A stretch of DNA of 64,000 nucleotides from Synechococcus sp. KORDI-49 (GTDB lineage: Bacteria > Cyanobacteriota > Cyanobacteriia > PCC-6307 > Cyanobiaceae). The position numbers and the translations under genes were made by a program. Every line of letters starts with the position of its first letter. Position 1 is the first letter of the stretch. The notes beneath the pieces were generated by a model, which saw only the letters and a list, made by a program, of their open reading frames with translations, did not search any database and had not been told where the DNA came from. This document shows, in pieces, positions 1 through 64,000 of the stretch. The stretch spans positions 2,173,163-2,237,162 of the forward strand of contig NZ_CP006270.1 in assembly GCF_000737575.1 (NCBI RefSeq). Reading direction: 5' to 3'.

Positions 1-1359
1 GAACAGTGTGGTTGGCACACTGATTTCACCTGAATCACTAATCGAGGCGACAGTATCCACAACGCTGTTGATCCCGTTGTAGAGATTGACCCACTTGGTT
101 ACCGATCCGTTAGGTGTGCCTTCTCGGCCAAGATCGATGATATTGTGAAGTCTACCTGCTCCCAGTAGATTTAAGCCTGCAATTGAGAATTCGGTTTCCA
201 GGATGTCTACAACTGGCTCCATAGGATCCAGAAAATAATCATTCAGGAAGTCTGAGATCTTTACAAATGGTCCACTGGCTGCTGCGAGTTGGTCACCCAG
301 GCTGACGGTGATATCTCCTGGGCTTAGCAGGAATGGTGTCTGTTCAAATGACAGACCACCTGAACTTCCACCCGAGAAATGACCGCCATACAACATATCC
401 CCATCGATCGAGATCACATCTCCCAGCGATGCACTGATCGTTGGATCAAGTTCAAAACCTCCAAGAAGATTGGCCTCAATATCCAGTTGGCTGATATCTG
501 CCAGAGGGACTAATCCGCTGCCACCATCACCATCTTGTAGGTCCAGCTCAACGGTGACAAATCCACTTAAGAAAGGATCTTCTTCAGGTGCAATGATCGT
601 TAGATCACTGCCAACTCGTTCTGGCGCACCCAATCCCAGTGTGTTTTCGTCTGAACTTGATGCAGCTAGTTCCAGGAAAGCAATTGACCCTTCTAAGGGC
701 TGAGTACTTTCGAGATAGGCACCTGCAACAATTTCTGCATTTCCTTCTACTCCCCCCTTGATCTTTTCTCTCAGAAGCTTCATGTCTTCTGGCATGTCAC
801 TCATTGAGGACACACCTGCTTCTGTATCAATCAGAAATGCCGATTTAAGATCTGTCGGGTTGGCATCGAAGGCAAATCCGACGGATCCACCTGCAAAGAG
901 ATTCAGATCAAATCCACCTCCAAGATTTATCAGATCATCAGCCAGACTGATGTCAAAATTAAGCGGTGTTTTGTATTCAAATCCATCAAGGCTTAAATCA
1001 AAACGGTAGTAGTCAGGCATGTCTCCTGCCATGGTGCCCTGGTTGTTCGCAGCACTCATGTCTTTCAGGTATCCTTCCTTGAACTGATCTAGATTTGATC
1101 CTCTCAGTCTTTCAAACCCATCCAGTCCTCGAGCATCTGTATTGCTTAGGTCATAAACAGTTTCTTCGCTTGTATCATTCTGCACGTTTTTAATTTTTTC
1201 TCGGAGCTTGGTTGCATCTGTTGGCTGCAGTGTTTGCAGAATAATCAAATGATCATGCTTGGTTTTGTCATCAGTTTTTCGCAATAAGACATACTCTTTG
1301 TCAAGCTCGGAATCGTTAAGGTCAATCTTCTGATACCCAGCGGGAAGTATCAGGATGTC
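1..1359 (-). CDS. Downstream continuation of the giant modular protein (partial, other frame)
   Basis: The minus strand is open with no stop from 1359 to the left edge, about 453 codons, one frame away from the 3,120-codon gene upstream. I read it line by line and found no stop. The product has the same style as the upstream protein: acidic, no cysteine, glycine- and aspartate-rich beta-like stretches (for example FAFDANPTD). At the left edge it has a WVNLYNG helix start that matches WVNLINE near residue 446 of the upstream part. It is therefore the continuation of that protein, separated by a one-base shift at an A8 run, and not a separate gene. No start codon with a ribosome binding site is evident near 1359. 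The true C-terminus lies outside the window. Confidence 0.8.
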
Positions 1360-4300
1360 ATTTTGATTTTTTTTCCTCACCATTCACGAAGGCTTTGCTT
1401 TCTTTCAATATGATGTGTGTGTATAAGTCCTCTTCGGCTTCGATGCCATCATCGCCGAATTCTTCTACTTCATACGTGATGGCGTAATCTGTCATGCTTG
1501 TGTACCGAGCACTTGTGTCCAAGGATATTTTTTTATCGACCGGTGCTTTTCCGTCTACGCAGAAGTAAGCTTCGAAATTGGGTCGCGGATCAAGATTGAG
1601 CGAGAGGAATTCAACGCCAGAGAGGGCTTCGTTGAGTGTTGGAATCAGATTCCAGGGTTGTAGCTCTTCTCCTTTTTCTCTGACGCTAGCTATCGCTTCT
1701 TCTGCTGTATCAAAATGAACAGTGAACTCTTTAATTGTATCGCCTGCATCGGGGGCAAATAGTCGCATCAGTGGATTGTCTGCTATGCCTTCTTCAATGC
1801 TCGTCTGCACATTGTCAACCGTTTCTTCGATCTTGGCGAGGATGAACAGAACCTGGGACAGGCCAAACCCACTGCAGTTCAGTAAATCGCCGATGTCATC
1901 CACCGCTTGAACACCATCTGCGTAGGCGTCTTCAAATGCCTTGAAGGTATTCATTATTTGCTGACCGGTCTGTTCGGCCATTTCGTAAAGTATTTCTGGT
2001 TGTTGTTCTGTTCTAAAATCAAAAGCTGTTTCGAAGGACAGATCAGAAAAACCACCCGCACCCTGCTGATCAATTCCTGCTGCAGCTCCTGCGGCAATCA
2101 GCGATGCGTTGGGATCATCTGGTGTTGCCGAGACGATGACTTCTCCAGTGTTCTTATTTTCAACGATGAATTCAAGACCTGATACGGAGAACCAGGCGCT
2201 TGCTTGTATCTCTGTTGCATCAAGATTTAAATTCGCAAATTTATCTTCATCAAGGACATCAGGGATGTCAAATCTCTCTAGGCCTGCTGGTTCTGGATCA
2301 AAGAAGAAGACATCACCAGGTGATGTTGCATCCAGATCCAATCCGAAGCCGAGTGCTGCGTTCACATCTACACCGACATCCCATGTCGACATCAGTTTAA
2401 AACTGTCGGCAAAATCTGGTTTTTCAAACTGAAATAACTCAATTGCCTCTTCGATAATGTCTGTGGTTTCACCTGCCGACCAATCCAGCGAATCACCAAA
2501 GTCGAGCAAAAATGTGTAGCGGATCGGATTATCCGATTCTGGATCTGGGCACTCCCCATCAAAGACGTCAACGCTTGGTACTTCGACCAACTTCAGAGTT
2601 ACCTCACCCATTCCGATGTCATCCATTCCTTCGTTGAATGCGACGACCCATTCCTCAGGGGGAAGTACATAATCCGTGTATTTGCGCACCTCTGCGGCAA
2701 TAGTGTTGAATCCCGTCTCCACGGATGCGAAGGAGAATTCAAATTCATCGGCAAATCCCTTAATAACCGGGTCACCACCAAGCCCTCCACTCAGTGTTTT
2801 ACCTAAGTCTTCAATTCGGTCTGCCAGACCTGTCAGCATGGCCAGCCAGTTCGCTGGTGAGAAGTTTCCATCATTGAGCCCGCACAATGCTTCATCTACA
2901 GCATCCTGTACGGCATTAATTGCATTTGATACGGTATCTGCAGTGGCACCTAATGGATTACCGGCTAATACGAAATCACCGATATCTGTAGCTTTGAAAT
3001 TGAATGCTGCTGCGGCATTTGCGCCACCATTCACGACATCGATATTGGATAAAAGGTCTAGTCTTTGTTCTGTTTCTTGGCTGACAGAAGTGTCGTCGTT
3101 ATACCAGTCCAACGCGATTGCTGCATCCATTCCCAGGGCATCTCGTACGTCAGCGAATTCGACATAGGCGGTTGTTCGTAGGGTTATTTTTGGATCTGCA
3201 TCTACAGAGTTAAAGTCGCCTCTCACTTTGACTCCTTCAGGCAGAACTGCCGCGTACACTCCCGCTTCAGAGTCCAGCCTGAGTTCCATCTCGATCGGTG
3301 TTGTTATGGCCATCTCTGTTATTGCCTCTTCAGTTTCTTTCTTTTCTGTATCGACTACAAACAGATGTTCACTGCTGATATACTGCTCAAATGATACTGT
3401 GATGCTGTCGGGCCGATCTTCGTCTTTTTTCTCTTTGCTTGTATAGATCGAGCCAAACTTCTTGTCTCCCAAGGGGAAACTTACTGAATTGTCTGTACTG
3501 TTATAAACTACGTCTTCATTGCTTATCAGGAAACGGTCTGGTCTTTGCAGGCGATCGACACCTGCTCCAAACTGCAGGAGTATTTCTGCCATACTTGCTG
3601 TGTAGTCTTCTCCGGTTGTGTTGTAGCTCCATAGGGAGTCTTCATCTCCCTCCGGCCAATAGTCACCGATTGGACGTGCTGCACGTGGATCAAGATAGAA
3701 GAAACTACCCAACTCTGTGGCACCGGCGTCATAGCCGAAGATCATTCCCGCATTAAATTCAAGTCCGTACGACAGATCGGCCTCATATCCATCCGCCACA
3801 TTGGCCAAGGCCTGGGCAATAGGGCTTGATGTGACAGCATCTGGTAGCAGATCGATGAATTGCTCCGCTTTGAGACTGAGAGAGTCTCCAAACGTGTATG
3901 ACCCTCCAAGACCATTGGGATTTGTGAGTAGCAGCGTATCTTCTCCTTGATCATCGATCATCGGAGTGAGTCGGTATCCCCCTGCCGATTTGTCGTAGAG
4001 TGCAAATCCTTTTCTGCTCTGTTCCCATTCAAGATATATTTCTTCTGAGTTGTGCACCTCGAGATTGTCTTTTTTCAGTACCATACTGCTGAGTGAGCTT
4101 CCATCTGATTCGGACATCGTCAGTTGATATCTGTTACTGCCCTCTGTGAGTTCACCGAAGCTTTTTTCGGGTAACGCAAGCACCCATTCATTATCTTCAG
4201 TGCCATCTTCATGATGGGTTGTTACTTCCTTGAAGTGCGATAAATCGAGTATGTGTTCTGTATTTCCGGTTGTGCTTAGTTCATACAGATAAATCTGTGC

Positions 4301-7300
4301 TTCGCTGCTGAACGGTGTATGTGTGGATAGGACAACACCGGCATCAAGTTGTAAATCATCAAAATACGCCGAAGCATCTTTATGTATTTCTAGGTCTGTA
4401 GAGTCACTGTCATTACTTGTTTTTAATTGTATTTTTGCTTGGCTGTTTGTGGTGCTCGGTGTGAATGTATACGCATACAGACCTTCAACTTCTTCTCCCT
4501 CACTGGTGCGGAGTACTTGTTCAAGATTCATTGCCTGGATATTCACAGCCTTGTGTGCATAGAGATCACTATGACTGACTTTTAATTTAATGCTCTCCGC
4601 TCCATCGTTTGTCCCTGCAATGATGATTCGTTTCGCTTCTTCTGATCTGCCATTGAAGATTGCATACCCTTGGTACTCTTCACTCCATTCGATATAGACT
4701 ATATTTGTATCGATACCTGTGCCCTCTGCAGTTTGGATGTTGGCGCTTGTTAGTGCACTTCCATCAGCATCAGTGAGTGTGATCTCGAGTCTTTTATCTT
4801 CAGTCGGCGGTAAGCCAAATGTATTCAACGGCAATGTCAGTACGGACTGTTTATTTCCTTCATCTTCGATATCGATAAAATCTGACATCTGTATTGTTTC
4901 TTCCCGATGTCCTTCTACATTCAGCCCGTCTTTTTCAACAGCGGCGAACTGGGCTTCCTGCTCTTTGCTCAGTAAAAATGTAGCGGCAACATGATCTTCG
5001 CCATTCGATTCCAACAGAATATCTCCTTTGCTGAGTCGCATTGCACTGGGTACTCCGATCTCTTTATCGTTGCACTCAGCTTCCATGCTTTCAGGGCCTG
5101 CAAGTAGCCTGAGATGAATGTCGAGATCATTATCTCTGAATATTGTATTGACTTTTTGGATAAAACTTTCTGTCGTTAACCATTGGTCTCTGAACTCTGA
5201 TAGTTCATCGCCTACAGCTGCAAATCCCTGGGCCAGCTTTTCTGCATCGTCAAGCCAATCGCTTGGCATCCAATCCGGCAGTTCTTCCGTTTGATCCTTC
5301 AAGACCGCCAGTTGATCCACCAACTGATCCGACATATCGTCCATCGTAGTGATAAATTGATCAAGAAAGCCAAACCAACCTGCGGCACACTCTGGCATCG
5401 TGAGTGAACTGAAGGAATCAATCAATTTCTGCACATCATCCACGAGTGCCAGGCCTGCTTCTTTGACTTCTTGTTGGATATCATTGCCTAGTTGTACAAG
5501 GTGTTTCTCAGTGAGATTCAGCCGAACGCCACCTTCTAATTCTGTTTCTTTCAGTGCATCAGTCAGTTTTTTCGTGGCCTCTTCTTCATTGATTGCATCC
5601 ACTCCCATGCCTATTCTTAAACTCATCGTTTCATAGGCTTCCTCCGGTGTCAGCTCAAAGACTCTTGTGCTTCCATCATTGTTTTTAAGTAGTGGAATAC
5701 TGATGTTCAGTTTGCTGAGTTCAAACCCAGCTGCAATAGCAAGTTCTTGTTCTGATAAATTCACTTGGCTGTTATTATCCAATCGTTTTTCAAAGAAAGC
5801 CTCTTCTACGTTATTTTCGCTAATATCCGGCCAGTATCCATCAAGGCCCTCTGTTTCAGTATTGACTAGTTCGAATACTGATCCCGACTCATCGCAATAC
5901 TCTTTAAGTGTCAAACTGCCTGCTGATTCCAAATTAAAGTCGAACGTTGCACTGATGTCAGCAAATAGTGTGGAGGCTATATCCACGAGCATGGCCCCGC
6001 CCTTGAGACCCCGCTCCTCGAGCATCTCCGCAAATTCACCACCCTCCAGGCTTAATGTTTGGGTGAGGCTCAATTCATTGCTTGGGATCAAGGCGTATTG
6101 GTCAACTTCTCTTTCAACGCCATTAATCAGCTCAATTCCGCTGCTGTGTTCCATTCTCATAGGAACGGAGGCTGCGATCAACATACTGTTGATGTTTTTG
6201 ACGAGTGCCTCTGGATTCATGACCGAATCCTGAAAACGCATCATCGCGTTGCTGATATCGTCTAGTTCCTCACTAATACTACTGATTAATTGAACTGGAT
6301 TGCCGCTCAAATTGCTAGGCAATCGATCGAGCAGTTCTGCTCCCTTGTCGAATCGATTGGATACTTCATCAAGCAAGTTGGCAATTGCTGGAATCAGTGT
6401 GCGCCAGCATCGTAGTTCCGCAGAATCAAGGTCAAAGTCGAGGTCACTGACGAGATCGTTGACCTCATCGAGAAAGGCTTCACCTAGTTGTGCTCCAAAA
6501 TCCTTCGCTACTTCGAATACCGGATTTAAATCCAGATCGAGGTCAAGATTCATTCCAGCATCTATTTCCAACTCATCGTTTTCGGTGCGATTCACGTCTA
6601 TGGCGGTACCCAGGGTCAGTGAGAATGATCTCTCCGGGTCTTCCAGCGCTGACTTAATTACTTCTCCCTCTTCGTTTGTTATATCTGTATTGAGTTCAAG
6701 GTTTGCCAGTTCGATGCCAAGTGACGCTGTGATTTCACTGTTTGTCGGTGATGTTTCATCACCCAGTGTCAGTCCTAACGTGTGTTGATCCCCAGAGCTT
6801 CCTTCCGGCCAATCGTTGATTTCTTCATCAAGGCCTCTCGGGTCGAAGCTAAATGCATCGGTTACTGGAGCAAAAAAGTCGTAGGCAAAGACGATTCTTC
6901 CATCGAGATCCATCTCAAGATCAATGGCTGCGTTGATGTCTGCACTGATGGCCTCAAATACAGAATCCAGCCCATCTGCTAAGGACTTGTGTCCAGATTT
7001 TGCGAGAGTTAAAAGCTCATCTTTCGAGAACTCGTATCTTCCATTCAGTTCACTTCCTTCGTGATAACTTAATTCAAAGACATAGAGCGATGTTTCAGAC
7101 GATGTTCCTGGTTTGATGATCAGGTCAACCTCTCCTTCACGGTGAAAACCTAGATCGATTGAAACCCCTGATATATTGTCTCCATTAATCGTACCCTCTG
7201 GATCTAGCCTGATACTTAAGCCTGGTTGGGTTGAATCAGCTAACTCATTTACAAGACTATTATTGCTATTTTCTGTTCTTGCCAATGTTTGATCGAGTGC

Positions 7301-10300
7301 CGTCTCGTTAATCACTCCAGTTTCTAGCAATATTTGCAACGCCGAATAAGCTCGTAATTTCGCGAGATCATGATTCGCAGCATCTTTCAGATTGTCTTCA
7401 TTAACTGATGCATAATTGAGTAACTTCCAGATTTTATTATCGATTGATCCTTGGGCAGAGCCTTCGATTTCAGACATGCGTTTTAGGATCTCTTCTGTAG
7501 CCGATTCGGTTAATGACTCTGCACTGGTTGATGCGACAATGGCAACTTGTCTTTGCCCATCCCCCAAGGAAGCAAATGGAAGTATTTCCGGCATTCGTCG
7601 ACTGAGTTGAATTGGATTAATTTCAAAGCCATTCTCTATAAAATTGTCAAAAACTGAGGTGGTTAAAACTGCGTTGCTGTCTATTGCCTCATTTAATTTG
7701 AAGGAGCTATCTTTCAGTTTCCATGTTCCAGTGCCATCTCCATTCTTCGTGCCTACAAAGACTTCTTCACTTTGGATTTCTGTATAACCATTTCCATCAC
7801 CTCTATCAACCATTACTGTGGATGCAGGATTTGCATAGGAGATGGCAATTTGCTTTGGGATTATATTTGTCGTTGCTGGTTCAATGTTCAATGTACTAGG
7901 TTGGCTTTTCAAATGAATGTCGATAACGGGCTCACCTGTTTCTTCTTCAATAGCACGTGTGTTTAGATCAATGTTTCGCGTATACACAGTCTCTGATCCG
8001 ATCTCATGTGTTTCTATACCGTTTTTCCAATCGATATTGACGATAATTTCCGTTGTTTCCTTGTTGCCATTTTTATTTTCTTGGTTGATGTCTAATAGTG
8101 TTAGCTGATAATTGAGTGTATTTTCCGTGTTCATTTCTATTTTTTTAACTACGATTCCTTCTTCCAGTTTTTTGCCATACTCGTGAAATGTTTCAAAGTA
8201 TTCTCTCTTTGTCTCGGTGACATCTCGCCATAATGCTTCTGTATTATTTTCATCAGTCGCTACGTGATGGTCACTTCTAGTTTCACTTTGAACGCTCTGT
8301 TGTTCCAGGTGTTTTCTTGTTAGTGCTTGACCAGTTTCGATACCTTTATAATAAATGTATTGAAGACCCTTTGGTGGGTTGTTGCCCAGATAGTGAGCTT
8401 CTACGCCATTTTCTTTGTCTACGATCACAGTGACTGTTTGAGTTTCCTCCCCTTGTGCATCTACCTTCTCGACTTCGAGTTTGTAGTGGAGTGGCCGGCT
8501 TGTATTGACGGATAGAGTCTGAAGTTTCAAGCTATTCTCTTCAGTAGCTTTCTCTGAATATTCGAATCCTTTAATTAAGTCGGATTCAAAGAGCTCCCTT
8601 GTGGTTTCACTTGCTGCCCACTTGCCGTTTGCTTCCTCAAAATCAACTGGTAATGTGAGTACACCATTTTGATCTTCGAATATGGTGTTTTCTTGTAGCG
8701 TTATCAAAAGAGATTTTTCTCCATTTTCACTGGAGACCAGATCAACGCTTTCAGGAATGATTGTTTGCTCACCGATGACAACAACTATTTCGTTCTCAGA
8801 AATACTGCTTCGATTAAAATCTATATTTTTGCTAGCAAGGTCAAGTTTGTATGTCAGTCCAGTGATGTGCACCGCTTGCTCATTGATAAATGAGGTGATA
8901 GCTATACCATTGGTATCTCTTAATATATTTTCCTCTAGTTGTAGAATTTTGAAGTTTTGTTCTTCTGATGTCGTTGACCAATCTGCATCCTCACTTACTT
9001 GGAATTCTCCGGACTCTGCGAATGGCTGTTGATCATTGGTGCTGTCTGCTGCGAGTGTGCTGAAGTTCAGAATCTGTGGGCTCCCTATGTATTCTTGCGT
9101 TTCCGTTGGCCTTTTATCGCTCGACGGCTTCGCCAGTAAATTGAGGCTTAATCCCGTTTCATATCTGTTCAGTTCATCATTGATGAGTTCAACAAATTCT
9201 TCAGAATCAAAGATTTCATTTTTTAATGCGGAGATCCCTTCTGCGGCGCTTCCTAGACCGCTGCTGAATTCTGTGTATGTTTTTTTTGCACTTTCTGGAA
9301 CCCAGTCCGGCAGTTCCCCAATGCTTTCAGATGCTTCTGCAATATTACCGACTAAATCGCTGACCTCGTTGATTAAGTTCACCCATGATGCCAAGTCGGT
9401 ACCAACATCAAAGGCGTCACTCAGCGCAGTGATTCGATCTTCAACTGCCTTGCCTATGTTTTCTACAATACTTGATGAGACATCTGTGTTTAACTTGATA
9501 TAAAAATCCGAGCTTGTCTCATAGGTCATTCCTTCCCCGATGTCTTGTAAGGCGACCAAACCTTTGTCATACGTTGGGTTTTCCTTGGTTGTCTGAAGAT
9601 CCAAATTTGCACTTCCACCGACGACCAGTAGATTTTCGATATCGCTTTGGCTAATACCCAGCCATGTTGGAATCTCGGTGGTTCCACTGACGACATTCCC
9701 TTCAAACAGGACAGATAAGTCTTGAGAGTGGTTTCGATCCGGATTGATTCCATGTGTATCAATTTTGACGATATCACCTGAATCTTCGGCATCCAAATCT
9801 ATTTCGAGCCGTATCCCGCCTTGCAGCTCTGCTTCAAGGTTGACTTCAATTTCTGGAAGATCATTTAGAACTTCTAAATCTATCCCTAGTGATGTACCTA
9901 GAAATTCTTTCAACGGTAATTCAATTATACTTTTTAGTTTTGCCCCGCCAAAATCAATGACCAGCTCACGTTTTGGACTGTCGAGTCCATTTGCTATTTC
10001 TGTTAAAGTTGGTAATGTTGAAGTTATGGTGACGCTGCTTTTATCGCTTTCGTTAAGGCCAAGTGGCTCGTTAATTGTTTCATTCAGTATTGTTTGTAAC
10101 TCATTTGCGACCTGCGAAGGCATTAACTCTACTGATTCAATTAGTTCTTGCAGTTCGCTCTGGAAATCAATGAAAGGACTGATGTAGTCTTCTGTGAGCG
10201 CCTCCAGCTTATTGTCATCAAGGAACTGAGCTAATGCACCTGCTGTGCTAATACTTGTTTCAATACTTTCTTTGATTGTTTCTATCAGCCCTGCTACCCC

Positions 10301-10720
10301 TTCGAGCAATGAGCTCAACGGTTGACTTGACCAGTTTGCGGTTTCATATAGAGATGTGTATTTATTGTCGCTAATGAGATTTAGAACAGCCTCCTGATAG
10401 CTGCCGTTGTACCCGCTTTGTGCCAGTCCCATCGACTGCAGCGCTTCCCATTGTCCGTCGTCTAGTTCGTACAGGATCTGCCAAGACAGAAGATCATCAG
10501 TGCCGATGCTGTCCAGTTTTTTCCAGGCCTCTTCGCCCAAGGACAGGAATTTGGTGGCTTCCTCTGGGGCCAGCCCCTCAAACCATTCCGTCCAATTTTC
10601 GCTGCCCAGCAGATTCTCCAGCTTGATTATCGACATGGGGAGGTCAACCGACAGTTCTCTAATTCTATTTATAGCTGTCTGCTTTTTTGTTTTCTTCGCA
10701 CTTTTACGGGCTTCAGTCAA
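1358..10720 (-). CDS. Giant modular repeat protein, probable surface or secreted protein
   Basis: This frame of 3,120 codons has no function I can name. It begins with a lysine-rich stretch and has no N-terminal signal peptide. It alternates helical segments (about residues 420-530, 1430-1530, 1760-1860, 2600-2700, 2930-3040) with beta-like segments. Two beta segments are tandemly duplicated (about 705-810 with 835-930, and 1948-2063 with 2160-2288). Residues 1-1437 have no cysteine. The eight cysteines at 1438, 1609, 1778, 1883, 2613, 2724, 2949 and 3054 bracket four helical segments, as expected for disulfides outside the cytoplasm. The start is TTG at 10720; the first in-frame ATG is at 10636, and neither has a clear ribosome binding site. 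GC is far below the neighbours, suggesting transfer. Very large cell-surface proteins are known in marine Synechococcus (SwmB is one), but I do not claim homology. The stop at 1358 follows an A8 run and is probably not the true end. Confidence 0.8.
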   Translation of the reverse strand: MTEARKSAKKTKKQTAINRIRELSVDLPMSIIKLENLLGSENWTEWFEGLAPEEATKFLSLGEEAWKKLDSIGTDDLLSWQILYELDDGQWEALQSMGLAQSGYNGSYQEAVLNLISDNKYTSLYETANWSSQPLSSLLEGVAGLIETIKESIETSISTAGALAQFLDDNKLEALTEDYISPFIDFQSELQELIESVELMPSQVANELQTILNETINEPLGLNESDKSSVTITSTLPTLTEIANGLDSPKRELVIDFGGAKLKSIIELPLKEFLGTSLGIDLEVLNDLPEIEVNLEAELQGGIRLEIDLDAEDSGDIVKIDTHGINPDRNHSQDLSVLFEGNVVSGTTEIPTWLGISQSDIENLLVVGGSANLDLQTTKENPTYDKGLVALQDIGEGMTYETSSDFYIKLNTDVSSSIVENIGKAVEDRITALSDAFDVGTDLASWVNLINEVSDLVGNIAEASESIGELPDWVPESAKKTYTEFSSGLGSAAEGISALKNEIFDSEEFVELINDELNRYETGLSLNLLAKPSSDKRPTETQEYIGSPQILNFSTLAADSTNDQQPFAESGEFQVSEDADWSTTSEEQNFKILQLEENILRDTNGIAITSFINEQAVHITGLTYKLDLASKNIDFNRSSISENEIVVVIGEQTIIPESVDLVSSENGEKSLLITLQENTIFEDQNGVLTLPVDFEEANGKWAASETTRELFESDLIKGFEYSEKATEENSLKLQTLSVNTSRPLHYKLEVEKVDAQGEETQTVTVIVDKENGVEAHYLGNNPPKGLQYIYYKGIETGQALTRKHLEQQSVQSETRSDHHVATDENNTEALWRDVTETKREYFETFHEYGKKLEEGIVVKKIEMNTENTLNYQLTLLDINQENKNGNKETTEIIVNIDWKNGIETHEIGSETVYTRNIDLNTRAIEEETGEPVIDIHLKSQPSTLNIEPATTNIIPKQIAISYANPASTVMVDRGDGNGYTEIQSEEVFVGTKNGDGTGTWKLKDSSFKLNEAIDSNAVLTTSVFDNFIENGFEINPIQLSRRMPEILPFASLGDGQRQVAIVASTSAESLTESATEEILKRMSEIEGSAQGSIDNKIWKLLNYASVNEDNLKDAANHDLAKLRAYSALQILLETGVINETALDQTLARTENSNNSLVNELADSTQPGLSIRLDPEGTINGDNISGVSIDLGFHREGEVDLIIKPGTSSETSLYVFELSYHEGSELNGRYEFSKDELLTLAKSGHKSLADGLDSVFEAISADINAAIDLEMDLDGRIVFAYDFFAPVTDAFSFDPRGLDEEINDWPEGSSGDQHTLGLTLGDETSPTNSEITASLGIELANLELNTDITNEEGEVIKSALEDPERSFSLTLGTAIDVNRTENDELEIDAGMNLDLDLDLNPVFEVAKDFGAQLGEAFLDEVNDLVSDLDFDLDSAELRCWRTLIPAIANLLDEVSNRFDKGAELLDRLPSNLSGNPVQLISSISEELDDISNAMMRFQDSVMNPEALVKNINSMLIAASVPMRMEHSSGIELINGVEREVDQYALIPSNELSLTQTLSLEGGEFAEMLEERGLKGGAMLVDIASTLFADISATFDFNLESAGSLTLKEYCDESGSVFELVNTETEGLDGYWPDISENNVEEAFFEKRLDNNSQVNLSEQELAIAAGFELSKLNISIPLLKNNDGSTRVFELTPEEAYETMSLRIGMGVDAINEEEATKKLTDALKETELEGGVRLNLTEKHLVQLGNDIQQEVKEAGLALVDDVQKLIDSFSSLTMPECAAGWFGFLDQFITTMDDMSDQLVDQLAVLKDQTEELPDWMPSDWLDDAEKLAQGFAAVGDELSEFRDQWLTTESFIQKVNTIFRDNDLDIHLRLLAGPESMEAECNDKEIGVPSAMRLSKGDILLESNGEDHVAATFLLSKEQEAQFAAVEKDGLNVEGHREETIQMSDFIDIEDEGNKQSVLTLPLNTFGLPPTEDKRLEITLTDADGSALTSANIQTAEGTGIDTNIVYIEWSEEYQGYAIFNGRSEEAKRIIIAGTNDGAESIKLKVSHSDLYAHKAVNIQAMNLEQVLRTSEGEEVEGLYAYTFTPSTTNSQAKIQLKTSNDSDSTDLEIHKDASAYFDDLQLDAGVVLSTHTPFSSEAQIYLYELSTTGNTEHILDLSHFKEVTTHHEDGTEDNEWVLALPEKSFGELTEGSNRYQLTMSESDGSSLSSMVLKKDNLEVHNSEEIYLEWEQSRKGFALYDKSAGGYRLTPMIDDQGEDTLLLTNPNGLGGSYTFGDSLSLKAEQFIDLLPDAVTSSPIAQALANVADGYEADLSYGLEFNAGMIFGYDAGATELGSFFYLDPRAARPIGDYWPEGDEDSLWSYNTTGEDYTASMAEILLQFGAGVDRLQRPDRFLISNEDVVYNSTDNSVSFPLGDKKFGSIYTSKEKKDEDRPDSITVSFEQYISSEHLFVVDTEKKETEEAITEMAITTPIEMELRLDSEAGVYAAVLPEGVKVRGDFNSVDADPKITLRTTAYVEFADVRDALGMDAAIALDWYNDDTSVSQETEQRLDLLSNIDVVNGGANAAAAFNFKATDIGDFVLAGNPLGATADTVSNAINAVQDAVDEALCGLNDGNFSPANWLAMLTGLADRIEDLGKTLSGGLGGDPVIKGFADEFEFSFASVETGFNTIAAEVRKYTDYVLPPEEWVVAFNEGMDDIGMGEVTLKLVEVPSVDVFDGECPDPESDNPIRYTFLLDFGDSLDWSAGETTDIIEEAIELFQFEKPDFADSFKLMSTWDVGVDVNAALGFGLDLDATSPGDVFFFDPEPAGLERFDIPDVLDEDKFANLNLDATEIQASAWFSVSGLEFIVENKNTGEVIVSATPDDPNASLIAAGAAAGIDQQGAGGFSDLSFETAFDFRTEQQPEILYEMAEQTGQQIMNTFKAFEDAYADGVQAVDDIGDLLNCSGFGLSQVLFILAKIEETVDNVQTSIEEGIADNPLMRLFAPDAGDTIKEFTVHFDTAEEAIASVREKGEELQPWNLIPTLNEALSGVEFLSLNLDPRPNFEAYFCVDGKAPVDKKISLDTSARYTSMTDYAITYEVEEFGDDGIEAEEDLYTHIILKESKAFVNGEEKKSK
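1367..1374 (-). other. A8 homopolymer at the frame break in the giant gene
   Basis: On the coding strand the gene reads GAG GAA AAA AAA TCA AAA TGA and stops. With seven A instead of eight it reads GAG GAA AAA AAT CAA AAT GAC and stays open to the left edge. The shift could be a sequencing or assembly error, a real inactivating or phase-variable change, or a site of polymerase slippage. Confidence 0.8.
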
Positions 10721-10930
10721 GGGTGGCTGACCATGCTTTTCATTTGTTCACAGTTCTGTTCTTCCCCTGTCGAAAAGGCTCCTAGGGTTTCATGTTTCGC
10801 TTTTGGCTTAATGCTTTGAACTGTATGAATTACTACTAAATATTATTTCCTTATGCCAGACTCTCTGGGCTAGCCTTCCTTCTTGCCTGGCCTATAAGTT
10901 TATCATTGTTCGCTTTTCTGGTCTAATTGT

Positions 10931-11257
10931 TTAATTTGTCGGCCTTCCGCTTTGGTTCACTTTCAGTGTGTACTGGCCTTTTCGCGTGAATATGATCCCA
11001 GTTTTTGTGTTTTCTCGTAGATAACTTCTTCCACGCTCACTGTCAGGGAAGTCAAAGAGCCAGCGTTGTCCCATCCAGACTTGCACGTTGCCGAACGCTT
11101 GTCTGAAATCACAGTCTCCTTTCTCCCCGGGTTTGTGTTCCTCCCAGGTCAACGTGCAGTACGCCTTGACGATCTCTGCTGCCGATCTCTCCGGTCCGAT
11201 TCCGTTAAGAACCAGGGCCATGACTGTCGTCATGATTGATATTCTCATTTTTCGCAT
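10931..11257 (-). CDS. Small secreted protein, unknown function
   Basis: The 108-residue product begins with two to three basic residues and a hydrophobic stretch (about residues 5-19) ending near RSAAE, a plausible signal peptide. The mature part has two cysteines (in AYCTLTW and GDCDFRQ) about 16 residues apart, which could form a disulfide. The rest is rich in aromatic and charged residues. ATG at 11257 is used; a second ATG at 11248 would also keep the signal peptide. The gene lies 210 bases upstream of the giant gene on the same strand, so the two could be co-transcribed, but the gap is AT-rich and could hold the giant gene's own promoter. I do not recognise the family. Confidence 0.6.
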   Translation of the reverse strand: MRKMRISIMTTVMALVLNGIGPERSAAEIVKAYCTLTWEEHKPGEKGDCDFRQAFGNVQVWMGQRWLFDFPDSERGRSYLRENTKTGIIFTRKGQYTLKVNQSGRPTN

Positions 11258-11390
11258 GTCTGATCTGCCTCAACCATCCTGGTTGCTTTTCCTTGCTAGC
11301 ACGCTTCCCCTGGCCTGCTTTTGCATCCATTACCGGTTTCTCTCTTGTCTCCCTGCGTTTGCTTGTGTCCTTCTGAGCTTTCCCAGCCAG

Positions 11391-11555
11391 TCATGTCCAG
11401 CGTTTGGTCAGGTCAGGTAACAGGACTCTCTTCATTGCTGCTCGTGCACGAGTTGTCTCCTGTTTCATCTCGGTCTTGAGCTGGCTTTCCGGTTCATCCC
11501 TCGGTTTGCTTTCTTCAGGCGCGTCCTTCTGCTTTTCCGGGATTATTTCTTCCAC
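11391..11555 (-). CDS. Possible 54-residue charged protein (weak)
   Basis: From a GTG at 11555 the minus strand encodes 54 residues very rich in Glu, Lys, Pro and Gln, ending in a basic segment (RARAAMKR). The frame stays open back to a stop near 11597 without an ATG. The stretch 11258-11665 holds no other gene that I can support. The composition looks protein-like but the start is poor, so this may be chance. Confidence 0.25.
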   Translation of the reverse strand: MEEIIPEKQKDAPEESKPRDEPESQLKTEMKQETTRARAAMKRVLLPDLTKRWT

Positions 11556-11665
11556 AGTGCTATTTCGTTGTGTTGCGTCAACCCTCCATTTCAGCGATTA
11601 TTAAGCACGTTTCATGAATTTGAGTAAAGACGTTGTGTCAGGCTTGAAAAGCGTAATTCTCCGAC

Positions 11666-11827
11666 ATGCTGGAGCTACAGATTCCCTTTAGATTCTTCGG
11701 TGCGTTGCTTGTGGGCTCTGCCCTTCTCCCGATGGCTCAGAATTCGAAGGAGCTTGCTCTGCTCGGAGGAACGTTCTTGTTTGGTTTGGGTGCTCTGGAA
11801 GTCTGCTTGAGACTCGGTGGCCTCTAG
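11666..11827 (+). CDS. Small membrane protein, 53 residues
   Basis: An ATG at 11666 opens a 53-residue frame ending in TAG at 11827. The product has two hydrophobic stretches (about residues 8-22 and 32-47) separated by a short polar hinge (AQNSKE), as in many small cyanobacterial two-helix membrane proteins. The glycine and leucine pattern (FFGALLVGSALLP, GGTFLFGLGALEV) is typical of real membrane helices. It stands alone between the island genes and a gene-poor stretch. I do not recognise the family. Confidence 0.5.
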   Translation: MLELQIPFRFFGALLVGSALLPMAQNSKELALLGGTFLFGLGALEVCLRLGGL

Positions 11828-12400
11828 CTCACCCATGGATCACCCCTCCGTCGGTACCACCTGAAGCGTTGACAGGCTTGATTCAGTTCGTGGCCTCAAT
11901 CTTTTTTCTCAACAGTTGCATCTTTGGTCATGACCATAGGTGGTGTTAATTGCTCTGTTGAGTCGATTGCTCTTATGGTTTTTGTCAGTACCGCCAGGCA
12001 GTCCATTCTCTTGGCGAAGACCTGTTTTCGGCAATCAACCAAGAATGATGTGACTGGTTCACGCTGCCAGTGCTGCCGTTGAAGGAACGCATGATTCGTG
12101 TTCCTGGTGGTTGCGAGGTTAGGGCTGTATCGAAGCTTTTCGAGTTTTCCGATTTCAGTTAATTGTTACATGAAATTCCGTAGTGGCCTATAGTTAATGT
12201 GATTCTTGATGCCAACGTTTCTGTCTGATTGACCAAACATCGGATTCCTTAGGTTTTAATTCTGTCGATTAACGGTCGCTTTTCCATGGTTCAGCCTTGT
12301 CCAGCTTCCGATTCATCTGGAACAAAAGCCTTGAGGAATCATTGGCAGAACCCCACCTTTGCTCTGCTCTGGCTAGTCCTGTGTCAGTCGCCGCAGATCC
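11828..12400. other. Gene-poor, AT-richer stretch
   Basis: No confident gene was seen on either strand. The only notable structure is a minus-strand frame open from 12165 to 11896 (89 codons) that reads like protein but has no ATG or GTG near its beginning; a TTG at 12042 would give 48 residues. No repeat, terminator with a T-run or RNA gene was recognised here. Confidence 0.5.
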
Positions 12401-12601
12401 ATGCATCGCTATCAGGTTTTTTACAGCGAGCAGCCTGAGGGAAGGGCTGGAATTGAACCCGTTATGGCGATGGATGCCTATGAGGCTTGTCAGGAGATGG
12501 AACGGAAACACCCTGGTGCTGTGCTGGCCTCTATCGATGGTGAGCTGACAGACGAGAGAACCGCTCGGCGTCTGTTCGCGCAATGGCTCAGTTCCATCTG
12601 A
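12401..12601 (+). CDS. Small soluble conserved-looking protein, 66 residues
   Basis: The product is a 66-residue soluble protein beginning MHRYQVFYSEQ. It has a likely beta start, a helix around residues 24-36 (AYEACQEMERKHPG), a strand (AVLASIDG) and a final helix. This alternation and the absence of low-complexity sequence make it look real. ATG at 12401 is the natural start, although no strong ribosome binding site is visible. It converges with a 52-residue gene on the minus strand (75-base gap). Function is unknown. Confidence 0.6.
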   Translation: MHRYQVFYSEQPEGRAGIEPVMAMDAYEACQEMERKHPGAVLASIDGELTDERTARRLFAQWLSSI

Positions 12602-12676
12602 TGGCAGGCCTGCATCGCGTCAGCCCAAACCCAGTCGTTTACTTTGGTCTGATTGTTCATACGCATCGTCGTCAGT

Positions 12677-12835
12677 TCAGTTCACTTTGCATACCAGTTC
12701 ATCCAGTGCATTGTTGATATGTTTCAACTCTGCATTGATGCTGGCTCGTTCTGTGATCGGAATTGCTGTTGGGTTCATCAGAATCTGTTCCAGTTCTTCA
12801 TGTCGTTGAGTGAGTAAAACTTTCAAATACTCCAT
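12677..12835 (-). CDS. Small helical protein, 52 residues
   Basis: From ATG at 12835 the minus strand encodes 52 residues ending in TGA at 12677. The product is nearly all amphipathic helix: a first helix (about residues 2-20) and a second (about 30-49), linked by a proline-containing turn (NPTAIPITE). Such helical hairpins are common among small cyanobacterial proteins of unknown function. It lies between the tRNA-Arg and the 66-residue gene. Confidence 0.5.
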   Translation of the reverse strand: MEYLKVLLTQRHEELEQILMNPTAIPITERASINAELKHINNALDELVCKVN

Positions 12836-12885
12836 AAGGCTTCTTGCTGTTCACTCAGTCTCTAACTGCTGCTCCCGTCTTGCAT

Positions 12886-12900
12886 CCCCCTTTCGGGGGG
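12886..12900 (-). terminator. Short GC-rich hairpin downstream of tRNA-Arg
   Basis: On the minus strand, five C-G pairs are closed by a GAAA tetraloop, about 46 bases past the tRNA 3' end. No T-run follows, so it may be a transcript-end or processing structure and not a classical terminator. Confidence 0.35.
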
Positions 12901-12946
12901 CTGATCCGTCGTGTTTGCTCCCCCAATCGGGTGATGGTTCAAGCAA

Positions 12947-13020
12947 CGCCCCCTGATGGATTCGAACCATCGACCGACTGCTTAGAAGGCAGTTGCTCTA
13001 TCCAGCTGAGCTAAGGGAGC
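12947..13020 (-). tRNA. tRNA-Arg (anticodon TCT)
   Basis: The 74-base sequence folds as a cloverleaf. The acceptor stem is GCTCCCT with AGGGGGC (one G-T pair), the D-arm contains TAGCTCAGCTGGATAGAGCA, the anticodon stem ACTGC/GCAGT encloses the loop CTTCTAA, and the T-arm contains GGTTCGAATCC. The discriminator base is G and CCA is not encoded. The anticodon TCT reads AGA/AGG arginine codons. It sits where base composition changes from the AT-richer left region to the GC-rich backbone. Confidence 0.95.
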
Positions 13021-13115
13021 TCTTCGTTTCATTGTGCCAGCCTGCTCATGGGACGCACTCTGTTGTTCAGACAGGCCTGAAGCCTCTAGGGTTAAGAACT
13101 GCAGGGCATGCACGG

Positions 13116-13880
13116 ATGGCCGCACGTCGCCTCAGCGACAGCGAGAAGCAAGAGCTTGTCGCTCGTTATCGAGCCGGAGAAGCCACCTCTGTTCTGGCTG
13201 AGGCCTATGACTGCAGTGTCAACACCGTCAGCCGTACCGTCAGAAGTCTGCTGTCACCTGCTGACTATGCGTCTCTCAAGGCAAGTCGCCAGCACAGTCA
13301 GCCAAGAACGTCGCCGCCGTTGACCGACGCTGTTCCGGTGATCAGCTCCGAGGAAACGTCTGCACCGCACCAGCCTTCATCGGTTGAGGATGTGGTCTCC
13401 AGTGAGGAGGACGGCAGCACTCTGGCTCTGGACGACGCCGATGACTTCAACGACGAGCCCGATTCCGAGGACGTTGATGAGGATGCTCAAGCTGATGATT
13501 CCGACCCGTTCCGGGAACTGGTGCCTTTGGCGAATGTCGGCGACCTTGGCGATCCTTCCCGGCTGGAGCCGAAGCCACTGACGTCCGGTCTGCTTCCAAG
13601 CAGTGTCTACATGCTTGTGGACAAGGTCGTCGAGCTGGATGCCCGACCTCTCAAGGAGTTCCCTGAGCTGGGTCCGCTGGCCGACACCGAGCTGGAGCGT
13701 CATGGACTCTGTCTGTTCTCCAGTCCGCGGACGGCCAAGCGTCAGTGTGGGCGCAGTCAACGCGTGATCAAGGTTCCGGATACAGCCGTCTTCGAGCGCA
13801 CCAGCTCCTACCTTCTGGCGCGCGGCATCACCAGGCTTGTGATGGAAGGCAGCCTGATCGCCCTGGATGTCAACGCCTGA
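13116..13880 (+). CDS. HTH-domain protein with acidic linker and conserved C-terminal domain
   Basis: The 254-residue product starts with a helix-turn-helix of the resolvase/transposase-like type (about residues 4-48; LSDSEKQELVARYRAG, then SVNTVSRTVRSLL). A low-complexity, strongly acidic linker follows (about 75-150), then a compact C-terminal domain (about 155-254). The upstream frame extends through the tRNA, so ATG at 13116 was chosen because the HTH begins directly after it. It could be a transcriptional regulator of a type conserved in picocyanobacteria; nothing supports transposase activity because no catalytic domain is seen. It converges with the LapA-like gene, five bases apart. 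Confidence 0.8.
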   Translation: MAARRLSDSEKQELVARYRAGEATSVLAEAYDCSVNTVSRTVRSLLSPADYASLKASRQHSQPRTSPPLTDAVPVISSEETSAPHQPSSVEDVVSSEEDGSTLALDDADDFNDEPDSEDVDEDAQADDSDPFRELVPLANVGDLGDPSRLEPKPLTSGLLPSSVYMLVDKVVELDARPLKEFPELGPLADTELERHGLCLFSSPRTAKRQCGRSQRVIKVPDTAVFERTSSYLLARGITRLVMEGSLIALDVNA

Positions 13881-13885
13881 TCCCT

Positions 13886-14128
13886 TCAGTCCCTGCGCTG
13901 TTCCGGCATGAGAACGGCGCAGGCACACCCTCCACTGACAATCCCCACCACGAGAGACAGACCAACAAGAAAACCACTCGGCAGCGGAACCGAACGGGTC
14001 GCCCCCAGCTGGATTTCCTGCCGGTCACGTCCGTTCTGGGCCCCCAGACACAGCACCACCAAAAGCAGCAGACCTGCTCCGAAGCTCAGCGACAGCAGGC
14101 GCAGGCGCAGCAGCAACTCTCTAACCAT
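13886..14128 (-). CDS. LapA-like two-helix membrane protein
   Basis: The 80-residue product has two membrane helices (about residues 12-29 and 52-72) separated by a short polar loop. The loop contains NGRDRQEIQLG and the second helix begins PLPSGFLVGLSLVVGI, which resembles the lipopolysaccharide assembly protein A (LapA/DUF1049) family. ATG at 14128 is preferred to a TTG one codon upstream. It follows rsmI on the same strand with an eight-base gap and is probably co-transcribed with it. The role in cyanobacteria is unclear. Confidence 0.7.
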   Translation of the reverse strand: MVRELLLRLRLLSLSFGAGLLLLVVLCLGAQNGRDRQEIQLGATRSVPLPSGFLVGLSLVVGIVSGGCACAVLMPEQRRD

Positions 14129-14136
14129 CAATGAAC

Positions 14137-15000
14137 TCAGTCTGCCTGGGAGCCCTCTTGATGCAGCAGGGTGTATAGACGACGTTTGGGCAGCCCGGTT
14201 TCCGCGGCGAGCTGGCGTGCTGCCTCACTGGCGCTGGAGCCGGCCTGGATCTTGATCTGAAGGCGTTGCTGCAGCTCCGTGTCGTCCGGTTCCGGATCGA
14301 CAGCAACCGGAGCCCCGCCCAGTACCACGGTGCATTCGCCTTGTGGAGTGGTCTGACGGAAGTGTTCCAGTGCAGCCCCCACGCTGGGGCCCACCTGCTG
14401 TTCATGGCGTTTGGTCAACTCCCTGGCCACCTGCAGAGGCCGCTCCGCACCGCAGTGCTGTTCAAGTTCCTTCAGCAGGGTGAGCAATCGATGGGGTGCT
14501 TCGTAGATCACGCTGGTGCGTGATTCGCCGGCGATCCGGGCCACGCGCTCGCGGCGTTCCCGGCCCTTGGCGGGCAGGAAGCCTTCGAAGCAGAACCGGT
14601 CGCTGGGCAGCCCACTGCTGACCAGAGCCGTTGTGGCGGCACAGGGCCCTGGAATGCAGATCACTTCATGTCCGCGGCGGCGTGCTTCCGCCACAAGCTC
14701 TTCCCCAGGGTCGCTGATTCCGGGAAGTCCGGCGTCGCTGATCACCGCAAGACTCAGCGGTTCAGCCAGCAACTCCATCAGCTGTGGCAATCGTGTGCGG
14801 ATGTTGTGCTGATGAAACGACAGACGGCGGCCGCGAGCCGCAAGACCGCTGAGGAGCTGACCGCTGTGGCGGGTGTCCTCGCAGGCGATCACGTCGACGG
14901 CAGCCAGGAGGTCGCGTGCCCGTGGTGAGAGGTCTCCGAGATGGCCGATCGGTGTACCCACCAGATAGAGCGTTCCGGCGGCCGGCTCCTGTTGCTGCAT
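14137..15000 (-). CDS. rsmI: 16S rRNA (cytidine(1402)-2'-O)-methyltransferase RsmI
   Basis: The 287-residue product matches the RsmI family of tetrapyrrole-methylase-fold enzymes, which methylate C1402 of 16S rRNA with S-adenosylmethionine. Visible motifs are GTLYLVGTPIGHLGDLS near the start, the CEDTRHSGQLL segment, the SDAGLPGISDPGEELV loop of the SAM site, and IPGPCAATTALVSSGLP. ATG at 15000 is used because homology begins a few residues later; an in-frame extension to 15117 would run into the divergent cysQ. The C-terminal 80 residues carry the usual small helical domain. Confidence 0.93.
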   Translation of the reverse strand: MQQQEPAAGTLYLVGTPIGHLGDLSPRARDLLAAVDVIACEDTRHSGQLLSGLAARGRRLSFHQHNIRTRLPQLMELLAEPLSLAVISDAGLPGISDPGEELVAEARRRGHEVICIPGPCAATTALVSSGLPSDRFCFEGFLPAKGRERRERVARIAGESRTSVIYEAPHRLLTLLKELEQHCGAERPLQVARELTKRHEQQVGPSVGAALEHFRQTTPQGECTVVLGGAPVAVDPEPDDTELQQRLQIKIQAGSSASEAARQLAAETGLPKRRLYTLLHQEGSQAD

Positions 15001-15004
15001 CACA

Positions 15005-15943
15005 ATGGCCCCTCCCCACCTGATTCTGATGCCCAGCCCAGCTGTTCTTCCCGCCGGTGTCGACCTGGATGGTCTGCTGACGGAACTTCGGAGGCTCAGC
15101 TGGGGGTCGGCCGACATCCTCCGGGCCTATGCCCGTGGTGAACAGCCCCCCTATGGCTTCCCATCCGCTCTCAGCGTGGAGGACGGCGGCGAGGGACCGG
15201 TTTCAGCAGCGGACCTGGCGGTGAACCGTTGGCTGCTGGATGGCTTGGCCGAGTCCTTCCCGGATGTCGACTGGACGCTCCTCAGTGAGGAGACCGCCAA
15301 GGAGCAGCTCACGCAGGGGCAGCCTTTACCTGGTGAGTGGCTGTGGATCCTCGATCCACTTGATGGCACCAAGGATTTTCTGAAGGGCACCGGTGAATAC
15401 GCCGTGCATTTGGCTCTGGTTCGTGGTCGGAGGCCGGTGCTCGGTGTGGTGCTGCTGCCGGAGGCCGATGAGCTCTGGATCGGTGTGGTGGGAGAGGGGG
15501 CCTGGTGTGAAGACCGTCAGGGTGGTCGCTCTCCCGTGCGCTTCAGTGAGCGCTCCGACCTGGCGGATCTGATCCTCGTGGCCAGTCGCAGCCATCGGGA
15601 TGACCGCCTGGAGCAGTTGATTGCCGCTCTGGAACTCGGCGGTTCGAAAGCCGTGGGAAGCGTCGGCTGCAAAGTGGCCACGATCCTGCGTGGGGAGACC
15701 GACCTCTATGTGTCGCTCTCCGGCCGCAGTGCCCCCAAGGACTGGGATATGGCGGCGCCGGAGGCCGTGCTGCTGGCGGCCGGCGGACGCTTCACCCATG
15801 CGGATCTGACCGATCTCACGTACAACACCGGCGACGTGCGTCAGGCCGGTTGTCTCATCGCCAGCCATGGGAAAGCCCACGTCGCGCTCGGTGAACGGGC
15901 GACGCGGGCCATGGCGGAGATTGATCCCGGCTTTGCGGTCTGA
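15005..15943 (+). CDS. cysQ: 3'(2'),5'-bisphosphate nucleotidase (CysQ-like), inositol monophosphatase family
   Basis: The 312-residue product belongs to the metal-dependent inositol monophosphatase superfamily. It has LLSEETAKE as the first metal site, the signature WILDPLDGTKDFL (about residues 115-127) and the late motif KDWDMAAPEAVLLAAGG. The likely reaction is dephosphorylation of 3'-phosphoadenosine 5'-phosphate to AMP, recycling a by-product of sulfate assimilation. Other phosphatase substrates in the superfamily cannot be excluded. Starts are ATG at 15005 or ATG at 15029. The divergent rsmI start is only four bases away, so promoters must lie within the neighbouring genes. It ends one base from the pnp stop. 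Confidence 0.88.
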   Translation: MAPPHLILMPSPAVLPAGVDLDGLLTELRRLSWGSADILRAYARGEQPPYGFPSALSVEDGGEGPVSAADLAVNRWLLDGLAESFPDVDWTLLSEETAKEQLTQGQPLPGEWLWILDPLDGTKDFLKGTGEYAVHLALVRGRRPVLGVVLLPEADELWIGVVGEGAWCEDRQGGRSPVRFSERSDLADLILVASRSHRDDRLEQLIAALELGGSKAVGSVGCKVATILRGETDLYVSLSGRSAPKDWDMAAPEAVLLAAGGRFTHADLTDLTYNTGDVRQAGCLIASHGKAHVALGERATRAMAEIDPGFAV

Positions 15944-15944
15944 T

Positions 15945-18110
15945 TCAGACGAGGGGGGCCACCGGTGTCGGCACCGGCTCCGGCTCCCCTCCTTCCCCGT
16001 TCTGGGGCACACCCCGCAGGGTGAGGTTGATGCGGCCACGGTTATCGATCTCGCGGACGCGCACGGTGACCTCGTCGCCCACCTTCACCACATCCTCCAC
16101 CTTCTCGACACGGGCTTCCGAGAGTTGGGAGATGTGAATCATGCCTTCCTTGCCAGGAAGAATCTCCACGAAGGCCCCGATCGGAATGATGCGGGTGATC
16201 GAACCATGGAACACTTCGCCCTCGTTCACCTTGCGGGTCAGCCCTTCGATGATCTTCTGAGCCTCTTCAGCGGCTGCCCCGTCGTGGGAGGCGATGGTGA
16301 CGATGCCGCTGTCCTCGATGTCGATCTTCGTGTTGGTGCGCTCGGTGATGCCTTTGATCGTGCGGCCGCCTGGGCCGATCACCGTGCCGATCAGTTCTGG
16401 ATCGATGCGGAAGCTGAGCAGACGGGGAGCGTGAGGGGACAGTCCCTCTCTCGGAGTATCGATGGCCTCGAGCATCTTCTCGAGGATGTGCAGCCGGGCT
16501 GGACGTGCCTGGTTGACCGCTTCGGCGATGGTCTTCACGGCCAGACCCGTGATCTTCATGTCCATCTGCAGGGCGGTGATGCCCTTCTCGGTGCCGGCCA
16601 CCTTGAAGTCCATGTCTCCGAGGAAATCCTCGATTCCCTGGATGTCCGTGAGGATCCGAACCTCGTCTCCCTCCTTGATCAGGCCCATCGCGGCTCCACT
16701 GACGGGAGCCTTGAGAGGAACGCCGGCGTCCATCAGGGAGAGGGTGCTTCCGCAGACGGAACCCATGGAGGTGGAGCCGTTGGAGCTGAGCACCTCGCTC
16801 ACCACACGCACCACGTAAGGGAAGGTGTCCTTCGCCGGTAACACGGGGATGATCGCGCGTTCCGCCAGGGCGCCGTGGCCGATTTCGCGTCGGCCGGGGG
16901 AACGCATCGGTCGGGTCTCACCGACGGAGTAAGGGGGGAAATTGTAGTGATGCAGGTACAGCTTCTCGGTGTTGGGATGGAGGTCATCCATCTCCTGTGC
17001 ATCACTGGGGGTGCCGAGAGTTGCGGTGGACAGCACCTGGGTGAGGCCACGCTGGAAGAGGCCTGATCCATGCACCCGCCGTGGCAGAACCCCTGCCATG
17101 GCGCTGATGGTGCGCACCTGATCGAGGGTCCGACCGTCCACGCGCTTGCCGTCCTTCAAGATCTGCTCCCGCATCAGGGCCTTGGTGAGCGCCTTGAAGC
17201 TGTTGGGGAGCAGTTTTGAGCTCGTGGCCACTGCCTTGCGGACGGCATCGTCTTCTTTCAGCGCTGCGATCGCTTCCGTGACCTCTGCTTTCACGGCATC
17301 GAGCGCCTGATCCCGCTCCTCCTTGGTCTGCTCAAACTTCTTGAGCACCTCACTGATGGCTTTGGTGCACTGCTTCTTCAGGTAGGCGGGCACCGTCGTG
17401 TCCTCCTCCGGAGCCTCCGGTTTCACCTGTTCGATGCCGAGATCCTTCAGCAGGCCCTGCTGTGCCTTGATCAGTTCGCAGATCGCTTCGTAGCCGAAGT
17501 CGATCGCCTCGATCACATCCCCTTCCGGCAGCTGATTCGCTCCGGCTTCCACCATCACCACACCGTCGGGAGTTCCGGCAACGATGAGGTCGAGATCGCC
17601 ACGTTCGATTTCCCGATAGCTGGGGTTCAGCACGAAGTCATCCCCCAGCAGGCCGACGCGGACAGCCGCCATCGGACCGTTGAAGGGAATCCCGGCGAGC
17701 AGCGTCGCGATCGATGCGCCCGTCACGGCCAGCACATCGGCAGGAACACGTTCGTCCAGGGACAGACAGGTGGCCACCACCTGGAGGTCGTCCCGCAGCC
17801 AGGATGGGAACAGCGGCCGCATCGGCCGGTCGATCAGTCGGGCGATCAGGGTGGCTCGTTCAGGGGGCCGACCTTCCCGGCGCATGTAGCTGCCTGGGAT
17901 GCGCCCCGCTGCGTAGAGACGTTCCTCGTAGTCGCAGATGAGGGGAAGGAAGTCGATTCCTTCGCGGCCTGTGGAGCGTGTGGCGGTGACGAGTACGGCG
18001 GTGTCTCCGCACTCGACAAGAACTGATCCGCCTGCTTGCGGCGCGAATCGTCCGGTGGTCAGTCGTATCTCACGTCCGTCAAATGAGATCGACTGGGTTT
18101 GTCCTTGCAC
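15945..18110 (-). CDS. pnp: Polyribonucleotide nucleotidyltransferase (PNPase)
   Basis: The 721-residue product has the full PNPase layout: a first RNase PH domain, an all-helical linker, a second RNase PH domain with [18 protein letters not shown] (catalytic aspartates), a KH domain with [14 protein letters not shown] (about residue 575) and a C-terminal S1 domain. It degrades RNA phosphorolytically from the 3' end, and in cyanobacteria it also makes heteropolymeric tails. The start is GTG at 18110. It follows rpsN on the same strand, with a perfect 16-bp hairpin in the 126-base gap. The tail after the S1 domain is short and proline-rich. Confidence 0.97.
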
Positions 18111-18162
18111 GACTGTTTATGTCCTCTTTCATGTCTCATCCTTACACTTCGCGGTTTCCGCT

Positions 18163-18206
18163 CACAACAAAGGGGGGATGCCGAGACTGGTCCCCCCTTT
18201 GTTGTG
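18163..18206 (-). promoter_or_regulatory. Perfect 16-bp hairpin between rpsN and pnp
   Basis: CACAACAAAGGGGGGA (18163-18178) is exactly complementary to 18191-18206, with a 12-base loop. No T-run follows on the minus strand. It could end the rpsN message, or sit in the pnp leader as an RNase-processed control element. Confidence 0.7.
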
Positions 18207-18236
18207 CTCTTCCAAACGTTGATCCGTCGTGAGGAT

Positions 18237-18539
18237 CTACCAGCTGGATTTGACGACACCGGGCAGTTCGCCTTTGTGGGCCCGCTCGCGCAGCTGATTG
18301 CGGCACAGACCGAAATCTCTGTAGACGCCGCGGGGCTTGCCGGTGGCCCAGCAACGGTTGCGGATGCGGTTGGGGGCACTGTTCCGCGGCAGGGCCTGGA
18401 TCTTGCGATGAATTTCCAGGCGATCCATCGGATCAACAGCTGCGTTGAACGCCGCCATCAGCGCTGCACGCTTTGCGGCGTAGCGCTCGGCCATCTTCTT
18501 GCGCTTCACGTCGCGGGCGATCATCGACTTCTTGGCCAT
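18237..18539 (-). CDS. rpsN: 30S ribosomal protein S14
   Basis: The 100-residue protein matches bacterial S14 of the long, zinc-free type. It has a basic N-terminus ([20 protein letters not shown]), the central [14 protein letters not shown] and the C-terminal [24 protein letters not shown] segment. The CxxC pairs of the short zinc form are absent. It assembles late into the 30S head near the decoding site. The gene lies alone, outside the main ribosomal protein operon, as is usual in cyanobacteria, and is followed by pnp on the same strand. Confidence 0.97.
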
Positions 18540-18597
18540 GCAGCTGACTGGTACAGACAGACGAATCTCGAATGTTACTAGGTCGCGGTTGATCCGA

Positions 18598-19680
18598 TCA
18601 GCGAGCCATCAACTGCTGCACGGCAGGCAGCTGGCTTGTGTCCCGCACGATGAGGACAAGAGTCAGTCCCGTCAGCAGCAGAAAACCCGACTGCGCAAAC
18701 GCCAGCTGGAGCCGTTCCGGCACCGGGCGTCCCGCGACGGCTTCGATTCCCAGCATCAGCATCTGCCATCCATCCAGCAGGGGCACCGGAAAGGCGTTCA
18801 GCACAGCGAGGTTGATGGAGATCAGGGCGGTGAACAGGGCCAGGCCGCCTCCCCCCTGTTCACTCAGCTGCGCTCCCATCTCGACGATCTTCACCGGTCC
18901 GCTGAGTTGCCCGGCCGTGGATTGGAAATTGGTGATCAGTCCGCCGAAGCCACGCACGGTCTGCTGAATCAGCTGCAGGAACTCCGACACGGTGTATCGA
19001 ATCAGTTCGACAGGCCCGCTCACCGGACGACTGGCTGCGCTGAGATTCACCTGCAGTTGAGCTCCGATCCGCCCTTCACCCTGTTGCTCGTCAGGACGCA
19101 GGAGGATCACGTCACTGCTGTCCTGGCGTTCGCGGGTCAGCGAAAGGGTCTGCTGCGGAGCAGCCTTGATTTGCCGCACCATGGACTGGACACCGTCTTG
19201 GCCGGCGGCAAGTCCCGCGTCATCGATGGAGAGGATGCGGTCTCCAGGACGCAGCCCCGCCGTGTCCGCCGCTCCCCCGGGCTGAACGTTCACCACCAGC
19301 ACGCCCGGCTCGGGATCCGCGGGCAAACCGATCACAGCGAACTGTCCGAACAAGACCAGAAGTGCCAGCAGCAGGTTGGCCAGAATTCCAGCCGACACCA
19401 CAAGGGCCTGCTGGGACAACGGACGGTTGCGTTTCAGATCCGGGTCATCAGCCGGAATGGAGCTGTTCTCATCCTCATCGGGAAAGGCGACGAAGCCGCC
19501 CAGCGGCAGCATGCGGATCGCATAGGTAACGCCGCGGCGCTGGCGTTTGATCAGGGCAGGGCCAAAACCGATCGAGAAGCCGCTGACACGCATTCCCAGC
19601 AGCGTGGCCGCCAGGAAGTGGCCGGCTTCATGCACTGCGATCAGCAGGGCCAGGACTGCTATCGCTGCAAACACATTCAT
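18598..19680 (-). CDS. rseP: Site-2 zinc metalloprotease RseP family
   Basis: The 360-residue membrane protein has the HEAGH zinc motif at residues 17-21 in the first membrane helix, a GFGP segment, a PDZ domain around residues 115-190 ([16 protein letters not shown]) and the second active-site motif [11 protein letters not shown] near residue 305. The family cuts membrane-bound substrates such as anti-sigma factors within the bilayer. No anti-sigma factor or sigma factor gene is nearby, so the substrate is unknown. It follows serS with a 24-base gap, suggesting co-transcription. Confidence 0.95.
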
Positions 19681-19704
19681 TCAGCCGTCAACCCCGCATT
19701 CGGC

Positions 19705-20982
19705 TCATTCTGGCTGCAGTCGTTCGCGGCCGACGTAGGGAACAAGGGCGTCGGGCATCCGGATGCTGCCGTCCGGCTGCTGGCCGTTCTCCAGCAGGGC
19801 CGCCATCGTGCGACCCACCGCCAGTCCACTGCCGTTCAGGGTGTGGACCAACTTGGTGTTCTTGCCTTCCTTGGTGCGGATGGAGGAGCGCCTGGCCTGG
19901 AAATCGCCGCAGACGCTGCAGCTGGAGATTTCCCGGTACGCGCCGGCTCCCGGCAGCCACACCTCCAGGTCGTAGGTCCTGCGGGCCGAGAAGCCGATGT
20001 CGCCGGTGCAGAGATCGAGCACCCGGTAAGGCAGTTCCAGAGCCTGCAGCACCGCTTCGGCATCGGCGGTGATCTGCTGGTGGGCCTCCTCGGAGTGATC
20101 CGGATGCGCGAACCAGTACAGCTCAACCTTGTTGAACTGATGGAGACGGATTAGTCCACGGGTGTCACGGCCGTAGCTTCCCGCCTCGCGCCGGAAGCAT
20201 GGGCTGTAGGCGGCATAGCGGAGGGGAAGCTGATCCGCCGGGATGATCTCATCGCGATGCAGGGAGGTCACAGGAACCTCGGCTGTGGGGGTCAGCCAGA
20301 GGTCATCGTCGGAGCAGCGGAAACAGTCTTCAGCGAATTTGGGCAGCTGACCTGAGCCCGTGAGGCTGGCGCTGTTCACCAGCACCGGAGGAAGCACCTC
20401 CCGGTAACCCTTGCTGGTGTGGAGATCCAGCATGAAGTTGATCAGGCCCCGCTCCAGCCTGGCTCCCTGACCCATCAGGGTGACGAAGCGGCTCTGGGCG
20501 ATGCGCACCGAGCGCTCGGTGTCGAACAGGTTCAGACGTTCGGCGATCTGCCAGTGCTCCTCAAGGCCCTCCTCCTTTCGAGGCGTTCCCCATCGCCGCA
20601 GTTCAATGTTGTCGGATTCATCCCTGCCGTCGGGGCAGTCAGGAGAGGGAAGATTCGGATACGTGAGCAGCTGCTCCTTCAGCTGAGAGGAGAGGTGCTT
20701 TTCCTCCTCTTCCAGTACGGCCACCTTCTGCTTGATGGCGTTGCCCTGATGCCGCAGTTCAGCCACCTCGTCCCCTTTCGGATCGGCGCCGCTCTTGATC
20801 TTCTGGCCGACCTCTTTTCCGATGCGGTTGCCCTCCGCCTGCAGACCGCTGCGTTCTTCCTCAAGCTTCCGCTGCTGCTGGGCGATCACCTGCAGTCGCG
20901 TCAGATCGACAGCCTTGCCCCGACGCCCCAGTTCATTGGCGATCTGTTCGGGATTGTCACGCACAAGGCGCTGGTCGAGCAC
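19705..20982 (-). CDS. serS: Seryl-tRNA synthetase
   Basis: The 425-residue class II synthetase starts with [14 protein letters not shown] and a long antiparallel coiled coil (about residues 30-100) that binds the tRNA-Ser variable arm. The catalytic core has motif 2 ([19 protein letters not shown]) and motif 3 ([17 protein letters not shown]). It attaches serine to tRNA-Ser. The start is GTG at 20982, and length and domain order are normal. It lies upstream of rseP on the same strand. Confidence 0.97.
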
Positions 20983-21023
20983 GGGTCCTGCGGCGAGGGC
21001 GCGGGCAGCCTATGGCAGGCCGA

Positions 21024-21245
21024 TCAGAGCACCTGGCCGACCATGACAGCGGCGACGGCGGAAAAGAGCGTGATGCCCAGCGCGGTGAGGGGGTTCTGAC
21101 CCTGCGCCACGGCCACGGTTGTGATCACACCGGCACCGAGGCAGGCCACGGCGAGCTGTGAGGTGAGATCGTTCTGGCGCTCCAAGGTGCTGATGCAATT
21201 GCTTGGACCGTAGGGAGATGGCTTAACCCCGCCTTCATGAACCAC
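21024..21245 (-). CDS. Small two-helix membrane protein
   Basis: The 73-residue product has a polar N-terminus (about 30 residues) followed by two hydrophobic helices (about 31-46 and 53-72) split by AQGQNP. The start is GTG at 21245; an in-frame TTG further in would remove most of the polar part. It sits between the Ycf46-like ATPase gene (18-base gap) and serS (41-base gap) on the same strand. The family is not recognised and the function is unknown. Confidence 0.6.
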   Translation of the reverse strand: MVHEGGVKPSPYGPSNCISTLERQNDLTSQLAVACLGAGVITTVAVAQGQNPLTALGITLFSAVAAVMVGQVL

Positions 21246-21263
21246 CGCCTTCTTTACGCCACG

Positions 21264-22754
21264 TCAGGGTTCGTTACGTGTCGCAATGGAGGCGGGGCGG
21301 GCCCGGCCCCCTGAGGCCCATTGCTTCAGCGCTTCCAGTTGTTCGCTGGCGGTCCGGGAGAGAGGGACCAGCTGGGACGCGGCCCGGATCAGATCCGTCT
21401 CGCTCAGTTCCCGAGCGTCGGCGAAGGCCAGATGCATCGCTTCAATCACCGTCTGCTCCAGTTCGGCACCTGAGAATCCATCACTGCGACTGACCACCGT
21501 CGCCAGTGGAAGACCCAGTCCCGGGCGCCGGCGCTCCAGATGCAGCTCCAGAATTCTCCGCCGCTCCTCGCTGCTGGGGAGGTTGAGCAGGAAGATCTCG
21601 TCGAAACGTCCCTTGCGCAGCAGTTCCGGAGGCAACTGCTCGACCCCGTTCGCCGTCGCCACGACAAAAACCGCTGATCGTTTCTCCGCCATCCAGGTCA
21701 GCACGCTGGCCAGCACCCGCTGGCTGGTGCCGCCGTCGCTGCGACCATCGCCACCGAATCCCTTGTCGATCTCATCGATCCAGAGAACGCAGGGGGCCAT
21801 CGCTTCGGCCCGTTGAATGGTTTCCCTGGTGCGTGCCTCGCTGGCACCCACCAGACCGGCAAACAGTCGACCCACATCCAGACGCAGCAAAGGCATCGAC
21901 CAGCTACGGGCGATGGCCTTCGCCGTCATCGATTTGCCGGTTCCCTGGGGACCCACCAGCAGCACTCCCCTCGGCAGAGGCAGTCCGAAACGTCGTGCTT
22001 CTTCGGAGAAGGCGCGATGACGTTGCTGCAGCCAGACCTTCAGGGCTTCGAGGCCGCCGATCGCCTCCGTGCCGAGATCACTGCTGCAGAACTCCAGCAC
22101 CTCACTGCGGGCGATCGTCTGACGCTTCTCTTCCAGAACTTCGGCAAGGTCCTCCGCCCCGAGCTGGCCGCGTCGGGCCAGGGCGCGAGCCGCCACCTGA
22201 CGCACACGCATCTCGCTCAGACCGCTGCAGGCCCGGGTGAGCTCCTCAAGAGCCGGCGGTGCAAGCGGTTCACCGCTGCTGATGCTGATGCTGGTGATCA
22301 GCTGACGCAGATCCTCTCCGTCCGGAAGGGGAAGATCCAGCAGCGTCAAGGTCTCCTCAAGGTCCTGAGGAGGGGTCCATGCACCGCAGCACAGCACCAG
22401 GGTGTGTGGTGTGCTGCGCAGGGAGCCGTTCAGGTTCCGCAGCATCCTTGCCACGCCGGGATCGTCGCAGAAGCGATGGAAGTCCTTGACCATCAGCAGG
22501 GTTGGACTGCTGGCCTCCAACTGCTGAAGCCACTGGAGAATCGCCATCGGCTGACGGCTGCCGAGTCCATCGGAATTCAGCACCCCGCTGAGTCCCTCGA
22601 TGAAATCCCAGCAGGCGAGCCGCCGTTGCAGGCGTTGGGTCGCCTGGGCCAGCAGGTCCTGAACCCGGCCTTCCTCATGGCTGCGGATCCAGATCAAGGG
22701 CGTGCGGGCACGGATCAGCAGATCGAGCTGGTCGCTCCAGGCAGCGCTGCTCAT
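21264..22754 (-). CDS. AAA ATPase, Ycf46-like
   Basis: The 496-residue protein has an N-terminal half without a known enzyme motif and a C-terminal AAA domain (about residues 225-470). Visible are Walker A (LLVGPQGTGKSMTAKAIA), Walker B (CVLWIDEIDKGF), a sensor segment (VFVVATANGVEQLPPELLRKGRFDE) and the arginine-rich SEERRRILE. The layout fits Ycf46, a plastid- and cyanobacteria-encoded AAA protein linked to the regulation of photosynthesis in some studies; its substrate is not established. It overlaps the upstream DUF177 gene by four bases, so it belongs to the rnpA-yidC operon. Confidence 0.85.
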   Translation of the reverse strand: MSSAAWSDQLDLLIRARTPLIWIRSHEEGRVQDLLAQATQRLQRRLACWDFIEGLSGVLNSDGLGSRQPMAILQWLQQLEASSPTLLMVKDFHRFCDDPGVARMLRNLNGSLRSTPHTLVLCCGAWTPPQDLEETLTLLDLPLPDGEDLRQLITSISISSGEPLAPPALEELTRACSGLSEMRVRQVAARALARRGQLGAEDLAEVLEEKRQTIARSEVLEFCSSDLGTEAIGGLEALKVWLQQRHRAFSEEARRFGLPLPRGVLLVGPQGTGKSMTAKAIARSWSMPLLRLDVGRLFAGLVGASEARTRETIQRAEAMAPCVLWIDEIDKGFGGDGRSDGGTSQRVLASVLTWMAEKRSAVFVVATANGVEQLPPELLRKGRFDEIFLLNLPSSEERRRILELHLERRRPGLGLPLATVVSRSDGFSGAELEQTVIEAMHLAFADARELSETDLIRAASQLVPLSRTASEQLEALKQWASGGRARPASIATRNEP

Positions 22755-23260
22755 CGGTTCCGAAGCTGGCGGAGAGCCTCCCAGCGGGGGTCCTGGACGG
22801 CCCCGTCATGGTCTTGATTCAGACCGGGAGCCCCAGGACAGTGATCCCCACAGCGGTTGACCACCGGTCTCTGCAGATGAAGCTGCTCGAACACCCATTG
22901 CTCAGGGTCGAAGTGACCCCGCGGGTCCAGGCATTCCACCAAACCCTCCATGCTGGCGACGTCTTCCGAAGCCTCCAGCTCCTGCTCCGACGGTGGAGCA
23001 TCACCGAGCCAGATCAGTTCGGAGGGGCTGCAGCTCAGCTGCTGATTGAACTGCCCTAGGCAGCGGTCACAGGTCAGGGTGACGATGGTGGCGAGTTCCG
23101 CGTCCACCGCCAGCACATTGCCGCGATGCTCTGCCGTCAGATGCCCTCGGACCGGTGTCAGGGATGGCATGGCCTCCAGATGGCCTTCCACGGGCCAGTT
23201 CCGGGGAGCTCCCAGAGCGCGGAGCTCCTGCAGGGCCACGGGCTCCAGCCCCTGGATCAC
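22751..23260 (-). CDS. DUF177 (YceD-type) protein
   Basis: The 169-residue product matches the YceD/DUF177 family, including the conserved cysteine pair in [12 protein letters not shown] (about residue 72) and the later [22 protein letters not shown] segment with further cysteines that could bind zinc. Family members elsewhere are linked to 23S rRNA accumulation and often lie next to rpmF. Here the gene sits between yidC (four-base GTGA overlap) and the Ycf46-like gene (four-base overlap), so all three are translationally coupled. The start is GTG at 23260. Confidence 0.88.
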
Positions 23261-24405
23261 TTGCCGCCCTTGGGTTCAAAGGGAAGCCGCGCATCGCTGC
23301 CAGCCGAGCCACCGGAGGTGGCGGTGACCGCAACGGTCTGCTGGGACATCTGCTGCTCGAGGATCTTCTGGAGATTCTCAGGCAGCGGTTCCTTGGCGAG
23401 GATGAAGGTCTGCAGGCCCTGGAAGATATTGGCGATCAGCATGTAGAGCAGAACACCGGCGGGAAGGGGGAAGAACAGGAACATCCCGGTGATCATCACC
23501 GGTGTGATCTTGTTGGCTGTCGATTGCTGAGGATTGGCGGGCATCCCCATGCCGGACAGCAGCTGTGACAGGAACAGCGTCACGCCGAATCCACCCACGA
23601 GGATCGCGATATCCCAGTTGATCGCACCGTCGGCGTAGAAGCCGACCTGCCCGAGTGCCTTGATGAACAGGAAGCCGCTGCGGGCTGCCAGGCCGGGAAT
23701 CTTGGCTTCCACGGTGGCGTCCCCAGGGGTCAGCGCTGTCACGCTGCCATCAGGGCTGATGCTCACCACGCCCTCGCCTTTGGTGACGCTCCAGCTCGGC
23801 AGGAAGCGTTCGGGGTTCTCGAGTCCCTTGAGGACATCGGAGAAGGGACGGCCGTCTTTGGTGTGGAGGTTGATGTCGGCGGAGTCTCCGACACCGATCT
23901 TGGTGCCGCGGGGCAGGCTGGCGATCACCGGAACGTGATCCCTCTCGCCGATGAAGATCGAGTGGCTGGCGCTGTTGAAGGGCTTCGGTTCAACCGCAGC
24001 GATCTGTTCCGACGGCAGCACCTTGATGTTCACCGTGTAGGGAACGTCGGCAAAGGGTGATCCCCGCAGGGTGGCGAAGAGGGCGAACAGGATCGGCATC
24101 TGCACCAGCAGGGGCAGGCAGCCCGCCAGTGGACTGCCGAACTCCTTCATCACCTTGCCCAGTTCTTCCTGTTGCTTCTGGGGGTTATCGGCGTAGCGAC
24201 TCTTGATGTCAGCCTGACGCTTCTGCATGACGGGCTGGGCGATCCGCATGCGTCTGGCACTGCGGATGGAGCCGGCGCTGAGCGGGTAAAGAGCGATGCG
24301 GATGACCAGCGTCAGAGCCACGATCGCCAGTCCGTAACTGGGGACCAATCCGTAGAAAAAATCCAGGATCGGGATCAGCAGGTTGTCGGAGATGTACCCG
24401 ATCAC
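23257..24405 (-). CDS. yidC: Membrane protein insertase YidC/Oxa1/Alb3
   Basis: The 382-residue protein inserts proteins into the plasma and thylakoid membranes. Conserved parts are the first helix region ([20 protein letters not shown]), the cytoplasmic coiled hairpin ([19 protein letters not shown]), the second helix ([20 protein letters not shown]) and the late helices ([19 protein letters not shown]). Between the second and third core helices is an unusually long external loop, about residues 115-255. Within it, residues 200-240 ([16 protein letters not shown] and [14 protein letters not shown]) resemble a bacterial Ig-like group 2 domain. The start is GTG at 24405. The gene lies in the rpmH-rnpA cluster, as in most bacteria. 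Confidence 0.95.
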
Positions 24406-24459
24406 GTTGAAGGTCCCGTGGGAGAAATCATTGTGATGCCAGTGTGCAGTACCACCGGA

Positions 24460-24870
24460 TCAGGCGGCGAATCCCTCGACCGCCTGGCCGGCTTGTGGCG
24501 ACGATCGGCGTTCGGCCATCCGCTCGAGGATGTAGGCCTCCGTCTCGCGGAAGTTGGGCATTGAGCGGAGTTCGAGACGGGAACCGTCACTGAGCACCAG
24601 CACCATGTCTCCCCAGGCACCCAAGCCCCGGGGAACGCTGCGGACCTCCTTGATCTGGGAATACACAACCTGGGTTTTGTCCCGTCCCATCCAGCCGCCG
24701 CTGACGGAGACGCGCCGGTTGGTGATCCGGAAGCGCAGCCACAGGGACCTGACCACCGCTCCGATGGTGAAGGGGAGGCCGATCAGGGTGATCCCCAGCA
24801 GCAGGTTGAAGATCAGATCTCCTCTGGCAGGTCCACCCTCGTAGTGGATCTGCTCATTGGTGGTGGTCAT
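24460..24870 (-). CDS. PH-like (bPH2/DUF304) membrane protein
   Basis: The 136-residue product has a hydrophobic hairpin (about residues 16-42) followed by a small beta domain with RFRITNRRVSVSGG and YSQIKEVRSVPRG, typical of bacterial PH-like DUF304 proteins. It likely sits on the inner face of the membrane. ATG at 24870 is chosen because it overlaps the rnpA stop by four bases; a longer frame to 24969 would lie inside rnpA. Its place between rnpA and yidC is where many bacteria have yidD. Confidence 0.85.
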   Translation of the reverse strand: MTTTNEQIHYEGGPARGDLIFNLLLGITLIGLPFTIGAVVRSLWLRFRITNRRVSVSGGWMGRDKTQVVYSQIKEVRSVPRGLGAWGDMVLVLSDGSRLELRSMPNFRETEAYILERMAERRSSPQAGQAVEGFAA

Positions 24871-25253
24871 CCTTCCAGCCCGGCATCTCTCAGAAGACTG
24901 TCGCATTCCTTGAGCAGTTGCGACGGATCCACCTCCCCAGCCTCCGGACGCAGACTGAAGAGCAGCCACAGTCCGGCCAGGTCCTGCCGGGATTCCAGTC
25001 GCTGGCGCAGATGGTCATGCAGCCGACGTCTCAGCCGGTTGCGCTTCACGGCGCGTTTGCTCACCTTGCTGCTGATCACCAAGGCGCATCGGCAGCTCAC
25101 GTCGGGCTGACGACGGAGTTCAGGCCGGAGCAGACGCACCTCTGCCTGCACCACCCTCAGCACCAGCAATTGCCCGTGATGGCGACGACCGGTGCGGTGC
25201 AGGCGGTTGAAGCAGCGGTGTCCCCTGAGACGCATGGACGCGGGGAGTGCCAT
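24867..25253 (-). CDS. rnpA: Ribonuclease P protein component
   Basis: The 128-residue basic protein matches RnpA. It has the arginine-rich RNA-binding helix SSKVSKRAVKRNRLRRRLHD (about residues 61-80), preceded by the CRCALVIS strand, and a C-terminal helix. With the rnpB RNA (not in this window) it matures tRNA 5' ends. It lies 24 bases after rpmH, the classical arrangement, and overlaps the next gene by four bases. An ATG six codons inside is an alternative start. Confidence 0.95.
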   Translation of the reverse strand: MALPASMRLRGHRCFNRLHRTGRRHHGQLLVLRVVQAEVRLLRPELRRQPDVSCRCALVISSKVSKRAVKRNRLRRRLHDHLRQRLESRQDLAGLWLLFSLRPEAGEVDPSQLLKECDSLLRDAGLEG

Positions 25254-25277
25254 GGGCCCGACTGCGGGACAGGTGCG

Positions 25278-25415
25278 TCAGACCGCCAGTCGCGAACGCC
25301 CCCGTTTCCTGCGGGTGCGGATCACGCGACGGCCCGTGTGGGAACGCATGCGGACGCGGAAACCGGACACCCGCTTGCGTTTGCGGCTTGTTCCTCCCAG
25401 GGTGCGTTTGGTCAT
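25278..25415 (-). CDS. rpmH: 50S ribosomal protein L34
   Basis: The 45-residue, highly basic protein starts [18 protein letters not shown] and continues with [20 protein letters not shown], diagnostic for L34. ATG at 25415 and TGA at 25278 give the normal length. It is the first gene of the rpmH-rnpA-PH-yidC-DUF177-Ycf46 run. Confidence 0.97.
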
Positions 25416-25461
25416 CTCAGTGGTCTGGCTTCCGGCCGATCAGAACTCGTAAACCTATCAG

Positions 25462-26034
25462 TCAGTCCATGTCGATCAGCCAGCTGCCGACGTAGCCGGA
25501 CATGGGCACGTCGCCGGGGGCCTGAATCAGCGCGTTGAGCTGGTACATCCGCTTGCCTTCCGGGTTGAACAGCTTGATCCGCAAGGCGTAATCACCCTCC
25601 ACCGGAATCGGCTTGTCCGGGAACACCTCGATGGCGGTCTGCTGCTTGTTGATCTCGATGGTGGCTGGAATCTCCTCGATGCATTTGGTGCGGTGCATCA
25701 TTCCGCCCTTGCTCATGCGGCAGACCGCCATGCGTTCCGTCTTCAACTTCGAGTCGAAGTAATCGGGAACGGTCACCGTCAGCTTGAGGATGGCGGTCTT
25801 GCGGTCCTTGGCCCGCAGGGTCAGATACCAGGTGGCGCGTTCGTCCGGCAGGGTTGAGGTCAGGTAGTAATACAGCTTCCGGTAGTCCCGGTCGGTGTCC
25901 CAGCGGAACTCCATCAGACCAGGCGTGCCCTGGGCTCGGACCGGCGCGGACTGAGGTGCAATCAATGCCGGGGCCAGCACGAGGCCGGCGATCGTCCCCG
26001 CCGGCAGCAGACGGAGAAACAGGTTGCGGAGCAT
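25462..26034 (-). CDS. DUF2808 secreted protein
   Basis: The 190-residue product has a signal peptide (basic start, hydrophobic to about residue 30, cleavage likely after APVRAQG). The mature domain contains FRWDTDRDYRKLYYYL, YLTLRAKDRKTAILKLTVTVP and a pair of cysteines in VCRMS and RTKCIEE. This fits the cyanobacterial DUF2808 family of exported proteins of unknown function. ATG at 26034 is preferred to a GTG three codons upstream. It stands alone between aroH and rpmH, with a gap of about 75 bases before aroH. Confidence 0.8.
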   Translation of the reverse strand: MLRNLFLRLLPAGTIAGLVLAPALIAPQSAPVRAQGTPGLMEFRWDTDRDYRKLYYYLTSTLPDERATWYLTLRAKDRKTAILKLTVTVPDYFDSKLKTERMAVCRMSKGGMMHRTKCIEEIPATIEINKQQTAIEVFPDKPIPVEGDYALRIKLFNPEGKRMYQLNALIQAPGDVPMSGYVGSWLIDMD

Positions 26035-26109
26035 GGCACCCACTCGAATGAAGGGATTCTCCTGAGACCCAAGCCAGGAAGGAGAGGCTCTGGGCCGGCG
26101 CCTGAGCTG

Positions 26110-26493
26110 TCAGTTGTGACCGGATCTGTCCGGCCGGAGCATCCGGGCACCTTCGAGATAGGGGTGAACCGGCAGCTGCCCTTCCGGCAGCCACGCCAGG
26201 GCCAGAACGCGGATGCAACGTTCCAGATCCCCCGCGACGGCCATCTGCTGGCAGTCCAGAAGCGCCACCCGGTCCCAGCCGCGGCGACTGCGGGCGACGG
26301 CAGCGGGAAAGCAGGCGTTCAGATCCCCGGTGACGGAGAAGGTCACTGACACAATCCGGTCCGCGCTGAGGTCGTTGCGATCGACCAGGGCATCGATCAG
26401 GTCGGCAACGGCCTTCTGGATCGCGTCTGAGCTGTTTTCGGGACAGGTGGTGGCTCCGCGCAGACCGATCAGCTGCAGGAGGGTGCCGCTCAT
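26110..26493 (-). CDS. aroH: Chorismate mutase, AroH type
   Basis: The 127-residue protein matches the trimeric AroH class: LRGATTCPENSSDAIQKAV at the start, IVSVTFSVTGDLNACFPA in the middle, and LDCQQMAVAG and CIRVLALAW near the end. It converts chorismate to prephenate for phenylalanine and tyrosine synthesis. The active-site arginine lies in LRGATT and the glutamate in the region around DLERCIRV. It overlaps the sppA stop by four bases and is therefore coupled to it. Confidence 0.93.
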   Translation of the reverse strand: MSGTLLQLIGLRGATTCPENSSDAIQKAVADLIDALVDRNDLSADRIVSVTFSVTGDLNACFPAAVARSRRGWDRVALLDCQQMAVAGDLERCIRVLALAWLPEGQLPVHPYLEGARMLRPDRSGHN

Positions 26494-27299
26494 GGTCGAT
26501 ACAGCCAGAGAACCTGACCGCTCCCCATGAGCTCGATGCAGAGACGGTTCTGAAGTTGCTGGATCAGCTGAGACCCCGGCAGGAGGCCGGTGAGTTTGCG
26601 GCGACTCTTACCGAGTGTCACCGGACGCAGCTCCTCATCCAGCTCCGCCAGTCGGGCCGCGAGTCGACGGGCATGTTCCTCATCCCCGAGCTCATCGACC
26701 AGACCGAGTTCCTTGGCCTGAGCACCGCTGAACACCCGACCGTCGGCGAAGGCCTTGACGGCCTCACGGCTCATGCCGCGACCGTCCGCGACGACGCCGA
26801 CGAACTGGTCGTAGCTGCTGTCGATGAGCTCCTGAAGCAGAGCCCGTTCCGCGTCGCTGAGCGGTCGATCCGGCGAGAGGATGTCCTTGAACGGTCCGCT
26901 CTTCACCGTGTCGAAGCGGATTCCGATCCGCTCGAACACTCGCGAGAGATCGTTGCCACGCAGGATCACCCCGATGGAGCCGGTGATCGTGCCGGGATTC
27001 GCGACGATCGTCTCGGCGGCCACCCCCACATACACACCGCCGGAGGCGGAGATGTTGCCGAAGCTGGCCACCACCTTGCAGCCCTTGTCCCGCAGCCTCA
27101 TCAGGGCGGCGTGAATCTCCTGGCTGTCACCGACGGTGCCCCCTGGGCTGTCGATCCGCAGCAACAGGGCAGGGAATTCCCGCTCGCCGACCTCCCTCAA
27201 GGCCTTGAGCACCCGCAACCGGGTGGCGCCTGTGATGGGTCCGTCGAGAACGACTCGGGCCATCTTCCGGCGGGATTTACGACGCCACGGCCAGGCCAT
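26490..27299 (-). CDS. sppA: Signal peptide peptidase SppA, short form
   Basis: The 269-residue protein matches the S49 serine protease family. Visible are LLLRIDSPGGTVGDSQEI, the nucleophile serine in FGNISASGGVYVG (about residue 86) and the catalytic lysine in TVKSGPFKDILSPDRPLS (about residue 136). It degrades leftover signal peptides and membrane protein fragments. It has a basic N-terminus (MAWPWRRKSRRK) but no clear membrane anchor, unlike the usual SppA. It is translationally coupled to aroH. Confidence 0.93.
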   Translation of the reverse strand: MAWPWRRKSRRKMARVVLDGPITGATRLRVLKALREVGEREFPALLLRIDSPGGTVGDSQEIHAALMRLRDKGCKVVASFGNISASGGVYVGVAAETIVANPGTITGSIGVILRGNDLSRVFERIGIRFDTVKSGPFKDILSPDRPLSDAERALLQELIDSSYDQFVGVVADGRGMSREAVKAFADGRVFSGAQAKELGLVDELGDEEHARRLAARLAELDEELRPVTLGKSRRKLTGLLPGSQLIQQLQNRLCIELMGSGQVLWLYRP

Positions 27300-27353
27300 G
27301 TCTCACAGCTGCTTCCTTCCGGATCTTAAAAAGGCCCTCAACCCCCCATCCCG

Positions 27354-28289
27354 ATGCCAACCTCCGCCCGCTGGCTGCTGATGGTGCTTCCATTCGCGTT
27401 GTGGGGCACGGCGATGACGGCGATGGCCCCGCTGATCCCGACGGGCGGCCCCTGGCTCGTGGCCAGTCTCCGCCTGCTTCCTGCCGGAATCGCGGTGCTC
27501 CTGTGGGTGCGTGCCTCGGGGCGCTCCCTGCGCATCGATTCGAGGGACCTGGGCTGGTTCGGCCTCTTCACCCTGGTGGATGCCTGCCTGTTTCAGGCCG
27601 TGCTGGTCCGCGGTCTGGAGCAGACCGGAGCGGGTCTCGGCTCGGTGCTGATCGACTCTCAGCCTCTGATGGTCGCGCTGCTCGCCAGGGCTCTGTTCGC
27701 TGAGTCGATCAATCCTGTGGGCTGGCTGGGGCTGGGCCTCGGCCTGGCTGGCGTTCTCTGTCTGGGGGTGCCTGCTGACCTGTTGCGTCACTGGTGGCTG
27801 CTGGCGGAGCGGCCCGCGATGCAGGACCTGCTGCAGGCAGGAGAGGCCTGGATGCTGCTGGCCGCTCTGGCGATGGCGTTTGGCACTGTGTTGATCCGCT
27901 TCGCTTCGCGTCACAGTGATCCGGTGGTCACCACCGGCTGGCACATGCTTCTGGGCAGCCTCCCGCTTCTGCTTCTCTCCTGTCTTGAACGTGGGTTCGC
28001 GCCCCCTGCCTGGAGCGGTTTCGACTGGACACGCATGGCCTTCGCCAGCCTCCTGGGCAGTGCCCTGGCCTACGGCCTGTTCTTCTGGTTCGCCAGCCGG
28101 CGGGATCTCACCGGTTTCAGCAGTCTTGGATTTCTCACACCGGTGTTCGCCCTGGCCACCGGTGGCTGGTTCCTGGGCGAGCGACTGGCGCCGCTGCAAT
28201 GGTTCGGGGTGTTTCTGGTGCTGTTGTCCGTGCTCTGCGTCAGTCAGCGAAGACGCCTCTGGGAGCCTGCGGAGTCTCAAGCGGCATGA
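27354..28289 (+). CDS. EamA-family transporter (DMT superfamily)
   Basis: The 311-residue protein has about ten membrane helices in two EamA repeats, with typical starts of each half (LWGTAMTAMAPLIPTGGPW and LAMAFGTVLIRFASRHSDPV) and the late FLGERLAPLQWFGVFLVLLS. The family exports or takes up small metabolites; the substrate cannot be told from the sequence. The stop overlaps the next gene's start by four bases (ATGA), coupling it to a glycosyltransferase. Confidence 0.88.
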   Translation: MPTSARWLLMVLPFALWGTAMTAMAPLIPTGGPWLVASLRLLPAGIAVLLWVRASGRSLRIDSRDLGWFGLFTLVDACLFQAVLVRGLEQTGAGLGSVLIDSQPLMVALLARALFAESINPVGWLGLGLGLAGVLCLGVPADLLRHWWLLAERPAMQDLLQAGEAWMLLAALAMAFGTVLIRFASRHSDPVVTTGWHMLLGSLPLLLLSCLERGFAPPAWSGFDWTRMAFASLLGSALAYGLFFWFASRRDLTGFSSLGFLTPVFALATGGWFLGERLAPLQWFGVFLVLLSVLCVSQRRRLWEPAESQAA

Positions 28290-29395
28290 GCGAGCTTCCA
28301 CTGGATCTGGTGCTGCTGAGCACCCCGATCGGCGCCCTTGGCAGCGGCCGCGGCGGCGGGGTGGAACTCACCCTCACCTCTCTGATGCAGGGGCTGGCTG
28401 AGCGGGGGCATCGTCTGACCCTGATCGCCGCTGACGGTTCCTGCCTGCCGGCTGGATGCGAAGCGGTTGATCTGGTCATGCTGCCGGGCGCGGATCAGCC
28501 CAGCTGGCAGCACGCCGCTGAGGATGCCCCTGTGGTGATCCCGAGAAACGGCCTGCTGCCGTCGATGCTGGCTGAAGCCCTCAAACGCGCCCCTGCCGCC
28601 GACGCCGTTCTCAACTTCGGCTACGACTGGCTGCCTCTGTGGACCACGCCCTGGGTCTCGGTTCCCCTGTTTCATCTGATCAGCATGGGGGATGTCGCGG
28701 CTGTGATGCGCGACGCGATCGAGTCTCTGGCGCGGTGGGACCAGCGGCGTCTGGCCTTTCACACCCGCCGGCAGGCCGCTGATTTCCAGCTGCCGTCACC
28801 AGCGCGTGTGGTGGGAAATGGCTTTGACCTGGGTCGCTATGAGCTGCGGCTCGCGACGGACGGACCCCTCGGATGGGCCGGCCGCATCGCTCCGGAGAAG
28901 GGGCTGGAAGATGCTGCGGCCGCGGCTGCTGCACTTGGAGAGCGCCTGTTGGTGTGGGGCCTGAGAGAAGATCCGTCCTATGCAGAGGCCGTGGAGGCTG
29001 GCGTCCCGGCCGGCACCATCGACTGGAGAGGGTTTCTGCCGACGCACGAGCTGCAGAGGGATCTGGGGCGTTGCCGGGCACTGATCAACACGCCGAAGTG
29101 GAATGAGGCCTACGGCAATGTCGTGGTCGAGGCCCTGGCCTGCGGGGTCCCGGTGGTCGCCTACGACCGGGGCGGGCCAGGGGAGCTGATCCGCTCCGGG
29201 GAGACCGGCTGGCTGGTGCCTCCGGACGATCGCCAGGCCCTTGTGGAGGCTCTCGATCGGGTGGGGCAGATCGATCGTCGCTGCTGCCGCTCCTGGGTGG
29301 AGGACAACGCCACCCGGGCGGTGTTCAGCGGTCGCGTGGAGCGCTGGATCAGGGATGGGCTCGTGGAGGATGCCAGCATCGGCGCGCAGCACTGA
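28286..29395 (+). CDS. Family 4-type glycosyltransferase
   Basis: The 369-residue protein has a GT-B layout. The N-terminal half starts LDLVLLSTPIGALGSGRGGG, a glycine-rich acceptor loop. The C-terminal half contains GWAGRIAPEKGLEDAAAA and the donor-site region NTPKWNEAYGNVVVEALACG with AYDRGGPGELI, the usual E-x7-E area of GT4 enzymes. ATG at 28286 is used because it overlaps the EamA stop; a longer frame is antisense-like. Donor and acceptor are unknown. It probably forms one unit with the following GT-C enzyme. Confidence 0.88.
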   Translation: MSELPLDLVLLSTPIGALGSGRGGGVELTLTSLMQGLAERGHRLTLIAADGSCLPAGCEAVDLVMLPGADQPSWQHAAEDAPVVIPRNGLLPSMLAEALKRAPAADAVLNFGYDWLPLWTTPWVSVPLFHLISMGDVAAVMRDAIESLARWDQRRLAFHTRRQAADFQLPSPARVVGNGFDLGRYELRLATDGPLGWAGRIAPEKGLEDAAAAAAALGERLLVWGLREDPSYAEAVEAGVPAGTIDWRGFLPTHELQRDLGRCRALINTPKWNEAYGNVVVEALACGVPVVAYDRGGPGELIRSGETGWLVPPDDRQALVEALDRVGQIDRRCCRSWVEDNATRAVFSGRVERWIRDGLVEDASIGAQH

Positions 29396-29408
29396 GGGGC
29401 CGGCGTTG

Positions 29409-31193
29409 GTGGTGGTGTCGGACAGACAGCGAAGACGGGTGCTGGGGCTGGTCATGGTCCTGGCTGTTCTGATCGCTCTTTGGCGACTCGGCAGCACGGG
29501 GCTGATGGATGAGACGCCGCCTCTCTTCGCGGCGGCCGGTCGGGCGATGGCCGACACCGGCGACTGGCTGACTCCCCGTGTCAACGGCTTGCCGCGGTAC
29601 GACAAACCACCGCTTGTGTACTGGCTCATGGGGGGCTTCAACGCCCTGCCGGGCCGTGAAACGTGGGATCCGCTCGGCAGCTGGGCAGCCCGTCTGCCAT
29701 CCGCTCTGGCGACCGTGGCGATGATGCTCGGCCTGTCCGACACCCTGCTGCGCTGGCCTCAGCCAGGCACCAGCCGTCCTGGGAGGACGGCCGTTGCCGC
29801 AGCTCTCGCCTTCGCCCTCTCACCGCTGGTGCTCGTGTGGACCCGCACGGCGGTGAGTGACGCTCTGCTCTGTGCCCTGCTGGGCCTCAGCCTGCTTCTG
29901 CAGTGGCGCCGTTTCGCCTGCCCCGAGTCGGTTCGCTGGTGGCCCGCCTGGGTGGTTCTCGGCCTGGCGGTTCTCGCCAAGGGTCCCGTGGCCGTGGTCC
30001 TCACCGGTCTGACCCTGCTGATCTTCGCGGCGCTGCGGCGAGATCCGGTGACACCCTGGCAGCGCTTGCGTCCCCTGCAGGGACTGCTGATCACAGCCTC
30101 CGTCAGCCTGCCCTGGTATGCCGCCGAACTGCTGGTGGAAGGCCAGCCGTTCTGGGACAGCTTCTTCGGCTACCACAACCTCCAGCGCTTCACCTCGGTG
30201 GTGAATGACCATCTGCAGCCCTGGTGGTTCTTCGGTCCGGTGATGCTGGTGGCGGCTCTTCCCTTCACACCTCTGCTGCTGGTTGGTCTGGCTCAGGGGC
30301 TGCGCGGTCGCCCCGAGCCGCCGGATTCCCTTCAGCAGTTCAGCAGCGCCTGGCTCCTGGCCGTGCTTCTGCTGTTCACCACAGCGGCCACAAAGCTTCC
30401 CAGCTACTGGTTGCCTGCCACCCCGGCGGCTGCACTCCTGATCGCCTTGATCGCCGCCCGGCCGTGCTGGCCCGTTCGGGCGGCCTGGCTGAGCACGGCT
30501 GCTCTGGCTCTGCTGCTCGCCGCCGGCTTCTGGAGTTCACCGATCTGGGTTCCCCTGATCAGCGATCCGGAGATGCCCACCCTGGCTCCCGACCTGCTGG
30601 CCAGTGGTTTCGTGCTGAGGGCTGCGGGCTGGTTCACGGCTGCCGGCCTGATCGGAGTGCTGTTGCATCGACGCGACGCCCTGGTGGCTCTCCTCGGGAT
30701 GCAGGGGGCCCTGGTGCTGTTCCACTTGACCGCTCTCGTCCCGATCGCTGAGCTGGCGGATCAGCTGCGTCAGCAGCCCGTGCGGCAGGCCGCCGCACGG
30801 ATGAGCGAGTCCCGTCAAGAGCGGGAACCGCTGGCGATGGTGGGCGCGATGAAGCCGTCGCTGCACTTCTACACAGGACGGGTGATCCTGTTTGAGGGAC
30901 GCTCGGATGGGGCTCTGGTGAACCTGGCCGATCGACTCAGCCATGAGCGCCGGCGCGGTTGGCAGGGACATCCCCTGGGTTCACCGCAGGCTTCCGACAC
31001 CCTGCTTCTGGTGATCGACCGTGGCACCGCGCGTCAGGAGCACTGGCGAGGTCTGAATCCGCAGCTGCTCGGCAGCTACGGCATCTATGAGGTCTGGCGT
31101 CTCGATCGGAGCCGGCTGGATCAGCGGGCTGCTGCCCTGATGCAGGAGGGGGTCGATGCCGACTGGCGCGATCCGAGGCCCGAGCGGTTCTGA
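29409..31193 (+). CDS. ArnT/PMT-like GT-C glycosyltransferase
   Basis: The product of about 595 residues has a first membrane helix (VLGLVMVLAVLIALW), then the GT-C signature with an acidic pair in GLMDETPPLFAAAG and RYDKPPLVYW, followed by around ten more helices and a soluble C-terminal domain. Such enzymes move sugars from lipid-phosphate donors to lipid or protein on the outer face of the membrane. The start is uncertain: GTG at 29409 follows a GAGGGG stretch, while ATG at 29370 would overlap the upstream gene. It converges with the DUF721 gene, four bases apart. Confidence 0.85.
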   Translation: MVVSDRQRRRVLGLVMVLAVLIALWRLGSTGLMDETPPLFAAAGRAMADTGDWLTPRVNGLPRYDKPPLVYWLMGGFNALPGRETWDPLGSWAARLPSALATVAMMLGLSDTLLRWPQPGTSRPGRTAVAAALAFALSPLVLVWTRTAVSDALLCALLGLSLLLQWRRFACPESVRWWPAWVVLGLAVLAKGPVAVVLTGLTLLIFAALRRDPVTPWQRLRPLQGLLITASVSLPWYAAELLVEGQPFWDSFFGYHNLQRFTSVVNDHLQPWWFFGPVMLVAALPFTPLLLVGLAQGLRGRPEPPDSLQQFSSAWLLAVLLLFTTAATKLPSYWLPATPAAALLIALIAARPCWPVRAAWLSTAALALLLAAGFWSSPIWVPLISDPEMPTLAPDLLASGFVLRAAGWFTAAGLIGVLLHRRDALVALLGMQGALVLFHLTALVPIAELADQLRQQPVRQAAARMSESRQEREPLAMVGAMKPSLHFYTGRVILFEGRSDGALVNLADRLSHERRRGWQGHPLGSPQASDTLLLVIDRGTARQEHWRGLNPQLLGSYGIYEVWRLDRSRLDQRAAALMQEGVDADWRDPRPERF

Positions 31194-31197
31194 TCGA

Positions 31198-31716
31198 TTA
31201 AAGGGTCAGCCGTTCCCGGTGGCAGAAGCCACAACATCCCCAGAGTGAGACCTCTCCCTTGGGAGCCGGTCGGCCGCAGCGCGGGCAGCTCCCCATGCCG
31301 TGGACGTCGGCCCGACTGGGATGGCGGGCCCAGATGCTGGCCTCGCTGTCGCGATCGCGCGTCGTCGCCGGATGGTGCTGTTGGATGCGCAGGTCCTGGA
31401 TGGTGTGGCCAGCGGCCCGCAGGGAGGCCAGAAGCTGAGAACGGCTGTACTGCAGGGCCTGACGCCACTGGGGATGGCTGGCACCGATGGTGAGGATGCC
31501 GCGTTGAAGACTGAGGGGCTGGCAGTGAGGGGCCAGATGAGCTCCGGCGATGCGGGGCCAGTCCTGCCAGAGGGCCGCCAGGCTGCCCTCGCGATGCCAG
31601 TCGCGTTTGAGATCCTCAAGGCAGTCCTGGAGAGGGGCTGCCGGAGTCGGCTGGGGCGCCTGCAGCAGCTCGAGCCCTCTCAGTCGACGGCGTTGAGAGT
31701 CAGGAGCCACGGCCAT
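31198..31716 (-). CDS. DUF721 protein with C-terminal zinc ribbon
   Basis: The 172-residue protein has a DUF721 domain (about residues 25-115), with WQDWPRIAGAHLAPHCQPLSL and LTIGASHPQWRQALQYSRSQL. A short C-terminal zinc-ribbon-like segment has CPRCGRPAP (about 143) and CCGFCHRE (about 160). DUF721 proteins are linked to RNA or DNA binding near dnaA/gyrase loci in other bacteria, but the function is not settled. It is a single gene with tail-to-tail contact to the GT-C gene. Confidence 0.82.
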   Translation of the reverse strand: MAVAPDSQRRRLRGLELLQAPQPTPAAPLQDCLEDLKRDWHREGSLAALWQDWPRIAGAHLAPHCQPLSLQRGILTIGASHPQWRQALQYSRSQLLASLRAAGHTIQDLRIQQHHPATTRDRDSEASIWARHPSRADVHGMGSCPRCGRPAPKGEVSLWGCCGFCHRERLTL

Positions 31717-31779
31717 TGACTGACATTAGGAGGGTTTCTGCCGGATCTGGCTAACCTCAGCCCGGATCCGGATACCTCC

Positions 31780-32553
31780 ATGGGCTTCTTCGACCGCCTG
31801 AGCCGACTGGTGCGCGCCAACGCCAACGCCGCCGTCAGCGGCCTGGAGGATCCAGCCAAGATCCTCGATCAATCCGTCGCCGACATGCAGTCGGACCTGG
31901 TGAAGCTGCGTCAGGCGGTGGCCATGGCGATCGCCAGCCAGAAGCGGCTGCGCAACCAGGCTGAACAGGCCGAGACGCAGTCGAAAACCTGGTACGAACG
32001 TGCCGAGCTGGCACTGAAGAAAGGCGAGGAGGACCTGGCCCGTGAGGCTCTGAGCCGTCGCAAGACCTTTCAGGAGACAGCCACATCCCTGAATACCCAG
32101 ATCCAGGCACAGGACGGACAGGTGGAGACCCTGAAGAAGAGCCTGGTGGCGCTCGAGGGAAAGATCGCTCAGGCCAAGACGAAGAAGGACATGCTCAAGG
32201 CCCGGGCCGAGGCGGCGAAGGCTCAGCAGCAGCTGCAGAGCGCCGTGGGCAATCTCGGCACCAACTCCGCCATGGCGGCGTTCGAGCGGATGGAGGACAA
32301 GGTCGAGCAGATGGAGGCCACAGGTCAGGCAGCGGCCGAGCTCGCCGGGGCCGATCTGGAGAGTCAGTTCGCTGCTCTGGAAAGCGGAGATGATGTCGAT
32401 GACGAACTGGCTGCACTGCGCCAGCAGCTGAAAGGCGGCCCCGAAGCGGTTGCCCTGCCTGCGGCCGAGAGCCAGCCCGCTGTTCAGCCGGTCAAGGTGG
32501 AGCAGGTCGACGCTGATCTCGAGGAGCTCAAGCGCTCCATCGACAAGCTCTGA
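31780..32553 (+). CDS. vipp1: Vipp1/IM30 (PspA family) membrane-remodelling protein
   Basis: The 257-residue, almost wholly helical protein begins MGFFDRLSRLVRANANA and contains DPAKILDQSVADMQSDL and a long coiled coil to about residue 215, the PspA/IM30 pattern. It extends by a linker and a final helix (about 225-257, VEQVDADLEELKRSIDKL), the feature that separates Vipp1 from PspA. In cyanobacteria Vipp1 forms ring and rod oligomers that maintain thylakoid membranes. It is a single gene, followed by thioredoxin after 59 bases. Confidence 0.92.
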   Translation: MGFFDRLSRLVRANANAAVSGLEDPAKILDQSVADMQSDLVKLRQAVAMAIASQKRLRNQAEQAETQSKTWYERAELALKKGEEDLAREALSRRKTFQETATSLNTQIQAQDGQVETLKKSLVALEGKIAQAKTKKDMLKARAEAAKAQQQLQSAVGNLGTNSAMAAFERMEDKVEQMEATGQAAAELAGADLESQFAALESGDDVDDELAALRQQLKGGPEAVALPAAESQPAVQPVKVEQVDADLEELKRSIDKL

Positions 32554-32612
32554 TCCGGCGTTCCTCCGGTCCCGGAACCTGCATAGGATTCAGATCTCTC
32601 CTGCCCTACGCC

Positions 32613-32939
32613 GTGTCCTCTGCAGTCGCCGATTTCACTGATGCAGCTTTCGAGGCTGACGTTCTCAGCGTCAGTGGCACGGTGCTGGTTGACTTCTGGG
32701 CTCCCTGGTGCGGACCCTGCCGGCTGATGGCGCCATTGATGGACTGGGCTGCCGAGACCTACGGCGACCGTCTGACCGTGGGCAAGCTTGAGGTGGATGG
32801 CAACCCCGGAATCCGCGACTCATATCAGGTGCAGGGAATTCCCACGCTCATGCTGTTCCGCGACGGTCAGGTCATCGCCCGACACGAAGGGGCCATCGCC
32901 AAGCCACAGCTTCAGGCTTTCCTGGATGCCAACCTCTAG
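32613..32939 (+). CDS. trx: Thioredoxin
   Basis: The 108-residue protein has the thioredoxin fold with the active site FWAPWCGPCRLMAP (cysteines around residues 33 and 36), the VGKLEVDGNP strand, the cis-proline QGIPTLMLF and a final helix. It reduces disulfides in the cytoplasm. The start is GTG at 32613. The next gene starts 14 bases before this stop. Which thioredoxin subtype it is cannot be decided from this alone. Confidence 0.95.
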   Translation: MSSAVADFTDAAFEADVLSVSGTVLVDFWAPWCGPCRLMAPLMDWAAETYGDRLTVGKLEVDGNPGIRDSYQVQGIPTLMLFRDGQVIARHEGAIAKPQLQAFLDANL

Positions 32940-34122
32940 GCGCCTCGCGGCCCTTGGTAACGGCACTTTCGCTCGCTGTGATCGGCAGAAGCTGGTTCAT
33001 CGCGCGCTCGCGGAGAGGGGTGAGGCGCTTCCACTGATCGACCTCTCGCTGGGATCCTCGGATCTGCCCCCTCCACAACCGGTGCTGGAGGCCATGGCGG
33101 CTGCTCTGCCGTCGCCTTCCAGTTCGGCCTACTGCCTGCAGGCCGGAACAGCGCCGTTTCGCTCAGCCGTCGCCGCATGGTGCCACCGCCGTTTCGGCGT
33201 GACCGTTGATCCGGATCGCGAGGTTCAGCTGCTCATCGGTTCGCAGGAGGGAACGGCGCACCTGCCTCTTGCCGTGCTGGATCCCGGAGATGCAGCCCTG
33301 CTGCTGGATCCCTGCTACCCCTCCCACCGGGGAGGCCTGATCCTGGCCGACGCCGACATTCAAGCCCTCCCCCTCCGCGAGGCCGACGATTGGCGTCCCG
33401 ATCTGGAGTCCCTCCCCGGCAGTGCCTGGGATCGCCTCCGCCTGTTCGTTCTCGGTTACCCCCACAATCCGACCGCCCGGGTTGGAGATCAGGATCTTCT
33501 CGATCAGGTGATGGCAAAGGGGGTGCGGCACGAGCTGGTGATCGCCCATGACAATCCCTATGTCGATCTGGCACTGGAGGGGGAGGCACCAAGCCTGCTG
33601 TGCAGTCCTGGCTGGCGTTCCTGGGGGATCGAATTCTTCTCGCTCTCCAAAGGCTGGGGGCTCGGGGGCTTCCGCCTCGCTTTCGCGGTCGGTGCCCCGC
33701 CCCTGATTGAGGCCCTGGGTCAGGTGAAGGCGGTGGTGGATTTCAATCAGTCCCTCGCGCTCCAGCGGGGCGGCATCACAGCGTTGACGCAATGTGCCGA
33801 CTGGCCGCAGCGTTTGCGCACCACCTACCGCTCCCGACGGGACGGCGTTCTGGCCGCTCTGGCCGAACGGAAATGGGGTGTTCCCTGTCCTGAGATGGGC
33901 ATGTACCTCTGGATGCCTCTGCCCTCAAGGGCATTGGAGCGCGGCTGGTCTGACGAACAGGTCGCCTCGGACCTGCTTCGTCGCAGTGGCGTGGCCCTGA
34001 CGCCTGGATCCGGTTTCGGATCCCAGGGGAGCGGCTGGCTGCGTATGGCTCTGGTCAGGCCCGTCGAGGAGCTCCAGTTGGCCGTCGATCGCCTTGCGGA
34101 AGCCCTTGCCGCCCTGGACTGA
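32926..34122 (+). CDS. PLP-dependent class I/II aminotransferase
   Basis: The 398-residue protein has LIDLSLGSSDLPPPQPVLEAM near the start, LGYPHNPTARVGDQD (the asparagine that contacts PLP) and the PLP lysine in FFSLSKGWGLGGFRLAFAVG, close to residue 240. This fits the LL-diaminopimelate or succinyldiaminopimelate/aspartate transaminase branch of fold type I. The substrate cannot be fixed from the sequence. ATG at 32926 overlaps the thioredoxin end by 14 bases; a longer frame to 32788 lies inside thioredoxin. Confidence 0.88.
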   Translation: MPTSRRLAALGNGTFARCDRQKLVHRALAERGEALPLIDLSLGSSDLPPPQPVLEAMAAALPSPSSSAYCLQAGTAPFRSAVAAWCHRRFGVTVDPDREVQLLIGSQEGTAHLPLAVLDPGDAALLLDPCYPSHRGGLILADADIQALPLREADDWRPDLESLPGSAWDRLRLFVLGYPHNPTARVGDQDLLDQVMAKGVRHELVIAHDNPYVDLALEGEAPSLLCSPGWRSWGIEFFSLSKGWGLGGFRLAFAVGAPPLIEALGQVKAVVDFNQSLALQRGGITALTQCADWPQRLRTTYRSRRDGVLAALAERKWGVPCPEMGMYLWMPLPSRALERGWSDEQVASDLLRRSGVALTPGSGFGSQGSGWLRMALVRPVEELQLAVDRLAEALAALD

Positions 34123-34894
34123 ACCCTCCCGGGGATGTGGAGGAGCTCTGGCCCTCTACCGGCGCAGTGCCGCTGCCGATGCCCGGCCATGGCATCTTCG
34201 CTGGGTACCGGTCTGCAGCAGCACCGAGCCGCTGCTGGGGCGCTGGCTGCGGAACGCGCCTCAGCTGGACCACCCCCGGGCCGTGATCGCTGGTCGTCAG
34301 ATCAGGGCCACAGGTCAGTGGGGACGCCCATGGATGTCCCCTCGGGGTGGGCTCTGGATCAGTGCCGCGTTGCCCTGGCAGGGCAGGCCACCCGCCAGCG
34401 CGATGCTAATCGGGCTCGCCGTCGCGACGGGTCTGGCAGAGCGTCTGGAGCGGCGCGGACTGGAGGTGGCGATCAAGTGGCCCAATGATCTTCTGGTCAA
34501 TGGCCGCAAGCTCGCGGGTCTGCTTCCGCGTCTGGTTCAGCGCGGCTCCACTCTTCGCCTCGTGCGCATCGGTGTCGGTCTGAATGTGGAGAACCGGATC
34601 CCCTCCCACGGAGTGGCGCTGCGTCAGGTGTTGGGACCTGCCGGGGGCTCACCATGTCTCTGGTGCGCCGAGTTGCTGCAGGTCCTGGACCGGTGCATGG
34701 AGGACTCCGTTGATCTGCGCTGGTGTGTGCCGGAGGCTGAACGGAGGCTCTGGAGTGATCGGGTGCGCGATCCGGATGATGGCCTGATCTGGTCCATCTC
34801 CGGTCTGGCCCCTAACGGGGCGTTGCGCCTGCGACGCGGCGCACAGACCAAGGACTGGACCCGTTGGTCCAGTGGTCCGGGATCACTTTCTTAA
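34094..34894 (+). CDS. birA: Biotin--[acetyl-CoA-carboxylase] ligase
   Basis: The product has the BirA catalytic domain without an N-terminal DNA-binding domain. Seen are ATGQWGRPWMSPRGGLWISA (the biotinyl-AMP loop, with a W in place of the usual R of GRGRxGR), VAIKWPNDLLVNGRKLAGLL and RIGVGLNVENR. It attaches biotin to the carboxylase carrier protein. The start is uncertain: TTG at 34094 lies within the aminotransferase gene, and no ATG is in frame before the catalytic domain. The neighbours suggest one transcription unit from vipp1 or thioredoxin onward. Confidence 0.87.
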   Translation: MRKPLPPWTEPSRGCGGALALYRRSAAADARPWHLRWVPVCSSTEPLLGRWLRNAPQLDHPRAVIAGRQIRATGQWGRPWMSPRGGLWISAALPWQGRPPASAMLIGLAVATGLAERLERRGLEVAIKWPNDLLVNGRKLAGLLPRLVQRGSTLRLVRIGVGLNVENRIPSHGVALRQVLGPAGGSPCLWCAELLQVLDRCMEDSVDLRWCVPEAERRLWSDRVRDPDDGLIWSISGLAPNGALRLRRGAQTKDWTRWSSGPGSLS

Positions 34895-34922
34895 GTTGTG
34901 TTGTCGTGACCTGTAACGATCG

Positions 34923-35975
34923 GTGCTGCGCTGGTTCGCACTCGCCTGGTTGATCGCTCTGCCCACAGAGCTGCCAGAACCGCTTCCAACGGAGCCCGCG
35001 GCTCTGCCGGAGAGCCCGGAGGTGATCAGCGCGCAACCCCTCACTCCACCGCAGGATCTGGAACAGCTCGAGCGGAATCGGGTGATCACCAGAGAGGAGC
35101 GGGACAGCCTTGAGACCGAGACGCTCACGGTTCCTGCTGATCTTCCCCCGGTTGCGGCACCCAAGCTTGATGCCGCCTGCCGCGAAGGTGCCCTCTCCTG
35201 GAAGGAGTGCACATCAGGCTTGCTGCAGCCATCCCGATCCCGCCGGGGAACGGTGCGCGTTCGGATCAACGGACGGGAGGCGGCCAATGATGAGACAGCG
35301 TCAAGGACGGGCCGCTCGCAGCCCCCGAGCTCGACGCCGCTCACCGTCCCCGTCACGTCGCTGAACGCCGGCTCCAAGGCCTCGTTCCGCCTCGAATCGG
35401 TTTTCGCTGTGACCCCTCGCCCTTCGGCAGCCCAGGGCAATGGCGATCGCAGTCTCCTGTTTCCGGTGCTGGGTGAGGCCTTCTCCAGCAGTGGTTTCGG
35501 CTGGCGTCTGCACCCGGTGCTGGGCATCTGGCGCATGCATGCCGGTCGTGATTTCGCGGCACCGGAGGGGGCACCGGTGGTGGCGGCATTGAGCGGCTCA
35601 GTGCTCAGCAGCGGCCTGGCCGGCGGATACGGCATTGCAGTGGAACTGGAGCATTCCAATCCCCGTCGCCGGACCTTGTACGGCCATCTGTCGGAGATCT
35701 ATGTCCGTCCCGGTCAGCGTGTGCGACAGGGGGAGGTGATCGGTCGTGTCGGCAGCACCGGTCTGAGCACCGGTCCCCATCTCCACTTCGAGTTGCGACA
35801 ACCGTCCGGGAGCGGTTGGATCGCCGTGGATCCGACTCAGTTGGATGGCCTCCGGCCCTCCCTGGAGCCGGAAGCCCCCCGCAACGAAGACGCCGTTTCG
35901 ACGTTGATGGCGCAGGTTCTGAAGACCCTGGAGCGGCCCGGCTCCGCTCTCAGCTCGTCTCGTCCCGCAGGATGA
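34923..35975 (+). CDS. M23-family peptidase (LytM/NlpD type)
   Basis: The 350-residue protein starts with a hydrophobic signal (LRWFALAWLIALPTE), then a proline-rich linker, and ends in an M23 domain (about residues 185-310). The domain has GWRLHPVLG-IWRMHAGRDFAAP (first zinc His and Asp), RRTLYGHLSEIYVRPGQ and TGLSTGPHLHFELRQ (HxH motif). All metal ligands look present, so it may cut peptidoglycan in the periplasm. The start is GTG at 34923. It overlaps the convergent response regulator gene by 26 bases. Confidence 0.9.
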   Translation: MLRWFALAWLIALPTELPEPLPTEPAALPESPEVISAQPLTPPQDLEQLERNRVITREERDSLETETLTVPADLPPVAAPKLDAACREGALSWKECTSGLLQPSRSRRGTVRVRINGREAANDETASRTGRSQPPSSTPLTVPVTSLNAGSKASFRLESVFAVTPRPSAAQGNGDRSLLFPVLGEAFSSSGFGWRLHPVLGIWRMHAGRDFAAPEGAPVVAALSGSVLSSGLAGGYGIAVELEHSNPRRRTLYGHLSEIYVRPGQRVRQGEVIGRVGSTGLSTGPHLHFELRQPSGSGWIAVDPTQLDGLRPSLEPEAPRNEDAVSTLMAQVLKTLERPGSALSSSRPAG

Positions 35976-36717
35976 AGCCGACTCCGCGCACCGTGTGGAT
36001 CAGCGTCGGTGCATCAGGCTGTTCGACCTTCTGGCGCAGGTAGCGGATGTAGACATCCAGAAGGTTGTCGTCGCCGAAGAAGTTCTCGCCCCAGACGCCA
36101 CGCATGATGTCCTGCCGTTCCAGAACGGACCCGGCTCCGCGCATCAGGAAGTTCAGCAGGTCGTATTCCTTGACCGAGAGGTGAATGGCCCGATCGCCTC
36201 GGGACACATCCCGGGTGCGCGTGTTCAAGGTGAGGTCGGAGACCTGGAGGATTTCAGCGTTCTCGGCATTGCCGCTGGCACCTGAGAAGGTTTCCGCCCG
36301 TCGGTGCATGGCCCGCAGCCGGGCCATCAGTTCGTCGATGGAGAACGGTTTGATCAGGTAATCGTCGACACCGGCATCAAGGGCCTTCACCCGATCCGTG
36401 ATTTCATCGTGGCCCGTGAGCATCAGGATCGGGATGGTGACTCCCCCGGCGCGGATGCGCTGACAGATGTCGATTCCACTGAAATCGGGAAGATTCCAAT
36501 CGAGAATGATCAGATCCGGGGTGGGATCGGTGCGGCTGCGGATCAACCCCCCGGCGCCATCCTGTTCCACGTCGACGTCATAGCCCTCCACATCCAGCTC
36601 GAGTCGCAGCAGGTCGGTCAGTCGCTTTTCGTCGTCAACCACCAGGACACGCAGGCGGGTGACCGACTCGGGCGCCATGGAGTCCCCAACATTTGCGGCC
36701 ACCTTAGGCATGCTCAT
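35950..36717 (-). CDS. OmpR-family response regulator
   Basis: The 255-residue protein has a receiver domain (about residues 20-135), with RLRVLVVDDEKRLTDLL, the phosphorylated aspartate in LIILDWNLPDFSG and the lysine in DDYLIKPFS. A winged-helix domain follows (about 155-250) with VKEYDLLNFLMR and YIRYLRQKVEQ. It is a DNA-binding transcription factor. ATG at 36717 overlaps the previous receiver gene by four bases. No histidine kinase is adjacent. It is not clearly RpaA or RpaB. Confidence 0.92.
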   Translation of the reverse strand: MSMPKVAANVGDSMAPESVTRLRVLVVDDEKRLTDLLRLELDVEGYDVDVEQDGAGGLIRSRTDPTPDLIILDWNLPDFSGIDICQRIRAGGVTIPILMLTGHDEITDRVKALDAGVDDYLIKPFSIDELMARLRAMHRRAETFSGASGNAENAEILQVSDLTLNTRTRDVSRGDRAIHLSVKEYDLLNFLMRGAGSVLERQDIMRGVWGENFFGDDNLLDVYIRYLRQKVEQPDAPTLIHTVRGVGFILRDETS

Positions 36718-37115
36718 GGATGACGTCCTGCTTCCTCCGTCACGCTCGTTCCGGACTGCAGCAGGTCCGGCAGCCGGAGAAACAGATCGGGCTTGAGGAT
36801 GTACTCCTCCGCTCCGTTGTCCAGAGCGATCCTGCGTTTCTCCGCGTCGTCCAGGGCTGTCACGATCACCACCCGTGGACACCCGTCCTTGGACGGATTG
36901 ATCCTGAGCCGTTGCAGACAGCTGAGGCCATCCATGCCCGGAAGCATCAGATCAAGCAGGATCAGATCGATGGGCTCATCTCCATAGGCCGCCAGGAAGT
37001 CTTCGGCACTGCTGAATCCGATCATCCGATGACCTTCATCGTGAATCTCGTCCTGCAGCAGTTGGCGGATATGAGGGTTGTCCTCCACCACAGCAATGCT
37101 TAGTTGTCGTGCCAA
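36714..37115 (-). CDS. Single-domain response regulator (CheY-like)
   Basis: The 133-residue product is only a receiver domain. Visible are LSIAVVEDNPHIRQLLQ, the aspartate in LILLDLMLPGMDGLSC, a threonine in VVIVTALDD and the lysine in EYILKPDLFL. The start is TTG at 37115. It overlaps the DNA-binding response regulator by four bases, so the two are co-translated and may act in one relay. No kinase is next to them. Confidence 0.9.
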   Translation of the reverse strand: MARQLSIAVVEDNPHIRQLLQDEIHDEGHRMIGFSSAEDFLAAYGDEPIDLILLDLMLPGMDGLSCLQRLRINPSKDGCPRVVIVTALDDAEKRRIALDNGAEEYILKPDLFLRLPDLLQSGTSVTEEAGRHP

Positions 37116-37141
37116 CAGCTCGATTCCGGCCCCTTATCGAT

Positions 37142-37873
37142 TCATTGTGATCCGTGGAGCGCTGGAGAGGAACTCAGCACCCTGCCGTCCTGGAAACGGG
37201 CCACCTGCCGGGCACGGGCCGCGACGTCATCTTCATGGGTCACCATCACGAGCGTGATTCCCTGTCGGTGCAGCTCGTCGAAAAGATCCAGCACCTCGGC
37301 GGTGGTCTGGGAGTCCAGGGCTCCGGTCGGTTCATCGGCCAGCAGCAGGGCCGGGCGATTGATGATCGCCCGGGCGATGGCGACGCGCTGTTGCTGCCCA
37401 CCCGACAGTTGATTCGGTCGATTTTGCAGGCGTTGAGCGAGGCCGACCCGTTCGAGTGCTTCCTTGGCCCTCTCCCGACGTTCCTCCGCCGGCACTCCGG
37501 CGTAAATCATCGGCAGCATCACGTTGTCCATGGCGGTGGCCTGAGGCAGCAGATGGAACTGCTGGAACACGAATCCGAGGGAGCGGTTGCGTACATCCGC
37601 CAGTGCATCGTCATCGAGTTGCTCCACCGCCTGGCCGTTCAGCCGGTAACTGCCGCTGGTGGGACGATCCAGGCAGCCCAGGATGTTCATGGCGGTGCTC
37701 TTGCCGGAGCCGCTGGCTCCCATCACGGCGAGATAGTCCCCGCGGTGGACGGTGAGATCGAGCTGATCAAGGGCTCGAACCGTCAGGTCACCGGATCCAT
37801 ACACCTTGCTGACGTCGATCAGTTCGGCGACCGGTGACAACTCAGCCAAGACCCCTCTGACCGGCGAGGGCAA
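37142..37873 (-). CDS. ABC transporter ATPase, LolD/MacB/DevA type
   Basis: The 243-residue protein has Walker A ([17 protein letters not shown]), the Q-loop region ([18 protein letters not shown]), the signature [15 protein letters not shown] and Walker B with [16 protein letters not shown], then the H-loop in VMVTHEDD. The subfamily powers lipoprotein release, MacB-type export or DevBCA glycolipid export. Neither the permease nor the fusion protein is beside it. Starts are TTG at 37873 or TTG at 37849; both overlap the end of ndhB (37842). Confidence 0.9.
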
Positions 37874-39413
37874 TGGCGTTCTGAAGCATCGGGGTGCCGC
37901 TCACGGCCGCGTTCGCCCACTGGAAGAGGGGGTTGGAGAGAATTCCGCCGACGGCAGTGACCACGACACAGCCGATCAGAGCGGTCCGCAAGGGTTTCAT
38001 CCCGAGCAGGGACCAGCGCACATCCGGGTAGGCCTGCACCACTTCGGAAGCTTCCTGAGGCTCCTTCACCACCATCATCTTGATCACCGAGATGTAGTAG
38101 TAGATCGACACCACGGACGTGACCAGGCCGACAACCACCAGCAGGTACTGGTGATCGGCCCATCCTGCGAAGAACAGATAAATCTTTCCGAAGAATCCCA
38201 GCATCGGGGGGATGCCTCCCAGGGAGAGGAGACAGAGGCTCAACCCGAGTGTGATCAGAGGATCTTTCTGGTAGAGCCCGGCGTAGTCGGAGATCCGGTC
38301 GCTGCCTGTGCGGATCGAGAACAGGATGATGCAGGCGAAAGCGCCCAGATTCATGAACAGATAGGCCGCCATGTAGAGGACCATCGCTGCGAATCCGTCC
38401 TCAGTGCCGCAGACCATGCCGATCATCACGAAGCCGGCCTGGCCGATGGAGCTGTAAGCCAGCATCCGTTTCATCGAGGTCTGAGCCAGGGCGACGACGT
38501 TGCCCAGGGTCATGCTCAGCACCGCCAGCACCGTGAACAGAAGCTTCCACTGACCGTCGAAAGCTCCGAAGCAGCCCACCAGGATTCTCAGGGCGAGGGC
38601 GAAGCCAGCGGCTTTCGATCCCACGGACAGAAAGGCCACCACCGGAGTCGGCGATCCCTCATACACGTCGGGTGTCCATTGATGGAAGGGAACCGCAGCG
38701 ATCTTGAAGGCCACGGTCGCCAGGACGAACACGAGAGCCAGCGCGGCCAGCGGGGTCGCGCTGGTCTGGAGGGCAATGCCGATGGCCTCCAGGCTGGTGC
38801 TGCCGCTCAGACCGTAGAGAAGCGAGGCGCCGTAAAGGAAGACGGCTGCAGCAGCGGAACCGACCAGGAGGTATTTGAGAGCCGCTTCCGAACTGCGGGC
38901 ATCCCGTTTCATGTATCCGGCCAGCAGATAGCTGGCGACGGACAGCGTTTCAAGGGAAACGAAAACGCTGACGAGATCCGTGGCTCCGCAGAGCAGCATC
39001 GCTCCGAGCGTGGCCGCCAGCAGAATCGCGGCATATTCCCCGACCGGCGTGCCGCTCTGCTCGGCGTAACGCCAGCTGATCAACAGAGACAGGAGTGTCG
39101 AGAGAGCGATCACGGCCCGGAAGGCCACGGCGAGGTTGTCCGCCAGGAAGGAGCCGAGGAAGGAGCTCTCAACCGGAGCGTTCCACTGGAAAGCGAGCAG
39201 CAGCAGGGCCGTTCCCAGTCCGGCGTAACAGATCGGGGGCACCCATCGGGCCGCGGCCTGCTCTCCGGCCAGATCGACCAGCAATGTGGCGATCATCGCC
39301 AGCAGAACCGCCCCTTCCGGGAGAACGGCGGTGGCGTTCAACGACAGATTCAGCAGATCGCCCGGAGCGGCCATGGCCTGAGTGGCGAGCAGAAAGGCAC
39401 CCATCTCGGGCAT
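37842..39413 (-). CDS. ndhB: NAD(P)H-quinone oxidoreductase subunit 2 (NdhB)
   Basis: The 523-residue membrane protein has about 14 helices of the NuoN/antiporter-like family. Seen are [68 protein letters not shown] and [19 protein letters not shown], with the lysines and glutamate expected in the proton path. It is part of the NDH-1 complexes used in respiration, cyclic electron flow and CO2 uptake. ATG at 39413 is the likely start. It is transcribed away from topA across a 113-base gap. Confidence 0.97.
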
Positions 39414-39526
39414 GGCGGGCCTGGAACCAGTGGGTTTCGGCGACTCTAGCGGCGCTACCGGGAGGCGTTCGTCATGCACATCGGTGGACGGTGCGATAAA
39501 GAAGGTGCACGGTTCAAGCCCTGTCT

Positions 39527-42226
39527 GTGGCGCACACCCTCGTCATCGTTGAGAGCCCCACGAAAGCCCGCACCATCCGCGGCTTTCTTCCGAAGGGGTT
39601 CAAAGTGGAGGCGTCCATGGGCCACGTGCGGGATCTGCCCAACAACGCCAGCGAGATCCCTGCATCCGCCAAAGGCCAGAAGTGGGCCAATCTCGGGGTG
39701 AACACGGAGTCGGACTTCGAGCCCCTCTACGTGGTGCCGAAGGACAAGAAAAAGGTCGTCAAGGAGCTCAAGGACGCCCTGAAGGGGGCCGAGCAGCTCC
39801 TGCTGGCGACGGACGAAGACCGCGAAGGCGAGAGCATCAGCTGGCACCTGCTCCAGCTGCTCGCTCCCAAGGTTCCCGTGAAACGCATGGTGTTTCACGA
39901 GATCACCAAGGAGGCGATCGGCAAGGCCCTCGACCAGACCAGGGATCTGGACATGGAGCTGGTGCATGCCCAGGAGACCCGGAGGATTCTCGATCGCCTC
40001 GTTGGCTACACCCTCTCTCCCCTGCTCTGGAAGAAGGTGGCCTGGGGACTGTCGGCCGGTCGTGTGCAGTCCGTGGCGGTGCGGTTGCTGGTGCAGCGGG
40101 AGCGGGCCCGCAGGGCCTTCCGCAGCGGCAGCTACTGGGATCTCAAAGCTCAGCTGGAGCAGGGGGGCAGCGGCTTTGAGGCGAAACTCACCCATCTCAG
40201 CGGCAAGAGAATCGCCACGGGGAACGACTTCGACGAGAGCACCGGTGGCCTCAAGGCCGGCTCCGATGTGCTTCTGCTGAGCGAGAAGGAGGCCCGCGCT
40301 CTGGCGGAGACGGTCCGCTCAAGTCCCTGGAGCGTGGATGCGGTCGAGGAGAAGCCCACGGTGCGCAAACCGGTGCCTCCGTTCACCACGAGCACGCTGC
40401 AGCAGGAGGCCAACCGCAAGCTGAGGCTCTCCGCACGCGAAACGATGCGCTGCGCCCAGGGGTTGTATGAGCGCGGTTTCATCACCTACATGCGCACCGA
40501 CTCGGTGCATCTCTCGGATCAGGCGATCAGCGCCTCGCGAAGCTGTGTCGAGTCGCTCTACGGCAAGGAGTATCTGAGCAAGGGCCCGCGGCAGTTCAGC
40601 ACCAAGGCCCGCAACGCGCAGGAGGCCCATGAGGCGATCCGTCCCTCGGGAGAAAGCTTCCGCACGCCGGGAGACACCGGTCTGGACGGGCGCGATCTGG
40701 CGGTGTACGAACTGATCTGGAAACGCACCGTGGCCAGCCAGATGGCGGAAGCCAGGCTCACGATGCTGTCGGTGGAGCTCAGTTCCGGAAAGGCCGGTTT
40801 CCGGGCCAGCGGCAAGCGCATCGACTTTCCCGGCTTCTTCCGCGCCTATGTGGAAGGCAGCGATGACCCCGATGCTGCGCTGGAAGGCCAGGAAGTGCTC
40901 CTGCCGACCCTTGCGGTGGGGGATTCGCCAACACCGAAACAGGTGGAACCGCTGGGACACCAGACCCAGCCGCCCGCTCGGTTCAGCGAAGCATCCCTGG
41001 TGAAGATGCTGGAGAAGGAGGGAATCGGCCGCCCTTCCACGTACGCCTCGATCATCGGCACGATCGTGGATCGCGGTTACGCCACGTTGCAGGGGAATGC
41101 CCTGACGCCGAGTTTCACGGCCTTTGCCGTGACCGCTCTGCTGGAGGAGCACTTCCCCGATCTGGTGGACACCAGCTTCACCGCCAGGATGGAGAACACC
41201 CTGGATGAGATCTCCCACGGCAAGGTTCAGTGGCTGCCGTACCTCGAGGGGTTCTACAAGGGCGATGAGGGACTGGAGACCCAGGTTCAGCAGCGGGAGG
41301 GAGACATCGATCCCGGTGCGTCCCGCACCGTGGACCTCGAGGGACTCTCCTGTGTGGTCCGCATCGGTCGCTTCGGGGCTTATCTGGAGTCCAAGCGCGT
41401 CAGTGAGGAGGGGGAGGAAGAGCTCATCAAGGCCACCCTGCCGCGGGAGATCACGCCGGCAGATCTGGATGAGGAACAGGCTGAACTGATCCTGAAACAG
41501 AAGGCTGATGGGCCGGAAGCGCTGGGTGAAGATCCGGAAACCGGCGATCTGGTTTACCTCCTCTTCGGTCAGTACGGCCCCTATGTGCAGCGAGGCCAGG
41601 TCAGCGACGACAACCCGAAGCCGAAGCGGGCATCCCTGCCGAAGGGCCAGAAGCCCGAGGATCTCAGCCTCGATGATGCGCTGGGTCTGCTGCGGCTCCC
41701 CAGGCTTCTGGGGGAGCATCCCGATGGCGGCAAGGTTCAGGCCGGTCTCGGTCGTTTCGGGCCGTATGTGGTGTGGGACAAGGGCAAGGGTGAGAAGGAC
41801 TACCGCTCCCTCAAGGGAGAGGACGATGTGCTGGCTGTGGGTCTCAGCCGGGCGATGGAGCTGCTGGCCATGCCGAAGCGTGGTCGGGGGGGGCGGACGG
41901 CCCTCAAGGACCTCGGCAAGCCCGAAGGCAGCGAGGAGACCATCCAGGTGTATGACGGCCCCTACGGTCTGTACGTGAAGCAGGGCAAGGTGAATGCCTC
42001 CCTTCCGGAGGGCAAGGGAGCGGACGATGTGACCCTGGAAGAGGCGGTGGAGCTGCTGGCGGCCAAGGCGGCAGCGAAGAAGGGCACCCGCAAGGCAGGG
42101 GCGGCCAAAGCGACGGCCAAGAAGCCGGCCGCGAAGAAACCGGCGGCTAAGAAGCCCCCCGCCACCACCAAGAGCGGTCGGCTGCGGGCCAGTGCCGTGC
42201 GGGTGATCAAACCGGGCGACAGCTGA
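39527..42226 (+). CDS. topA: DNA topoisomerase I
   Basis: The 899-residue protein has a Toprim domain ([15 protein letters not shown], then [15 protein letters not shown]), the catalytic tyrosine in [15 protein letters not shown] and the [14 protein letters not shown] segment. Instead of cysteine zinc fingers, the C-terminus has glycine-rich repeats ([42 protein letters not shown]). It ends in a lysine/alanine/proline tail (about 850-899). It relaxes negative supercoils. The start is GTG at 39527. The stop overlaps the next start in TGATG. Confidence 0.97.
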
Positions 42227-42705
42227 TGCTTCGCTGGCTCTGGCTGTTGCCTCTTGTGCTGTTGCAGGCCTGCGCCGGCAGTCCGCTCGCGGAACAGTTC
42301 GAGCGCAGCTTTGATCCTGAGGTGAACGGCGTCTCGCCGACGCCCCCTTCGCCCGGGTCGCGCGCGGTTGAACGGTCTTCGGATCCGGTCGAGGCCAAGG
42401 ACCCTGCTCCTGCTGAGGACAACGAAGCAGACGATGCAGACAAGGCTCAGGCCAGACAGCCGGATCCCCTGCCGAAGAGTCCAGTGACAGCCGCTGAGCA
42501 GATGGCGGATCCCGTTGCGGAGGTGGTCTCCGCCGCGCCGCAGCGTCCTTCACTGCCCTACCGGGTCACGATCCGGCTGGCGGGAGCCGATCCTTCCGCT
42601 CCCGCCGAGGCGGTCACCCGTGCCCTGCGGGATGCGTCGGTGGCCTTCTCCGTCGAGAGGATCGAGGCCGTGGACGATCCGACGGTTCCCGGCGAAGGCC
42701 CATGA
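42226..42705 (+). CDS. Probable lipoprotein, unknown function
   Basis: The 159-residue product starts with a lipoprotein signal ([16 protein letters not shown], the lipidated cysteine being residue 16). A low-complexity region rich in Pro, Ser, Asp and Glu follows (about 25-90). The C-terminal 60 residues (YRVTIRLAGADPSAPAEAV and RALRDASVAFSVERI) look like a small beta-alpha fold. It is coupled to topA and to the next gene by start-stop overlaps. The family is unrecognised. Confidence 0.7.
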   Translation: MLRWLWLLPLVLLQACAGSPLAEQFERSFDPEVNGVSPTPPSPGSRAVERSSDPVEAKDPAPAEDNEADDADKAQARQPDPLPKSPVTAAEQMADPVAEVVSAAPQRPSLPYRVTIRLAGADPSAPAEAVTRALRDASVAFSVERIEAVDDPTVPGEGP

Positions 42706-43355
42706 GCTCAGAACCGGCGCCGCTCAGCCGTCAGCAGGCCCTGCGCTTGGTGGAAGGGGCCTATCTCGCCGCCACCACGGGGCTGATCTGGCTGGCGCTC
42801 TACTACCTGCCGGTTGGTGGTGCGCTGTTCCGGCTGGCACTTCCGCTGCCCATCGCGTTGCTTCAGCTGCGGCGCGGGGGCCGATCCGGCCTCGAGGGAA
42901 TGCTGCTGGCCGTGTTGCTGCTCACCGCTCTGATGGGGCCTGTGCGGGGCCCTCTGCTTCTCTTTCCCTACGGCTCCCTGGCGTTGTGGCTCGGGTGGTG
43001 CTGGTGTCGTGGTCTGAGCTGGTGGCTCAGCTGGCCTGTTGGGGTGGTGCTGGGCACGGCCGGCTTCCTGGTGCGTGTGATCGTCCTGTCGCTTCTGGTG
43101 GGGGAAAACCTCTGGGTGGTGATCACCCGAGCCGGCGCCTCGCTGCTCGACCGGCTGATCGCTGTGCTGCATCTGCCCATCACTCCGGATCTCTCAACCG
43201 TTCAGCTGATGGCCCTGGCACTGGTGGTCGTCCAGGAGGTGGTCTACGTGATCTCCCTGCATGCGCTGGCCTTCTGGATCTTCCCGAGGCTTCGCTCGCC
43301 GATCCCCGAACCACCCCGTCTCCTGCATGCGCTGGTGGCCCTTGACCCGCTCTGA
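42702..43355 (+). CDS. DUF2232 membrane protein
   Basis: The 217-residue protein is very hydrophobic with about six membrane helices. It contains LVEGAYLAATTGLIWLALYYL, a short cytoplasmic LRRGGRSGLEGMLLA segment and VQEVVYVISLHALAFWIFPRL near the end, as in the DUF2232 family (distantly YybS-like). The function is unknown. ATG at 42702 overlaps the preceding stop by four bases; the next gene begins 29 bases before this stop. Confidence 0.8.
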   Translation: MSSEPAPLSRQQALRLVEGAYLAATTGLIWLALYYLPVGGALFRLALPLPIALLQLRRGGRSGLEGMLLAVLLLTALMGPVRGPLLLFPYGSLALWLGWCWCRGLSWWLSWPVGVVLGTAGFLVRVIVLSLLVGENLWVVITRAGASLLDRLIAVLHLPITPDLSTVQLMALALVVVQEVVYVISLHALAFWIFPRLRSPIPEPPRLLHALVALDPL

Positions 43356-44526
43356 AGCATTCGGGTTGCCACCTGGATGCCGGGTTCTGGGTGACTGTTG
43401 CCCGGCGGAACTCATTCATCACCATCTGCGGGTCTGGAGCGACCGGATCGGTCGGCTCGATCTGCTGCTGGTGCTGGCAGCGACATCCACGGCGGAACAG
43501 GACGGCATCTCCGCTGCTGGCGCCACCGCCGCTTCGCGGCGTCTGACGGCGGTCGCCGATGCCGAACTGCTGCTCGACGGACCGGCGGTCGCCCGCCGCT
43601 GGCCGCTGCCTCCCCTGCCCGCCGGTGTGTCGCCGGCCCTTCTGAGTCATGCGGTGCTCCCATGGGTCCCGCTGAACCCTTCGGTCGTGGCCCTGGGGCT
43701 TCCCGTGGAGCCGGATTTCCCTCATCTGCGCTTCGAGGGGGCTGCGGAAGGGCCGGCGAACTGTGTTTCCACCGGTCACGCCATGAGCGCTGATCGGGTG
43801 CAGCGGCTCTGGAGGCAGGGGAAGCGTCTGGGGCGCCGGTTGCGCCGTCCTCTGGTGCTGGCGGAATGCGTGCCGGGAGGCACCACCACGGCTCAGGCGG
43901 TGCTGACTGCCCTGGGGTTGCCGGTGAACGGACTGATCAGCGGCAGTGCGCGGCAACCGCCCCACGCCCTCAAGCGCCGGCTCGTCGCTGCCGGACTGGA
44001 TCAGGCCGGCCTCGGGCCGGATCCGGCCGCGGAAGCCGTCGTCGCGGCGGTCGGTGATCCCTTCCAGGCGCTCACAGCTGGTCTGCTGGTGGGGGCGGCC
44101 GATGGCTCCCAGCCGCTTCTTCTGGCCGGCGGCAGCCAGATGGCGGCGGTGCTGGCGCTGGCCATGGCGGCGTCATCGGAGGATGGCCGTCAGCGACTGT
44201 CTGAGCGGGTGATGCTCGGCACCACGGCCTGGCTGGCAGAGGAACAGTCCCCGGGCGAAGACCGCCCGCCTCTCGATCGTCTGATCGATGCCCTGGCGGC
44301 ACGGTTCCGGGTCGGCACGGTGGCCCTCTCCAGCGGTGTCCGCTTCCACAACAGCTGCCATCAGCAGTTGAGGGATTACGAGCACGGCTACGTCAAGGAG
44401 GGAGTCGGTGCGGGTGGTCTGCTGCTGCTGGCTCAGTTGCAGGGCATCAGCCCCGCGGATCTTCAGGGCAGCTGCGACCGGGCGATGCAAGCGCTGCTGG
44501 AGCCACCCGTAACGTCAGGGCCATGA
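43327..44526 (+). CDS. CobT-like nicotinate mononucleotide phosphoribosyltransferase family (TIGR00303 type)
   Basis: The 399-residue protein resembles the archaeal and cyanobacterial CobT-like group, with VLVLAATSTAEQDGISAAGA-like text near residue 50, LAECVPGGTTTAQAVLTALG (about 180), LLAGGSQMAAVLALAMA (about 270) and a late HNSCHQQLRDYEHGYVKEGVGAGG. The family is predicted to activate the lower ligand base of cobamides. Cyanobacteria commonly make pseudocobalamin, so the true base may not be dimethylbenzimidazole. The start at 43327 (ATG) overlaps the previous gene by 29 bases. Confidence 0.78.
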   Translation: MRWWPLTRSEAFGLPPGCRVLGDCCPAELIHHHLRVWSDRIGRLDLLLVLAATSTAEQDGISAAGATAASRRLTAVADAELLLDGPAVARRWPLPPLPAGVSPALLSHAVLPWVPLNPSVVALGLPVEPDFPHLRFEGAAEGPANCVSTGHAMSADRVQRLWRQGKRLGRRLRRPLVLAECVPGGTTTAQAVLTALGLPVNGLISGSARQPPHALKRRLVAAGLDQAGLGPDPAAEAVVAAVGDPFQALTAGLLVGAADGSQPLLLAGGSQMAAVLALAMAASSEDGRQRLSERVMLGTTAWLAEEQSPGEDRPPLDRLIDALAARFRVGTVALSSGVRFHNSCHQQLRDYEHGYVKEGVGAGGLLLLAQLQGISPADLQGSCDRAMQALLEPPVTSGP

Positions 44527-45533
44527 CACCTCACTTCACCGGCTCCACTGGTCTCAGCCGGCGGCGTCTGCTGCAGCTGTTCGGTGGTGCCGGTCTGGCG
44601 GCCCTGGCCGGTTGCGGGTCAACCTCTGCGGCGCCGAGGTTGCTGGCCCCCAAGGACGGGATTCCACGACCGTGGCGCGAGGCCCTGCCATCGCCATGGC
44701 GGTTTCTCCCCACCTCCAGCATGGATCTCTGGGCCGATGCGGAGCTGGAGCAGCCGGATCTGCTTGCGCTCAGTGATGGCTGGCTGGACAGGATTCCAGC
44801 TGATCAGCTGCAGGCTCTCGGAGCGCCTCCGCTTCAGGGGAGGCTCGATGCCAAGGCCCGTGCGTTTCTGGCGTCCCTTCCCACCCAACGGGCCGCTCAG
44901 GTTCTGCCGGCGGGAGTCAGTCCCTGGGTGATGATCGCGCGTCGCCGAGAGCCCTGGCTGGGGGCTGCCCGCCGCAGCTGGGACGTGCTGCTCGATCCGG
45001 CTCTCCAACAGCGCATCGTCTTGCCCGCCAGTCCCCGCTGGGTGATGAACCTCGCCGATCAGCTCGATGGGGATGATCCACTGCCGCGCCTGAGGCGGCA
45101 GCTGCTGACCCTGGATGACCGCCAGGCACTCAACTGGTTGCTCAAGGGGGAGGCACGGCTGGTGGTGCTGCCTCTGCAGCGCTGCATGCCTCTGCTGAGA
45201 CGGGATCCACGGCTTACGGCCGTGTTGCCGCAGTCCGGAGCGCCCCTGCACTGGACACTGCTGGTTCGTCCTGCCCAGACCAGGGAGCCGTTGCCGCGCG
45301 CCTGGGTTGAGCAGGCCTGGTCTGAGCCGATGGCGAGCAGCCTGCTGCGTCAAGGCTGGCGGCCGCCGCTGAGCCGGCGGGAGCTCGAGCCTGCAGGACA
45401 GTCGATTCCAAGCCGCTGGAGACAGCTGGTGCTCCCGGATCCGGAGATCTGGTCCCGCTGCTGGTCTCTGCCGCCAGTCCCCGGGTCTGAGCGGAACCAA
45501 TTGGTTCAGCGCTGGACGCAATCAGCCCCATAG
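44523..45533 (+). CDS. Twin-arginine lipoprotein, solute-binding-like
   Basis: The 336-residue protein has a twin-arginine type signal (LSRRRLLQLFGGAGLAALAGC, arginines at 13-15) that ends in a lipobox with the cysteine at residue 31, so it is probably exported folded and lipidated. The remainder has the pattern of periplasmic solute-binding proteins of the spermidine/putrescine or iron type (for example LPAGVSPWVMIARRREPW). No ABC permease or ATPase is beside it, so the ligand is unknown. It overlaps the CobT-like gene by four bases and the convergent reductase gene by 12. Confidence 0.7.
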   Translation: MTPHFTGSTGLSRRRLLQLFGGAGLAALAGCGSTSAAPRLLAPKDGIPRPWREALPSPWRFLPTSSMDLWADAELEQPDLLALSDGWLDRIPADQLQALGAPPLQGRLDAKARAFLASLPTQRAAQVLPAGVSPWVMIARRREPWLGAARRSWDVLLDPALQQRIVLPASPRWVMNLADQLDGDDPLPRLRRQLLTLDDRQALNWLLKGEARLVVLPLQRCMPLLRRDPRLTAVLPQSGAPLHWTLLVRPAQTREPLPRAWVEQAWSEPMASSLLRQGWRPPLSRRELEPAGQSIPSRWRQLVLPDPEIWSRCWSLPPVPGSERNQLVQRWTQSAP

Positions 45534-46640
45534 GCGCCGCCGGGGAGAGGCCTTCAGGCGCCGGTGCGTGTCCTCCAGCAGATCCGGGATCGGCAGTTGA
45601 TGGGGACAGCGCGGCAGACAGTCACCGCAGCGCTCGCAGGCGGAGGCATCCAGCGATTCCCACCAGTGCCCGGCGCGGGCGATCAGGTTGTAACGCTCCT
45701 GGCAGAAGCCGCTCAGGTCATGGCCGACCGCCAGGTTGCGCAATCGCAGCAGATCCGGAATCGGCACCTGCTGGGGGCAGGGCAGACAGGCGCGGCACTG
45801 GCCGCAGTGGTCGGCGCCGAGCCGCCGGAGTCTCTGGCTCTGCAGGCGCTCCAGCGCTGCCTTCTCGCTTGAGTCCAAGGGGCCGTCGGCCGCGGCGAGG
45901 GTGGCCGCCAGCTCCAGATCCCTTGCCGCTTCCGCTCCGATCGTGAGCGTTGAAACACCGGCCGCGAGCAGGAACCGGTAAGCCAGCGTCAGTGGCGGAA
46001 TGGGCCGGCAGTCGTCGACCAGGGTCGGGCTCGGGGCCTGAAGCCTCCCCCCCTTGTCAGCCGGTGAGATCGCCATCACGCCGAGGCCGTGGTCGAGAGC
46101 CCACCGGGCCAAGGGGATCCGCGTTGGGTCGAGCAGGTGCAGATGCAGGCTGCAGAAGCGGAAACGTCCGGATTCGAGCGCGGCTTGGATCAGCCTCGTA
46201 TCGCCGTGGCTGCTGAAGCCGACCTGGCGTGCGAGGCCACGGTCCATGGCCCAGTCGAGCAGGGCATTGCCGTCCCCCTGGAGAGCCCACTCGAGATGCT
46301 CGGGACGGTTGATTCCATGCACCGCGAGGTTGTCGAGCTGGGGACGGTCGAGGCGCCGCAGCATCGCTTCCAGCTGCTGCTGGCCCTCCTGGAAGCTCAG
46401 GCCCGGCAGAAGTTTGCTGGTGATCACCCAGCCGCCTTCGGGCACGGTTCCGCTTCGCTTCATGGCTTCCCCCAGGAACCGTTCAGCGGGTCCGTAGGCC
46501 GGTGCGGTCTCCAGGTGATTGATTCCGGCGCTGACGGCTGCTTTCAGCACGGCCTCCATCTGTTCGATGGAGCCCAGAGCCCGCATCGTTCCGAGGGTGA
46601 ACAGGCTGATGGCGCGACCGTCCCCGAAGCGCCGTCTCAT
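45522..46640 (-). CDS. Aldo/keto reductase with two C-terminal 4Fe-4S motifs
   Basis: The 372-residue protein has an aldo/keto reductase barrel (about residues 1-260), with AGINHLETAPAYGPAERFLG (Asp/Tyr area), the GFSSHGDTRLI strand and GVSTLTIGAEAARDLEL. The C-terminal 90 residues carry two cysteine clusters, CGQCRACLPCPQQ (about 284) and CERCGDCLPRCPHQ (about 339), typical of ferredoxin-like 4Fe-4S sites. The usual catalytic tetrad is only partly clear. The substrate is unknown. It overlaps the DUF151 gene by four bases. Confidence 0.87.
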   Translation of the reverse strand: MRRRFGDGRAISLFTLGTMRALGSIEQMEAVLKAAVSAGINHLETAPAYGPAERFLGEAMKRSGTVPEGGWVITSKLLPGLSFQEGQQQLEAMLRRLDRPQLDNLAVHGINRPEHLEWALQGDGNALLDWAMDRGLARQVGFSSHGDTRLIQAALESGRFRFCSLHLHLLDPTRIPLARWALDHGLGVMAISPADKGGRLQAPSPTLVDDCRPIPPLTLAYRFLLAAGVSTLTIGAEAARDLELAATLAAADGPLDSSEKAALERLQSQRLRRLGADHCGQCRACLPCPQQVPIPDLLRLRNLAVGHDLSGFCQERYNLIARAGHWWESLDASACERCGDCLPRCPHQLPIPDLLEDTHRRLKASPRRRLWG

Positions 46641-47194
46641 TCCTCGGATGGTTCGTCCTGCTCCCCCCGCTTTCTCAGATGGCGCACCAGAGCTGCCGGA
46701 CTGAGGTCGTCCACGAACCGGTTGAAGGCACTCTGATCCTCGGCATCCGCCTCGGCGTCGACGGCGATCGATGCTTCCGCCACCACCTCCTCCAGCATCC
46801 AGATGCTGCTGCCCGTGCGGACGGCCAGGGCAATCGCATCACTTGGACGCGCATCCACCTGAAGTGGGTCGTCAGGGTCGTCGTCCAGCGTCTCCTCCTG
46901 ACTGGGATCCTGGTCGGAGCGCAGTTTCAGCACGGCGTGGAAGGTGCTGTCCTCAATGGCGTGAACGATCACGCGTTCCAGCTCGAGACCGCCTGCCGTC
47001 AGCAGTGATGCCATCAGGTCGTGACTGAGGGGGCGCGGGGGCGCATCCCCCTGCAGACCCGCCATGATGTTGTGGGCTTGGGCCTGATCAATCCAGATCG
47101 GGACCTGACGGCGTCCGCTCGGATCCCGAAGAAGCACGATCGGCGTCCGACTGGACGCATCCAGGGCGATGCCGGCGACGCTCATCTCCACCAT
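46637..47194 (-). CDS. DUF151 bifunctional-nuclease-like protein
   Basis: The 185-residue product matches the DUF151 (bifunctional nuclease) fold: RQVPIWIDQAQAHNIMAG, LERVIVHAIEDSTFHAVLKL and ARPSDAIALAVRTGSSIWM are the conserved strands and helix. A helical C-terminal extension follows. Plant members cut DNA and RNA; the bacterial role is uncertain. ATG at 47194 is preferred over ATG at 47227 because the conserved domain starts there. It is coupled to the reductase gene downstream. Confidence 0.85.
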   Translation of the reverse strand: MVEMSVAGIALDASSRTPIVLLRDPSGRRQVPIWIDQAQAHNIMAGLQGDAPPRPLSHDLMASLLTAGGLELERVIVHAIEDSTFHAVLKLRSDQDPSQEETLDDDPDDPLQVDARPSDAIALAVRTGSSIWMLEEVVAEASIAVDAEADAEDQSAFNRFVDDLSPAALVRHLRKRGEQDEPSEE

Positions 47195-47250
47195 GGCGAA
47201 GTCCCCGGCTTGACCGATTATGGCCAAGGGATCCTGTTGGGCGAGCAGCC

Positions 47251-47916
47251 ATGTTCACGGGGCTTGTTCAGGCGGTGGGTCGGATCCAGCGGCGTTCCGC
47301 TGCGGTGCTGATCGAGGGGTGCAGCGGGTTCGGTCCGCTGCAGATCGGCGACAGCGTGGCGGTTGACGGGGTCTGTCTCACCGTGGCGGAGCTCTCCGGT
47401 GATGGTTTCCGTGCCGATGTCAGCGAAGAGACACTGAGCCGCACCACTCTCGGAGCCAAGGCGGATCGGGGGGGAGCCGTGAATCTCGAGCCCGCGCTGC
47501 GCCTGACTGACCGTCTCGGGGGGCACATGGTCAGTGGTCATGTCGATGCCATCGGCACGGTGGCGTCCGTGGAGGCCTTGCCTCAATCGTGGGAACTGGC
47601 CTTGCGCTGGCAGGATCCTCGCTTCGGACGCTACGTGTGCGAGAAGGCCAGCATCGCCGTCGATGGCATCAGTCTCACCGTGGCGGACTGCTCGGAGGAT
47701 GGGGTGCACTTCACCCTGGCGGTGATTCCCCACACCTGGGGGGCCACGACACTGCGGCAGCTCGCGGTCGGAGACAGGGTGAACCTGGAGGCTGATCTGC
47801 TGGCCCGTTACGCCGAAAGGCTTCTGGCGGCCGGGCCGATGGTTGCAGAGAACAGAACCCGTTCGTCAGAGCCAGAGCTCGATCGCTCCTGGCTTGACGA
47901 TCACGGCTGGACCTGA
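47251..47916 (+). CDS. ribE: Riboflavin synthase alpha chain
   Basis: The 221-residue protein has the two tandem lumazine-binding barrels. The first starts MFTGLVQAVGRI and has GDSVAVDGVCLTVAEL; the second has GRYVCEKASIAVDGISLTVA and FTLAVIPHTWGATTL. It dismutates two 6,7-dimethyl-8-ribityllumazine molecules to riboflavin. No FMN riboswitch is visible upstream. It ends 16 bases inside the convergent cyAbrB gene. Confidence 0.96.
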   Translation: MFTGLVQAVGRIQRRSAAVLIEGCSGFGPLQIGDSVAVDGVCLTVAELSGDGFRADVSEETLSRTTLGAKADRGGAVNLEPALRLTDRLGGHMVSGHVDAIGTVASVEALPQSWELALRWQDPRFGRYVCEKASIAVDGISLTVADCSEDGVHFTLAVIPHTWGATTLRQLAVGDRVNLEADLLARYAERLLAAGPMVAENRTRSSEPELDRSWLDDHGWT

Positions 47917-48314
47917 TCCGATCCGTCCTGCTCGAGGTCAGCGCCGTTCTGTTCAAGAGGCAGCAGCCAGATGGCACCGGAATCACGGTGCAACTCGATC
48001 TTGAATTCCTGGCCGGGTTCAAGCCCGAGACGCCGGGTGTAGGCGTGGCCGATCAGCAGATTGCCGTTGCCGTGAACTCGTGTGCGGAACTCGGCCTGGC
48101 GGCCTCGTGCTCCACCGGAATGACCGGAGCTCTTCGGCAGCGTCCAGCCCTGTTCCTCGGCTTTCGCTTCCACCAGCGCACGGCAGAAACTTTTCTGCAG
48201 AACACGTCCACTGGGACCGACGTAGCCGCATCCCAGCGCGATCTCTTTCTCTGGCCTATCGCTCAGAGATCTGGCCTTGTCGAGCAGTTCTTTGCCGACC
48301 AGCATTTCAAGCAC
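47901..48314 (-). CDS. cyAbrB-type transcriptional regulator
   Basis: The 137-residue protein has an N-terminal helical part (LVGKELLDKARSLSDRPEKEI, VEAKAEEQG) and a C-terminal AbrB-like swapped-hairpin domain (about 85-120: NLLIGHAYTRRLGLEPGQEFKIELHR), the layout of cyanobacterial cyAbrB proteins that tune carbon and nitrogen genes. The start is GTG at 48314 or ATG at 48305. It converges with ribE and lies downstream of no obvious operon, so it is probably expressed alone. Confidence 0.88.
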   Translation of the reverse strand: MLEMLVGKELLDKARSLSDRPEKEIALGCGYVGPSGRVLQKSFCRALVEAKAEEQGWTLPKSSGHSGGARGRQAEFRTRVHGNGNLLIGHAYTRRLGLEPGQEFKIELHRDSGAIWLLPLEQNGADLEQDGSDQVQP

Positions 48315-48359
48315 TGATTCAATTGAATTCTGACGGTGCTTCTCAGCGCTGGCAAGGCA

Positions 48360-48965
48360 TCAGAGCAGATACAGGATCACAAACAGGATCACCCAGATCC
48401 CGTCCACGAAGTGCCAGTACAGCTCAGCAGCCTCCAGGGGGAAATGATTTTCCGGGCTGATTCGTCCACCGTTCGCACGTGCTTGCCACCACACGATCAG
48501 AGTCATCAGAGCTCCAAGAGTCACGTGCAGGCCGTGAAATCCTGTCGCGGCAAAGAAGGTGCTCGCGTAGAGGTTGTCGGTGAGGCCGAACGGCAGGGTG
48601 AAGTACTCCACCATCTGACTCACCAGGAAGGCCAAGCCCAGCCCGGCAGTGACCAGCAGCCAGCTTCGACAACGGGCCATGGCATTCAGGCGCAGGGCCT
48701 GCCCGGCTTTGTGGAACGTGGCACTGCTGACGAGCAGCAGAACCGTGTTGAGGATCGGCAGTGGCAGCTCCAGCTCGTAGATCGCTCCGCTCGGCAGGGG
48801 ATTCACGGCCTTGAACGTGAGATAGGCCGCGAAGAATCCGGCGAAGGTCATGCCATCCGCCACCAGAAAGGTCGCCAGGCCGAACATCCGGTGGTCCGCA
48901 TGCTCCTCATGGCCGTGGTCCGCCTGCTCGAGGCTGCTGTTTTCACTGGGGAGGGTGGTGGTCAT
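48360..48965 (-). CDS. ctaE: Cytochrome c oxidase subunit III
   Basis: The 201-residue membrane protein has five predicted helices with GLATFLVADGMTFAGFFAAYLTF, TFFAATGFHGLHVTLGALMTL and the end ELYWHFVDGIWVILFVILYLL, all diagnostic of subunit III. The N-terminus is His- and Glu-rich. It forms the terminal aa3-type oxidase with CtaC and CtaD. ATG at 48965 overlaps the ctaD stop by four bases. Confidence 0.96.
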   Translation of the reverse strand: MTTTLPSENSSLEQADHGHEEHADHRMFGLATFLVADGMTFAGFFAAYLTFKAVNPLPSGAIYELELPLPILNTVLLLVSSATFHKAGQALRLNAMARCRSWLLVTAGLGLAFLVSQMVEYFTLPFGLTDNLYASTFFAATGFHGLHVTLGALMTLIVWWQARANGGRISPENHFPLEAAELYWHFVDGIWVILFVILYLL

Positions 48966-50632
48966 TTGCCGCTGCTCCAGAGGTCACGGCCGGTTGTGGC
49001 GGCCAGGTCAAGTTGCTCGGCGGGGACTCCGTAGCCGTACGGCTCCTCCACCAGGGGTGCTTCCCCGATCCAGTTCTCGACCGGTGGCGGGGAACTGGTG
49101 AGCCACTCGGGTGTGAGAGCGTTCCAGGGGTTGTCTCCGGCAACCGGACCGGCGATGGCGCTGCGGATCACATTCCAGAGGAAGGGAAGGGTGCTGATGG
49201 CCATCAACAGCGCTCCCACCGAGCTGATCTGGTTGATCAGGGTGAATTGCGGGTCATATTCGGCGACACGACGCGGCATGCCGTTGAGTCCGAGCCAGTG
49301 CTGCGGTCCGAAGCAGAGATTGAAGCCGATGAAGGTCAGTGCGCAGTGCAGGCGCCCAAGGTCTTCATTGAGCAGGCGTCCGGTGAATTTCGGATACCAG
49401 TGGTAAACGGAGGCAAAGATCACGAACACCGACCCACCGAAGACGATGTAGTGGAAGTGAGCAACCACGAAGTAGGTGTCGTGCACGTGGATGTCGAAGG
49501 GAACCTGGGCCAGGGCGACTCCGGTGATTCCGCCCAACACGAAGTTCACGATGAAGCCGCAGGAGAAAAGCATGGCGCTGTTGAGATTGATCCTTCCCCC
49601 CCACAGCGTTGCCAGCCAGTTGAAGAATTTGATGCCAGTGGGAACGGCGATGAAGGCGGTGGCGATTGTGAAGAAGAGGCGCATCCACGGTGGCGTGCCG
49701 CTTGTGAACATGTGGTGGGCCCAGACGACCAGCCCGAGGATCACAATCGCCATGATGGAGTACACCATCGTGACGTAGCCGAACAAAGGCTTTCTGGCGT
49801 GAACCGGCAGGATCTCACTCACGAGGCCGAAAGCCGGCAGGACCATGATGTAAACGGCGGGATGTGAATAGAACCAGAACAGATGCTGATAAACCACAAC
49901 ATTCCCCCCCAGCGTTGGATTGAAGAATCCCGTATGAGCAACGATGTCGAAGCTCAGGAGCACCAGAGTTCCTGCCAGCACAGGCGTTGAGAGGACGACC
50001 AGGATGCTGGTTCCAAGCATGGCCCAGCAGTACATCGGTAGCTGCATCAGTTTCAGCCCCGGTCGCCGCAGCTTCAGAATCGTGGCGATGAAGTTGATTC
50101 CTCCGAAGATTGAACTGCCTCCCAGAAGCAGAACGCTGAGGATCCAGATGATCTGGCCTGTTGCCGGGGTTGTGATGCTCAGCGGGGGGTAGGCGGTCCA
50201 GCCCGACTGGGCTGCTCCGGTGAGGAAGTAACTGGTGATCAGCAACAGTCCGGCTGGAGGGATGAGCCAGAAGGCCACAGCATTCAGCCGAGGGAAGGCC
50301 ATGTCACGGGCCCCCACATAGAAGGGAATCAGGTAGTTACCGAAGGCACCGTTCACCACGGGAACGATCCACAGAAAGATCATCACCGTTCCGTGCAAGG
50401 TCAGCACCTGGTTGTAGACATCCCGTGCCATGAAGTCGGAGACAGGGCTGGCCAGCTCGGTTCGGATGGCACCAGCGAGGGCTCCACCGACCAAATAGAA
50501 GAGGAATCCGCACACCAGATACTGCAGGCCGATCACCTTGTGGTCGACGCTGAAGCTCAGGTAGCGGAGCCAGCCGGTTGGCTGCAGCCGTGGGGGTGAG
50601 ACGAGGGTGTCCGAAGGGGTTGCAACAGTCAT
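48962..50632 (-). CDS. ctaD: Cytochrome c oxidase subunit I
   Basis: The 556-residue protein has about 12 helices and all expected metal ligands: LHGTVMIFLW (heme a), HLFWFYSHPAVYIMVLPAFG (CuB His and the cross-linked Tyr), WAHHMFTSG (CuB pair) and VVAHFHYIVFGG (heme a and a3). It reduces O2 to water and pumps protons in the respiratory chain. ATG at 50632 is the natural start; a longer frame to 50719 lies inside ctaC. Only one base separates it from ctaC. Confidence 0.97.
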   Translation of the reverse strand: MTVATPSDTLVSPPRLQPTGWLRYLSFSVDHKVIGLQYLVCGFLFYLVGGALAGAIRTELASPVSDFMARDVYNQVLTLHGTVMIFLWIVPVVNGAFGNYLIPFYVGARDMAFPRLNAVAFWLIPPAGLLLITSYFLTGAAQSGWTAYPPLSITTPATGQIIWILSVLLLGGSSIFGGINFIATILKLRRPGLKLMQLPMYCWAMLGTSILVVLSTPVLAGTLVLLSFDIVAHTGFFNPTLGGNVVVYQHLFWFYSHPAVYIMVLPAFGLVSEILPVHARKPLFGYVTMVYSIMAIVILGLVVWAHHMFTSGTPPWMRLFFTIATAFIAVPTGIKFFNWLATLWGGRINLNSAMLFSCGFIVNFVLGGITGVALAQVPFDIHVHDTYFVVAHFHYIVFGGSVFVIFASVYHWYPKFTGRLLNEDLGRLHCALTFIGFNLCFGPQHWLGLNGMPRRVAEYDPQFTLINQISSVGALLMAISTLPFLWNVIRSAIAGPVAGDNPWNALTPEWLTSSPPPVENWIGEAPLVEEPYGYGVPAEQLDLAATTGRDLWSSGK

Positions 50633-50633
50633 G

Positions 50634-51497
50634 TCAAGCGTTGGCAACGGGTGTGGTGACGTCGGTCTCGGGTTTGGCATTGCTGCTGAACCACTCGTCC
50701 CAGGCATCGGCTTCCTCAACGACCACGGTGGAACGCATCCCTCCGTGGTACGGGCCGCACAGTTCGGCGCAGACGATTGGGTAGCGGCCGGGGCGTGTCG
50801 CGGTGAAACTGAGCTGAGTCGGCTGGCCAGGGATCACGTCCTGCTTGAGGCGGAACTCCGGAACCCAGAAGGCGTGGATGACATCCTTGGCTTCCATCCG
50901 CAGCGTCACCGGGCGACCCGCAGGCACGTGAAGTTCCCCGGAGATGATGTCTCCCTGCGGGTAGTGGAAGAGGAAGGCGAACTGCATCGCCGTCACGTCG
51001 ATGGGAAGCGCGGCTGGTGCCGTCGCCGCGTCTTCGATGGAGCCGGAACTGATGCCACCCCAGATGCGCTCCTCGCCGGCTGCGGCACCGGATGTGGCCA
51101 TGTGGTCGTGGGCGAGCGGGACCATGCCGCCCATCCGGTCATAGATGTCGTAGCTGTACAGGCCGACGAAGAGAACGACGATGGCAGGAACTGCAGTCCA
51201 GAAGATTTCCAGCGGCAGGTTGCCTTCCATGGCAATGCCATCCCCCAGTTGTCCAGGACGACGCCTGAAGCGAATCAGACTGAACACCAGAAGTCCGACG
51301 ATCCCGATAAACAGGATGGCTCCAATCGTGAATAAAACCTGAAAAAGTTCGTCGTAGATCGGAGCGTTTGCGCTCGCATCAACGGGCAGGAGATTGAAGC
51401 TCTGTCCGATCCATAGCCCTGTGAGGACAAGGATCATGCCGATCACAAGAGTGACGATGGCGGAAGGGATCTGCACCCACGTGGACCCTGACTCCAT
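50634..51497 (-). CDS. ctaC: Cytochrome c oxidase subunit II
   Basis: The 287-residue protein has two N-terminal membrane helices (about 9-30 and 53-76) and a periplasmic cupredoxin domain with the CuA site CAELCGPYHGGM near residue 254, plus VIHAFWVPEFRLKQDVIPG. A low-complexity insert (about 125-155) sits between the anchor and the domain. It accepts electrons from a c-type cytochrome or plastocyanin. It is the first gene of ctaCDE. Confidence 0.96.
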   Translation of the reverse strand: MESGSTWVQIPSAIVTLVIGMILVLTGLWIGQSFNLLPVDASANAPIYDELFQVLFTIGAILFIGIVGLLVFSLIRFRRRPGQLGDGIAMEGNLPLEIFWTAVPAIVVLFVGLYSYDIYDRMGGMVPLAHDHMATSGAAAGEERIWGGISSGSIEDAATAPAALPIDVTAMQFAFLFHYPQGDIISGELHVPAGRPVTLRMEAKDVIHAFWVPEFRLKQDVIPGQPTQLSFTATRPGRYPIVCAELCGPYHGGMRSTVVVEEADAWDEWFSSNAKPETDVTTPVANA

Positions 51498-51736
51498 TCA
51501 GCGTATGGAGGTGGACCGGTATCTCCATGGATGGATTGTTAAGCGTGGGTGAAAATTGTTCAATGGCACACGTGAACGAAAGGTTTGGGTCATTTCGTGT
51601 CAGCAAAAGTGGATCGATGAAGAGCTGGGATGTTGTAGTCGTCCACAAGACGTGACGCCCTTCAACAGATCGCTACGGTCCGTATGTGTCCTCGGTGATT
51701 GTTTCGGATGGAGGTTCATCGGTGACTCTTTCCTGC
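51498..51736. promoter_or_regulatory. Divergent ctaC/ctaA intergenic region
   Basis: This 239-base, AT-richer gap separates ctaC (minus) from ctaA (plus) and must hold both promoters unless ctaA starts at GTG 51686. I see no clear -10/-35 pair or known operator. The short palindrome TACGGTCCGTA lies at about 51674-51684 and could be a regulator site. Confidence 0.45.
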
Positions 51737-52648
51737 ATGTCTCCGATCCGTCGGCGTCTCGGATTTCTGGCGGCTCATCTCGTCGTCGCCCTTGTCGCTC
51801 TCGTCGTCATCGGTGGAGCAACGCGGGTGATGGAGGCAGGGCTGGCCTGTCCGGACTGGCCTCTGTGCTTCGGCACGCTCCTCCCCGGGCGCCAGATGAA
51901 TCTCCAGGTTTTTCTGGAATGGTTCCATCGCCTTGACGCCTTCGTTGTCGGCGTCGCCCTGCTTGTGATGGCAGTCGTTGCCTTCCTGAGGAGGCGTCTT
52001 CTCCCGGGATGGCTCCCATCATTGGCGATCGTCCTGGTGCTCCTAGTGGCGCTCCAGGGTGGGCTCGGCGCGCTCACCGTGCTGGACCTGCTTCCGTCCG
52101 GCATCGTCACGGCTCACCTGGCGATGGCCCTCACCCTGGTGGCTCTGCTGAGCGGTCTCACCCAGAGACTTCTCCATCCAGGTGGCGAGGCTGCTCCCGT
52201 CTGGTGGACTCCACTGGCCGGACTGGCCCTGCTGGCAGTGGTGGCGCAATCCCTGCTGGGGGCTCTGATGGCCACCTCCTGGGCCGCTCAGCGTTGCCTG
52301 GCCGCCGGGGACGGCTGCCGCTGGCTGATCCTCCACCGCAATGCCGCCGCACCCGCTGCCGGACTGGTGCTGTTGTTCGTGTGCTCAGCGCTTCTGGCCG
52401 GTGGCTGGAGCCGCCGGCAATGGCCCTATCTGATTCCTGTGGCGATTCTTGTCACCTGTCAGGTGGGTCTTGGAGTCGGGACGCTGCGGCTGGGCCTGTC
52501 CCAGCCGTTGGTCACCGTGGCCCATCAGCTCGTGGCTGCCCTGCTGGTGGCACTGCTCGCCTCGCTTCTGGTGCGTCGTCCTGACGTGCCGTTCTCCCCC
52601 ATGCCCGTCGTCCTCGACGAGTCCTCTCTGGAGCCCTGTCATGGCTAG
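51737..52648 (+). CDS. ctaA: Heme A synthase (COX15/CtaA)
   Basis: The 303-residue protein has eight membrane helices and the CtaA motifs [22 protein letters not shown] near residue 25 (with the Glu and Cys pair) and [11 protein letters not shown] with a heme-binding histidine. A later [16 protein letters not shown] and [10 protein letters not shown] give the second half histidines. It oxidises heme O to heme A. ATG at 51737 is preferred over GTG 51686 because the protein's basic start follows. It overlaps ctaB by eight bases. Confidence 0.94.
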
Positions 52649-53621
52649 TTCAGTGACCGCATCGACTCCCACGCGTGAGGAGGTGGTTCCGTCCAGGAAA
52701 CGGATCAAGCTTCCGCCCTGGTTGGAGGTGGCCAAGCCCCGCCTGATTCCTCTGCTCCTCGCCACCACCCTCGGGGGGATGGCGCTCACCGAGGGCTGGC
52801 CGCTCTCCTCCCCCCGTCTCGTCTGCACCCTGGGAGGGGGCGCGCTGGCTGCCGCCGCCGCCGGCGTTCTCAACTGCCTCTGGGAGCAGGACCTGGATGG
52901 ACGCATGAAGCGAACCAGCGGCCGGGCCTTGCCGTCGGGGAGGCTTTCGCCCACCAGCGCCTTCATCGGTGCCATCGCCTGCACCCTGGCGGCGGCGATG
53001 CTGCTGGTGAGCGGCGTCAATTGTCTGGCAGCCGGGCTGAGCCTGCTCGGTCTCTGCAGCTATGTGCTCCTATACACCGCTCTGCTCAAGCCCCGCACGA
53101 CCCAGAACATCGTGATCGGCGGCGTCGCTGGAGCCATCCCGCCTCTGGTGGGTGCGGCCGCGGCCACCGGCCACATCGGTCTGGGGGGCTGGTGGCTATT
53201 CGCTCTGGTCATGGTCTGGACCCCGGCCCATTTCTGGGCTCTCGCTCTGCTGCTGAGAGAGGACTACAGAGCTGTCGGCATTCCCATGCTGCCTGTGGTG
53301 AAAGGCCCGGTGGTGACGGCTCGTGCCATCCGTCGTTACGGCTGGGCGACCGTGGCCCTCAGCAGCGCGGGGGCTCTGGTGCTGCCGACCGGTGGGATTT
53401 TCTACGGCCTGATGCTGCTGCCCTTCAACGGTCGACTGCTGCAGATGGTGCGGCGTCTGGCCCAGGACCCCGACAGCCTCACCGGCGCCAAGGGGCTGTT
53501 CCGTTGGTCGATCCTCTATCTGTTCGGAATCTGTCTGCTGCTTGTTCTCAGCCGCACCGGTCTTGCCTCGGGATTCGATCAGCAGGTCCGGGCTCTGCTG
53601 CTGCAGATCCAGGCCATCTGA
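52641..53621 (+). CDS. ctaB: Protoheme IX farnesyltransferase
   Basis: The 326-residue protein is a UbiA-fold prenyltransferase with about eight helices. The first acidic motif is in [19 protein letters not shown] (about residue 75) and the second region is [19 protein letters not shown]. It adds a farnesyl group to heme B to make heme O, the substrate of CtaA. The start codon lies inside the end of ctaA, so the two are coupled. Confidence 0.95.
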
Positions 53622-53671
53622 GCTCTCCCTAGATTCAGCTCCGGGGTTGTGTCCAGTGCTCAGGTGGTGGA

Positions 53672-54682
53672 ATGGCATTGATTGAACTGCGACAGCTTCA
53701 CAAGGCCTACGGAGCTGTTCAGGCCCTCCGGGATTTCTCTCTGTCGGTGCCGGAAGCCTGCCTGTTCGGTCTGCTCGGACCCAACGGAGCCGGCAAGACC
53801 ACGGCGATGCGGATTCTGGCCACCCTGCTCGGGCCCGATCGTGGGTCGGTGGAGGTGGCCGGTGTTGATGCCCTGGCGGATCCCCGGGCGGTCCGTCGTC
53901 TGCTCGGTTACGTGGCCCAGGAGGTGGCGATCGACAAGATCCTCACGGGCCGGGAACTGCTCCAGCTTCAGGGAGACCTGTATCACCTGGGTCGTTCGGA
54001 TCGCAACCAGCGGATTGACGACCTGATCGACCGTCTGGCCATGGCGGAGTGGATTGATCGCCGATGCGGCACGTACTCCGGAGGGATGCGGCGGCGGCTC
54101 GATCTCGCCGCCGGTCTGCTGCATCGTCCGAGGCTGCTGGTGCTTGATGAGCCGACTGTCGGTCTCGACATCGAGAGCCGTTCGGCAATCTGGGAGCTGC
54201 TGCGCCAGCTGGTTGAGGCTGGGACCAGCGTGCTTCTGAGCAGCCACTACCTGGAGGAGGTGGAAGCTCTGGCCGATCGAATGGCCATCATCGATGCCGG
54301 AACGGTGATCGCCGAAGGCGTGCCGGAGGAGCTGAAGCGGCGCCTTGGAGGGGACCGCCTGACGCTGAGGGTTCGCGAGTTCAGCGATCCGCAGGAGGCT
54401 GACCGGGTGCGTGCCTTGCTGGAGCCCCTGGAGGGCGTGCGGCAGGTGGTGGTGAATCGAGCACAGGGCTTCTCTCTGAATCTCGTGATCGAGGGCGAGC
54501 CGGTGGTGGAGCGTCTCCGGGATCGACTGGCCGGAGCGGGAGTTCCGGTGTTCGCGCTGGCCCAGAGCCGCCCCAGCCTGGATGACGTCTACCTTCAGGC
54601 AACAGGACGCACCCTGATGGATGCCGAGCTGGCCGTGGCCGGTCAGCGCGATGTCAAGCAGGAACGTCGAAAGTCCATGTGA
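53672..54682 (+). CDS. ABC-2 type exporter ATPase
   Basis: The 336-residue ATPase has Walker A (LLGPNGAGKTTAMRIL), signature YSGGMRRRLDLAAGLL, Walker B VLDEPTVGLDIESR and an H-loop in LLSSHYLEEVEALADR. The C-terminal extension (about 230-336) is typical of the DrrA/CcmA-like multidrug or polysaccharide group. It pairs with the permease that starts 11 bases later. It may be co-transcribed with ctaAB, but the 50-base gap leaves room for a promoter. Confidence 0.94.
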   Translation: MALIELRQLHKAYGAVQALRDFSLSVPEACLFGLLGPNGAGKTTAMRILATLLGPDRGSVEVAGVDALADPRAVRRLLGYVAQEVAIDKILTGRELLQLQGDLYHLGRSDRNQRIDDLIDRLAMAEWIDRRCGTYSGGMRRRLDLAAGLLHRPRLLVLDEPTVGLDIESRSAIWELLRQLVEAGTSVLLSSHYLEEVEALADRMAIIDAGTVIAEGVPEELKRRLGGDRLTLRVREFSDPQEADRVRALLEPLEGVRQVVVNRAQGFSLNLVIEGEPVVERLRDRLAGAGVPVFALAQSRPSLDDVYLQATGRTLMDAELAVAGQRDVKQERRKSM

Positions 54683-54693
54683 TGCGCTGATCG

Positions 54694-55548
54694 ATGACCT
54701 CTCCCAGCCTGTCCGTCAACAGCACCGCACCGGAACGGGGAGCGGTCTCCGAGCTTGTTCAGGAGACCTCTGCCCTCACGAAACGGCTGTTTCTTCAACT
54801 GGCGCGGCGCCCATCGACCCTGGTGGCCGGCGTGCTGCAGCCACTGATCTGGCTGATTCTGTTCGGCGCCCTGTTTGCCAACGCACCCGAGGGGCTGCTG
54901 CCCGGGGGCATGAGTTACGGCCGCTTTCTCGGAGCGGGAGTGATTGTGTTCACAGCGTTCAGCGGTGCTCTGAATGCCGGCTTGCCGGTGATGTTCGACC
55001 GTGAGTTCGGCTTTCTCAATCGTCTGCTCGTCGCTCCCCTGCGCAGTCGCAGTTCGATCGTGCTGGCCTCCGTGCTGTACATCACAGTGCTGAGCCTGCT
55101 TCAGAGCCTGGCGATCATGATCACCGCCGCCCTGCTGGGCTACGGCTGGCCCGGGGGCGCCGGTCTGCTCTTGGTGGTTGCCACCCTGCTGCTGCTGGTG
55201 TTCGCGGTCACCGCCCTCAGTCTCGGGATGGCCTTTGCGCTGCCGGGTCACATCGAGCTGATCGCCGTGATCTTCGTGGCGAATCTTCCGCTGCTCTTCG
55301 CCAGCACGGCTCTGGCTCCGTTGTCCTTCATGCCGGCCTGGCTGGGCTGGCTTGCGGCCCTGAATCCCCTTACCTTCGCGATTGAGCCCATCCGTGCCGC
55401 ATACAGCGGTTCGCTCGATCTCTCGGCTGTCCTCCTCGAGGCGCCCTACGGCGATGTCACCGGCTTCGCCTGTCTGCTCGTTCTGCTGGTGCTCACCGTC
55501 GGACTGTTCCTGCTGATCCGTCCACTGCTCAACCGCAAGCTCTCCTGA
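54694..55548 (+). CDS. ABC-2 type exporter permease
   Basis: The 284-residue protein has six membrane helices with the ABC-2 pattern: QPLIWLILFGALFANAPE, a cytoplasmic MFDREFGFLNRLLVAPLRSR elbow, GYGWPGGAGLLLVVATLLLL and FMPAWLGWLAALNPLTFAIE near the end. Together with the upstream ATPase it forms an exporter, possibly of a lipid, drug or polysaccharide; the substrate is unknown. Confidence 0.92.
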   Translation: MTSPSLSVNSTAPERGAVSELVQETSALTKRLFLQLARRPSTLVAGVLQPLIWLILFGALFANAPEGLLPGGMSYGRFLGAGVIVFTAFSGALNAGLPVMFDREFGFLNRLLVAPLRSRSSIVLASVLYITVLSLLQSLAIMITAALLGYGWPGGAGLLLVVATLLLLVFAVTALSLGMAFALPGHIELIAVIFVANLPLLFASTALAPLSFMPAWLGWLAALNPLTFAIEPIRAAYSGSLDLSAVLLEAPYGDVTGFACLLVLLVLTVGLFLLIRPLLNRKLS

Positions 55549-55552
55549 ATCC

Positions 55553-56020
55553 GTGCCTTCCTCACCGTTCCAGCAGCCTTCAGCCCGTCAGCACGCCCTC
55601 TCCAGGCAGATGCTTGAAGCCGAAGAGCGGGGTGATGCCCACCGTCTCTCTTTGCTGCAGGGGCAGTGGGTGCATCGCTTCGGCGTCGCGACACTGCCTG
55701 TTTCCACTGCAGCAGCGCCGGTTTCGGAGAGTCCGATGGCTCCCCTCACGCCGTTGAGCCGTGAATCGGATGTTTCCGTCGTTGCTGAGTCCTCCGCAGC
55801 GGCCGGCTTCCTGGAGATCATGGGCGGCACGAACGAGGAACAGCCTGTCGTCGAGGAACAGCCTGTTGTCGAGGAGCAGCCTGTTGTCGAGGAACAGCCG
55901 TTCGTCGCTGAACAGCCCGCCGAGCCCCAGCGGCCTGTTCCCGCACCGCCTCTCAGCACACCACGCTCCCTGCGCCGCTGGCTGCCCGGTGCTGAGTCAT
56001 CCTTCCCCAAGGCTTCCTGA
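55553..56020 (+). CDS. Low-complexity protein with EEQPVV repeats
   Basis: The 155-residue product starts with a helical segment (residues 6-45, QPSARQHALSRQMLEAEERG) that resembles small picocyanobacterial proteins of unknown role. It then has a proline- and valine-rich region with a hexapeptide repeat (about 95-124) and a basic C-terminus. No signal peptide or membrane segment is seen. The start is GTG at 55553, four bases after the permease stop, so it may be co-translated. The family is unknown. Confidence 0.65.
   Translation: MPSSPFQQPSARQHALSRQMLEAEERGDAHRLSLLQGQWVHRFGVATLPVSTAAAPVSESPMAPLTPLSRESDVSVVAESSAAAGFLEIMGGTNEEQPVVEEQPVVEEQPVVEEQPFVAEQPAEPQRPVPAPPLSTPRSLRRWLPGAESSFPKAS
55835..55924 (+). 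repeat. 18-bp tandem repeat encoding EEQPVV
   Basis: Three near-identical 18-base units (GAGGAACAGCCTGTCGTC type) are followed by two diverged ones (EEQPFV, AEQPAE). The units differ mainly at third codon positions, so the array is under some protein-level constraint. Confidence 0.85.
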
Positions 56021-56026
56021 GACGTC

Positions 56027-56716
56027 ATGTTGCCGTCCAATGAGGTGCTGGATCAGGGACTGATCGTTTCCGTTCAGGCCCCTCCGGGCTCTCCCATGCG
56101 TGACCCTGACGTCATCGCGGCCATGGCCGACGCCTCACTCCGCAACGGAGCGGTCGGGGTTCGTCTTGAGAGCCCGGAACACATCGGAGCGGTTCGCCGT
56201 CGCTGCCCCGATGCCTTGATCATCGGATTGTGGAAATGCACGTTCCCTGACAGTTCCGTGTACATCACCCCGGGTTGGAGAGAAATCCAGACGGTCTGGT
56301 CTGCCGGTGCCGACGTGATCGCGATCGATGCCACGGCCCGACCCCGTCCTGAGAGGCAGGAGCTGGAGGATCTGATCCAACGGGCAAGGGTCGAGTTGCG
56401 TGCCCCCCTGATGGCTGATGTCGACAGCGTCGAGAACGGATTGCGTGCGGCCTCCCTCGGTTGCGACTGGGTCGGCACCACGCTCTTTGGCTACACGGAG
56501 GAGACATCCGGCCAGCAGCCCCCGGGGCTGTCTCTGCTTCCGGATCTGAGGCATCAGCTGAAAACCAGCGTGCGCCTCATCTGTGAAGGGGGAATCGCGT
56601 CCCCGGACGCCGCCCGCTCGGCTCTGAAGGCCGGAGCGGACAACGTCGTTGTGGGAACAGCGATCACGGGCGTGGATCTGCAGGTGGCCGCCTACTGCCG
56701 AGGCATGGCCGGCTGA
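56027..56716 (+). CDS. nanE: N-acetylmannosamine-6-phosphate 2-epimerase
   Basis: The 229-residue protein is a TIM barrel of the NanE family, with GLIVSVQAPPGSPMRDPDV, AVGVRLESPEHIGAVR, VIAIDATARPRP and RLICEGGIASPDAARSALKAGA (phosphate-binding end). It interconverts ManNAc-6-P and GlcNAc-6-P. No nanA or nanK is nearby, so the pathway is more likely amino-sugar supply for surface glycans than sialic acid breakdown. It converges with groEL2, with no base between the stops. Confidence 0.88.
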   Translation: MLPSNEVLDQGLIVSVQAPPGSPMRDPDVIAAMADASLRNGAVGVRLESPEHIGAVRRRCPDALIIGLWKCTFPDSSVYITPGWREIQTVWSAGADVIAIDATARPRPERQELEDLIQRARVELRAPLMADVDSVENGLRAASLGCDWVGTTLFGYTEETSGQQPPGLSLLPDLRHQLKTSVRLICEGGIASPDAARSALKAGADNVVVGTAITGVDLQVAAYCRGMAG

Positions 56717-58405
<1,689 letters not shown>

Positions 58406-58535
58406 GGTCACTGGACAGCCGCAAATCAATGTCCCACAGCGACGGAGGCCCGGTGCAGGGGGTGCGCGGTGGGGAAAGCCGAATGTCTCCCTTGGCGCGG
58501 ATGCCTGCTCATCACAGGCTGATTAACGTCCGGAT

Positions 58536-58712
58536 ATGGCTGATTCCGGTGCCTTCTTTTTTGTGCTGATGGCCGGGCTGGCGGGGTCCATGGCCCTCGT
58601 CTACGTGCCTCTGCGGATCTTCCTGACCGCGACAGCCCGCAGCCGCCGATTGCGCCTGTTGCAGCGGATCCGCCGACTGCGTGAAGAACTGGCTCAGCCG
58701 CTGGAGTCGTGA
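58536..58712 (+). CDS. Small membrane protein, 58 residues
   Basis: From ATG at 58536 the frame encodes 58 residues: one membrane helix (about 6-30, FFFVLMAGLAGSMALVYVPL) and a basic amphipathic tail (SRRLRLLQRIRRLREEL). It ends three bases before the fabG stop (convergent). The layout is that of a small single-pass protein; the function is unknown. Confidence 0.6.
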   Translation: MADSGAFFFVLMAGLAGSMALVYVPLRIFLTATARSRRLRLLQRIRRLREELAQPLES

Positions 58713-58715
58713 TCG

Positions 58716-59468
58716 TCAGGCCATCACCATGCCGCCATCCACCTGGAGCACCTGGCCGGTGATGTAAGCCGAGGCGGGGTCTGTGGCCAGGAAACGCACG
58801 GCTCCAGCCACCTGTTCCTGGGTGCCGAAGGTGCCGAGGGGAATGTCCCGGAGGATGGCATCGGCATCGAGATCCTTGGTCATGTCCGTGGCGATGAAGC
58901 CCGGCGCCACAGCATTCACCGTGATGCCGCGGCTGGCCAACTCCTTGGCGGTGCTCCGGGTCAGGCCCACCACCCCGGCCTTGGCTGCGGCGTAGTTCGC
59001 CTGGCCGGCGTTGCCCATCAGGCCCACCACGGAGGTGATGTTGATGATCCGTCCGCTCTTCTGCTTGAGCATCGGTCGAGCCACAGCTCGGCTGCAGAGA
59101 AATACGCCCGTGAGATTCAGATCGATCACCGCCTGCCATTCGGACGTTTTCATCCGCATCAGCAGCCCATCCCTGGTGATGCCGGCGTTGTTCACCAGCA
59201 CATCAAGACGACTGCTGCGCTCAAGGACCGTCTTGATCAGACCGTCCACGTCCTCTTCCATCGCCACGTTCGCCTGGAGCGCGTAGGCCTTTCCCCCTGA
59301 TGCGGTGATCAGCTCCACCACCTCCTCGGCTGCGGCGGCTGAGTTCGAGTAGTTGACCACCACCTCCATGCCGGATTCCGCCAGAGCGAGGGCGATGGCC
59401 CGACCGATCCCGCGGCCGCCGCCGGTCACCAGGGCGGTCTGGCCGGTGAGGGCTGTGGAGGAGGTCAT
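58716..59468 (-). CDS. fabG: 3-oxoacyl-[acyl-carrier-protein] reductase
   Basis: The 250-residue short-chain dehydrogenase has the NADPH-binding TGGGRGIGRAIALALA (residues 14-29), NNAGITRDGLLMRM, the catalytic serine in ITSVVGLMG and tyrosine-lysine in QANYAAAKAGV, and the typical FabG end ITGQVLQVDGGMVMA. It reduces 3-oxoacyl-ACP in fatty acid elongation. Length and residues are normal. Confidence 0.95.
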   Translation of the reverse strand: MTSSTALTGQTALVTGGGRGIGRAIALALAESGMEVVVNYSNSAAAAEEVVELITASGGKAYALQANVAMEEDVDGLIKTVLERSSRLDVLVNNAGITRDGLLMRMKTSEWQAVIDLNLTGVFLCSRAVARPMLKQKSGRIINITSVVGLMGNAGQANYAAAKAGVVGLTRSTAKELASRGITVNAVAPGFIATDMTKDLDADAILRDIPLGTFGTQEQVAGAVRFLATDPASAYITGQVLQVDGGMVMA

Positions 59469-59516
59469 GAAGGGGCCTGAGCTCGGAGGATCGTAGGGAT
59501 CGGTGTGATTGCCACC

Positions 59517-60584
59517 TCAGCCAGCCATGGTTTCGATGCTGTCGACCGCCTCTCCCAGCAGCTCCTGAAAGCACTTGAGCTGAGGTCGGCTGCCCAGCAC
59601 GATCAGCAGCTGTCCGGGGGCCAGCTTTGTTTCCCCGCGGGGATTGGCGATCAGATCGTTCCCTTCCCGGATCGCCAGCACAAGGGCGCCGCTGCGCCGT
59701 CCCAGTTCGAGCTCCTGCAGAGAGCGGCCGTGCACGTTGAGCAGATGCAGCGGGTCGCTGCTGAGCTGAAATTCCTCGATCTCGTAGTTGGAGCCGACCA
59801 GGAGCTCCATGAAATTGATCGCCAGCGGTCGCAGAGCCGAAGCCGCCATCACCCGTCCTCCGGCGATGTATGGGCTCACCACCACAGTGGCGCCGGCCAG
59901 TCGCAGTTTGGCGGCCGCTTCATCGCTGTTGGCTCTGGCGATCAGACGGCAGGACGGTTGCAGGTCACGGGCACTGAGCACCACGTAGAGGTTCGATGCA
60001 TCTCCGGGCAGCGCAGCTACCAGGCTGCGGCATTGCTCCAGCCCAGCCTCGAGCAGGGATTCATCGAGCGTCGCATCGGCCAGAAGCACCTTCAGACCTC
60101 GTGATTCAGCGATCTGGCTTCGCTCGGGATCCGTTTCGATCACCACGAGGGGGATGTCATCGCGCTGCAGCTGAGCGGCGATCTCCTGACCGATGCGTCC
60201 GTAACCGCAGAGAATGACGTGATTCCGCATGCTCTGAAGCAGGCGCTGGAAGCGGAACTCCCGAAGTTGTCGGAAGTAACCCGATTCTGTCAGCCCCAGC
60301 ACGCGCTGGATGAACAGCTGGACCACCAACAGACCGCCGATCACGATCAGCACGGTCACAAGCCGGCCCTGTGAGGAGAGGGGATGCACCTCGCCGTAGC
60401 CGATGGTGCTGATGGTGATCAGCACCATCCAGAGACAGTCCCCCCAGTCCCAGCCTTCGGTGATGCGGTAACCGATGGATCCGGCAAGAATCACGCTGCT
60501 CAGGGCGGTCAGGGGACCCCGCCATGGAGCTGTGATCGCCTGGAACTGGCTCTGCCCCCGGATCCTCCGCCTTTGGCGAGCCAT
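59517..60584 (-). CDS. Potassium channel/TrkA-type protein with RCK domains
   Basis: The 355-residue protein has two membrane helices around a pore loop with the filter TISTIGYGEVHP (about residues 57-68). An RCK_N domain follows (about 115-230, NHVILCGYGRIGQEIAAQL, then ETDPERSQIAESRG and LADATLDESLLEAG) and an RCK_C domain (about 265-345). It is probably a ligand-gated potassium channel in the plasma membrane. No histidine or other extra domain was seen. The gene stands alone with a 48-base gap to fabG. Confidence 0.93.
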   Translation of the reverse strand: MARQRRRIRGQSQFQAITAPWRGPLTALSSVILAGSIGYRITEGWDWGDCLWMVLITISTIGYGEVHPLSSQGRLVTVLIVIGGLLVVQLFIQRVLGLTESGYFRQLREFRFQRLLQSMRNHVILCGYGRIGQEIAAQLQRDDIPLVVIETDPERSQIAESRGLKVLLADATLDESLLEAGLEQCRSLVAALPGDASNLYVVLSARDLQPSCRLIARANSDEAAAKLRLAGATVVVSPYIAGGRVMAASALRPLAINFMELLVGSNYEIEEFQLSSDPLHLLNVHGRSLQELELGRRSGALVLAIREGNDLIANPRGETKLAPGQLLIVLGSRPQLKCFQELLGEAVDSIETMAG

Positions 60585-60593
60585 CAGCTTGTG

Positions 60594-61427
60594 TCAGAAC
60601 CCCAGGGCGGTGAGCACGTCGTCTTCACCGATCGTTGTCAGGGGGCCTTCACCGCCGAGGCATCTGATCTCGGCCCGTTCGGGAAGATCTCCGGCCTGAC
60701 CGCCAAGGGCGACCAGCGGAACATTGCTGTAAGCCGCCAACAGCTGAGTGAGCGGACAACTGCTGAGCACCACGTCCGCGCAGGCCACGGCGGCGGCTCG
60801 CTCGACAAGCTTCAGCTCCGGCGAGAGGCTTCGGCTCCGCAGGGTCGCCAGGCGGGTGCGGACCGCCTCAGGCAGTGCGCCCCATCGTTGGTCGGGCCAA
60901 TCGTTGGATGCTCCCGAGGGTGCCATCAGCAGCAGTGGTCCGTCTCCAGCAGGAAGCTCGGCACGGGCGTTCTCCAGGGCCTTGGACGGCAGGCTCAGAC
61001 GGAAACCGTCAGCCTTGAGGGAACATCCAAGCGCTTCCACGAACGGAGCGATCCTCTGAGCCGCCCAGCCCTGCCCCAGGGCAATGCGATCGGTGGAGGC
61101 GAAGCCTGACAGGGCCACTCGGGTCGGGATGTGGCTCATCGACAGCATCAGATTGACCGACTGACCTTCCGCGAAGTTGAGGCAGGCCTGGAAGTCCGGT
61201 TCTCGGACGCAGCCGAGAAGGTTCGTCCAGTCGGCCAGTGATGGGTTGGATTCGAAGCTGAAGGGAATCAGCTTTTCGAAACCCGGCATCAGCTCCCATG
61301 CCGCGCGGCATTTGGGATCACAGGCCACCTGAACCATCGCTCCCAGTGCTTCGGCGACAGCCGCAAGAGCGGGAAGACGCTCCAGCTGGGCCAGAACCGG
61401 GCCAGGGCTGAGGGCAAGGACTCGCAT
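60594..61427 (-). CDS. Family 9-type glycosyltransferase (heptosyltransferase-like)
   Basis: The 277-residue protein has an ADP-heptose transferase-like pattern: [21 protein letters not shown] at the start, [23 protein letters not shown] in the second half and [21 protein letters not shown] near the end. It is shorter than most members. The acceptor could be lipopolysaccharide, but that is inference. The start lies 73 bases from the divergent ispD start, so both probably use promoters in this gap. Confidence 0.8.
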
Positions 61428-61499
61428 CGAACCGCTGCGGAGAGCGTCTGGGCTGATTGTATGGAGACCGTTTCAGCCTGCTGGGGGCAGGAGTCGCTT

Positions 61500-62180
61500 G
61501 TGCATCTGTTGATCGCCGCAGCGGGGAGTGGTCGCCGCATGGGGGCGGATCGCAACAAGCTGCTGCTGCCGCTGGCGGGACGCCCCGTGATCGCCTGGAC
61601 CCTGGACGCGGCGATGGCGGCCGATCGGATCCGTTGGATCGGCATCGTCGGTCAGGAGATCGATCGCGAGGAGATCCTCGCCTTGGTGCAGGGTGCGCCC
61701 AAGCCGGTGGTTTGGATCCAGGGGGGCAGCACGCGTCAGGACTCGGTGCTGCGAGGTCTGGCGGGACTGCCTCCCGGGGCCGAGCACGTTCTGATTCATG
61801 ACGGAGCCCGCTGCCTTGCGGAGCCTGCGCTCTTCGATCGGTGCGCCGAGCGGGTCGAGGCGGGGATGGCGTTGATCGCTGCCACACCGGTGACGGACAC
61901 GATCAAGCGGGTGGATGCCGAAGGTTGCATCAGGGAGACGCCGGACCGTTCCGAACTGTGGGCTGCCCAGACGCCCCAGGGGTTTCAGGTTCAGCAGCTG
62001 CAACAGGGCCATGACCGGGCCAGGGAGCAGGGCTGGAACGTCACGGACGATGCCTCCCTTTACGAACGCCTCGGCTGGCCTGTGCAGGTGCTGGATGCGG
62101 GCCCCTCGAACATCAAGGTGACGACGCCCTTCGACCTGACGGTGGCCGAGGCAGTGCTCCAGCTCAGGAGAGCAGGCTGA
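61500..62180 (+). CDS. ispD: 2-C-methyl-D-erythritol 4-phosphate cytidylyltransferase
   Basis: The 226-residue protein has [21 protein letters not shown] (CTP loop and lysine), [23 protein letters not shown] and the end [17 protein letters not shown]. It makes 4-diphosphocytidyl-methylerythritol in the MEP isoprenoid pathway used for chlorophyll and carotenoid side chains. GTG at 61500 is preferred because conserved residues start right after it; ATG at 61461 would add 13 residues. The stop overlaps the S66 gene by 17 bases. Confidence 0.94.
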
Positions 62181-63045
62181 GCTGACCCGTGTCTCCGTCG
62201 AGGCGTGCCTGACGGCCGAGGGGGAGAGCCGCGTTGCCGGGCTGGTGTCCGACCGGCAGATCCATCACCCTGGGGATGTTCAGATCCGCTGTGCGCTCCT
62301 CCAGCACCTGACTCACCGTGAAGTTCAGCTGATCAGGGCGATCGTCCTCGCAGTCGCTGAAGCTTCCGAAACCGAGACCCGCCAGTCGATGCAGGGCACC
62401 GCAAAGCCGCCAGTGGGTGAGCATGCGATCGATGCGGTAGGGCGCCTCACCCACGTCCTCGAGGATCAGGATCGCTCCATCGAGATCGGGAATCCATGGC
62501 GATCCCAGCAGATGGCTGGCCACGGTGAGATTGGCCACCAGCAACGGACCGCTGGCGATTCCTCCTCCGAGCCCTCGTCCCTGCAGATCCTGCAGAGCGT
62601 CTCCGAACAGCAGCTGTCGCAGCCGCTGCTGGCTCCACTCCGGTTCCGAGGACAGGGTGGTGAGCAGGGGGCCGTGAATCCCTCCATCGAAACCGGCGGC
62701 GAGCCGACCCCACAGCAGTGCCGTGACATCGGAGAACCCCAGCAGCCAGCCTGGTTGCCAGGGGATAGGCCGCTCCAGCAAACGGGCAGCCCCCCATCCA
62801 CCCCTGGCACAGGCCAGCAGGCTGACCGGAGTCTCCTGGAGCAGATCATCGAGCCGCTGCTCATCCCGGCCTGCCAGATATCCCCAGTGACGTCCAACAA
62901 CGGAGTGAGGTCGGCAGCGCAGCCCCCAGCTCTCCAGCAGGCTCACTCCCTGATGCAGGCGCTCGGCATCCGCGAGGGCAGAACTGGCGGCCACCACTGC
63001 CATGGCATCACCGGGCCGCAGAGGTGCTGCTGTCTGCTCTGCCAT
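62164..63045 (-). CDS. LD-carboxypeptidase (peptidase S66)
   Basis: The 293-residue protein matches the S66 family (LdcA/MccF). The nucleophile serine is in [14 protein letters not shown] (about residue 103), then [15 protein letters not shown], the glutamate in [13 protein letters not shown] and the histidine in [10 protein letters not shown] (about 270). It removes the terminal D-alanine from cytoplasmic muropeptides during cell-wall recycling. The start overlaps the ubiA stop (TGATG), so the two are coupled. Confidence 0.9.
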
Positions 63046-63935
63046 CAGGCGAACGCTCTTCCGAGCATCAGAGCGATGAGCAGGAGTGATCCGAGCTGGA
63101 CCTGGCGACTGAAGTGACGACCGAACACCGCCATGCCTGTCTGGCCCTGCTCAAGCGGCGTGCAACTGGCCTGCATCAGCCAACTGGCGATGGCCCAGAG
63201 CGGCCAGAAGATCCAGCCGATGCCGCTCGCCGCGGCGGCGATGGCCAGCAGGATGCAGGTGACCCCGTAACAGACACGAACCGCAGGCACCGCCGAGCCA
63301 CCCAGGGTGAGAGCGCTGCTGCGCAGGCCAAGCCTGGCGTCGTCCCGTCGGTCCGCCATCGCATAGACGGTGTCGAAGCCGAAGGTCCAGAGCATGGTGG
63401 CGAGCCAGCACCCGAGCAGGGGGGCATCCGCGGTCAGCTCCGCTTCAGCCGCAGCCCAGGGAATCAGAACGGCGAAGCCCCAGCAGAGCGCGAGGACGGC
63501 CTGAGGGAAGGGGAACCAGCGCTTGGCTGAGGGGTAGAGAAGGATCGGTGGCAATGCCGCAACAGCAAGGGCAAGACAGAGCAGCAGGCTCGCCTGCGGC
63601 AGGCTGAGCACCACCAGAAGGCTGAGGATCAGCATGCCGATCAACAGTGCGGCAGCAGTGCTGACCCTCATGGCTCCACGGGCCAGCGGGCGGCTGCTGG
63701 TCCGCTCCACCTCGCCGTCGAACCGGCGGTCCCAGAGATCGTTGGCGATGCACCCGGCTCCGCTCACCGCCAGGCCGCCGACCACGATGCGCAGAACCAG
63801 AGATGCCGATGGCGGTGCAGACGGCATCAGCCAGAGGGCCCAGCCCGCCGGCACCAGCAGAATCAGTCTCCCTGTGGGCTTGTTCCAGCGCAGAAGCTGA
63901 AGCCAGGGCAACGTGCTGGGAGGGTGACTGATCAC
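63045..63935 (-). CDS. ubiA: 4-hydroxybenzoate polyprenyltransferase (UbiA family)
   Basis: The 296-residue protein has about eight membrane helices. The first aspartate motif is CIANDLWDRRFDGEVERTSS (about residues 62-81) and the second is YAMADRRDDARLGLRSSAL (about 190). It joins a polyprenyl chain to 4-hydroxybenzoate, in cyanobacteria a step of plastoquinone synthesis. The start is GTG at 63935. It is upstream of, and coupled to, the S66 gene. Confidence 0.93.
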   Translation of the reverse strand: MISHPPSTLPWLQLLRWNKPTGRLILLVPAGWALWLMPSAPPSASLVLRIVVGGLAVSGAGCIANDLWDRRFDGEVERTSSRPLARGAMRVSTAAALLIGMLILSLLVVLSLPQASLLLCLALAVAALPPILLYPSAKRWFPFPQAVLALCWGFAVLIPWAAAEAELTADAPLLGCWLATMLWTFGFDTVYAMADRRDDARLGLRSSALTLGGSAVPAVRVCYGVTCILLAIAAAASGIGWIFWPLWAIASWLMQASCTPLEQGQTGMAVFGRHFSRQVQLGSLLLIALMLGRAFA

Positions 63936-64000
63936 AGGGTCACAGATTTACAAAACCCTAGTCAGGGTCTGTCTGCATCAGCCATGGGTGGCAGAGTGGT
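63936..64000. promoter_or_regulatory. Region upstream of ubiA; possible start of a next gene
   Basis: This 65-base AT-richer stretch contains an ATG at 63984 that opens a plus-strand frame to the window edge (17 bases). Too little is present to identify it. The gap probably holds divergent promoters. Confidence 0.25.

Follow-up and report, generated by a model that had tools for sequence, protein, structure and literature searches.

A frame break at an A8 run in a giant gene of Synechococcus sp. KORDI-49 probably reflects a homopolymer sequencing error

Does a run of eight adenines truly end a giant reading frame of Synechococcus sp. KORDI-49, does it let one gene make two products, or is its length wrong in the deposited sequence? 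We analysed a window of 64,000 nucleotides (G000:C1:2173163-2237162, in a single-contig genome of 2,585,813 bases), where a first-pass annotation had reported a frame break at this run. The break is genuine in the deposited letters, with conserved coding sequence on both sides: a minus-strand open reading frame of 3,120 codons with a TTG start (1358-10720) passes through the run and meets a TGA stop shortly 3' of it. The start of a relative (MSTIKLENLLGSENW) favours the ATG at 10636 (MSIIKLENLLGSENW), which leaves an upstream frame of 3,092 codons. The features at issue are, in window coordinates:

1367-1374, minus strand: A8 run at the frame break (T8 on the plus strand)
1358-10636, minus strand: upstream frame, 3,092 codons from the ATG at 10636 or 3,120 from the TTG at 10720, ending in the TGA at 1360-1358
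1-1383, minus strand: in-window part of the downstream frame, which extends to window coordinate -32516 and counts 11,299 codons from stop to stop
9280-9287, minus strand: second A8 of the giant gene, read through in one frame and used as a control

Dropping one A had been said to open a frame of 453 codons. That frame does reach position 1, but it does not end near there; tracing it through the neighbouring 40 kb outside the window gave the full extent listed above. With one A fewer, the upstream and downstream frames become one gene of ~14,383 codons (43,153 nt from ATG to stop as deposited), in which the A8 marks the single break. The WVNLYNG repeat match cited as a likeness between the two frames was overstated: a search of the gene for this exact word gave one occurrence, beyond the break, and the upstream part has WVNLINE once; their local match covers 9 of 24 residues with an E value of 0.10 for a single comparison.

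The first-pass annotation had also proposed comparing the tract in related genomes. A scan of genome contigs with a 461-aa piece of the protein, from which the window's own record was possibly omitted, returned two loci (L007 and L008). The former belongs to the metagenome-assembled genome Synechococcus sp. CO36386bin_29, shares 77-86% protein identity with the giant gene (86% over the 461-aa piece) and reads across the junction in one open reading frame, 6,860 codons long in 21 kb and at least 14,486 codons long in the contig, being still open at the contig end. The stretch between the conserved codons is 33 nt long in this relative and 46 nt long in the window; the relative has neither an A run nor a frame change there. 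The latter locus (TMED177) begins after the junction and is uninformative on continuity, and an AlphaFold prediction of the relative's junction region (3 sequences; mean pLDDT 31.7) was likewise uninformative; a scan of viral contigs with an upstream 400-aa piece found no relative. The argument for continuity, as read from these sequences, is one from a single relative, CO36386bin_29. With that single frame across the junction, the earlier suggestion that the protein exceeds 3,570 residues is well supported.

Within the 46 nt that separate the last and first codons aligned to the relative, the A8 is the sole run of at least five identical bases. When we simulated run lengths from A5 to A11, the downstream frame stayed open to the window edge with A7 and A10 only, and adding one A to the run led to a stop after 9 codons. 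That the A8 itself causes the frame change is uncertain, because the loop around it is variable (46 nt versus 33 nt in the relative). By itself the tract is unremarkable: the gene holds two A8 tracts against 2.3 runs of at least eight expected from a first-order Markov estimate, that is, A8 occurs at chance level.

How, then, did the frame come to be broken? The frame break is probably a 454 homopolymer sequencing error, which the first-pass annotation had named as the outcome that would do away with a biological reading. This is the likeliest cause because the KORDI-49 data are 454/Newbler data. For KORDI-49 and two other KORDI strains, the published description names 454 GS-FLX Titanium as the sequencing platform, Newbler 2.3 as the assembler, and PCR and primer walking as the means of closing gaps (PMC7522525); such closure, another method, might have covered the A8 site. 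In the error figures reported for 454 GS 20 consensus sequences of plastid genomes, more than 97% of errors fell at homopolymers, A or T made up over 95% of the error-associated runs, and 79% of homopolymer errors were insertions (PMC1564139). An A8 overcall fits this published pattern. If this explanation is correct, the two apparent frames would be one ~14,383-codon gene with a wrong homopolymer length in the deposited sequence. Most simply, pyrosequencing would have overcalled A7 as A8, although an undercall of A10 would also fit; translation in the cell would then follow a single unbroken frame, without slippage or frameshifting. We thus infer a fault in the sequencing rather than in the DNA, and, explained as a machine's misreading of a run length, the frame break would most likely be ordinary as a phenomenon.

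The main competing explanation, which we regard as possible though clearly less probable, is a real and recent one-base replication slip, in nature or in culture, that split the gene. The upstream product would then end after ~3,090 residues, without the RTX and C-terminal regions, and the remainder would be untranslated or restarted internally, for example at an ATG at 1383 or 1059. A runs of such length are natural slip sites, and the gene is accessory, so that its loss could be tolerable: the 461-aa piece was found in 2 of 59 genomes of the genus, family and class (KORDI-49 itself and G025), and an upstream 999-aa piece in 1 of 34 genus genomes (itself), many of the genomes behind both counts being incomplete. 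Against a real slip stands the sequencing of KORDI-49 by a method prone to exactly such an error.

A second point bearing on this choice is whether the assembly contains other breaks of the same kind. A search of the genome for runs of at least eight A gave 28 overlapping matches, which merged into 22 distinct tracts. Six of these on the A strand and one on the T strand lie inside a frame open for at least 49 codons on each side, the giant gene's second A8 among them. The break pattern fitted two of the 22, the A8 at 1367-1374 and an A10 at G000:C1 785267 (L013/L046); we rejected the A10, which forms, on the other strand, the T tail of a hairpin of terminator type with ten G-C pairs. By the frame criterion, then, only the A8 at 1367-1374 breaks a gene, with the remaining tracts judged from frame length alone and not against relatives, and some of them near the ends of open reading frames. 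For runs of at least seven C, the first 30 loci along the contig (out of 217 overlapping matches) gave 27 distinct tracts: 16 are read through with at least 60 open codons on each side on some strand, none shows the break pattern and 11 do neither, although open frames can arise by chance in this G+C-rich genome. Finally, the 49,868 bp of the window between 13 and 64 kb that matched open reading frames of G021 (2,789,000 bases) or G024 contained no gene-internal break. Four candidate rows from this comparison, at three places near 47235, 61433 and 32550, were judged by eye to be stop-to-stop frames running past the gene start, or antisense or alternative frames. Since the samples checked hold no other homopolymer break, such error appears uncommon in this assembly, and a real slip therefore stays a serious rival; one isolated sequencing error is nevertheless compatible with otherwise intact long runs.

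Selection on the two parts gives further information on the age of any real break. Against CO36386bin_29, dN/dS was 0.112 upstream (3,069 codons) and 0.128 downstream (10,659 codons), and next to the junction it was 0.071 just before (497 codons) and 0.102 just after (496 codons); these Nei-Gojobori values are rough, dS being high and reaching 1.8 in upstream windows. Low and alike on both sides, they indicate that the gene evolved as a unit, and with the two parts kept as one gene, any true break would therefore be recent. In a three-way comparison with CO36386bin_29 over 5,526 downstream codons, the ratio on the branch of the window was 0.19 and that of TMED177 0.26 (uncorrected counts, with 534 differences unassignable and the three sequences about equally distant), so that the window's branch shows no sign of relaxed selection over these codons. 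Nor did we find a second lesion in ~14,380 codons. The truly broken gene that the first-pass annotation offered as an alternative keeps its place as a serious, if less probable, rival that lacks the relaxed selection or further lesions of a decayed gene, and a slip that left selection on the downstream part unrelaxed must have been very recent.

If the A8 were instead real and variable in the population, a ~14,400-residue protein would be switched with a 3,090-residue form, or slippage would make both side by side; we consider this highly improbable as a whole. In its switching form, replication slips between A7 and A8 would act as an on/off switch for the giant surface protein in a fraction of the cells, as at a phase-variable locus. 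The position of this long run, close to though not at the start of a surface-protein gene, would suit such a switch, as would the finding that among A5 to A11 the full frame comes from A7 or A10 only. We nevertheless judge it very unlikely: CO36386bin_29, the sole relative covering the site, lacks the tract, which is therefore not conserved as that of a switch should be; the gene's two A8 tracts match the chance expectation; and ~3,080 codons precede the run, so that even the off state would yield a huge protein. On phase variation at homopolymers in Synechococcus, a limited literature search returned nothing beyond a general review.

The second form, in which RNA polymerase or the ribosome slips at a true A8 so that a short product is made together with the full-length protein, is extremely unlikely in our view. 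A runs are slippery in general, and selection is still strong beyond the break. RNA polymerase can also slip without a stimulatory RNA structure. However, the frame must shift by +1, which takes the loss of one A from the RNA, the rarer deletion type, and one added A meets the stop after 9 codons. Transcription errors at homopolymers reported for Buchnera were mostly insertions: homopolymers held 151 of the 157 insertions but only 16 of the 57 deletions (PMC5574713). We also detected no stable RNA structure 3' of the run (z -0.64 over 83 nt), and the run is missing from the relative. The two products by polymerase slippage at A8 that had been suggested thus find no positive evidence here, since the relative lacks the run, no RNA structure was detected and a deletion is needed.

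What kind of protein would a whole gene encode? The downstream part contains 28 RTX stretches together with PA14, Big_9, Cadherin_5, FG-GAP, Big_12 and Laminin_G_3 domains, and neither the upstream open reading frame nor the 461-aa piece matched a Pfam family at E values up to 0.1. RTX, Ig-like and cadherin-like repeats thus occur in one giant frame, as in giant RTX-type surface proteins. The product is predicted from its sequence to be a modular RTX/Ig/cadherin-like surface protein, with export and surface location suggested by its domains and kind. The gene is remarkably long and joins an established group of giant exported proteins in marine Synechococcus, among which similarities between strains are described as rare (PMC4949707). 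We did not meet this giant gene in print within a limited literature search. Two stretches inside the giant protein (L003:7487-19999, minus strand, downstream frame) match the C-terminal domain of apocytochrome f (PF01333, E 3.5e-10), which is unexpected there; the NCBIfam cytochrome f match to these PF01333-like stretches is well under the family cut-off. Compared with the downstream frame, the TMED177 sequence (L044, G025) falls blockwise in nucleotide identity from 84% to 72% to 67% over 17 kb, as if the gene were a mosaic.

The surroundings and the rest of the genome offer several further observations. The giant gene has a G+C content of 45.5%, against 60-68% for the window outside the gene, taken in 4-kb blocks, and this low value is suggestive of an acquired island. 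A tRNA-Arg (TCT) lies at window 12947-13020 on the minus strand, ~2.3 kb upstream of the giant gene and near the rise in G+C from 44% to 60%, and its site is possibly the island edge. Past the other end of the gene, a convergent gene (L003:5189-6793, plus strand) encodes BspA-type leucine-rich repeats (PF13306) followed by tandem APAEEVREEPT repeats. Another giant open frame, 8,785 codons long, is present in the same genome (C1 9100-35457, plus strand; L088/L089), with many stretches like the cadherin-like C-terminal region of the first. We considered whether this frame was broken off from a preceding 1,800-codon frame and rejected the idea, as an opposite-strand frame of 737 codons lies between them. 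At L090 ~5889 (genome C1 ~1523889), open reading frames of 2,736 and 422 codons follow each other in the same frame and have similar C-termini (DIDNSGTFD... and DIDQNRNIDL...), which the C-terminus of the giant gene resembles. The internal stop at L090 5889, with its 422 open codons beyond, was a further candidate break; as both frames end in a similar C-terminal stretch, we read them as two genes, and the common stretch is perhaps a shared anchor.

The distinction between these explanations has practical consequences. If the break is an error, one ~14,383-codon gene lies hidden in the annotation, and lists of giant genes or pseudogenes that include KORDI-49 are wrong at this point. If the A8 is real and variable, the locus would serve to switch a giant surface protein at the population level. 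Giant surface proteins of marine Synechococcus, SwmB among them, have been linked to swimming and grazing defence (PMC4949707).

Set beside known systems, the locus most resembles 454 homopolymer indel errors, sharing with them an A8 placed exactly where the frames join, an unbroken counterpart of the gene in the relative and 454/Newbler data for the strain; it differs in that the other long runs examined in the KORDI-49 assembly are intact. With a frameshift pseudogene formed by homopolymer slippage it shares a one-base frame break at a run, but it shows neither relaxed selection nor a second lesion in ~14,380 codons, traces that a very recent break would not leave. Transcriptional slippage and programmed frameshifting likewise place a homopolymer at the junction of two frames, but here the relative has no such run, a deletion is needed and no RNA structure accompanies it. 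As a protein, the product is likened by kind, not by sequence, to SwmB of marine Synechococcus WH8102 (10,791 aa), which is likewise described as huge, modular, of exported type and present in few strains (PMC4949707); the giant frame of KORDI-49 is the longer of the two.
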